IMG/VR virus record: IMGVR_UViG_3300043775_001652
Location: 1 to 31,705 of that record
Direction: 5' to 3' (one strand)
DNA length: 31,705 nt
From: a virus
Positions within the stretch are counted from its first letter, which is position 1; each line of letters starts with the position of its first letter. A program made the translations under genes and the position numbers. This document shows, in pieces, positions 1 to 31,705 of this stretch. A model generated the notes under the pieces. It saw only the letters and a list, made by a program, of their open reading frames with translations. It did no database searches and had not been told where the DNA came from.

Positions 1-835
1 CTTGATTAGAGAACCATTCAACAGCCGCTTCACCTCGTTGCTGGTAATACTGCTCGGCATTGGACGCAGATTTTTGAACCTCTGCAACCCTCCGCTCTTG
101 AAGATCAGAAACATCAACCAAACCACGCTTCAGCTTTTCAGCGTCAGTCAGCGGCAATTTATTGATTACATTGTTGACCCACCATTCTTGATTGACTTTA
201 TCAGGCCCACCCTGAGCTTCGATTTTTTGAATCAATTCATCAGAAGCCTGATGCTTCTTGAGGATAGAATAAATCTGCGTTTTAGCCTGATTGATTGGCT
301 CATCATATTTCTTTTGAAAATCAGGATCAGACTGAACATCGAAGATGGCGCGGAATTGGCGCAAATCCTCGTAATCTGATGGGAGCGGAGGTTTGGTTTC
401 ATATTCCTGCAACTTGGAACGCATGGCCTCTGCTTCTTGCGCTTGGCGTTTATAGTTTGACGCTGTTTCCTGCAATTTGCGCCAGTTGCTTTGGTTTTTT
501 TCCGAAAGATTGCGCGGTTGCTCGATAGCAGAAATTTCAGGGTCAATTTCAACCTGCGGAGCGGTTGGTTCCTGCGTTTGGGCTGGCTCGGCGGCTGGCG
601 TTTGCGGTTCAGTTGGGATTTGCGGTTCTTCTTGCGGCGGCTCTTGAGGTTCTAAAACTGGTTCTTCATCTGGAATTCCTGCCTCTCCCGCCTCTCCTAA
701 TTCTCCAGTTTCAGAAAATGCCGCATCAAGCGCATCGTCAATTTGCGCGTCGGTGTCGTCATCAATCCTGTCCGCTTCAAGTGAAGGATTCCCGAATCCC
801 GTCACATCCATTTCTGCTTTTTCGTTGTCTTCCAT
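1..835 (-). CDS. Acidic, coiled-coil-rich phage head protein (scaffold-like), 3' end beyond window
   Basis: The frame opens at ATG 835 and stays open to the left edge, giving 278 residues without a stop. The N-terminus (MEDNEKAEMDVTGFG) is very acidic. Residues about 50-95 form a low-complexity segment rich in Pro, Glu and Gln (PQEPPQEEPQIP), followed by a predicted helical, charged region. This build and the position downstream of terminase and portal resemble phage scaffolding or head-assembly proteins that precede the major capsid gene. I see no catalytic motif. The start follows an AT-rich leader (AAATATAAAT) with no clear Shine-Dalgarno sequence. The scaffold role is inferred from composition and gene order. 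An uncharacterised structural protein is equally possible. Confidence 0.7.
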   Translation of the reverse strand, partial: MEDNEKAEMDVTGFGNPSLEADRIDDDTDAQIDDALDAAFSETGELGEAGEAGIPDEEPVLEPQEPPQEEPQIPTEPQTPAAEPAQTQEPTAPQVEIDPEISAIEQPRNLSEKNQSNWRKLQETASNYKRQAQEAEAMRSKLQEYETKPPLPSDYEDLRQFRAIFDVQSDPDFQKKYDEPINQAKTQIYSILKKHQASDELIQKIEAQGGPDKVNQEWWVNNVINKLPLTDAEKLKRGLVDVSDLQERRVAEVQKSASNAEQYYQQRGEAAVEWFSNQ

Positions 836-865
836 ATTTATATTTGTTGGTTTGGTATTTAATTA

Positions 866-1117
866 TTACTTCATTGATTTTGCCCCGCGACACCGCCATT
901 TTTTACGGGACAGATTATTCGGAGAGTTTTTATCTTTCTTCCAATCTCCTTTGATTTTTGCAGAACGAGCGCAATACGCGTCGCCTTTCTTCGTTCCGGG
1001 ACGAATACGATCCTTGCCATCTTTAGCTTTGCCAGCCTGCCCGTATTTGACAGTTCGTGTCCTTCCGGTGGCTTTATTTGTGACAATTTTTGTGAATCGT
1101 TTTTTGATTTCAGCCAT
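866..1117 (-). CDS. Small basic Lys-rich phage protein with a GTKKGDAYCARS motif
   Basis: This 83-residue protein is strongly basic. It carries GTKKGDAYCARSAKIKG near residue 41 and SPNNLSRKKWRCRG near the C-terminus. I recognise this pair of motifs from a recurrent small protein family in tailed-phage structural regions (I believe the DUF6321 type). Two Cys residues are conserved-looking (CARS and RCRG). The role is unknown; DNA or RNA binding or a minor virion role would fit its charge. The upstream gene stops two bases before this ATG (TAA-AT-ATG), a junction used repeatedly in this genome. Confidence 0.75.
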   Translation of the reverse strand: MAEIKKRFTKIVTNKATGRTRTVKYGQAGKAKDGKDRIRPGTKKGDAYCARSAKIKGDWKKDKNSPNNLSRKKWRCRGAKSMK

Positions 1118-1119
1118 AT

Positions 1120-1359
1120 TTACATTGTCGTGAATGTTCCAGAAGATGGATCATCTTTTGTTTCCTGCGACATTGCAAGATCGTCCATTTCCCTCAAAGC
1201 AAATTCAAATCCTTCTTTGTATTTAGCCTGCAAAGCGACTTCTTCAATCGTTTTGCCATCAACTCGCGGGATGCGTGTTTTCAGGAATGAAAACAATTTC
1301 CCTTGGTTTTTGCTCAGGTATTCCCGAAACCTATTTGAATCAGATTGTTCCCAAGTCAT
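1120..1359 (-). CDS. Small hypothetical phage protein in the head module
   Basis: This 79-residue protein begins MTWEQSDSNRFREYLSKNQG. It includes a segment with a conserved look, TRIPRVDGKTIEEVALQAK, then an acidic helical tail. Similar short proteins sit next to portal genes in other phages, but I know of no function. Its ATG overlaps the preceding stop as ATGA (1356-1359), so it is translationally coupled to the neighbouring charged protein. Confidence 0.65.
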   Translation of the reverse strand: MTWEQSDSNRFREYLSKNQGKLFSFLKTRIPRVDGKTIEEVALQAKYKEGFEFALREMDDLAMSQETKDDPSSGTFTTM

Positions 1360-1694
1360 TTTTTGTTGTCTTCGTTTTGAAAATCATTCCATTTAAATTC
1401 CAAATTGTCTTTGGCTTTACCAATCATGGCATTAACTTTTTCGGCAACCTTTTTCGCTTTGGTTTTCACGCCGCGATAAACATCTTTTCCGAACTCTTTA
1501 AGTTCTTTTGGGCTGACGATGCCTTGGTCACTCATCCCCTGTTTTTCAAGCCTCTCGTATGCGGCTTTTTCCTCGGCAGAAAGCAAAGAATCAAGTTCTT
1601 CCTCTTTCTCTTTCATCGAAGGAAGCTGTTTCAATTTAGCTGGTTCTTTTTTCTCGTTATTTTTTTCGCGTGTTTTTAGTTTTTTTAGTTCCAT
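1356..1694 (-). CDS. Highly charged Lys/Glu-rich phage protein
   Basis: This 112-residue protein has an N-terminal half made almost entirely of Lys and Glu (MELKKLKTREKNNEKKEPAK), probably extended helix or coiled coil. It continues with a helical segment containing LLSAEEKAAYERLEKQGMS. No enzymatic motif is visible. It lies between the portal-proximal gene and the small structural genes, separated from the upstream stop by four bases. A minor head or internal virion protein is possible, but this is only a guess from context. Confidence 0.6.
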   Translation of the reverse strand: MELKKLKTREKNNEKKEPAKLKQLPSMKEKEEELDSLLSAEEKAAYERLEKQGMSDQGIVSPKELKEFGKDVYRGVKTKAKKVAEKVNAMIGKAKDNLEFKWNDFQNEDNKK

Positions 1695-1698
1695 AAAA

Positions 1699-1989
1699 TT
1701 ATTTTTTAAGTTTTCCGTCTTCGCCGATAAATGAATGGTTTTTTCTCGCCCAACTATCGGCTTGTGCTGGCGTGAGAAAGTTCGGGTATTTATTCAATCC
1801 GTGTTGGCGCGCAATATTGACGGCTTGATCCGGTGTTAATTTTTTCCCTTCGACCATTGTTGGAAGAACATATTGTTTCTGGCCTATTCCGAATGTCCCA
1901 AGCAAAACATTACTTTCACTTCCATCAGGATTTTTCACCGCTGGATGCTTGGTTGGAAAACCTTGAAAATTTGCTGATGATCCACCCAT
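1699..1989 (-). CDS. Conserved small phage protein, portal-adjacent (HPAVKNPDGS motif)
   Basis: This 96-residue protein opens MGGSSANFQGFPTKHPAVKN and continues NPDGSESNVLLGTFGIGQ, then YVLPTMVEGKKLTPDQAV and NKYPNFLTPAQADSWA. The series (VKNPDGS, then V(L)PTMV.G..L...A, then F.TP..AD.WA) is familiar from short phage proteins, and from modules inside phage virion proteins, found near portal or lysozyme genes. Its exact role is not known to me. The gene starts two bases after the portal stop codon (TAA-TT-ATG), so it belongs to the same transcript. Confidence 0.7.
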   Translation of the reverse strand: MGGSSANFQGFPTKHPAVKNPDGSESNVLLGTFGIGQKQYVLPTMVEGKKLTPDQAVNIARQHGLNKYPNFLTPAQADSWARKNHSFIGEDGKLKK

Positions 1990-1991
1990 AA

Positions 1992-4412
1992 TTAAGCGGC
2001 TGTTGGAGGTTTTCCGGGAGCGGCAACTTGGTTGATTTCTCCGAGTTGACTTGGCGAAGAAGCGGCTAATGCCTCTCCTGCCATATTTGCTTGAGCTACT
2101 GATGGCCTTCTTCCTCCGCCTCCCATTCCGCCTCCGCCTGCGGCGGCAGGCATGATTTGATCAACAGGAGGAACATTCATTCCTGCTGTCAATTTGTCAT
2201 AGGCCATTTTCAATCCTTCTTTGAAGAGTTGAAGTTTCTTTTTATCCATGCCTTTGCCTTCGGCTTGTTGGATATGCGTCATGTAGTGCTGTAACGCTCT
2301 CGTAAACGGCTGAACCATTTCAGGAGGCAGAGAACCTTCCGGAGCGTTAGCAATAACTGGCATCAGCTTTTGCGTGAGCGTCTGCAAGTGAATATCGTCA
2401 TCGTCCCGAGGCGACACGGGAATCTCTTGGCCTGCCATGATGCTTTGCAACTCGATAACCTGTTGGCGCGTGGCTTCAATCGCGTTGGCTTGAACCATGT
2501 CAGGTGGCACAAGAACGCTATTCGCAATTTCCTGACCAACTTTGCGGCTCCAATCAAGTTTCATCAATTCGGCTTGGTTGATCGAAGGATTGCCCATGTA
2601 GCGTTGAATCAACAAATCCAGAATCGCGTTGTCTTGGGCCAGCATATCCGGCAACAATTCTTGGGCTGGCGAGTAAGCCATCAACAAAATATCGCTCGGC
2701 GGAAGATTCCTTTCGAGCATTCGCAAACAGGAATCAACTGCGTCCTCGTCCAGATGCCGAGGGATTTCAAACGGAACAACGAAAGAAGGAACTTCAAGTT
2801 CAGATTCAAGGAATGCCTCGACAACATCCCGTTTTCCCCAAACAGCGGCAGGATTTTGGATTCTTGCAACATCCAGCAATGTCTTGATTTCACTTGCCGC
2901 CCGAATGTGTTCAGGATGGCAAATACCCCGTTGCATACGCTGAACTGATTGGGAATACTGAAATGCCCATCGGGAAAGGATGCCTTCACGGATTTGGTTC
3001 TCAATCGCCGCCACTCGGTTGATTTCGCTGGCTGTTTTATCGCCAGTTTGAATTCCCATGGCAGACGATGGCAGGAATGTTCCAACTTGGATTTCTGCCA
3101 ATCCGCTGACGAATTGATCCAAACGAATGAAATCCTCGACATCCGCTGGCATTTGCTGTTGAACAACCTCGTAGCCTTCTGTAATGAAAGCCACGGGATG
3201 GTTCACAGTAAGCGGAGCAACGCCATTTTTAGCTGTTGCTGTTTTACGGAGCAGTAACATTCCGCGAAGATAGGTATTGTCGATAATCAGATTCCTCGCT
3301 TTATCAACGGCAATGTGGGTGTTGTAGAGGTCTCGACCAGCCCCGCGACTTGACATCAAAGAGCCTGAACCGACTTCAATTGCGAACAACGCCAAGCAAT
3401 CTGACATGCGGTTGTAGCGATCAAGTTGTGAACAGATTTCATCGCCTGTTTTATCGTCAAACAAGAATCGGCTGATTTTGCCTGTCGGCTCTTTTACCAG
3501 CAATTCTCCAAGCTCAACATATTTGGCATCGTTTTCGTAGGATGCCCCGTAAGAACCTTCACGCATCCAGTCCTCATATCGGCGAGCATCATCGTCGCTG
3601 TCGAGCGTTCTTCCGGCAGGGCGAGCGTTATTGATGGCTTTAACGAGATTCTTGATATGCCATCCGGCCAGAGCGGAAAGCTCGGCGTCTTCAAGAATAG
3701 GGAGAAGTTCAGCGATTTGATACCTGCGTTTTCTTGCCCAAATCGGAGTTGCGTCCACATGCTGGGGGGTCTCGATTGAGAAGAAGGTATAATCCTGCCG
3801 AAGGAATTCTGGTTTCCAATCGCGGGTATCATCCCAACACATTGCCGTGAATCCGAATGTCGTGTTTTCGTGAACAATCTGAGCCAACAAATCATTGTGA
3901 CCGCTCCATCCGCGAATTGTCTTGGTGATTTCTTCGCGGAATACCTTGGTCTTTTGCTCGGCATCTACGCTGTTAATTGGATATTTGCTGTATGTTAGCG
4001 TCGATGCGGCTTCAATAACTGTTTTGAAAGGTGGCTGAATACGGCTGACGAGAATCGAAAGGAATCCAGTCGGGCGATTGCTTCGCCAGTTTTGCCCCAT
4101 GCTTTCGAGCTTCTTCGGGCTGTATGGCGGCTCATTATTCAACTTCTTTTGAATCAGAGCGTTCTTTTTATTGCGCTCAACATTTTGTTGCTTCAATCGC
4201 TTGTATGCTGAATAGGCTTGCGAAGCGTCACGGAAGGTTCTGCGGACTTCCAAGGTTTCTTTGTCGATAACCTCGCCAGAATCATTGGCCTTTTGATCTG
4301 TGATTTCAAGTTCTACCCGTTGGTTTTTGTCAGAACCATCACGAATCCTTGGAGCTTTCGTTGCGTATGTATTGCTGACTTCTGCGGGGATTGGTTTGAT
4401 AGTGTTAGCCAT
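1992..4412 (-). CDS. Portal (head-tail connector) protein
   Basis: This protein of about 806 residues is the largest in the head module and follows the terminase genes, the expected place of the portal. It has the mixed helical make-up and the GIQTGDKTASEINRVAAIEN segment typical of podovirus-type portals, where TA.EI.R marks the long helical stem. The C-terminus is Gly/Ala-rich (PAAAGGGGMGGGGRRP), a likely flexible barrel or tail segment. I chose ATG 4412 (MANTIKPIPAE) because it forms a TAATG junction with the upstream stop. An in-frame ATG at 4430 would add six residues (MLAESI). Portals form the dodecameric ring through which DNA is packaged. The assignment rests on size, motif and gene order. 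Confidence 0.75.
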   Translation of the reverse strand: MANTIKPIPAEVSNTYATKAPRIRDGSDKNQRVELEITDQKANDSGEVIDKETLEVRRTFRDASQAYSAYKRLKQQNVERNKKNALIQKKLNNEPPYSPKKLESMGQNWRSNRPTGFLSILVSRIQPPFKTVIEAASTLTYSKYPINSVDAEQKTKVFREEITKTIRGWSGHNDLLAQIVHENTTFGFTAMCWDDTRDWKPEFLRQDYTFFSIETPQHVDATPIWARKRRYQIAELLPILEDAELSALAGWHIKNLVKAINNARPAGRTLDSDDDARRYEDWMREGSYGASYENDAKYVELGELLVKEPTGKISRFLFDDKTGDEICSQLDRYNRMSDCLALFAIEVGSGSLMSSRGAGRDLYNTHIAVDKARNLIIDNTYLRGMLLLRKTATAKNGVAPLTVNHPVAFITEGYEVVQQQMPADVEDFIRLDQFVSGLAEIQVGTFLPSSAMGIQTGDKTASEINRVAAIENQIREGILSRWAFQYSQSVQRMQRGICHPEHIRAASEIKTLLDVARIQNPAAVWGKRDVVEAFLESELEVPSFVVPFEIPRHLDEDAVDSCLRMLERNLPPSDILLMAYSPAQELLPDMLAQDNAILDLLIQRYMGNPSINQAELMKLDWSRKVGQEIANSVLVPPDMVQANAIEATRQQVIELQSIMAGQEIPVSPRDDDDIHLQTLTQKLMPVIANAPEGSLPPEMVQPFTRALQHYMTHIQQAEGKGMDKKKLQLFKEGLKMAYDKLTAGMNVPPVDQIMPAAAGGGGMGGGGRRPSVAQANMAGEALAASSPSQLGEINQVAAPGKPPTAA

Positions 4413-4990
4413 TATTGATTCAGCCAGCATTTGGCTGGCAAGTTTTGCGGTTTATTGAAATTGTTTTTGTCGAAAAACACAGCACTCCGGTTATCGTGGC
4501 GCATTATAGAACAACCTCCCAAAGAACGCGAGGTTTTTGTTTCTCTTGCTTGCCGGATACTTACAGATAGCCGATCTGTTGCGGTTATGCAGGATTGGCA
4601 TCCACTACGCCACTTGATATTCTTCGGGCATTTGGCGCAGACCTTGGCTCTCGCTTCAGCCAATTCATCCGTGACGAAATCAATTCGTTTGTTGGTTGTC
4701 AGGGTATTCTTTGCCCAAACTGTAATATCTGTAAGAAGTTCTGTTTGCTGGTTTGGTTGTTCGATGCTGGTAACAACAACCATATCAACGCCATGACAAT
4801 AGTTCGGGAAATTACCGCAAACGAAAGAATTAACATCGCCAACCACATCGCCAAGCGGAAGATTGTTTTCAGCGCGATAGTTCCTAACCACATCGTAAAG
4901 ATTGTCGAGACTCAAACCTTCAAGCCGGACATCGCCGTCTTGATAATGCCATCCTCCCGGAGGGACCATGCCCCAAATTGGTTTAGCCAT
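4412..4990 (-). CDS. Cys-rich phage protein, putative zinc-binding, between TET-associated GT and portal
   Basis: This 192-residue protein begins MAKPIWGMVPPGGWHYQDGD and contains YDVVRNYRAENNLPLGD, an N-terminal module I associate with conserved phage proteins near portal genes. The second half has a Cys cluster (CAKC, nine residues on WRSGCQSC, then GGCS and AKCW) that probably binds zinc. Function is unknown. It overlaps the glycosyltransferase gene by eight bases, so it is translated from the same message. It may be a structural accessory protein, or it may recognise modified DNA during packaging. Neither is shown by the sequence. Confidence 0.7.
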   Translation of the reverse strand: MAKPIWGMVPPGGWHYQDGDVRLEGLSLDNLYDVVRNYRAENNLPLGDVVGDVNSFVCGNFPNYCHGVDMVVVTSIEQPNQQTELLTDITVWAKNTLTTNKRIDFVTDELAEARAKVCAKCPKNIKWRSGCQSCITATDRLSVSIRQARETKTSRSLGGCSIMRHDNRSAVFFDKNNFNKPQNLPAKCWLNQ

Positions 4991-5711
4991 AAGGTAAATT
5001 CTTATACATGATTTCTATTTGGTTTACTCGCGTTTTGTGAGTTCTAACAAGATGTTTCCACTTGGTCAAAATATATGAGTTGCATTTCTGCTCACGAAAG
5101 AAGTTCCGGTAAGTGTTTGCGCCTCCTTTGTTCTCGCGGTGCGGAAAGGCTCCTGAAAGATTGTCGAGCCGAATAACCTTGTGGCCTCTCGTTGTGAGAG
5201 ACAGAAACATATCGTAATCCTCTTTCAAGTCGGCTTTCTCGTCGTAGAGGAAATTAGTGTCGATCAGAACGCAATCATTCACAACCAACTTGTTTACAGT
5301 ATAGTATGTTTTCTTGTAGTTGCGCGTATTGTTCTGAATTGAAAGTCCAACCAGCTTCACAGGATCAGACGCCGCATAAGCCACCATTTTCTTGAAAACA
5401 TAATCAAAATCAACTGACTTGGCTTTCTTCTCGTTCAGAAACTCGTAGAATCTTGTAACATCATCGCTGAGTTGCAAACATAGCGAACATCCGTTGTTCT
5501 TGGCATCGGTAATCGCTTTGTTCCTCGCGGCAACGATATTGCCGTCCACTTCTACAACTCCTTTTGCGCCGTTCGTTTCATAGGACTTTTTTTCGTTCGG
5601 GCAGACATACCAGCTTGGGTCAATGTGCTTCTTGATCTTCTGCACATTCTCTGGTCGTTTGGTCGAAATGCAGGCGACCCATATTGGTTTTCCTGATATA
5701 TTGTGAATCAT
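4983..5711 (-). CDS. TET-associated DNA glycosyltransferase (TAGT / GREB1-type fold)
   Basis: This 242-residue protein has the features of a GT-A-type transferase. VACISTKRPENV forms an N-terminal strand and nucleotide-binding loop (residues 12-23). AARNKAI lies at 61-67, followed by LQLSDDV at 79-85, the expected acidic metal and nucleotide-sugar site. LKEDYDMFL (162-170) and a conserved-looking FPHRENKGGANTY (189-201) complete the pattern. This arrangement, next to a TET/JBP dioxygenase, matches the TET-associated glycosyltransferase family known from phages, which adds a sugar to the 5-hydroxymethyl group of modified cytosine. It overlaps the TET gene as ATGA, so the two are co-translated. 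The sugar donor cannot be read from the sequence. Confidence 0.8.
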   Translation of the reverse strand: MIHNISGKPIWVACISTKRPENVQKIKKHIDPSWYVCPNEKKSYETNGAKGVVEVDGNIVAARNKAITDAKNNGCSLCLQLSDDVTRFYEFLNEKKAKSVDFDYVFKKMVAYAASDPVKLVGLSIQNNTRNYKKTYYTVNKLVVNDCVLIDTNFLYDEKADLKEDYDMFLSLTTRGHKVIRLDNLSGAFPHRENKGGANTYRNFFREQKCNSYILTKWKHLVRTHKTRVNQIEIMYKNLPYG

Positions 5712-6523
5712 TTCTTTTTCGTTACCCGTGAGATTTCAATTTCAAGACGCTTATTCCGCATCCGCTCAACTTCTCCCTGCGGAGTTTCGCAAGACCACAT
5801 ATTCTTGAGCGAATAGTAAACAACTGTGTAGCGCACAGAGGATGGTTTCAGTTTCTTGATCGGCGTAACTCCGTGAAGAATGGATTGGCCGTCGAACATT
5901 GAGAGCGAACAACTGGAAGTTTTCAGGCCAATGTCGAATTCAGGGAATGCCAGATAACCTCCCTCAACATCCCGCTTGAACGCGAACATTGCCGACCACA
6001 CGCCAATATAGTTTCCGGTATCGAAATGATACTTGAGCGGATTGTTGTGGTTGACGATTCCCGAAGTAAACATGGAGCCATCCATGCGATAGTTCTTGAG
6101 AACTTTGTCATCGGTCATCTGATTGTGCCTGCGAGCCAAGTCTTCGTTGGTTTTCGAGTAAACATCTGCCGCGATACTGGCAAATTTCTTGAGGATTTCG
6201 TTCTCGTTCGGCTGTGAGGTTGCCAATCCTGTTGCCCTGCAAGGAAGATTTCTAATGGCGTTGCGCGGAGCGTAGCCAAATATCTTTGAGGATGTCACCA
6301 GACCAGATGTTCGCGTTGTCGTGTCGTATTTGATACGAGTCAGGCAATCAAACATCTGCTTGGTTTCGGCTGGAACCTTCTCAATATAAACGCATATCGG
6401 AACCCCATTGTGAAGAATCGTTGTGTCGCAATCAATCAGCGTAGAGAAATCATTCTCCGTCGCTGACCTGTTCCGAAATTCCTTCAAGTTGATCTTCTTC
6501 GGTTTGGCGTTGAGATATTGCAT
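5708..6523 (-). CDS. TET/JBP-family 2-oxoglutarate, Fe(II)-dependent DNA base dioxygenase
   Basis: This 271-residue protein carries the full active site of the TET/JBP family. The HxD iron ligands are H166 and D168 in LKYHFDTGNY, the distal iron ligand is H217 in SILHGVTPI, and R231 in SSVRYTVVYYS fits the 2-oxoglutarate-binding arginine. The family-typical lead-in is also present (RTSGLVTSSKIFGYAPRNAI and FTSGIVNHNNPL). Phage TET enzymes oxidise 5-methylcytosine in DNA to 5-hydroxymethylcytosine. The overlap with the next gene, a TET-associated glycosyltransferase, supports a hydroxymethylation-then-glycosylation route. The start at 6523 overlaps the ParB-like gene by 74 bases, which is long but acceptable in a phage. 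A later alternative start cannot be excluded. Confidence 0.86.
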   Translation of the reverse strand: MQYLNAKPKKINLKEFRNRSATENDFSTLIDCDTTILHNGVPICVYIEKVPAETKQMFDCLTRIKYDTTTRTSGLVTSSKIFGYAPRNAIRNLPCRATGLATSQPNENEILKKFASIAADVYSKTNEDLARRHNQMTDDKVLKNYRMDGSMFTSGIVNHNNPLKYHFDTGNYIGVWSAMFAFKRDVEGGYLAFPEFDIGLKTSSCSLSMFDGQSILHGVTPIKKLKPSSVRYTVVYYSLKNMWSCETPQGEVERMRNKRLEIEISRVTKKK

Positions 6524-7148
6524 ATCCGTTGGTTTCTAACAGGTGGTTGACAACTTCGGTATTGTTTGAAAGTCCGTGCTGATCGGCATACTTGCCCATG
6601 GCGTCGATGACTGCGTTGAATTCCTCTACTGGATAAACCAAGATGATTTGCCGGATAATCGACTCATCGTATTTATCTTTGTATTCGGCCATCGTTTTAC
6701 CCTTGAAATCAACCTCGGCCATTTCAGGTTCAGGCGGATTCAGGAATTTCTCAATAGATTCGGCGTCGAATCCTGTCAGGTCGAGGTTGAAATCGGCTTC
6801 GCGGAGTTCGGCAAGTTCAATCGCCAGCATTTGCTCGTCCCATCCGGCATTCAGAGCGATTCGGTTGTCAGCGATGACATACGCTTTTTTCTGGTTCTCG
6901 GTGAGATGTCCGAGCCTCAAGCAAGGAATGCTTGTGAGTTCCAGCTTGCGAGCGGCAAGGACTCGTCCATGCCCAGCGATGATGTCGTTGTCCTGCCCGA
7001 TTAAGACGGGATTGTTAAAGCCAAACTCACGGATACTTGCGGCGATTTGCGCCACTTGAGCATCGTCATGGGTTCGGCTGTTTTTTGCGTAGGGTATTAG
7101 CTTATCAACTTCGATTTGCTCTATTTTTGTAGGCTGTTGTTTTTTCAT
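6450..7148 (-). CDS. ParB/Srx-like N-terminal domain protein
   Basis: This 232-residue protein contains a clear ParB-like domain at residues about 8-120. VDKLIPYAKNSRTHDD leads to QIAASIREFGFNNPVLI, then the signature IIAGHGRVLAARKL with GHGR at 59-62, and LTENQKKAYVIADNRIA. In phages this domain is often fused to, or encoded next to, DNA methyltransferases. Here no methyltransferase domain follows; the remaining 110 residues are acidic and unassigned. ParB-like proteins also recur beside phage TET/TAGT genes. A role in targeting or regulating base modification is plausible but inferred. The start is preceded by CAATAAATAAC. Confidence 0.85.
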   Translation of the reverse strand: MKKQQPTKIEQIEVDKLIPYAKNSRTHDDAQVAQIAASIREFGFNNPVLIGQDNDIIAGHGRVLAARKLELTSIPCLRLGHLTENQKKAYVIADNRIALNAGWDEQMLAIELAELREADFNLDLTGFDAESIEKFLNPPEPEMAEVDFKGKTMAEYKDKYDESIIRQIILVYPVEEFNAVIDAMGKYADQHGLSNNTEVVNHLLETNGYAISQRQTEEDQLEGISEQVSDGE

Positions 7149-7179
7149 GTTATTTATTGAAAGAAATGGAATCTATTGG

Positions 7180-9057
7180 CTAATCAGAAAAATCTACAAA
7201 CTGCATCATGTCAACAACGCTCTCTTGGTTTTTTTCCATAGGAGCTTCGCGTTTGCTTTCCTCGGTCATTGTGGCGATTGAACCGGAGCGTTGGCGCATT
7301 AGGTAAACGAGGATTGCAAGCGAATCTAACGAATCAGGACTGCTTGACCGAGTTCGCTTGCAGTAGTCTCCTTTGCTCTCGACCCTGACCAACCCCTGAC
7401 CCGCTTGTTTGTAGCGTCTGCCTGTGGCTTGGCGAACGAGTTGTTCATTCCGGAACCCCGGACTGATCTTGAGATATTCAAATTCCAGATATTTTGATAG
7501 CCCGAAAAGCAATTCGGTAACAACTCCGCTATATAACTCGTTGGCTTGTTTGCTGTCTTCACCAAGGATTCTTGTCTCCGATGCGGCCCAAGAGTAGTTG
7601 ACGCCCATTACTTCTTGCCCAAACAAGGTGCAAAGCGAATCATGGATTCCTGATCCGTTACCCGTTCGATCAACAGCAAGCCAATTTGGTTTGATCCGCA
7701 TACTCTTACAGAATTTGATAATAGCCTGCGTTTGTTCAAGCGTGGCTCTCTTTGGGAAAGGAATCTGCGAGTCGAGTTGCAAGGCTGTTTTCGGGGACTT
7801 GAACTCATGAAACTTTCCGGCTTGGTCATTCCAGCCATCACACAGGCCAAATCTTCCGTATGAGCATATCACTTGGTCGTTGCCTTCCAGCGCAAGATCG
7901 AATGCGGCCAGCGGAACGACAGGGCCAATGAAACGCAAATTCCCAAGAGCGTTGTTCATCATTGCAGGCGTTATGATCATCATTGCCTGACCTTCCTCGG
8001 GGAACCATCCGCGAGCCATCGTCATCGCCTCTGCCGTTCTTCCACGGCTCATGTATCCCATGAATCCCTGATATGTCTGTAAGCCAGCGAAAACGATCTT
8101 TTGCTGTTCGACATTCTCGCACTTTGCCGCATCCAGACGCAGGACATGGTAGCCCTCTTTGGATTCCCACTCGAAATCATCCTCGCAGTCTATTGATCCC
8201 CATCCGTTGACGGGTTCACAGCGTTGGCCGAAGTCGCTGGTGCGGTCTTTTGGGTTGCTTGCTCCGAAGATTTTGATGCGGCCACGGCATTCATTAACAT
8301 CCGAAGTTGATATAATGTTGTTGACGCCTTCCCATACTCCGGCAGGCACCTCCTCGGCCTCGTCAAGAATAACATGGGTTCGTGATAGCCTTCCCCATTT
8401 TCCGTGCGGTTGCGTAAAGCGTGGCGTTGGGTGGAATCCGCGAAGTGTTCCGTGGCCTGATTCACCTTTCGGGATGGCAACGAGGTGGATGCCTTGCTTG
8501 GCGTCCGTTGACGCTTGAATGCTGGTAACCAACTCGTCAGTTCTTTGAAATTCCGGTTTGACGAGAGCCATGCGGTGAAAGTTCTTAATGCTGGCAAAGA
8601 TGTTCCTTTCGGCGTGTTCGCGGGTTAGCGAAATCACTTTGATGTTGGTGTAAAACGGGTCACGATACCAATCGAGATAGAACCATGCCGCCGCACCAAA
8701 GGTTTTGCCCATGGCTCCCGCTCCTTGAACCAGAACCAAGTCGTTGTCGAATAGGCATCGCCATGTGTCGCGGCTTGACTTCGGACGCCAGTCATAGACA
8801 TCCTGCCCCCAAAGAATGGTTGCGCTGGCTTCAAACTGATCTTTGTCGAGAAGGCTCTGGACAAATTGCAGGATTATCTGCCGAGATAAATTTTCGTTCA
8901 GTTCGATTTCGTTTGGCGGATTCTTGGTTCCCTCACGCAAAATGATTTCTGCGCCGTAGAGCATTCCCATCTTTTCGTCTGACTGAACAGCGTTGCGGAT
9001 TTTCATGGCAATGTTGATTGCCGATTCAACTGTTCGGGATGTCGGTCGGATAGCCAT
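7180..9057 (-). CDS. terL: Terminase large subunit (packaging ATPase/nuclease)
   Basis: This 625-residue protein has the two-domain build of large terminases. Walker A is GAGAMGKT (112-119) and Walker B with catalytic Glu is VILDEAEEV (229-237). A coupling motif-like FGASNPKDRT lies at 264-273. The C-terminal RNase H-like nuclease shows acidic strands AAFDLALEGND (384-394) and LAVDRTGNGSG (460-470), with a late DSLDSLAIL. The enzyme translocates phage DNA into the prohead and cuts it. The gene starts within the TAATG junction after the small-subunit gene, the usual order. Confidence 0.93.
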   Translation of the reverse strand: MAIRPTSRTVESAINIAMKIRNAVQSDEKMGMLYGAEIILREGTKNPPNEIELNENLSRQIILQFVQSLLDKDQFEASATILWGQDVYDWRPKSSRDTWRCLFDNDLVLVQGAGAMGKTFGAAAWFYLDWYRDPFYTNIKVISLTREHAERNIFASIKNFHRMALVKPEFQRTDELVTSIQASTDAKQGIHLVAIPKGESGHGTLRGFHPTPRFTQPHGKWGRLSRTHVILDEAEEVPAGVWEGVNNIISTSDVNECRGRIKIFGASNPKDRTSDFGQRCEPVNGWGSIDCEDDFEWESKEGYHVLRLDAAKCENVEQQKIVFAGLQTYQGFMGYMSRGRTAEAMTMARGWFPEEGQAMMIITPAMMNNALGNLRFIGPVVPLAAFDLALEGNDQVICSYGRFGLCDGWNDQAGKFHEFKSPKTALQLDSQIPFPKRATLEQTQAIIKFCKSMRIKPNWLAVDRTGNGSGIHDSLCTLFGQEVMGVNYSWAASETRILGEDSKQANELYSGVVTELLFGLSKYLEFEYLKISPGFRNEQLVRQATGRRYKQAGQGLVRVESKGDYCKRTRSSSPDSLDSLAILVYLMRQRSGSIATMTEESKREAPMEKNQESVVDMMQFVDFSD

Positions 9058-9644
9058 TATAGCGTGTCGATTTGCGGTTGCGATGGGTCGATTGGCGCAT
9101 TCTCGAATGCCGAGAGGTCTGCGTCTGTCCCGAAGTTTTCGTTATCCGGAGCGTCCTCAATGACAGGAACGGAATCCGTTCGGCTTTCCACGATTTCAGC
9201 CTCTATGATGTCGTTGTCCTCCGGTGCATTGGTATTGCGTCCTTTGATCTTGAATGTCAAGCGGAGGTCGTTGGCTACAATCTCATGCCGCTCTGGCGCA
9301 AATTCGCCTGCAATCTTTGCGTCCATGTTGAGCGCGGCCAATCGGTCAAAGACTGCCACGATGTTCCCGTTTGGGTTGCGGACGATCTTGGTAGGGAATG
9401 TGCCTTCGACCATCTGACGCAAGATTTCTCGCTTCCTCGATATGGAAAGAATTGATCGTGTGGCGACCTCTTGACGGATTTCGGAAATGCGGCTCTTAAC
9501 ATCTGCCCTGTGATAAACCTTGTGGGCAAGAACGCGAGGCGAGGAAACATGCGGATTGATCTTGCGATATGCCTCGGTGTGGGAATCGCCCTCGGCTACC
9601 AGCCATGCAAACTTTTCGTGGAGCTTGTTGTTAAGCGGAGGCAT
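9057..9644 (-). CDS. terS: Terminase small subunit
   Basis: This 195-residue protein sits directly upstream of terL with a one-base stop/start overlap. Its N-terminal half is helical with a helix-turn-helix look: KFAWLVAEGDSHTEAYRKIN, then a second helix and VKSRISEIRQEV. That matches small terminases, which bind the packaging-start DNA and oligomerise. The C-terminal 60 residues are very acidic and probably disordered (APEDNDIIEAEIVESRT). The gene is the first of the packaging and head module, behind the longest regulatory-looking gap in this half of the window. Confidence 0.85.
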   Translation of the reverse strand: MPPLNNKLHEKFAWLVAEGDSHTEAYRKINPHVSSPRVLAHKVYHRADVKSRISEIRQEVATRSILSISRKREILRQMVEGTFPTKIVRNPNGNIVAVFDRLAALNMDAKIAGEFAPERHEIVANDLRLTFKIKGRNTNAPEDNDIIEAEIVESRTDSVPVIEDAPDNENFGTDADLSAFENAPIDPSQPQIDTL

Positions 9645-9808
9645 TGGAGTTTACTATTGATTGTTCACCGAGATTATTGATAAATTATTGCTATGTATTG
9701 ACTAACAAGGCTGGTATATTCAAAAGGTTAGCTATCGTTTTTTGGCGTGTCAATTATTTTCTTGACATGTTCACCCAAAATCCCCTTATGTATCCCCTGT
9801 ATTCGCGT
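9645..9808. other. Intergenic region between the early/middle genes and the packaging module
   Basis: This AT-rich 164-base gap has no convincing gene on either strand. On the minus strand it holds a possible promoter and an inverted repeat of TGTCAA/TTGACA (arms 9748-9753 and 9762-9767). It also has a long AT-rich leader upstream of terS. It is the obvious place for a late promoter or regulator binding site. Confidence 0.5.
9725..9753 (-). promoter_or_regulatory. Possible sigma70-like promoter for the packaging/head operon
   Basis: On the minus strand a perfect TTGACA (9748-9753) is followed, after exactly 17 bases, by TAACCT (9725-9730). The latter keeps the two most important -10 positions (A2 and T6). 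It would start transcription roughly 70 bases upstream of terS. The -10 match is weak, so this is tentative. Confidence 0.35.
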
Positions 9809-9826
9809 TCAATTCGCGTGAATTGA
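9809..9826. repeat. 7-bp inverted repeat overlapping the end of the preceding gene
   Basis: TCAATTC-GCGT-GAATTGA is a perfect palindrome with a four-base centre. It covers the last codons and the TGA stop of the gene at 9809-10090. No T-run follows on the minus strand, so it is not a classical terminator. It could be a weak hairpin or an operator-like site beside the putative late promoter. Confidence 0.4.
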
Positions 9827-10090
9827 TGGCGTGTCGTTGTTGGTTTGTTGGTCTCTGATAGCCTCGGTAATCATGCCGATGAAGATTTCGTTTAGGATGG
9901 TGTTTGTATGGAAAATTTTGACCATTCCTTCGATTGTGGAGTTAATGACATGGGGAAGAACAGGAGAGGGAATGATGTCGTGTTTAGCGGCGAGGTGTTC
10001 GTAATCTGCGAGGAGTTGTTTGAGGGCAAGAACGCAGATTGTTCCGGCGACTGTAAGATCACATTCCCGTTCTGTGGGGAGGTCATTCAT
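9809..10090 (-). CDS. Hypothetical phage protein at the end of the accessory run
   Basis: This 93-residue protein starts MNDLPTERECDLTVAG at ATG 10090. That start overlaps the upstream stop in an ATGAATGA junction, which I prefer to an in-frame ATG further upstream inside the neighbouring gene. It is mostly helical (ICVLALKQLLADYEHLAAKH) with a polar tail (DQQTNNDTPS). No family is recognised. It is the last gene before the gap preceding the terminases. Confidence 0.6.
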   Translation of the reverse strand: MNDLPTERECDLTVAGTICVLALKQLLADYEHLAAKHDIIPSPVLPHVINSTIEGMVKIFHTNTILNEIFIGMITEAIRDQQTNNDTPSIHAN

Positions 10091-10334
10091 ATTGGGATTC
10101 TTCCCATTTTCCTTTTGGGCAGGATTCGGTAGCCATGATGGTTTTGATTTCCATATTGCAATGGCAGATTTGGCACTCACCCATATTCTTGTAAGCGTAG
10201 GGATCGAAGTGTTCGCAGTCCGAGCAAATGCGTAGGCGTCTGGCTATTTCAGGCTCATCGTTGCACGGCATTCCTGCTTTCACGAATATGAGTGCGCTCT
10301 TGGCGAAATTGGATGCTTTTTCAAATATGCTCAT
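10083..10334 (-). CDS. Small Cys-rich zinc-ribbon protein
   Basis: This 83-residue protein has an N-terminal helix (MSIFEKASNFAKSALIFVKAG) and then a six-Cys block: RICSDCEHFD, GECQICHC and TESCPKGKW. CxxC pairs followed by a closing SCP.GKW are familiar in small phage and plasmid zinc-binding proteins of unknown function. It probably folds around one or two zinc ions. It overlaps both neighbours (ATGA upstream, ATGAATGA downstream). Confidence 0.7.
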   Translation of the reverse strand: MSIFEKASNFAKSALIFVKAGMPCNDEPEIARRLRICSDCEHFDPYAYKNMGECQICHCNMEIKTIMATESCPKGKWEESQYE

Positions 10335-10615
10335 TGTTCTTGAATTTCTAAAGCATCACGCAATTTATGTATCACGCCTGCTGTTGGTTCTGTGAGTTTC
10401 CATGAAGGCGAATCCCATTGAAGTATAACATTGTTAGCGGCTCGTTTGATTCTATCGAGTTTCCCGAGAAGATCAGCCTCGCGCTCTGCGCTCATTGCGA
10501 GTAGTCTTGCCTGTTCCTCGCATTCTTTTTTCAGAGAAAAATAATCAGAATAAGAAACATATTCTTCTCCTGTCATTATGCGTTCATGCGTCATAAATTC
10601 TACTGTTTCACTCAT
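10331..10615 (-). CDS. Coiled-coil phage protein
   Basis: This 94-residue protein contains a helical stretch, SLKKECEEQARLLAMSAERE, with heptad-like spacing. A polar C-terminal part follows (SPSWKLTEPTAGVIHKLRDA). Proteins of this type with an R..D(L/A) coiled coil are common near phage replication modules, but I know of no function. It overlaps both neighbours by ATGA. Confidence 0.6.
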   Translation of the reverse strand: MSETVEFMTHERIMTGEEYVSYSDYFSLKKECEEQARLLAMSAEREADLLGKLDRIKRAANNVILQWDSPSWKLTEPTAGVIHKLRDALEIQEQ

Positions 10616-11082
10616 TTTATTGGGATTGGTTTCAGGATTTCGTTAAGCCTGTCAAGGTAATCGTTTCTTTCACGCTCTACTTGATCAAGTTGATCATACC
10701 AACGATCTCCGACACGCTCTAAATTTTGATGGTATGTCATGGAATCAATGAATCCGTCTGGATGGTTTCGCTCGATCCAGCGGTGGATTGAGGAAAGTTC
10801 TTTTTGCGCTTCTTCTACCCGCTCCTCTTGCACTGCTAACCCGCTTGCAACTTCTCTCGCCTCGTCTCGCTCGCGTATTATATTTTTAATAGCATCAAGT
10901 CCTTTTTGAAACTGCTCATCAGAAGCATCATTGCGATCAACGCCGAGCAATTCTTCAAGCTCTCGTCGCATTGCATATTTTTGCTCTGCTCGCATTCTCC
11001 AACTATCTCGTTCAGAAATTGCAATTCTGAATCGTTCCATATAATCGTCGCGTTCGCGTTGAAGTTTTAGATAGTCACTCAT
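10612..11082 (-). CDS. Arg/Glu-rich coiled-coil phage protein
   Basis: This 156-residue protein is dominated by charged heptads (YLKLQRERDDYMERFRIAIS and QVERERNDYLDRLNEIL). It is almost certainly a long coiled coil, with a repeated RERD(D/E) motif at its start, middle and end. Function is unknown. Its ATG follows a textbook AAATAAATAAATG leader just after the zinc-ribbon gene. Confidence 0.62.
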   Translation of the reverse strand: MSDYLKLQRERDDYMERFRIAISERDSWRMRAEQKYAMRRELEELLGVDRNDASDEQFQKGLDAIKNIIRERDEAREVASGLAVQEERVEEAQKELSSIHRWIERNHPDGFIDSMTYHQNLERVGDRWYDQLDQVERERNDYLDRLNEILKPIPIK

Positions 11083-11086
11083 TTAT

Positions 11087-11266
11087 TTATTTTCCTTTTT
11101 TGAACCAGTTCGGGAAATGCCCGAAGTCTCTTGGTTCGGTTACTGCTGCGTTTTTTTGGCAGACATCACACTTTCCGTAATGCCAGCAAATGACTGATTT
11201 TTTTTTATTCGAACTGTGAATCATCGCACACGGCTCGCATGTCCACTTTGGATAATCTTTCCTCAT
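11087..11266 (-). CDS. Small zinc-ribbon phage protein (59 aa)
   Basis: This short gene starts at ATG 11266 behind a TAAATA leader and ends at TAA 11087-11089. The product has CEPC (residues 10-13), a Cys at 27 in VICWHYG, and CDVC (33-36), followed by AAVTEPRDFGHF. The last part closely matches a small zinc-binding protein I have seen repeatedly in tailed phages (KCDVCQ..AAVTEPRDFG). The Cys spacing and known-looking tail make it real although it overlaps the neighbouring gene by 62 bases in another frame. Role unknown; nucleic-acid binding would fit. Confidence 0.72.
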   Translation of the reverse strand: MRKDYPKWTCEPCAMIHSSNKKKSVICWHYGKCDVCQKNAAVTEPRDFGHFPNWFKKGK

Positions 11267-11540
11267 TATTTATTATATCAATTATTGGTTGCGGTTCTAT
11301 TCCGACAGCATGACAAACTTCTTCAAAAGGAAAAGGGGAATTTTTGTCTCCTGCAATCCACTTCAATGCGGATCGTTTATCCCTGTCAATCTCCTGCTGT
11401 TTATATATGCTTTTGTATTTTGTGTTATCTGTTGCATCATATAAAGCTACAACAATCATTTCGCAGAAAAACTCACGCAGTAAATATACCTCGTCGCTGT
11501 TAATTCCATCATTCACAAAATAGCTTGATCCATGGCGCAA
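11205..11540 (-). CDS. Conserved hypothetical phage protein
   Basis: This 111-residue protein contains DKRSALKWIAGDKNSPFPFE followed by VCHAVGIEPQPIIDII. The order (AL.WI, PF.FE.VC, G..P..I...I) is recurrent in small phage proteins of Gram-negative hosts, and the second half may be a helix-turn-helix. No function is established that I know of. Both ends overlap neighbours (32 bases upstream, 62 downstream). Confidence 0.6.
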   Translation of the reverse strand: MRHGSSYFVNDGINSDEVYLLREFFCEMIVVALYDATDNTKYKSIYKQQEIDRDKRSALKWIAGDKNSPFPFEEVCHAVGIEPQPIIDIINNEERLSKVDMRAVCDDSQFE

Positions 11541-11907
11541 TCTTCACACGCCAATCGTAATATTCAAGTGCGTATTCTTTAATCTCTTTACATTTCCCGA
11601 TGAATGCCATTTTATTTTCTCGGTAGAAATTGAGTTGCACTTGGGCCTCTTGAACAAATGCCGCTTCATCAAGAGGTAAAAGGATGCCTCCGCCTTGCGG
11701 TGCATTCTCTTCAAAATAGCCCACAGGAGTTCCGAGCGGCAATCGGCCAGCGGCGGCACACTCCATCATTGGGAGTCCTGCCGCATCAGGAATCCTGTTA
11801 AGGTAGTAGTTGACGGGTTCAATAAGAAGATGGTTTGACTTCAAACCAATTGAACCATATCCGAGATCAAAATCGCTTGTTCCGATATCAACAAAATCAA
11901 ATTTCAT
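11509..11907 (-). CDS. Chimeric remnant: FkbM-type methyltransferase start joined to glycosyltransferase end
   Basis: Residues 1-40 (FDFVDIGTSDFDLG, then LLIEPVNYYLNRIP) look like the opening of an FkbM-type methyltransferase: an SAM-binding DIGTS strand and a 'vEP..yYL..lP' motif. From about residue 41 the sequence (AAGLPMMECAAAGRLPLGTP) looks instead like the C-terminal donor domain of a GT-B glycosyltransferase, ending in a YYDW..KIAPWIKLF helix. Neither domain is complete: the methyltransferase core and the glycosyltransferase acceptor domain are missing. An in-frame deletion fusing two adjacent genes explains this best. It may be non-functional. A complete glycosyltransferase gene lies immediately upstream. 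Confidence 0.65.
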   Translation of the reverse strand: MKFDFVDIGTSDFDLGYGSIGLKSNHLLIEPVNYYLNRIPDAAGLPMMECAAAGRLPLGTPVGYFEENAPQGGGILLPLDEAAFVQEAQVQLNFYRENKMAFIGKCKEIKEYALEYYDWRVKIAPWIKLFCE

Positions 11908-11913
11908 ATTTTA

Positions 11914-13029
11914 TCAATACGGATATGTTTTCATCAGAGGTGTAAGCCCATTGCATTCTCCATACCAGCCTTTGCCAGTATATACATCCAGAACATCTTT
12001 GAAATACTTCTCGTAAAGTCTTCCAACTCTATACAGAGAGAAGTTTTCAGCCCATAGGCGACAATCTTTTGATTTTATCATTCCTGATTCAATTAGCTGA
12101 ACCGCTCTAACAAAATCACCCATCGTCCGGCATCTGTATCCCGTTACTCCGTGGAGATTGTTTTCCGCGAAACTCCCCCAATCAGTAGTAATCGTTGGAG
12201 TCCCGCAGAAAAGGTTTTCAACTTGAACTCCTCCGAACGGCTCAATGTATTGCGAAGGGATGAAAGATGCCTTGGCGTTGCTCATCAGGTTTTTTCTTTT
12301 TTCTGAATCCGCGTAGCCGACATATTCCACATGGTCTGGCAGATTGTAGCCTTGTTCAATTTGACCAGCGACAATCAATTTAACATTCGCCAGTTTTGCC
12401 GCTTGAAATGCGATTTCGCATCCTTTTCCGCCATAAACTCGGCCAAGGTAAAGGTAGTAATCGCCTTTGTTTTCCTTGTATTCAAAATCCTCGGGATCGA
12501 AATAGTTCGGAATCACAACTTCATACCAATCTTGGCGGCAAGTTCCAACGGATTCCAATCCGCAATAAGCGTGGTAGATGGCATAGGATTCAAAGATTTT
12601 CCATCGCGCCCAATGCCCTCCTGCGTATCCGATTCCCGGCTCCACAACAATCATGTCGCCGTGAGCGTCACAAATTGCCCTGACGCCTGAACCCCAAAAG
12701 GGAAGAAGGAAATCGTTCGGTTGTTTTCGTTCTGCAATTTCCCGAATCGCGTTTGCGTAGAAAGTTTGATACGCATGGTCGTTGGTATCGAACTTGAAGA
12801 ATGTTTTCTTCCAGTCGTGGGAACCATAACTTTTCTGGAAATCGTCGTTGGTAAGAACTGTGACATGCTCATCGCATACCAGTTCTGAATCTTCATGGCC
12901 GTAATGAATGATCTCATGCCCGAGGTCTTTCATCATTTTCCCGAATTTCAGAACCTTTTGCGTGTAAGCACAAGCTACAAATTCTTTATTCGTAACAGTA
13001 TGCGGCAATCCAAGAATGTGAAATCTCAT
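11914..13029 (-). CDS. Glycosyltransferase, GT-B fold (GT4-like)
   Basis: This 371-residue protein has a Rossmann-type N-terminus (MRFHILGLPHTVTNKEF). Its C-terminal donor domain shows LYLGRVYGGKG (193-203), KLIVAG (217-222) and the EX7E signature EPFGGVQVE (263-271). TPTITTDWGSFAE completes the family pattern. Such enzymes move a sugar from a nucleotide donor; the acceptor is unknown. In phages they modify DNA bases, virion proteins or host surface polysaccharide. With TET and TET-associated glycosyltransferase genes in the same genome, decoration of modified DNA is a reasonable hypothesis but not shown. The start follows the MazG stop by two bases (TAA-AT-ATG). Confidence 0.85.
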   Translation of the reverse strand: MRFHILGLPHTVTNKEFVACAYTQKVLKFGKMMKDLGHEIIHYGHEDSELVCDEHVTVLTNDDFQKSYGSHDWKKTFFKFDTNDHAYQTFYANAIREIAERKQPNDFLLPFWGSGVRAICDAHGDMIVVEPGIGYAGGHWARWKIFESYAIYHAYCGLESVGTCRQDWYEVVIPNYFDPEDFEYKENKGDYYLYLGRVYGGKGCEIAFQAAKLANVKLIVAGQIEQGYNLPDHVEYVGYADSEKRKNLMSNAKASFIPSQYIEPFGGVQVENLFCGTPTITTDWGSFAENNLHGVTGYRCRTMGDFVRAVQLIESGMIKSKDCRLWAENFSLYRVGRLYEKYFKDVLDVYTGKGWYGECNGLTPLMKTYPY

Positions 13030-13031
13030 AT

Positions 13032-13409
13032 TTATTGTTTGTCTGCTCGTTGTTGCGCTTGTTCGTTGCTGTATTTGCCTTCAGAATACCGCAAAGAAAG
13101 TTTCTTACGATTTTCGTAAATCGCATCCATTATGTCCAGAGAGTAATAATTTAGGATGCCCTGAACGAAAAACAGAATATCGCCGCATTCCTCAATAATA
13201 TTTTCCTTATCGAGTGGCTTTCTGTAAATCGTTGCTTTCTTGACGGCATCAAGCAATTCGCCAGCTTCGCCAGAAACTCCCATTGCCATATGAACAAGAT
13301 GGGCTTCGTGATCTTTCATTTGGCAAAGGATGTCCGAGCCTGATTTGCACAGGTTATGAACGAATTGGCTATATGGCAGGTATTCTTCTGTTTGGTTTGT
13401 TGGTTTCAT
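13032..13409 (-). CDS. MazG-like nucleotide pyrophosphohydrolase
   Basis: This 125-residue, all-helical protein carries the MazG/dUTPase-like metal site: GEAGELLDAVKK (47-58, E48 and E51) and EECGDILFF (73-81, E74 and D77). The size fits the single-domain phage version. These enzymes hydrolyse (d)NTPs to monophosphates, and in phages they may clean the nucleotide pool or counter (p)ppGpp-type stress signalling. It lies between the helicase loader and the glycosyltransferase. Both junctions are TAA-AT-ATG. Confidence 0.88.
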   Translation of the reverse strand: MKPTNQTEEYLPYSQFVHNLCKSGSDILCQMKDHEAHLVHMAMGVSGEAGELLDAVKKATIYRKPLDKENIIEECGDILFFVQGILNYYSLDIMDAIYENRKKLSLRYSEGKYSNEQAQQRADKQ

Positions 13410-13411
13410 AT

Positions 13412-14110
13412 TTATGGTAATGCAATGATTGTTGAAAATTCTACAAGTCGGCGCATGATTGCGTCTCCCCTGTCTTCGGACATCATGTCGTGTAACTGCG
13501 AACTGTCAGCGTTGGTTGTCCAGATTGTCGGGAGCAAGTTTTCCGTTCGCGTATCGAGCAAAGTGTATAACGATTCCTCGGCGGCTGGCGATAATCTTCC
13601 CTTGCCGACATCATCCAGAAGTAATACCTGACATTTGGTTGCGCGGGATATTGCTTCTATTGCCGCTTTTTTCGTCTCCCTGTCGTCAGAGAACACATCA
13701 ACGGCATTTTGGGTGAGTTTGGTCGCCTTTAGGTAGAAAACGTCTCTGCCGCCTTTGTGGAGCTTATACAACAGCAATACGGCTGATCTTGTCTTTTGGG
13801 TTCCCGATGGCCCTTTGATTCCGATACCTTGTGGGCCGAACTTCCATTCGTAGATTGCCCGTTTGAGCTTGCTGTTAATCTTGCTTTCATCCGTGGTCTT
13901 GTAAATTGCCGGAACCATTCCCCAAAAATCGTCTTCTCGCTTTTTGGCTTTCGCCTCTTTTTCCTGAACATCGCGTTCTTGAATCAATCTATCCATACAC
14001 GGCTCACAAGCAGATTGAAAAACGAAACGCCGATTTAGTTCAGGCATATAAATTTCTTCAGTTTCAAAATCCTTCCCGCATTCTTTGCATTTTTTTATTA
14101 CAACATTCAT
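13412..14110 (-). CDS. DnaC/IstB-like helicase-loader ATPase
   Basis: This 232-residue AAA+ protein has an N-terminal zinc finger (C8, C11, C35 and C38), then Walker A GPSGTQKT (100-107) and Walker B VLLLDDVGKG (162-171). WTTNADSS is a sensor-1 segment and DAIMRRLVEF an arginine-finger box. This is the pattern of phage DnaC-like proteins that load the replicative helicase. It follows the DUF1376 protein by a TAATG overlap, a pairing seen in many phage replication modules in which the DUF1376 protein acts as origin-binding or primosomal partner. Confidence 0.88.
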   Translation of the reverse strand: MNVVIKKCKECGKDFETEEIYMPELNRRFVFQSACEPCMDRLIQERDVQEKEAKAKKREDDFWGMVPAIYKTTDESKINSKLKRAIYEWKFGPQGIGIKGPSGTQKTRSAVLLLYKLHKGGRDVFYLKATKLTQNAVDVFSDDRETKKAAIEAISRATKCQVLLLDDVGKGRLSPAAEESLYTLLDTRTENLLPTIWTTNADSSQLHDMMSEDRGDAIMRRLVEFSTIIALP

Positions 14111-14790
14111 TAGAAAGACCCCCTGAAAATACTCGAATCCTGTTTCTTCTTTGCCTTTTCTCCGTGAGGCGGGAAAACTCCTTGCCAGCCATTTGAAATC
14201 GTGTTTTCGATAGCTTGGATGGCAGAATCAACACCCCAAGATTCCATCTGTTTCCATTTTGATTCCATTGATGTTTGATAGATTGGTTTTTTTCTTTCTG
14301 TCCTGTATTTCACGAATCGCTTCCACGCTTCTTTGAAAGAGTCAGTATTGAGAGGTTCTGGCAAATTTTCAAAGTTGATTGCCTTTTTATCTATTGGGTA
14401 TTGGGTATTGGGTATTGGGAGGGTTTGCGTTGGGTTAGCGGTGGGTTCGGTTTGGGTTTTTTGCCTTCCGCCTTTTCTCCCGTTGTGCTTTTGCTTGTCT
14501 ATGAATTCCTGATGCTTGCCAACTTCATTCCACACTCGCTGATTTACCCATCCCTGATCAGTTAGCGTGAAAAATTCCGAGAGCATAGCAGAAACAAGTT
14601 TTTCGCTACTTCGTAATCTCCGCGCCATAACTGCCGGATCATCGGGAATCGGGCATTCCTTGTCGTATTGGTAATCCAACAACCGCTTGTAGGTAGCGTC
14701 CTCGTCTAATGAAAGGTGCGCCGTGGCGGTTCGGTAATCGCCTATGTGATAGGTGTAATAGTTCACAGAATTATTCAGCATCAAATTCAC
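14110..14790 (-). CDS. DUF1376 (YdaU-like) replication-initiation protein
   Basis: This 226-residue protein has the DUF1376 signature: VNYYTYHIGDYRTATAHLS followed by LDEDATYKRLLDYQYDKECP and MARRLRSSEKLVSAMLSEFF. DUF1376 proteins sit just before DnaC-like loaders in many phages and are taken to be origin-binding or primosome components. Residues about 115-135 form a Pro/Thr/Asn linker (NPTQTLPIPNTQYPI) encoded by a tandem heptamer repeat. The C-terminal part (FKEAWKRFVKYRTERKK, then WGVDSAIQAIENTISNGWQG) resembles a second DNA-interaction module common in replisome organiser proteins. Confidence 0.87.
   Translation of the reverse strand: MNLMLNNSVNYYTYHIGDYRTATAHLSLDEDATYKRLLDYQYDKECPIPDDPAVMARRLRSSEKLVSAMLSEFFTLTDQGWVNQRVWNEVGKHQEFIDKQKHNGRKGGRQKTQTEPTANPTQTLPIPNTQYPIDKKAINFENLPEPLNTDSFKEAWKRFVKYRTERKKPIYQTSMESKWKQMESWGVDSAIQAIENTISNGWQGVFPPHGEKAKKKQDSSIFRGSF
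14392..14419 (-). repeat. Tandem heptamer repeat, four copies, inside the DUF1376 gene
   Basis: Four exact copies of TATTGGG on the plus strand (CCCAATA on the coding strand) encode the Pro-rich linker LPIPNTQYPI. A related but diverged copy with the same flank lies downstream of the gene at 24833-25390. Confidence 0.85.
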
Positions 14791-15100
14791 TTTTGGCGAT
14801 ACGAAAAATTCCGCGCAAATCCGGCTCGTTTTTCATAATGAGGCGGGAATATCCAGCCGCAAACGCATTTGGGAATTTGTATTCCTCGGTCGAGTGAACG
14901 GAAGTATAATAATTCCATCGCAACACTTCAAAGAGCATCTGAATACCGATCACTCGGTCAGGTCGGTATCTGCGGGACTTCCGAGCCAAATCAACAAGAG
15001 CATGATAAACATTCGGATTTTCTGCGTGGTATTTTGCGAATGCTTGGCCGATTTTTGTTGTTGGTTTATCGAAACATAGTTCTTCTTGGTATTTATTCAT
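14771..15100 (-). CDS. Conserved phage protein of the replication module (winged-helix-like)
   Basis: This 109-residue protein includes KIGQAFAKYHAENPNVYHAL, then RWNYYTSVHSTEEYKF and FAAGYSRLIMKNEPDLRGIF. I recognise this order (F..yh..NP.Vy, then irW, K.nn.faa.Y.Rl.m...P) from small proteins found between DUF1376 and RusA genes in many phages. The fold may be winged helix. Function is not known to me. It overlaps the RusA gene by eight bases and the DUF1376 gene by 20. Confidence 0.75.
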   Translation of the reverse strand: MNKYQEELCFDKPTTKIGQAFAKYHAENPNVYHALVDLARKSRRYRPDRVIGIQMLFEVLRWNYYTSVHSTEEYKFPNAFAAGYSRLIMKNEPDLRGIFRIAKSEFDAE

Positions 15101-15533
15101 TTATTGATTCAAGTTTGCTGATCTTTACTTTTATAGATGGTTTTCCGCCTGCCTCAACATAGAATTTTCGTATGTTCAAGCTGGCGATTTGGGAATCATC
15201 GACCCAAAAACACTTAAGAGCGTCCTGCGTTCCCTTTTGAAGATTATCCAAGTCGGGTCGTTTTGTGTGCAGGATGGCGCAAGGAGATGTTTTTTTATTA
15301 TTTAGGCGCATTGGCCGCTCCAAGAAATAATCCACCTCTAATTTGATCGCGCAATCCCACGGCTTTTGCGGAAGATAGCGTTGCGAATAGAGGTGAATGA
15401 ATTTCTGGTAATTTGACGCCTTGGATGTCTTGAAGAAAATCGGCTTACCATTGCGTATCTGCAACCGCTTGCCGGACATCTGTAATGACATCGGAACAAT
15501 CGGAATGCAGAACGCAATGGGAGCCGTTTCCAT
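15093..15533 (-). CDS. rusA: RusA-like Holliday junction resolvase
   Basis: This 146-residue protein has the RusA active-site block HTKRPDLDNLQKGTQDAL (89-106, with D94, D96 and K100) and WVDDSQI (110-116), which holds the third acidic pair. The N-terminal IPIVPMSLQMSGKRL fits the family's start. RusA dimers cut Holliday junctions and branched DNA during phage recombination and before packaging. The gene sits among recombination and replication genes with one-base and eight-base overlaps. Confidence 0.92.
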   Translation of the reverse strand: METAPIAFCIPIVPMSLQMSGKRLQIRNGKPIFFKTSKASNYQKFIHLYSQRYLPQKPWDCAIKLEVDYFLERPMRLNNKKTSPCAILHTKRPDLDNLQKGTQDALKCFWVDDSQIASLNIRKFYVEAGGKPSIKVKISKLESINE

Positions 15534-15865
15534 TAGAACATTTCAGGTTGATTTGGATTGCCAACAAATACCTCGGCAGTCTCGGATACAGATTTTAGGC
15601 TGTAGGCGAGTTTTGCCCTCACATATCGACCATCGGCTGATGTGTGGTTCAGGTAGAGATTGAAGGAGACTGTTGTTTTCCCCTCGGGATTTTCATGAAG
15701 TGCTTTCTGAATGCCAGTCCAGTTTTCTTCAAGAAGTCCGCCGATCAATTCCTTCGCCTTTTCAAGCTCAAGTTTATTGTATGCGGCGGGATCGTCTTTC
15801 ACGAATTCCACTTCGATTGTTTCTGGTTCTGACTTCTGATCTATCATTAGTGATTTATTGCTCAT
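15533..15865 (-). CDS. Hypothetical phage protein in the recombination module
   Basis: This 110-residue protein has a helical centre (LELEKAKELIGGLLEENW), a beta-rich part (KTTVSFNLYLNHT and VRAKLAYSLKSVSETAE) and a short C-terminal tail, VGNPNQPEMF. Proteins with this 'TVSF ... sa(k/s)....DPNQP.(L/M)F' layout recur next to phage SSB and recombination genes. The terminal aromatic with acidic or polar neighbours might be a protein-binding tail. Function unknown. It is coupled to rusA by TAATG. Confidence 0.65.
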   Translation of the reverse strand: MSNKSLMIDQKSEPETIEVEFVKDDPAAYNKLELEKAKELIGGLLEENWTGIQKALHENPEGKTTVSFNLYLNHTSADGRYVRAKLAYSLKSVSETAEVFVGNPNQPEMF

Positions 15866-16011
15866 TCATTTTCTTCCGGTTCGTTTTCAATGTCGCCGTA
15901 TTCAGGTCGTATTCCTTGATCCATATCGCGCATGGCGCATTTATGTATATAATCTTCGCGCTTGCCTTCCTCAATTTCTGAGGTCAGGTCATAATCGTCA
16001 TATTCACTCAT
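15862..16011 (-). CDS. Very small acidic protein (49 aa)
   Basis: This frame begins MSEYDDYDLTSEIEEGKRED at ATG 16011 and ends at TGA 15862-15864. The stop overlaps the next ATG as ATGA, and the start lies two bases after the SSB-like gene's stop. That tight fit on both sides, with strongly acidic and protein-like composition, supports it as a real gene. Function unknown. Confidence 0.65.
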   Translation of the reverse strand: MSEYDDYDLTSEIEEGKREDYIHKCAMRDMDQGIRPEYGDIENEPEENE

Positions 16012-16013
16012 AA

Positions 16014-16646
16014 TCAAAATGGAATATCGTCGCCTTCTTCGTCAACTTGCTTCTGTTCCGGCTTGCGAACATTAGGTGCAGGTTTTGAGCTTTTTGGCTT
16101 TTCTGTCTTCTGCTCTTCTTGAGCCTCTTTGGCGGCATTTTTAGCGATTTTGCCGACATCGGCGATAATTGATTTCAAGGATTTTTGATCCATAACCGCA
16201 GGCTCTTTTCCCTCGGCAGGATTCAACCATTTGATCACAATTCGCTTTTTCCCTTCGTATTCTTCTTCCTCGCAGGTAATCCGGCAAGATTTGCCAGTAA
16301 ATGGATCGGAATCGGTTGTTTTTCCTTTTTCAAGAATGACCATATCAGGGTTTTCAAATGCGGTGAGATATTGATCAGCGCAGAGAGCGGCCAAATCACC
16401 ATCCCAATTGAACGCTTTAGCCAGAGCCTTCACAGTCCTGCCAACTGCGGCTTCGGTGATGAATCCGCGCCAGACGATTTCAGTTCCGACCTGATCTTCA
16501 CCCTCCATTTCTTGGGTTTCCTGAATGATCAGCGGCAGGCGAATGAATGGCGTTTTCTTTTCGCCAATTTCACCAAACCAGCCGTTAGGTGGACGCTTGA
16601 CAACCGCAATGTATTTTCCTGCTTTAGATAGATATTTCTTTTCCAT
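16014..16646 (-). CDS. Single-stranded DNA-binding-like protein with acidic DDIPF tail
   Basis: This 210-residue protein ends DEEGDDIPF, the acidic aromatic tail typical of bacterial and phage SSBs, which recruits partner proteins. The linker before it is Lys/Glu/Pro-rich. The first 150 residues are beta-rich (YIAVVKRPPNGWFGEIGEKK and RITCEEEEYEGKKRIVIKWL), consistent with an OB-like domain of the diverged DUF669/SSB type. It lies beside RecT-like and nuclease genes, as expected for a recombination/replication SSB. The OB fold is inferred; the tail is directly visible. Confidence 0.72.
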   Translation of the reverse strand: MEKKYLSKAGKYIAVVKRPPNGWFGEIGEKKTPFIRLPLIIQETQEMEGEDQVGTEIVWRGFITEAAVGRTVKALAKAFNWDGDLAALCADQYLTAFENPDMVILEKGKTTDSDPFTGKSCRITCEEEEYEGKKRIVIKWLNPAEGKEPAVMDQKSLKSIIADVGKIAKNAAKEAQEEQKTEKPKSSKPAPNVRKPEQKQVDEEGDDIPF

Positions 16647-16648
16647 AT

Positions 16649-17713
16649 TTATTCCTTTACCATTTTTTGTTCGCCTTGTTTGACAACAAGTTCAGTTCCG
16701 AGCAATTCGCCCAGCTTTTGTTTTGCTTCTTTTGCTTTGATTTGCATGCTTTTTGCAATCAAAGATTCTAATTGCGGTGCTGAAACTTTACAGCATTTCG
16801 CAAACTCCTGTTGGCTCATGTGAGCCTTCAATTTTTCGTATGCCGAATCAGGATTCGGAATTGAACGGGTAGAATTACCCGATTCCAATTTGTATCCCGT
16901 CACGGATTGACCAGATAACAATCGGCTTTTCGCCTCAGATTTCATGGCCGCAATAATATCCTCAACAACTTCGGCTCGTTCCAGATATTTCCCAAGCTCA
17001 TCAGAGGTCAGAGCCTTCACATTTTCGTGGGCTATCTGCTGAATCTGCGTGGTTAAGCCTCTGGCTTCCGGACAAACCGATTTAGCCGAGCAATACCGAC
17101 AAGCATCAGGACTCGGAATCCTTGGTGCGTTCGGATCATACGCTTTGCGGATGATTTCCTGAATTTGCGCCTCAGATTGAGCCAATTCCTCCTCGTTGTA
17201 TTCGGCGATTGATGTCGGGCCAGCGAGAGGCTGAACAATGCAGACATAAACCTTATACAATTCTGGATATGCCTTTTTAGTTAATACAGCGTATGCTCGG
17301 AGTTGAAGGTTTTCTGAAGCTCCGCCTTGGGCAATTCGGCCAGACTTGTAATCGGTTACGATAGCCACTTTTCCGTGGAAGGTATCGTAGAAATCAATCC
17401 GATCAATTTGGCCGCTCCAATCCTCGCCATACCACAAACGAGTTTCGCGCTGAACGCTGTCAGGTTTTCCGATCCCGATTATGTCAATCGCCTCCTCATA
17501 CTTGCTGATGATGAGTTCCGCAGTTTCGCGCTCAGAATCAACAAGTTTCGTTTTACCTTCGGAAGCAATGTATTCGTGAATACGATTCCCGATTTCCGCC
17601 GCCTCTCCCGAAGGCTGTTTCGGGAGAGTTTGTTCCAGATTGAATCTTCCCGGACATGCGGCGAGTGCCGCAATTCCGCTACCGGAGATTTTTCCGTTAC
17701 GCTCGTCGCTCAT
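16649..17713 (-). CDS. PD-(D/E)XK exonuclease with Cys cluster (Cas4/RecB-like, DUF2800-type)
   Basis: This 354-residue nuclease has the full motif series: GNRIHEYI (H46), SGQIDRIDF (D104), VTDYKSG (D121 and K123) and NLQLRAYA (Q137). C20 with CRYCSAKSVC (C205, C208 and C214) probably binds an iron-sulfur cluster, as in Cas4 and AddB. This layout matches DUF2800-type phage nucleases paired with RecT-type annealing proteins. The nuclease would resect double-stranded DNA to give single strands for the neighbouring RecT-like protein. The C-terminal 130 residues are helical with no catalytic motif. It overlaps the RecT gene by ATGA. Confidence 0.9.
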   Translation of the reverse strand: MSDERNGKISGSGIAALAACPGRFNLEQTLPKQPSGEAAEIGNRIHEYIASEGKTKLVDSERETAELIISKYEEAIDIIGIGKPDSVQRETRLWYGEDWSGQIDRIDFYDTFHGKVAIVTDYKSGRIAQGGASENLQLRAYAVLTKKAYPELYKVYVCIVQPLAGPTSIAEYNEEELAQSEAQIQEIIRKAYDPNAPRIPSPDACRYCSAKSVCPEARGLTTQIQQIAHENVKALTSDELGKYLERAEVVEDIIAAMKSEAKSRLLSGQSVTGYKLESGNSTRSIPNPDSAYEKLKAHMSQQEFAKCCKVSAPQLESLIAKSMQIKAKEAKQKLGELLGTELVVKQGEQKMVKE

Positions 17714-18519
17714 TTCGTTTCCTCCATGAATTTCACGATGAGAGAGAATTTCTCAACGAGACGGGCAACGATTTTATCGGTCAGGTCGGCAATGCGAGTC
17801 GCCGAGGTTTTCACGCCTTTATCTGTGATGAACCGCATAATGTCGGCCTCGGTGTATTGATGGGTTTCCATCAACTCCCAAAGCGCATCGCGTTTTTCCG
17901 TGGATGCCTCCTGCTCTTCTGTTTTTTGCTCAACCGGAGCCTCGGCAACCTCGGCCTGAATTTCGATAACAGGAGCGATTTCTGGCTTCGCCTCGGGAAG
18001 ATTCGGGCGAGCTATGGCTGGTTTTGGCGCAGGAGTTGGCGTTGAGCTAAAATCCTGAACTTCTTCCGGCGTGTAGAGTCCGCTAACAACGCTTGGGTAG
18101 GTTGCCCTCACGCCTTCGCTGATAACGCGAGCAGAAAGCATTTGGCGCGGATATTTGCGCCAATTATCGTTGCTCGTAAGACCCGCACGCTTGCCATCTT
18201 CAATCGTCCAGCAAATAATCACTTCTCCGCCCTGCGGATGCGAGAACTTCGCCGACACTTTAGCGTCGGTTCGTTCGACCCATTGAACGCTTCCGCCAGC
18301 TTGCTGGAATCGGGCGAGCATCGCATCCGCTTTGAGGGCGGGTCGGCCTTTAATTATGTGATATTCCTTCGCGGCTGACGCCGGATGGCGACCTTCCGAT
18401 TGGGCAATGAGCATCAGCGTTGCCGCCTGCTCCAGATTGGCGTATCCAAAGAAGTTTGCTTTGGAAATGATTTCCGCCATGCGCTCGATTTCATTTATTG
18501 GTATTGCTATTTGGCTCAT
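17710..18519 (-). CDS. RecT-family single-strand annealing protein
   Basis: This 269-residue protein has the RecT core: GRPALKADAMLARFQQAGG, then WRKYPRQMLSARVISEGVRA and YPSVVSGLYTPEEV. The last part of that block is a hallmark of phage RecT proteins. A Pro/Ala/Glu-rich linker (about 155-205) separates the core from a C-terminal helical segment. It should bind single-stranded DNA and anneal complementary strands with the neighbouring nuclease and SSB-like protein. The start follows an AAATACATAAATAC leader. Confidence 0.88.
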   Translation of the reverse strand: MSQIAIPINEIERMAEIISKANFFGYANLEQAATLMLIAQSEGRHPASAAKEYHIIKGRPALKADAMLARFQQAGGSVQWVERTDAKVSAKFSHPQGGEVIICWTIEDGKRAGLTSNDNWRKYPRQMLSARVISEGVRATYPSVVSGLYTPEEVQDFSSTPTPAPKPAIARPNLPEAKPEIAPVIEIQAEVAEAPVEQKTEEQEASTEKRDALWELMETHQYTEADIMRFITDKGVKTSATRIADLTDKIVARLVEKFSLIVKFMEETK

Positions 18520-18544
18520 GTATTTATGTATTTGAGGTTGGGTT

Positions 18545-18712
18545 CTATTCTTCGTTTTTGTTCAGGATGGCTTTCTCGCCTTCATGAATCAAAATATTGA
18601 TCAATCTGCGGTAATGTTCGCGGGTCGCTTTCTTGATATTGTAGTAACGAGCGGCTTCGGCCAGTTCTTTTTCGCCACAGGCGAATTTGAATGTAATGGA
18701 TTTATGTTTCAT
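18545..18712 (-). CDS. Very small basic/helical protein (55 aa)
   Basis: ATG 18712 overlaps the preceding stop as ATGA, and TAG lies at 18545-18547. The product (MKHKSITFKFACGEKELAEA...) is mostly helical (YYNIKKATREHYRRLINILI) and could be a small DNA-binding protein. The junction and composition support a gene; function unknown. The next 25 bases are an AT-rich leader for the RecT-like gene. Confidence 0.6.
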   Translation of the reverse strand: MKHKSITFKFACGEKELAEAARYYNIKKATREHYRRLINILIHEGEKAILNKNEE

Positions 18713-18948
18713 TGGTTTTGGTTTGTATGTTGTTCGGGGGAAAATTCAATATAGAGCTTGTTCAGGTAATTTTCATCGCGACGGAACGGATCAGACAAAT
18801 CGCCCTCTTCGCTTTTCACCAGATATTGCTTGCGCTTGTAGGTGCAAAAGATCGGGTTGAAATTGCCAATCTGTTCGGCGCGAAGTTTGCGCTTAATGGT
18901 GGCAATAACAAAGCCAGATTTCAGACGAACTTCAATTTTGTGTTTCAT
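18709..18948 (-). CDS. Small hypothetical protein
   Basis: This 79-residue protein starts MKHKIEVRLKSGFVIATIKRK and is basic in its first half and polar at the end (FSPEQHTNQNQ). Its N-terminal MKHK.I resembles the start of the next small gene (MKHKSITFKF), which may be chance. No family recognised. It overlaps the upstream gene by 17 bases and the downstream gene by ATGA. Confidence 0.55.
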   Translation of the reverse strand: MKHKIEVRLKSGFVIATIKRKLRAEQIGNFNPIFCTYKRKQYLVKSEEGDLSDPFRRDENYLNKLYIEFSPEQHTNQNQ

Positions 18949-19333
18949 GATTTGGGAGAGAGCGAGGATTAACGATTTTCCCTGATGGACGAAAATTTAA
19001 AAGAGCGCGTTTCTGAAATTCGATTCCGCGAATCTTGGCCTCGATTGCACGAATGTAGCGTTCTTTTGAAACTACAATTTGCGGTGCTACGCCCAAAGGA
19101 TTTGGTGATTCCTCGTCAGGGTAGATTTCATATTTTTCAACAAGCAATGGACCACAACCGCGAACAGATGCCCGATATTTTAAATGCCCTACAACTTTGC
19201 CAACGGGTAATTCGCTGGCAAATCCGTTCCTGTGATCGGTGACGATGTAGGAGCCGACTGGAGCTTTCGCGTGAGCTTTTGCGAAAGCATTTTTCCCTTG
19301 CTGAGTTTTTAACTTCGCTTTTGATAATTTCAT
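18932..19333 (-). CDS. Hypothetical phage protein
   Basis: This 133-residue basic protein contains APVGSYIVTDHRNGFASELP and GKVVGHLKYRASVRGCGPLL, a beta-rich central part, with a helical C-terminus (RAIEAKIRGIEFQKRALLNF). No known motif. The start has one of the clearest AATAAATAAATAC leaders and no Shine-Dalgarno sequence. Confidence 0.55.
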   Translation of the reverse strand: MKLSKAKLKTQQGKNAFAKAHAKAPVGSYIVTDHRNGFASELPVGKVVGHLKYRASVRGCGPLLVEKYEIYPDEESPNPLGVAPQIVVSKERYIRAIEAKIRGIEFQKRALLNFRPSGKIVNPRSLPNHETQN

Positions 19334-19390
19334 GTATTTATTTATTGGAGTTTTAGTTTGGATGAATTTTGGAAAATGAAAAGAATTATT

Positions 19391-19807
19391 TCAAACAGGC
19401 CAGACATACGGAAGATCGTTTGAAACACCCGGAAATTGCGGAGCGTAATGCTCGGGGAATTTACGGATGAGGTTGCTCTGATGAGAGGCGCACAAATCGT
19501 CAGTCACCCAGCGCGGAGTAGTTTTCCGTGAGAGGTCGGCAATTTGCAAATACGCTTTGATTTTATCGCGGCAGGTATCTTTGTAGCCACGGCTAATCCA
19601 CTCGTCGCATATAGCGATTCCGTAGTAAACCAAGGAACCTTTATCCTCGCGCCACATTTTCGTCGCGGGATGGTTTTGCCAGCCGTATTCAGGGTTGTGA
19701 AGAGCATTCAGGATTTGAAGGCACTCGACACGCTGTTTACCGAGTCGGCGGTTATCCAATGATGCCGCCGATTTGGCGAAGCATTTATGAGGCAGGAATG
19801 TTTGCAT
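19391..19807 (-). CDS. DNA glycosylase-like protein (MSMEG_6728 / pyrimidine-dimer glycosylase family)
   Basis: This 138-residue protein opens MQTFLPHKCFAKSAASLDNR and continues RLGKQRVECLQILNAL, GWQNHPATKMWRE, YYGIAICDEW and SHQSNLIRKFPEHYA, ending LPYVWPV. I recognise this whole series as the MSMEG_6728 family, annotated as pyrimidine-dimer DNA glycosylase/endonuclease-like. By that relation it would remove damaged bases from DNA. In a phage with modified bases it might also act in repair or on host DNA. The biochemical role of the family is poorly established. The start follows an AAATAAATAAATAAAT leader. Confidence 0.8.
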   Translation of the reverse strand: MQTFLPHKCFAKSAASLDNRRLGKQRVECLQILNALHNPEYGWQNHPATKMWREDKGSLVYYGIAICDEWISRGYKDTCRDKIKAYLQIADLSRKTTPRWVTDDLCASHQSNLIRKFPEHYAPQFPGVSNDLPYVWPV

Positions 19808-19839
19808 ATTTATTTATTTATTTGAGCAGTTGAACTGCA

Positions 19840-20064
19840 CTATGTATTCAAATTCATTTCTTCTGTTTTGAAAACACTTTTTTCTGATTTTTTTTCTTCC
19901 TGTTTTTTCCGGTTTTTTCTACGCACCGGAATCACAAGATCGTTGGTTTCTCTGTCGATGACATAGCGTTTTCCGTTGATGGAAATTCCACCATAAAATC
20001 GCGCTATTGATAACTGGCTATTTATCCATTGATCGTGAGGAATCCGATCAGGGTATTGGGTCAT
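19840..20064 (-). CDS. Small conserved phage protein (HDQWINSQLS motif)
   Basis: This 74-residue protein starts MTQYPDRIPHDQWINSQLSI at ATG 20064. A GGAGAAAG sequence six bases upstream is one of the few clear Shine-Dalgarno sites here and decides the start over a longer in-frame ATG. Then comes ARFYGGISINGKRYVID. The tail is basic (VRRKNRKKQEEKKSEK). 'HDQWINSQLSIARFYG' is familiar from small phage proteins, with no known function. A 5-bp hairpin (19826-19838) follows the stop. Confidence 0.65.
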   Translation of the reverse strand: MTQYPDRIPHDQWINSQLSIARFYGGISINGKRYVIDRETNDLVIPVRRKNRKKQEEKKSEKSVFKTEEMNLNT

Positions 20065-20239
20065 TTTCTTTCTCCTTGTTTTCCATCTTTTCCAGCAACC
20101 TAATTGCAACCGCAACTCTGGTTGAAATGTATTGAAACGATCTGAACAAGTCTCCGAGAATATCTTTAGGAGTAAGCGAACTGATGTCTATTGATTCGAC
20201 AATTTCATCGAATGTTTTTTGGTCTTGCGGCTCGCTCAT
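20048..20239 (-). CDS. Small hypothetical helical protein
   Basis: This 63-residue protein has two helices (FDEIVESIDISSL and LGDLFRSFQYISTRVAVAI). No family recognised. It is coupled by ATGA to the gene upstream and overlaps the next by 17 bases. Confidence 0.55.
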   Translation of the reverse strand: MSEPQDQKTFDEIVESIDISSLTPKDILGDLFRSFQYISTRVAVAIRLLEKMENKEKENDPIP

Positions 20240-20475
20240 ACTTTACCAATTTTACCTAACATCGCGTCAGCAATTTCGTATGCGGTATCGGCAATTTCGT
20301 CTGCGGTAATATCGTCATCCGCTATATCACCAGCCAGCCCAACAAGGCACATGCTGGCAAAGAAGTCGCGCATCGACATTCCGCTATTTGATTTTATCGG
20401 AGCATTGTCACGATCACCCGCATATGGGGAAACCGGAAAGGCTGGGAAGTTTATTTTTTTATTATTGTTCGACAT
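20236..20475 (-). CDS. Small conserved phage protein (GMSMRDFFA motif)
   Basis: This 79-residue protein has NSGMSMRDFFASMCLVGLAG, then ADTAYEIADAMLGKIG at the end. 'G(M/L)(S/T).RD.FA...L.GL' with a closing 'AYE.ADAML' is a widespread small phage protein of unknown function. The match is good over the full length. It overlaps the next gene as ATGA and starts two bases after the upstream stop. Confidence 0.75.
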   Translation of the reverse strand: MSNNNKKINFPAFPVSPYAGDRDNAPIKSNSGMSMRDFFASMCLVGLAGDIADDDITADEIADTAYEIADAMLGKIGKV

Positions 20476-20477
20476 GG

Positions 20478-20672
20478 CTATGTATCAATGTTTCCCCGCT
20501 GTTTTGCGAGTCGAGGCGAAACATTGGTTTTTTGCCTATCGTTGTCAATCTTTTTTTTCACAAAGACTGTGCTGGCATATCGTGGGCCATTGTTATCTTT
20601 GGATGCTGATTGCCATATTCGCATATACGCTTCGGGGGGAAGGCAATCATGAATGGTTTTTTCTGTTCCCAT
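20478..20672 (-). CDS. Small hypothetical protein
   Basis: This 64-residue protein starts MGTEKTIHDCLPPEAYMRIW at ATG 20672, one base after the upstream stop (TAA-A-ATG). A longer in-frame reading would run into the upstream gene. The C-terminus is basic and polar (KKKIDNDRQKTNVSPRLA). No function recognised. Confidence 0.55.
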   Translation of the reverse strand: MGTEKTIHDCLPPEAYMRIWQSASKDNNGPRYASTVFVKKKIDNDRQKTNVSPRLAKQRGNIDT

Positions 20673-20673
20673 T

Positions 20674-20874
20674 TTAATACTCCTCCTCATCTTCAAATTC
20701 ACGCCATCTTTTTTCTCGTTCTCTTTGGCGTCTCGCGTGTTTTTCAAACGCATCAAGGATTTTTTGTTGGCCTGCTTTGTATGCGAGCCAAATTGTTATC
20801 AGGTATACGGCAAGCGGAAGAATAACCTTGATGAACGCTTCGATAGACCATTGAATATAAAGCAAATTATTCAT
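20674..20874 (-). CDS. Small single-pass membrane protein with charged coiled-coil tail
   Basis: This 66-residue protein starts MNNLLYIQWSIEAFIKVILP at ATG 20874. One membrane segment (about residues 12-34, VILPLAVYLITIWLAYKAG) is followed by a highly charged helix (EKHARRQREREKRWREFEDE). The longer in-frame reading (from 21126) contains the neighbouring gene in another frame and is not used. It could be an accessory membrane or lysis-related protein, but one helix and a coiled coil do not show that. It overlaps the upstream stop by eight bases. Confidence 0.6.
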   Translation of the reverse strand: MNNLLYIQWSIEAFIKVILPLAVYLITIWLAYKAGQQKILDAFEKHARRQREREKRWREFEDEEEY

Positions 20875-21133
20875 GTTCAACCTCCATAAAAAGCAATCTC
20901 CCGTCCATGGCAATTTTTTTAAATTTATCCATAATTTCCGGCCGAGAACGATCATAGGTTGATTGCAATTTCCAAAGAAGATCGAAAGTCTTTTTGGTTG
21001 CATATTCTCCGCTAACTCGCTTGTAACTGAATCCGTCCTCTGCGGCTTGTCTGATAACTGATTTTTCTGTATCAGATTTGAAGCATATCGTAGATGCGTT
21101 TTCAGGGCACACCCAAACGCTACCAAGAATCAT
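20867..21133 (-). CDS. Small hypothetical protein
   Basis: I chose ATG 21133 (MILGSVWVCPENASTICFKS) because AAAGGAAG lies five bases upstream. An ATG at 21148 would add MKGRK and makes an ATGA junction with the upstream stop, so it remains possible. The protein contains a helical C-terminus (RPEIMDKFKKIAMDGRLLFM). No family recognised. Confidence 0.55.
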   Translation of the reverse strand: MILGSVWVCPENASTICFKSDTEKSVIRQAAEDGFSYKRVSGEYATKKTFDLLWKLQSTYDRSRPEIMDKFKKIAMDGRLLFMEVEHE

Positions 21134-21144
21134 TTTTCTTCCTT

Positions 21145-21600
21145 TCATATAGTTTTTTTCAACTGCGATAATGCCAGTTCTGCGCTCCTGCAAAGGATGG
21201 TTGTTGCTTTGCACATCTGCTCAAGATTCCTCGCGCATTTTTGCAAAAGCTCTTCTCTTTCGTTTTCGCTGACCAAACTCATTTCAAATTCAATCTTGCG
21301 CTTGATACTGGCTATCGGGTTATCAAGAATCTGACGAATATCGTCGATGACATCAGGCTCTGATCCGGATATCGGCCAGAGTGCCGTATTTTCAACAGAT
21401 GGCTTGGTGACGCCGATGTAATTGTTGATTGCGGCAATCTTGTCGCCTACTCGGACAAGCCATTCGACATGCAAGATATCTTCATGAAGAATGCGCGGCT
21501 CTCCGAACATTTCGACCAACAATTTATAGTTAGCCTGAATTATTCCCAGTTGCCGGAGTTTTCCGGTCGGGATTTCCTCGTCGTTATGGGTAATATACAT
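21145..21600 (-). CDS. Hypothetical phage protein
   Basis: This 151-residue protein has an N-terminal part resembling a recurrent phage domain: LRQLGIIQANYKLLVEMFGEP, then HVEWLVRVGDKIAAINNYIG and LWPISGSEPDVIDDI (an 'FG.P ... W.v...d....I..Y' layout). The C-terminal helix (REELLQKCARNLEQMCKATT) is separate. Function unknown. It starts in a TAATG junction with the lipoprotein gene. Confidence 0.6.
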   Translation of the reverse strand: MYITHNDEEIPTGKLRQLGIIQANYKLLVEMFGEPRILHEDILHVEWLVRVGDKIAAINNYIGVTKPSVENTALWPISGSEPDVIDDIRQILDNPIASIKRKIEFEMSLVSENEREELLQKCARNLEQMCKATTILCRSAELALSQLKKTI

Positions 21601-22022
21601 TATTGGATCGAGATTTTGAGTGGCGTTCCGTTTTCGCTGTATCCTTCAACTTGTCCGGCGGAATCGAAGACAATGTAGCTGGATTTATACCACCACATGT
21701 CGGTATCTACTCCCTTTTGAACTTTGGTGGGACTCCCGAGGACGCCAGCAACATCTTGTTTGGTTGAGCCAATCGTGATGGTGTCGTTTGTTGGAAGATC
21801 AGGATTGATGTAATCAAAATCAGCTACAGGCGTTTCCGCTTGCGGCTCTGGATGCTGAATGATTTGATGCGTTTGGGTTTTCGGCTCCTGCAAATACATA
21901 TCCTTGATATGCGGGGTGGATTTTTTCGGGTAGGTCAAAATCCTCCGCTCAGTATATGTTTCTTTGCTGATTGATGAGCATGAAACGAGTGCTCCCGCTA
22001 ACAATATCGGTAAGAATTTCAT
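21600..22022 (-). CDS. Phage-encoded lipoprotein with BamE/SmpA-like domain
   Basis: This 140-residue protein has a lipoprotein signal: MKFLPILLAGALVSC with lipobox LVSC and lipidated C15. A polar, disordered segment (about 20-80) leads to a BamE-like fold: TIGSTKQDVAGVLGSPTKVQ, then MWWYKSSYIVFDSAGQVEGY. BamE-type domains bind other membrane proteins. A lipoprotein made by a phage can coat the outer membrane and block a receptor against superinfection (known for other phage lipoproteins). That role is only inferred here. A strong hairpin lies just upstream, so it may be transcribed or regulated separately. Confidence 0.82.
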   Translation of the reverse strand: MKFLPILLAGALVSCSSISKETYTERRILTYPKKSTPHIKDMYLQEPKTQTHQIIQHPEPQAETPVADFDYINPDLPTNDTITIGSTKQDVAGVLGSPTKVQKGVDTDMWWYKSSYIVFDSAGQVEGYSENGTPLKISIQ

Positions 22023-22037
22023 GGTATGAAATTGTTA

Positions 22038-22061
22038 GGGAGGGGGAATGAACCCCCTCCC
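22038..22061 (-). terminator. Strong GC-rich hairpin, probable terminator/attenuator
   Basis: GGGAGGGGG and CCCCCTCCC (9-bp perfect arms) flank a six-base AATGAA loop, eight bases after the stop of the DUF932 gene. The run after it on the minus strand (TAACAATTTC) is only moderately T-rich, so it may be a partial terminator or an mRNA-stabilising hairpin. Confidence 0.65.
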
Positions 22062-22069
22062 AAAACAAG

Positions 22070-22840
22070 TTAGTTCAAGAAGTTTTCCGCGAGATTCCAG
22101 AGTTCACGATTCACGGAAACATCCGTGTGAGGCGAGGTGATCCGGCGAACACCGCTACCACGCCGACCTTTGGTAAGGTTCTCTTGAATCCGATTAAATG
22201 TAGTCCACAGATCGGTTCCGCGATCTTCATAGCGGCGAAGCTCATTGAGCGAATCGCGGCGATGATTGAATTCGCGGATATCCTCTATAGAAACATCGCC
22301 TTCGGGAGCTTTGTAGCGGATGCGGACTGCTTCATCGAGGAAGTGCGCCTGCTCCGGCGAGGTGAGTGCGCGGGACTTCATGCGGGAAACGACATCGGAG
22401 AGTCTGGCGGCTCTTCCAACGATCTCCATTACGCCATTATTGATGAGGTCAAGATTTGCCTTCCGGTGAACAAAACGAAGTTCATCTTGAATGCTACCGG
22501 AAACCATTCCGTTAGTGCAGATGAGGCGGAACATTCCGAGCATCATTCGGTAGGAGCAACCGCCATCGTGTGAGTTGATCAGAACAACCTCGGGGAATGA
22601 ATCGCCAACTTGCGGCATTAGCGAGGTATGTTGCATTCGGACGATATGTTTCTGAAAACCTTTTTTCTCCTCTTTGTTGGCTCGCGCAATCTGAATTGAG
22701 CGAGTTGTGAATCCGAGGCTGGCGAGGTTGTCGATGACTGAGCGAGTGGAAACGAATCCGTATTTTTCCGAGGTGCGAGACGCCGCATGAACAGCGTCGA
22801 TTGCGGTGAGTTGATTGATTTGGTTAGTTAGAGTTAACAT
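22070..22840 (-). CDS. DUF932 phage/plasmid-like protein
   Basis: This 256-residue protein has the DUF932 pattern: VHAASRTSEKYGFVSTRSV, KHIVRMQHT, GDSFPEVVLINSHDGGCSYR and MLGMFRLICTNGMVSGS, then a helical C-terminal half with KSRALTSPEQAHFLDEAV. DUF932 proteins are common on phages and plasmids, often near replication or anti-restriction genes, with no proven role. It precedes the hairpin and lipoprotein. The start is behind one of the longest AATAAATAAATAAATA leaders. Confidence 0.88.
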   Translation of the reverse strand: MLTLTNQINQLTAIDAVHAASRTSEKYGFVSTRSVIDNLASLGFTTRSIQIARANKEEKKGFQKHIVRMQHTSLMPQVGDSFPEVVLINSHDGGCSYRMMLGMFRLICTNGMVSGSIQDELRFVHRKANLDLINNGVMEIVGRAARLSDVVSRMKSRALTSPEQAHFLDEAVRIRYKAPEGDVSIEDIREFNHRRDSLNELRRYEDRGTDLWTTFNRIQENLTKGRRGSGVRRITSPHTDVSVNRELWNLAENFLN

Positions 22841-22860
22841 GGTATTTATTTATTTATTGG
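22841..22860 (-). promoter_or_regulatory. AT-rich SD-less translation leader (representative)
   Basis: The DUF932 start is preceded on the minus strand by CCAATAAATAAATAAATACC. Similar AATAAAT leaders precede starts at 835, 1117, 7148, 11082, 11266, 13029, 13409, 16646, 18519, 19333, 19807, 23109 and 24674. No Shine-Dalgarno sequence is present in most. It is probably an unpaired A/U-rich ribosome landing site. Confidence 0.6.
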
Positions 22861-22890
22861 TTGATGTTGGTTGTTCTGGGAGGAACGAGA

Positions 22891-23109
22891 TTAAGCGAAT
22901 ACTGGAGTGTTCAGCGGCAGGAATTCCATGCAGGGAATCACGGAATACGATCCGCTTTTTTTATTGAAGTGAACACGCGCCGAAGTGTCTGAATCTGAAA
23001 TTTGAGAAGCATAAGGCAACGCTGTGATTTGATGGCCTTCTGAAATCTTCCAATCTTTTTTATAGAATTGGTCTGATTGAATTAGCTGAATGAGAGTTTG
23101 GATTTTCAT
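22891..23109 (-). CDS. Small hypothetical protein
   Basis: This 72-residue protein (MKIQTLIQLIQSDQFYKKDW...) has an N-terminal helix and a beta-rich end (YASQISDSDTSARVHFNKKS). No family recognised. Behind an AATAAATAAATAAATG leader. Confidence 0.55.
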   Translation of the reverse strand: MKIQTLIQLIQSDQFYKKDWKISEGHQITALPYASQISDSDTSARVHFNKKSGSYSVIPCMEFLPLNTPVFA

Positions 23110-23186
23110 TTATTTATTTATTGATTTTTCACCGGAGTTTCCCCCGATGAGATGCATTAAAAACGAATATTCATCGAATGAAAAGG

Positions 23187-23203
23187 AAATAATTCAATTA
23201 TTT
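23187..23203. repeat. 8-bp inverted repeat at the end of the LuxR-like gene
   Basis: AAATAATT-C-AATTATTT covers the stop codon of the LuxR-like gene. The 88 bases between it and the next gene hold no gene. A symmetrical AT-rich site beside a regulator gene may be an operator, but it could be chance in AT-rich DNA. Confidence 0.35.
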
Positions 23204-23479
23204 TTTGCGGCGTAAAAACTCGTTTTCCGTGAGTCCTTTTGCCAATGCCCAGCGTGTCAGATCGGCGGTATTCCGAAGATTATTCTTCTTGTGAAGTGCC
23301 TCTCGATGTTTCTCAACTGTTTTGATTGATATTCCCAACTTGTCAGCGACTCCTTGATTTGTAAATCCGCTTGCGAGAAGTCCGGCGACCTCAAATTCCC
23401 GTTTTGTGACTTGCGGCTGTTTAGGGATAGATTTAACGAATAATTTTTTGATGAAATTTTTCAAAGATGTCTTTTTCAT
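23198..23479 (-). CDS. Stand-alone LuxR/GerE-type helix-turn-helix protein
   Basis: This 93-residue protein has little more than a LuxR-type HTH at about residues 22-80: VTKREFEVAGLLASGFTNQG, then VADKLGISIKTVEKHREAL, then KNNLRNTADLTRWALAKG. This is the four-helix GerE pattern, with KTVEKHR in the recognition helix. The N-terminal 20 residues are basic and no sensor domain is present. It is probably a small transcription regulator of the phage or of host genes. It lies directly after the QueD-type gene, so it is co-transcribed with the putative deazaguanine genes. Confidence 0.9.
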   Translation of the reverse strand: MKKTSLKNFIKKLFVKSIPKQPQVTKREFEVAGLLASGFTNQGVADKLGISIKTVEKHREALHKKNNLRNTADLTRWALAKGLTENEFLRRKK

Positions 23480-23494
23480 TTTTTATTTTGAATT

Positions 23495-23875
23495 TCACAT
23501 TTCCACATAAACGGATGTTGTGGGAGTCTCAAAAAGCTCGACAGCATAAAGCCCATGGAGTTTTGGATGAATTTCATGGCCTAACCACCAAGCAAGGTTT
23601 TCGGCGGTGGTCTCAAAATCGAAGTGATCGTTAAGAAAAGAATGGTCGAGTTTTTGAATTACAGGACGAACTGCGGTGGCAATATCTGAATAATCAACAA
23701 CCCAATCTCGCTCCGGATCGAGTTTGCCTTGGCAATGGACGCGCAGTTTATAACTATGCCCGTGTAATCTCCCGCATTGATGTCCTACGGGAACCTTTGT
23801 AAGTTGATGTGCCGCTTCAAAAGTAAAGTCTTTCCAAAGCCGGAATGTTGCGTTGAGTCTTTCTTGTTTATTCAT
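23495..23875 (-). CDS. queD: 6-carboxytetrahydropterin synthase (QueD family)
   Basis: This 126-residue protein has the complete QueD/PTPS active site. Zinc ligands are H23 in FEAAHQL and H38 and H40 in GRLHGHSY. The catalytic Cys is C34 in VGHQCGRLHGH. The D77-H78 pair is in KLDHSFLND, and acidic residues lie in VELFETPTTS (E113 and E116). The spacing fits QueD. QueD converts dihydroneopterin triphosphate to 6-carboxytetrahydropterin, the second step to 7-deazaguanines (preQ0/preQ1). It overlaps the DpdA-like gene as ATGA, so the two probably serve the same pathway. FolE, QueE and QueC are not in this window. Confidence 0.92.
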   Translation of the reverse strand: MNKQERLNATFRLWKDFTFEAAHQLTKVPVGHQCGRLHGHSYKLRVHCQGKLDPERDWVVDYSDIATAVRPVIQKLDHSFLNDHFDFETTAENLAWWLGHEIHPKLHGLYAVELFETPTTSVYVEM

Positions 23876-24510
23876 AGTGCTAATTGTTGTTGTTGGCGTT
23901 TGTCGCCTCCTGTTGATTGTTCCAAATATCTATTTAGTTCTTCTAATCGTTCTTCTCCGCCTCGCACCCAGCCTGTTCCATCGCAGGATTCCACTCCTGC
24001 TTCATGGCACATCCAAAGCATGCGTTCAGAATTTACCCTGCCAACATGGACTCTTTGAAAATTATTTGTCCAAGTATGCAGATTTCGCCACTTCCATTCG
24101 GTTGTTCCTCCGACGAAAATAACCTCGGCTTCATCGGGAACATCTTTAGGCGTCATTCCGTCTTGCACAGCAAAAGCATATGCAACACCGAAAAGACGAC
24201 TCTTGATTTTTGGCATCCATTCATGCCAGCGAAGGATTGTTAATTCCCGATTTGCTACTACATCAGGAATAACAACCCAACGAGGTTTGTGCGCTGTTTT
24301 AGATTTCTCAATTAAATCAAGAAACGATTTAGCATCCCATTCGCGCTCGTTTGACCATGCTCCATACGCTCCGTTGTCAAGAGCGTATGGCATCCATGAA
24401 GGAGGTTTTCTCCAACCATCAGGAGATAATAACCATCCGATCCTGTCTGGATATTTACCAGCAAGATATCCGATCATTATTCCGGAATTATTGGATGGCA
24501 TTACCATCAT
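23872..24510 (-). CDS. dpdA: TGT-fold DNA 7-deazaguanine transglycosylase (DpdA-like)
   Basis: This 212-residue protein has motifs of the TGT/DpdA superfamily: GIMIGYLAGKYPDRIGWLL, then YALDNGAYGAW (42-52, D45 a candidate catalytic Asp) and VVIPDVVAN (79-87). AVQDGMTP (114-121), FVGGTTEWKWR (132-142), HVGRVNSERML (155-165) and GVESCDG (172-178) follow. Short enzymes of this kind in phages swap guanine in DNA for 7-deazaguanines, which blocks restriction enzymes. The pairing with a QueD-type gene is the strongest support for the call. A tRNA-guanine transglycosylase is the alternative, but the length is much shorter and no C-terminal zinc site is seen. The start is ATG 24510 (ATGA junction); two later in-frame ATGs are close. 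Confidence 0.75.
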   Translation of the reverse strand: MMVMPSNNSGIMIGYLAGKYPDRIGWLLSPDGWRKPPSWMPYALDNGAYGAWSNEREWDAKSFLDLIEKSKTAHKPRWVVIPDVVANRELTILRWHEWMPKIKSRLFGVAYAFAVQDGMTPKDVPDEAEVIFVGGTTEWKWRNLHTWTNNFQRVHVGRVNSERMLWMCHEAGVESCDGTGWVRGGEERLEELNRYLEQSTGGDKRQQQQLAL

Positions 24511-24674
24511 TTTACAAGATAGCGGAGTGCTGACTTGTAATCTGTGAACATTTTTTCTCCGATGTAATAGAAGCCATCTTCATCAACGGAAATCGTGACT
24601 TCCATTCCTTGGTCTTTGGCGCAAACTTGGAGTGTTTGCAGATTGTCGAGTTTTGTTTGGGCGGTTTCTAACAT
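24507..24674 (-). CDS. Small acidic protein next to the DpdA-like gene (55 aa)
   Basis: ATG 24674 is preceded by AAATAAATACAT, and the TGA overlaps the DpdA-like start as ATGA. The product begins MLETAQTKLDNLQTLQVCAK and ends with a helix (YYIGEKMFTDYKSALRYLVK). No family recognised. The tight coupling suggests a common transcript with the deazaguanine genes. Confidence 0.65.
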   Translation of the reverse strand: MLETAQTKLDNLQTLQVCAKDQGMEVTISVDEDGFYYIGEKMFTDYKSALRYLVK

Positions 24675-24832
24675 ATGTATTTATTTTATGGGTTGTATTT
24701 ATTTTGATGCCAGAAAATTCTGGCGAAGCGAATTAAAACTCGTTTTCCGGAATTGAAAAGGTTTTTTATTTTTAATAATGGGGAATGGGTATTGGGGAAT
24801 GGGAGGGTTTGCGCTGGGATAGGCTTGGGTTT
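24675..24832. other. Gene-poor gap with heptamer-like repeat and hairpin
   Basis: This 158-base gap carries the diverged heptamer block (24779-24807) and a GCCAGAA-AA-TTCTGGC hairpin (24709-24724). After the neighbour's TGA (24833-24835) the frame stays open to 24686, 48 codons. I see no convincing promoter. Confidence 0.5.
24779..24807 (-). repeat. Diverged copy of the heptamer repeat of the DUF1376 gene
   Basis: On the plus strand TGGGGAATGGGTATTGGGG is a diverged TATTGGG-type block. It is followed by the same 14-base flank TGGGAGGGTTTGCG (24800-24813) as in the DUF1376 gene (14416-14429). In both places the same frame would encode a QTLP(I/F)PNT linker. Confidence 0.65.
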
Positions 24833-25390
24833 TCATTCGGTTAGCGATGGGTTTTCCTCGCAGGAATAAATTTCATTTTGCAATTTTAACTTCGGCACTT
24901 CTCCGCCCGTAAAACTGCGATCTTCAAAACGCACTCTGTTTGTCGGCTGAATTGTCAATCTGCCATTATCCAGTTTGCAGAACATAAATTCCTTAGATTG
25001 TTCGGGAGCTTCGCTGAACCCATCATCCAAAGGCGCGATAGTGAATAGATAATCACCCTCATACAACTTGCCTCCAACTTTGCAGGTAACTTTCAATCCT
25101 CGCAGATAGGTGTATTCCTCCGCTGACCAGCGCGTCCCGTAGCAATCCCACATCTGCGCCTGCTCAACTGACCATTCCTCCGGATTCTCGGTAAAAGAGA
25201 GAGCATGGGGCGGCAGGGAGCGATAAACCGCACCACACTCTAACATCACATGGCATCCCCACGCTCTGCCGGGAAAACTGACCAACCCAAACCAGACTGC
25301 CGGAACAAACCCGCACGGCTCCTCATGGGTGAAACGGGAATCAACAAACACATACCTGTGTTTTGGGAGTGAGCCAATCGCGGAAAACAT
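24833..25390 (-). CDS. Conserved phage protein of unknown function
   Basis: This 185-residue protein contains CHVMLECGAVYRSLPPHALS, VEQAQMWDCYGTRWSAEEY and DYLFTIAPLDDGFSEAPEQ. LDNGRLTIQPTNRVRFED and a closing SFTGGEVPKLK follow. The run of 'PPHALSF', 'AQMWDCYG..WSA.EY', 'PEQ.KEF.F..LDNGRL...PTNRV.F' is strongly conserved-looking and recalls phage proteins next to late genes, but I know no function. It starts as TGATG after the giant gene. Its stop is followed by an unusually long open frame. Confidence 0.7.
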   Translation of the reverse strand: MFSAIGSLPKHRYVFVDSRFTHEEPCGFVPAVWFGLVSFPGRAWGCHVMLECGAVYRSLPPHALSFTENPEEWSVEQAQMWDCYGTRWSAEEYTYLRGLKVTCKVGGKLYEGDYLFTIAPLDDGFSEAPEQSKEFMFCKLDNGRLTIQPTNRVRFEDRSFTGGEVPKLKLQNEIYSCEENPSLTE

Positions 25391-28300
25391 CAGATTTTAG
25401 GATCGTAGTAATCGATGAAATGTTCAACCCAATCAATCATCTCTTGTTTGGTCTGTTCTTTTGTCTTTTTCGACATATCAAAAATCACGCTACCATCTAT
25501 ATTCTCATCTTTTCCGTGGAGAATATAAATCTTGTCTCCAGCAGGGGAATATGGAACTAAAAATTTTCTACCAACTGAAATTGTTCTATTAAATGCACCA
25601 TCAAAATTTTTTGTGAACATTCTTCCAATAAGATCTTCAGCAATTTGAGGTCCAGAAATTTCTGAAGAAACCAACTCCTGCCAGTTGAAATTTGCATATT
25701 TATTGATCGCATTTATATAATAATCAACATCTGGATCAATTTCAGTATTTTTCTGTTTCTTGGCCTCTTCATCAAACAATTTCTTCAACTCTTTTTGGCT
25801 ATCAGGCGAGTATGCAGTTTTTGCTTTATTCCCATACATTTCAAATTCATCCAACCATGTTTGTGAATTTTTCCCAGCCGCGATTGCATCCGTGATTGAT
25901 TTCTTCGTATAATCAATTTCATACGGAGACATGAATTCCAGAGATTGCGGCCAAAATTTTTCTAAATCTGTTTCCTTTTCTCCGTAGAATTCTTTTTTCT
26001 CGTTCTCGTAATCCAGAACCGAGTTATACCATTTCTTGAGTTCTTCGACATTTTCATCGGATAAGTCTCCGAAAAACTCGCCAAGATTATCAGATACAGA
26101 TTCTCCGCCTTCCGTGTCATCCCAAGCTAATCCTTCTTTTGCCGCTTTTGCCAATTCCAATACTTGAGAAGAATTCATAAACTTCGGAATTTTCTCTAAT
26201 GATGTTGGATTTGCAGAAAACATCGCTTTTGCCGCGTCCTTTATTGCGCTGTTAATCGAATTGTTTAAGAAATTTATGTCTCCAGTCGATAAAAGAGCAC
26301 TCATTAAAGAGTTATACGATTCTCCTAATTTGCTTTTAACTTTCTCCAATACTTTTTCCGGCGTCTCAAGAGTAGAGCCTTTCTCTTGTTGAGTCCAAGC
26401 GGAATCTAATATCGTGTTAACAACTTCATCAGGCAACACGCCTTTCAATTTTTTCGATTGATTCGCATACCATTGGTCGTATTGAAATTTTTTGTATTCT
26501 TTGAAATCAGCGATAGCTTTCTCTTCAGAATATACAGTTTCTATTGCATCCGGATTCTCGTATGGCTTTCCGGTGACGGACGGCCACAATTCCTCAGCAG
26601 GAGCTTTCTTCGCCCAATCTGCATACATGTTTCCCCATTTTGTTAAGCCTTCAATTTTGTTTGGCGGGAAATACTTCAACTCGGTTTTAATCAGAATTTT
26701 CAGAGGCTGAGTTGAGATTTCTCCTGTCTTCGGATTTACGATTAACTGTTTCAGTTGTTCTATCGTCATTGCGATAGGCGTCAAATCTGGTGACAAAGAA
26801 GGCTCGGATGATGGGGCTTTTGTTTGCGCTAAAGAAGCTGGCGGTTTCGGGATGAATGAAAATTCAACATCCTCGTATTCTTTCATGTTACCGACAATAT
26901 CGTTATATTTACCAAGAATTTGCTCAAGGAAGCCAGATTTTGCGTCTGCGCTTGATTCATGTGGAAAAGGAATTGAATAATCGTCTCCTTTTTCTGTTTT
27001 GATATGCAGGGCATCTCCGTTTAATATAAATGCGGCACTTAATGGCTTCCCGTCAAAATATGCTGTCATTTGAGTTGCGATTGGCTTATCTCCATTCTCA
27101 AAATTTTCATATTCTCCTTTTGGGCTATACACAGGAGTCCATTTGATAAATTTATCTAGCGCGGGTGCTTTTGTTTGTTCTTTTACTGGCGTAATATTGT
27201 AAAGATATGCATATACGGAATTATCGTAAGCTGGCGAACTTCTATTGAAAGTTGCTTCATCAATTAAAACGCCATCTTTGTAAGTTTTAATCGTAAAAGT
27301 ATTCGCTGGAACATTTGTCATTCCAGAAAAAACTAATCCTTTATACGGAACCATCGTTCCAATATCTGATTCCGTATGCAGGTGCATCAATTTGTGAATC
27401 TGTTGTTTCAATTCAACAATATCAGCAGGAATGATATTTCCCCCTTCCTTTACTGGCGCGGAAACTTTTGCGAGATTTGATTTTTCAGGAATTCCAATCG
27501 GAGGCCCATATTCTTTTTCCTCCGTTTTGAATGATTCAGCAACAAGATCTTTAATGTCTTGCGGCACATTCCGCTTCGGAGCCATCTTTTGCGCCAACAA
27601 TAATCTTGCGTATTGAATTACATCTGGATTTACCCCGAGTTTTTCCAGTTCCTTCGATGCCGTTGAATTTACGAGCCATTTTTGCAATTCTGCGTTGATG
27701 TCTTTGCCGGAGCCTTTCGGAGCCTTAACATTGATGTCTTGATATATGTTCTCTCTGTTAGGCTTCAACGCCTTCATGACTTTTTCGATTTCAGATACGA
27801 CATCTTCACCGATAACAGAAACAGCATTTTCTCTGCGCTTATCAATTGTATTATCTCCAATGTCCATCAATGCGGGAGTTGTGATTTTTTGCGCGGCTGA
27901 ACTTGCCATTGGCGTCAATTCCCGTGGGCTTGCGGCGTGATATTTGAAATCCAGCATATCCTGCAACCATTTATAACCGCCCTCGCGCTGGTATTTTTTG
28001 ATCTTGTTGAAAACAGTTGCCGTGTTGTGTTGCAAATCATAGGCATTGTCGATTGATTTTATCAAAGATTCGGTATCGTTGGCTTGATTAACCATCCGCA
28101 ATCCTTCGGCAATATTTCCCCAAGGATTTCCGCCATAACTTGAATTCCAGTTTCCTTTTCTGAAAAGTTTCTCAACAATGTTACTGAAGTCTTCGATGGT
28201 CGTTCCAGTCTCTTCCAGAGCTTTCCTGACAGCGGCATTCGATAATTGATAGCCTTGCGAGCTTCCTTTTGTAATCCTTGCCCTCGGCGATTCAGGATAC

Positions 28301-31300
28301 ATTGGTTTCAGGTATTTTTGCGCGTATTCAGGAAGGTTTTTGTCAGAGACCGCATTGTAAGCATCGTAAATTTCTGAATACGCCTTCATGAAAGGATTAT
28401 CCAACAATTGGTCTGGCTGGCGATTTGATTTGTAGTGGCGAAGTTCTGCTGAAATTGAAAACAAAAGAGAATCCAGCATGTGCTTCTTCATTCCGCTGGT
28501 GAGTTCTTTAACTGCGTCTTCAAGATTCGGCCCGTATTTTTCATATCGTAATCCGGTTCTCGTTGGCATTTGCATTCCTTTTATTTTTTCCCAATCTTTG
28601 CCAAAGTAACTTGCTTTATCGCCAACAGATGTCAGCAAATAGAAATCCGCCATAATCTGCCGTGGGTCTTTCGGCATAGAATATGGGACATAGGGCATGT
28701 ATTGCGGTTGCCCAGCGCGAACTGATTTTTGCATTTCTGGCGTGATGTTTACTCGCCAGATTGGGGTTGTTTGAGGAGAGTCACGCAATTTCTCCCATTC
28801 TGCATATCGAGAGTTAATTGTTTCATCATCAAGAGTTGCATCAACCTCCTGACCATATTTCTGCATATGCCACTTGTCCCATGATGGAAAGTTAGATTCA
28901 CCAGTATCAATCGATGACTTCTCAACTTTTCCGCTCATCTTATCAACATACCTGCCGATTTCTTTCGGAAGCCTAGTGTCGTAGTATCCTTTCATGCCTT
29001 CTCCGCCGATTTTTAAGCTATTACCTTTATAAACAACAGATTTCTCTCCATTTATAATTTTATCTGCCATCTCTTTTCCAACGACATCTGAAATATTTTT
29101 TGCATTAGGAATTAGATTTATATTTTGACCAAATCCAGAAATGATATTCCCATTAATATCGATTCCGAAAATAACAGATTGAATATTTTCACTGCGTTTC
29201 GGTTCTAAACGAATCATCCTGTAGCTTTCTTGGTTTTCCGGCAAAGAATCAATCCGGTATGGCAAATCATCTACAACTATTGATTCTACCTGCTTGCTCA
29301 AATCATACCGATCAGCTTGCGTTGCTCCATCCGTCCAACCGATCCATTGTTTTCCAGAATCTACGGCATCACGCAATGCCATCTTAAACATTTGCAACGG
29401 CCATTCTTTTCGGAATGGCGCGTCGGGAATTCTATCGTCTAATCTTGTATCAAGATTGGGTTGATCTTCTGGCTTTAATTTCTCTACTGTGAATTTTGAT
29501 TCTGGGAACCCAGCACGAAGCCTTTCTCCGTATTCCAATTCATAAGCATCAAGATCGCTTTTTGTTTTAAATCTTGAATGAATAATGCCATCTTTATAAA
29601 TTCCATATTCCCAATCAGGAATAGCTTGATCTCCTTTATATCCCTTTTTCCTTCCCTGCTGGTGTCTGTCAGACTGAATTTCCTCAATAAACAGCCCTTC
29701 TTTTCCTTCGGCATCTTTCCGCTCATTTATTCGAATGTGAGCTACATAGTTTGGGATGTTTGAGAAATGAGAGGAGGTGTATATTGATTTTTCACCAGAA
29801 GGTTTTCTAAGTGTAGATTCTGATGTTTGCGCCATTTGCAAAGCGTAATCACGAGCAATTTCTTCAGGATATAACCCTCCGGGTATTGAACCGCTCACAA
29901 CACCATCTTTTGTTTTAAAGTTCCAATTAGATTTTCCTTTTGTTAAAATAATATCATCATAATTGTATTGTTTTGTTCCGGTTTCTTTTTCAGGCATTGT
30001 CAAAACAACCTCACGATAGTTTTCACCTCCGGGAAGAACTTTGTTCATTCCTTCTTCGCCATATTTCGGAACTTCTTTTCTCCTTCTTCGATAAGATTCT
30101 AAAGCGTTATCCCATGCTTCTGTCCTTGTTTTTCCAGTTGCCCTGACGCTTGGACTTCCAGATGACATATCCTCTGGATCAACGACCCACCAAAAACCAT
30201 TTTTTTGTTTTTCCGCATACCACGATGATGGGTAAACAGCGTTTTTATCATATCCGATAACAACTTCTTCAAACTTAACTTTTCCTTCGTTTGCCATGTA
30301 ATCCAACAACGCTTGCTTTGGAACCTTTCCGTTGTTTTCCTGAGCGATGTTTTCGATTGCTTGCTGAATACCAGACCACTTCAATTCCTCTTGATTTGTG
30401 GATTTCACAGCAAGTGCCTTAGCTTGTTCTGGCGAGAATGTTTGCTGGTTCGCATTGCGAATACCTTCCTCAAGGCGAGAGTAGAATCCGTATTGATTTA
30501 CGGCTGGCTCTTGCGGCATGTATTGAACATCAGGTCTAATCAAGCTAACCATTCCATTTCTACCCTCTACATCCTGCCAGTTTTGAGTTTGCTCTTGGAA
30601 TAATTTATTGCGAACTTTCCTTGCAGATGGTGATGTTTCGCCAACGATATTATCTATGTTATTTTCCTGTGCAACTTTAGCAATCTCTCTATAAAGAGCT
30701 TCGCCGTAGCCTTGGTTTAGATATTTGTCATTTACGAATGAGAAACCAACAACTAATGAGCCTCCAAACACGGAATAATCAGCTCTTCCTATTTGTTTCC
30801 CTGTTTTTGGGTCTTTCAACTCAACAAAACCATCAAATTCATTCCCATTGATAGATTTTATTTGTTTGTTTAACTGATATTCTGGCAATTTAGCTTTTCT
30901 CTCATCAAGTGAAGTTTGACTCAAATAATCATTTTCGGGAGGAATGAATTCAGCGCGAGCCATTGGCACCTGTTGGCCCTGTTGGCCCTGTTGACCCTTT
31001 TGTTGTTCCTGTTGGCCCTGTTGGCCCATTTCTGCCATGTCATATTCAGCATCCAAACGAGACATTTCAGCTTCTGTTTCGGCGTCAATATCTGTTGGGA
31101 TTTCAGAACGCTCTACGCTTGGCTCAATTCCCGGATCAAACATAGAAACAACCTGAATCTGCGGTTCTCCAGTTTCGCCCTGTGACACATACAAAGATTC
31201 AAACGGGAGCAAGTCATCACTCATCCGCAATTCGGACTCCAGTTGCTCCACATTGCCGCTGGCGATGGCTTGGCGGATTCTTGTTGCCGTCACGCTACCA

Positions 31301-31705
31301 TCAAGATTCTCCATCATGTCTTCTGGCGACTGCGGACGCGCAAGCGGATTGATTTCCGGCATGTAATTGTCCCGAAGTTTGCCGTAGTTCATTGGCAACT
31401 TTTGCGCGCTCATTTCGCTGTAATCATTGATGCGATCCAGCCTCCTTGACCGGACGATAATATCTATAGGGTCTTTGCCTTTTTGCCGTGGAAGCGTTGT
31501 TCTTTCAGGATTCGCCGCTTTTGTCTCTGCATTATAGACATTGAAAAGATCGTTGATTGCATTTTTCTTCCGTAGCGAAATATACGGGTCAGGGTCTAAT
31601 CCTTCTTCGCCATGTTTTCCTTGCGCGTGGTTGTCGAGGTATTTGATAACTGAATCCCAAAATTTCCCAGTATCCCCACCCCACGCCTGCAATCGCATAG
31701 GTTTC
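25390..31705 (-). CDS. Giant polyvalent phage protein with GNAT-like domain; 5' end beyond window
   Basis: The frame is open over the right edge; the first Met in view is 31698, giving 2102 residues, but the true start may lie outside. Visible modules: a Gln/Gly repeat (about 225-245); a GNAT-like acetyltransferase (about 290-390, VVGFSFVNDKYLNQGYGEAL); a 'LKWSGI ... VPKQALLDYMANEGKV' module (about 440-475); a 'LFIEEIQSDRHQQGRKKGY ... WIGWTDGATQADRYDL' module (about 665-795); and 'YDLQHNTATVFNKIKKY' (about 1220). These recur in large polyvalent phage proteins, thought to be injected with the DNA to act on the host. The last 800 residues are unassigned. Confidence 0.8.
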   Translation of the reverse strand, partial: KPMRLQAWGGDTGKFWDSVIKYLDNHAQGKHGEEGLDPDPYISLRKKNAINDLFNVYNAETKAANPERTTLPRQKGKDPIDIIVRSRRLDRINDYSEMSAQKLPMNYGKLRDNYMPEINPLARPQSPEDMMENLDGSVTATRIRQAIASGNVEQLESELRMSDDLLPFESLYVSQGETGEPQIQVVSMFDPGIEPSVERSEIPTDIDAETEAEMSRLDAEYDMAEMGQQGQQEQQKGQQGQQGQQVPMARAEFIPPENDYLSQTSLDERKAKLPEYQLNKQIKSINGNEFDGFVELKDPKTGKQIGRADYSVFGGSLVVGFSFVNDKYLNQGYGEALYREIAKVAQENNIDNIVGETSPSARKVRNKLFQEQTQNWQDVEGRNGMVSLIRPDVQYMPQEPAVNQYGFYSRLEEGIRNANQQTFSPEQAKALAVKSTNQEELKWSGIQQAIENIAQENNGKVPKQALLDYMANEGKVKFEEVVIGYDKNAVYPSSWYAEKQKNGFWWVVDPEDMSSGSPSVRATGKTRTEAWDNALESYRRRRKEVPKYGEEGMNKVLPGGENYREVVLTMPEKETGTKQYNYDDIILTKGKSNWNFKTKDGVVSGSIPGGLYPEEIARDYALQMAQTSESTLRKPSGEKSIYTSSHFSNIPNYVAHIRINERKDAEGKEGLFIEEIQSDRHQQGRKKGYKGDQAIPDWEYGIYKDGIIHSRFKTKSDLDAYELEYGERLRAGFPESKFTVEKLKPEDQPNLDTRLDDRIPDAPFRKEWPLQMFKMALRDAVDSGKQWIGWTDGATQADRYDLSKQVESIVVDDLPYRIDSLPENQESYRMIRLEPKRSENIQSVIFGIDINGNIISGFGQNINLIPNAKNISDVVGKEMADKIINGEKSVVYKGNSLKIGGEGMKGYYDTRLPKEIGRYVDKMSGKVEKSSIDTGESNFPSWDKWHMQKYGQEVDATLDDETINSRYAEWEKLRDSPQTTPIWRVNITPEMQKSVRAGQPQYMPYVPYSMPKDPRQIMADFYLLTSVGDKASYFGKDWEKIKGMQMPTRTGLRYEKYGPNLEDAVKELTSGMKKHMLDSLLFSISAELRHYKSNRQPDQLLDNPFMKAYSEIYDAYNAVSDKNLPEYAQKYLKPMYPESPRARITKGSSQGYQLSNAAVRKALEETGTTIEDFSNIVEKLFRKGNWNSSYGGNPWGNIAEGLRMVNQANDTESLIKSIDNAYDLQHNTATVFNKIKKYQREGGYKWLQDMLDFKYHAASPRELTPMASSAAQKITTPALMDIGDNTIDKRRENAVSVIGEDVVSEIEKVMKALKPNRENIYQDINVKAPKGSGKDINAELQKWLVNSTASKELEKLGVNPDVIQYARLLLAQKMAPKRNVPQDIKDLVAESFKTEEKEYGPPIGIPEKSNLAKVSAPVKEGGNIIPADIVELKQQIHKLMHLHTESDIGTMVPYKGLVFSGMTNVPANTFTIKTYKDGVLIDEATFNRSSPAYDNSVYAYLYNITPVKEQTKAPALDKFIKWTPVYSPKGEYENFENGDKPIATQMTAYFDGKPLSAAFILNGDALHIKTEKGDDYSIPFPHESSADAKSGFLEQILGKYNDIVGNMKEYEDVEFSFIPKPPASLAQTKAPSSEPSLSPDLTPIAMTIEQLKQLIVNPKTGEISTQPLKILIKTELKYFPPNKIEGLTKWGNMYADWAKKAPAEELWPSVTGKPYENPDAIETVYSEEKAIADFKEYKKFQYDQWYANQSKKLKGVLPDEVVNTILDSAWTQQEKGSTLETPEKVLEKVKSKLGESYNSLMSALLSTGDINFLNNSINSAIKDAAKAMFSANPTSLEKIPKFMNSSQVLELAKAAKEGLAWDDTEGGESVSDNLGEFFGDLSDENVEELKKWYNSVLDYENEKKEFYGEKETDLEKFWPQSLEFMSPYEIDYTKKSITDAIAAGKNSQTWLDEFEMYGNKAKTAYSPDSQKELKKLFDEEAKKQKNTEIDPDVDYYINAINKYANFNWQELVSSEISGPQIAEDLIGRMFTKNFDGAFNRTISVGRKFLVPYSPAGDKIYILHGKDENIDGSVIFDMSKKTKEQTKQEMIDWVEHFIDYYDPKI
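30971..31027 (-). repeat. 9-bp tandem repeat coding for Gly-Gln-Gln
   Basis: Five near-identical copies of TGTTGGCCC on the plus strand, interrupted by 12 diverged bases (30998-31009), encode a GQQGQQ-type linker in the giant protein. Repeat number could vary between strains or be misassembled. Confidence 0.85.

Follow-up and report, generated by a model that had tools for sequence, protein, structure and literature searches.

The window, i.e. the whole stretch of DNA that was analysed, is an entire IMG/VR record (31,705 bp, linear). It carries on its minus strand a polyvalent protein gene (25390..31698; residues 1-2102), recognised from its open reading frame and from its homologue in the relative L002. 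The gene is one uninterrupted frame, with 2102 amino acids from the first ATG and 2104 amino acids, free of stop codons, to the window edge. It covers 19.9% of the window, in agreement with the initial annotation, which had described a protein of over 2100 residues taking up one-fifth of it. As the window is the complete record, the gene is 5'-truncated by the contig end. Two near relatives were found by scanning IMG/VR. In L002, the gene is complete and encodes 3305 residues, of which residues 1172-3305 correspond approximately to the window protein. The L002 protein runs through the first codons of the window gene (..ASNKPMRLQAWGGD..) with 1171 extra N-terminal residues; the ATG at 31698 is therefore internal and not the true start. 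In relatives, the approximately 1170 missing residues comprise an N-terminal body followed by a zincin metallopeptidase. Profiles of individual modules, made from segments of the window and L002 proteins, were run on the two near relatives and on about 115 further loci that were fetched.

The modules of the window protein, all encoded on the minus strand, follow each other in the order connector, linker, GNAT, D4, D5, D6 and C-terminal region. The full-length relative, L002, has its modules arranged in this order too. By comparison with relatives, residues 1-110 (31369..31698) are the end of a conserved connector placed after the zincin, which itself lies outside the window. After the peptide NYMP (residues 111-114; 31357..31368), the first junction past the conserved N-terminal body, comes an acidic linker with GQQ repeats (residues 115-249; 30952..31356), whose DNA is about 95% identical to that of L002. 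A degenerate junction, EFIP (residues 250-253; 30940..30951), precedes the GNAT acetyltransferase module (residues 254-391; 30526..30939), which is followed by the junction peptide QYMP (residues 392-395; 30514..30525). Then come D4 (residues 400-485; 30244..30501), a small helical module found nearly always before D5, and D5 itself (residues 486-998; 28705..30243), a widespread alpha/beta module with lineage-specific inserts. A second QYMP (residues 999-1002; 28693..28704) separates D5 from the helical module D6 (residues 1003-1280; 27859..28692), and the protein ends with a C-terminal region (residues 1281-2102; 25393..27858) that is limited to this phage group and has no recognised fold. 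Several disparate predicted activities are gathered in one polypeptide (GNAT, D4-D5 and D6, with the zincin in the full-length relative), and its domains recur, differently arranged, in other polyvalent proteins. It belongs to this known kind, the polyvalent proteins, and its modules are unnamed. Sequence, predicted fold and the comparison with relatives bear out the initial annotation, which had announced a multi-effector polyvalent protein with a GNAT-like domain; the three or more further recurring modules that it counted are there if one takes the truncated zincin connector, D4-D5 and D6 as such. That account had no place for the half with the zincin, for junction peptides or for an exchange of modules.

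The stretch YLNQGYGEALYREIAKVA lies in the GNAT domain, which is weakly matched by Pfam alone (E 0.0011, below cut-off). Acetyltransf_1 was matched by five of the six relatives of this module (best 1.3e-11), and the module profile matches solved acetyltransferases (1y9w, E 3.4e-6). The AlphaFold model that includes the GNAT has a mean pLDDT of 73.6, and the GNAT fold in this model gives a VIA Z of 12.5 to GCN5 (5trm_C), with an rmsd of 3.1 over 116 residues. Judging from these profile matches and from the predicted fold, the GNAT domain is real. The outcome that the initial annotation had named as contradicting it, a single long protein of tail type with no effector folds, was not seen: structure prediction gave separate globular domains, one of them with the GNAT fold. 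The fold and most of motif A (R/Q-x-x-G-x-G/A) are common to the acetyltransferases GCN5 and RimI, but the window GNAT is embedded in a polyvalent protein, and its motif A reads LNQGYG, with the glycines kept and a Leu at the first position instead of R/Q. Elsewhere, the module is found after D5 in two loci (L026 and L029) and as two tandem copies in L049, which have the canonical RGKGYG with Arg first.

The scanned IMG/VR stretches include at least 550 relatives of D4-D5, and the GTDB genomes, across many phyla, at least 112. The pair is very widespread in prophages or mobile elements, archaeal MAG contigs among them (L197-L276, GTDB genomes). Neither Pfam nor NCBIfam contains a model of D4-D5, and no family name for D5 was found in Pfam, NCBIfam or PDB sequences. 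Part of D5 is spanned by PHROG 7348 ('endolysin', 2564 aa), a larger profile that probably owes its name to a different domain. The invariant residues of D5 are E673, Q675, S676, D677, Q680, G686, W766, G901, M902, Y906 and D907; since E673, Q675, S676, D677, Q680, Y906 and D907 are polar, D5 is probably an enzyme. The pattern EEIQSDxHQxGRxxGY and the strand order hinted that D5 might be a second, divergent GNAT; this candidate found no support in a hhalign profile comparison to the GNAT module, which gave a probability of 0.2%. In a PDB fold search with the model, the matches were taken up by the real GNAT and none was informative on D5. Carriers of D4-D5 include ART-PolyVal proteins (PF18760), such as that of Dolichospermum phage Dfl-JY45, with the same D4-D5 modules as the window, but searches of the window protein and of full-length L002 detected no ART domain. 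Other members of the family gave weak ART matches, and in one phage D4-D5 adjoins a GNAT-M15-ART gene. The Pseudomonas aeruginosa plasmid p382 (278 kb; L014, 1-13953) encodes a polyvalent protein of more than 4600 residues with ART-PolyVal and D4-D5, and polyvalent proteins of this type are found on large plasmids typed non-mobilizable.

D6 recurs in many phages. Large phages (contigs of about 29-140 kb) also encode it in stand-alone genes, which often form tandem arrays. These single genes encode about 400-600 residues and form arrays of four to six paralogues (L112:1080-9203; L119:4511-12415; L122:3083-8249). The last ~820 residues of the window protein are found in only three near relatives (L002, L003 and, in part, L099), with no family match and no solved relative, as expected from the initial annotation, for which some 800 C-terminal residues resembled nothing known. 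An AlphaFold prediction of the C-terminal 827 residues, made with three sequences, was uninterpretable (mean pLDDT 39.7). The region seems to contain divergent copies of a small beta-rich unit plus helix (residues ~1420-1650 and 1975-2102), and in L099 a part of it is duplicated (residues 2398-2657).

We then considered the part of the protein that lies outside the window and the surroundings of its gene. In an alignment of 13 sequences of relatives, the HExxH motif of the zincin and a downstream Glu are invariant. Among the 69 IMG/VR loci with the zincin, 66 have HExxH, while no relative of the zincin connector was found in GTDB genomes. The conserved N-terminal body and the zincin are probably the delivery and processing part of the protein. 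In L002, tail fibre, tailspike, tail-tubular-like and small internal-virion-like genes and a gene for a 569-residue protein come before the polyvalent gene (L006/L002 order), the tubular-like and internal-virion-like genes being assigned by their place in the row and by weak similarity to profiles such as phrog_511 ('internal virion protein', E 0.0003). In the gene order of T7, ejection proteins stand at the corresponding place. The polyvalent gene sits where short-tailed phages (T7 and related) encode ejection proteins, the synteny of which has been described in phages (PMC8954989). In addition, three lineages have a match to phrog_24864 in the gene just upstream of the polyvalent gene, and for two of them this gene is also matched by phrog_2534, whose annotation reads 'released from the phage upon host infection'. 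From the position of the gene among tail and ejection-protein genes, we infer that the protein would be packaged and enter the cell with the phage DNA. T7 gp16 and other ejection proteins (PMC8954989) resemble the window protein in gene position, in being the largest of the set and in mosaic domain content, but the window-type protein is two to three times longer and has effector-type domains. No Pfam or PHROG match to a family such as that of T7 gp16 was found for the window protein, nor was one found in Pfam for full-length L002.

Other genes of these genomes deserve mention. The gene directly downstream in the window (24833-25390, minus strand) encodes 185 aa that match phrog_3704 (E 7e-25), a PHROG with the name ferredoxin. 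A PAPS-reductase-like gene is found in L002 (1663-2625) among structural genes, upstream of the internal-virion-like genes. Two further window genes, both on the minus strand, encode a glucosyltransferase (4983-5711), a relative of the PHROG for HMC-DNA glucosyltransferase (phrog_842, E 9e-17), and another glycosyltransferase (11914-13029; phrog_3408, E 4e-180); both might serve in DNA or surface modification. The terminase large subunit (7180-9057, minus strand) has weak similarity to known ones (phrog_2, E 1.4e-7) and no match in 50,697 phage records, which indicates a poorly sampled phage group.

The presence of QYMP at both the GNAT-D4 and the D5-D6 borders of the window protein led to a systematic test of junction peptides. 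In this family, modules are set apart by a short peptide, [QRKN][FY][ML]P. In 93 proteins of the family there are 70 copies of the form [QR][FY]MP, vs. 2.1 in shuffles. Per 1000 residues, [QRK][FY][ML]P occurs 1.23 times in proteins with the zincin and 0.10 times in the others, a contrast that is inflated because zincin-less proteins are on average shorter, with fewer junctions. Of the 12 motifs in these zincin-less proteins, 7 are in 5'-truncated members. For an independent test set, loci were fetched by the zincin alone, without D5, which gave 21 new nonredundant proteins. Their regions C-terminal to the zincin contain 46 [QRKN][FY][ML]P peptides, compared with 1.8 expected (shuffle maximum 6), and their regions N-terminal to it contain none, compared with 1.3 expected. 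All but one of 127 sites lie outside the module cores, which make up 21% of the region C-terminal to the zincin. At 63 sites with unlike flanks, information is limited to about eight positions. In the AlphaFold model, both QYMP sites of the window protein are at or beside low-confidence breaks, the one between D5 and D6 being beside such a break. Moreover, in the L002 genome the motif is essentially limited to the polyvalent gene. The Met of the junctions was considered as a fossil or internal start codon; this was rejected, since 17 of the 63 sites have Leu and Met-free peptides are in use in other lineages.

Unbiased searches for short words repeated within single proteins revealed other junction peptides, namely SFSIG (L030), S-x-RKQ (L052) and ARFMP (L101). 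The peptide after D5 resembles the one before D4 more within a protein (13.7) than between proteins (7.3) in a set of 22 proteins that includes two truncated zincin-clade members (L016 and L036). This flank match was repeated with 50 independent proteins from bacterial genomes (10.4 within vs. 6.5 between), the permutation P of 0.0002 being the smallest possible in both sets. L030 and L052 have clear junction peptides and no HExxH in the same reading frame, so that the zincin cannot be the sole factor.

The window and L002 also differ at one of these junctions. At the same position, the window has the GNAT module and L002 an unrelated helical, D6-like module. The two DNA sequences are 94-95% identical before the break, similarity becomes undetectable past the EFIP codons, and identity is back at 96% from the QYMP codons of the GNAT-D4 border onward. 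Smaller lineage-specific inserts are found within D5 and near the C terminus. Modules are exchanged, duplicated and reordered between phages, and the best reading of these comparisons is that junctions would mark the sites of such exchange.

We consider it fairly probable that the window encodes the C-terminal two thirds of a polyvalent protein of about 3300 residues from a short-tailed phage, in which a delivery body and a zincin are followed by exchangeable modules, separated by junctions and putatively cut by the zincin. The packaged protein would enter the cell with the DNA, and its own zincin would cut at the junction peptides, which are the best candidates seen from sequence for processing sites of a polyvalent protein. 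Separate effectors would be released one by one, among them the GNAT, whose substrate would be a host protein. The junctions would double as exchange points for modules between phages. For phage polyvalent proteins in general, we tentatively propose, at slightly less than an even chance, a lineage-specific cleavage code: a border peptide would be read by the protease of the phage after injection, freeing the effectors, and modules could be added in frame between copies of the peptide.

The junction peptides might alternatively be recombination scars, i.e. short border homologies used for the exchange or homogenisation of modules, with no protease involved. The restart of DNA homology at the QYMP codons is in line with this, as are the differences in peptide between lineages and the excess of identical codons at the junctions of one protein (225 out of 374 vs. 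161 expected). However, codons differ in about 40% of matching junction residues and the changes are conservative (F/Y, M/L, Q/R/K/N), which argues for selection on the peptide, and twelve bases offer little homology for recombination. Scars without cleavage are rather unlikely, and the differing codons together with the excess of identical ones point to selection on the peptide combined with some duplication or recombination. The peptide could also be a docking or packaging signal, bound by a virion protein or a host factor to thread the modules through the portal or tail. Its place in linkers, its several copies per protein and its near restriction to one gene of the full-length relative would fit such a signal, which accounts less well for its absence from the N-terminal body and for its tie to zincin-bearing proteins; we regard this as quite improbable.

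It is also conceivable, though very improbable, that this is a large structural or tail-type protein whose GNAT-like and other domains are inactive remnants. The position among structural genes, the weak Pfam score and the Leu in motif A of the window GNAT would agree with such decay, but between phages modules change their order, are exchanged and are duplicated, as with the two GNATs of L049, and D5 retains fully invariant polar residues. As for cleavage by the zincin, the searched part of Iyer et al. 2017 (PMC5512222) predicts that zincins process polyvalent proteins, and gives P1 DdrB as processed and the N4 virion RNA polymerase as packaged uncut, though it has such a zincin. This last case counts against the cleavage model.

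The polyvalent proteins described in the searched part of Iyer et al. 2017 (PMC5512222) are also very large, with zincin, GNAT and other domains, and GNATs beside ART domains are reported there, but the D4-D5, D6 and C-terminal regions of the window match no Pfam or NCBIfam model. The N4 virion RNA polymerase is, according to the same part of that paper (PMC5512222), a giant injected protein with a zincin, as the window-type protein would be, but L002 showed no sign of an RNA polymerase domain. Neither a processing site for polyvalent proteins, nor junction peptides, their lineage-specific versions or a module difference at them, was found in the searched part of this paper (PMC5512222). In the part of the literature covered by our search, no paper describing the junction peptides was found. 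New here are the junction peptides, together with the difference in modules that falls at such junctions.

This analysis draws attention to D5, a widespread domain for which neither Pfam nor NCBIfam has a model. The junction peptide gives a simple marker of module borders in giant phage proteins, and a defined, lineage-specific peptide makes the idea of processing by the zincin directly testable. If true, a lineage-specific cleavage code would be the bacteriophage counterpart of viral polyproteins.
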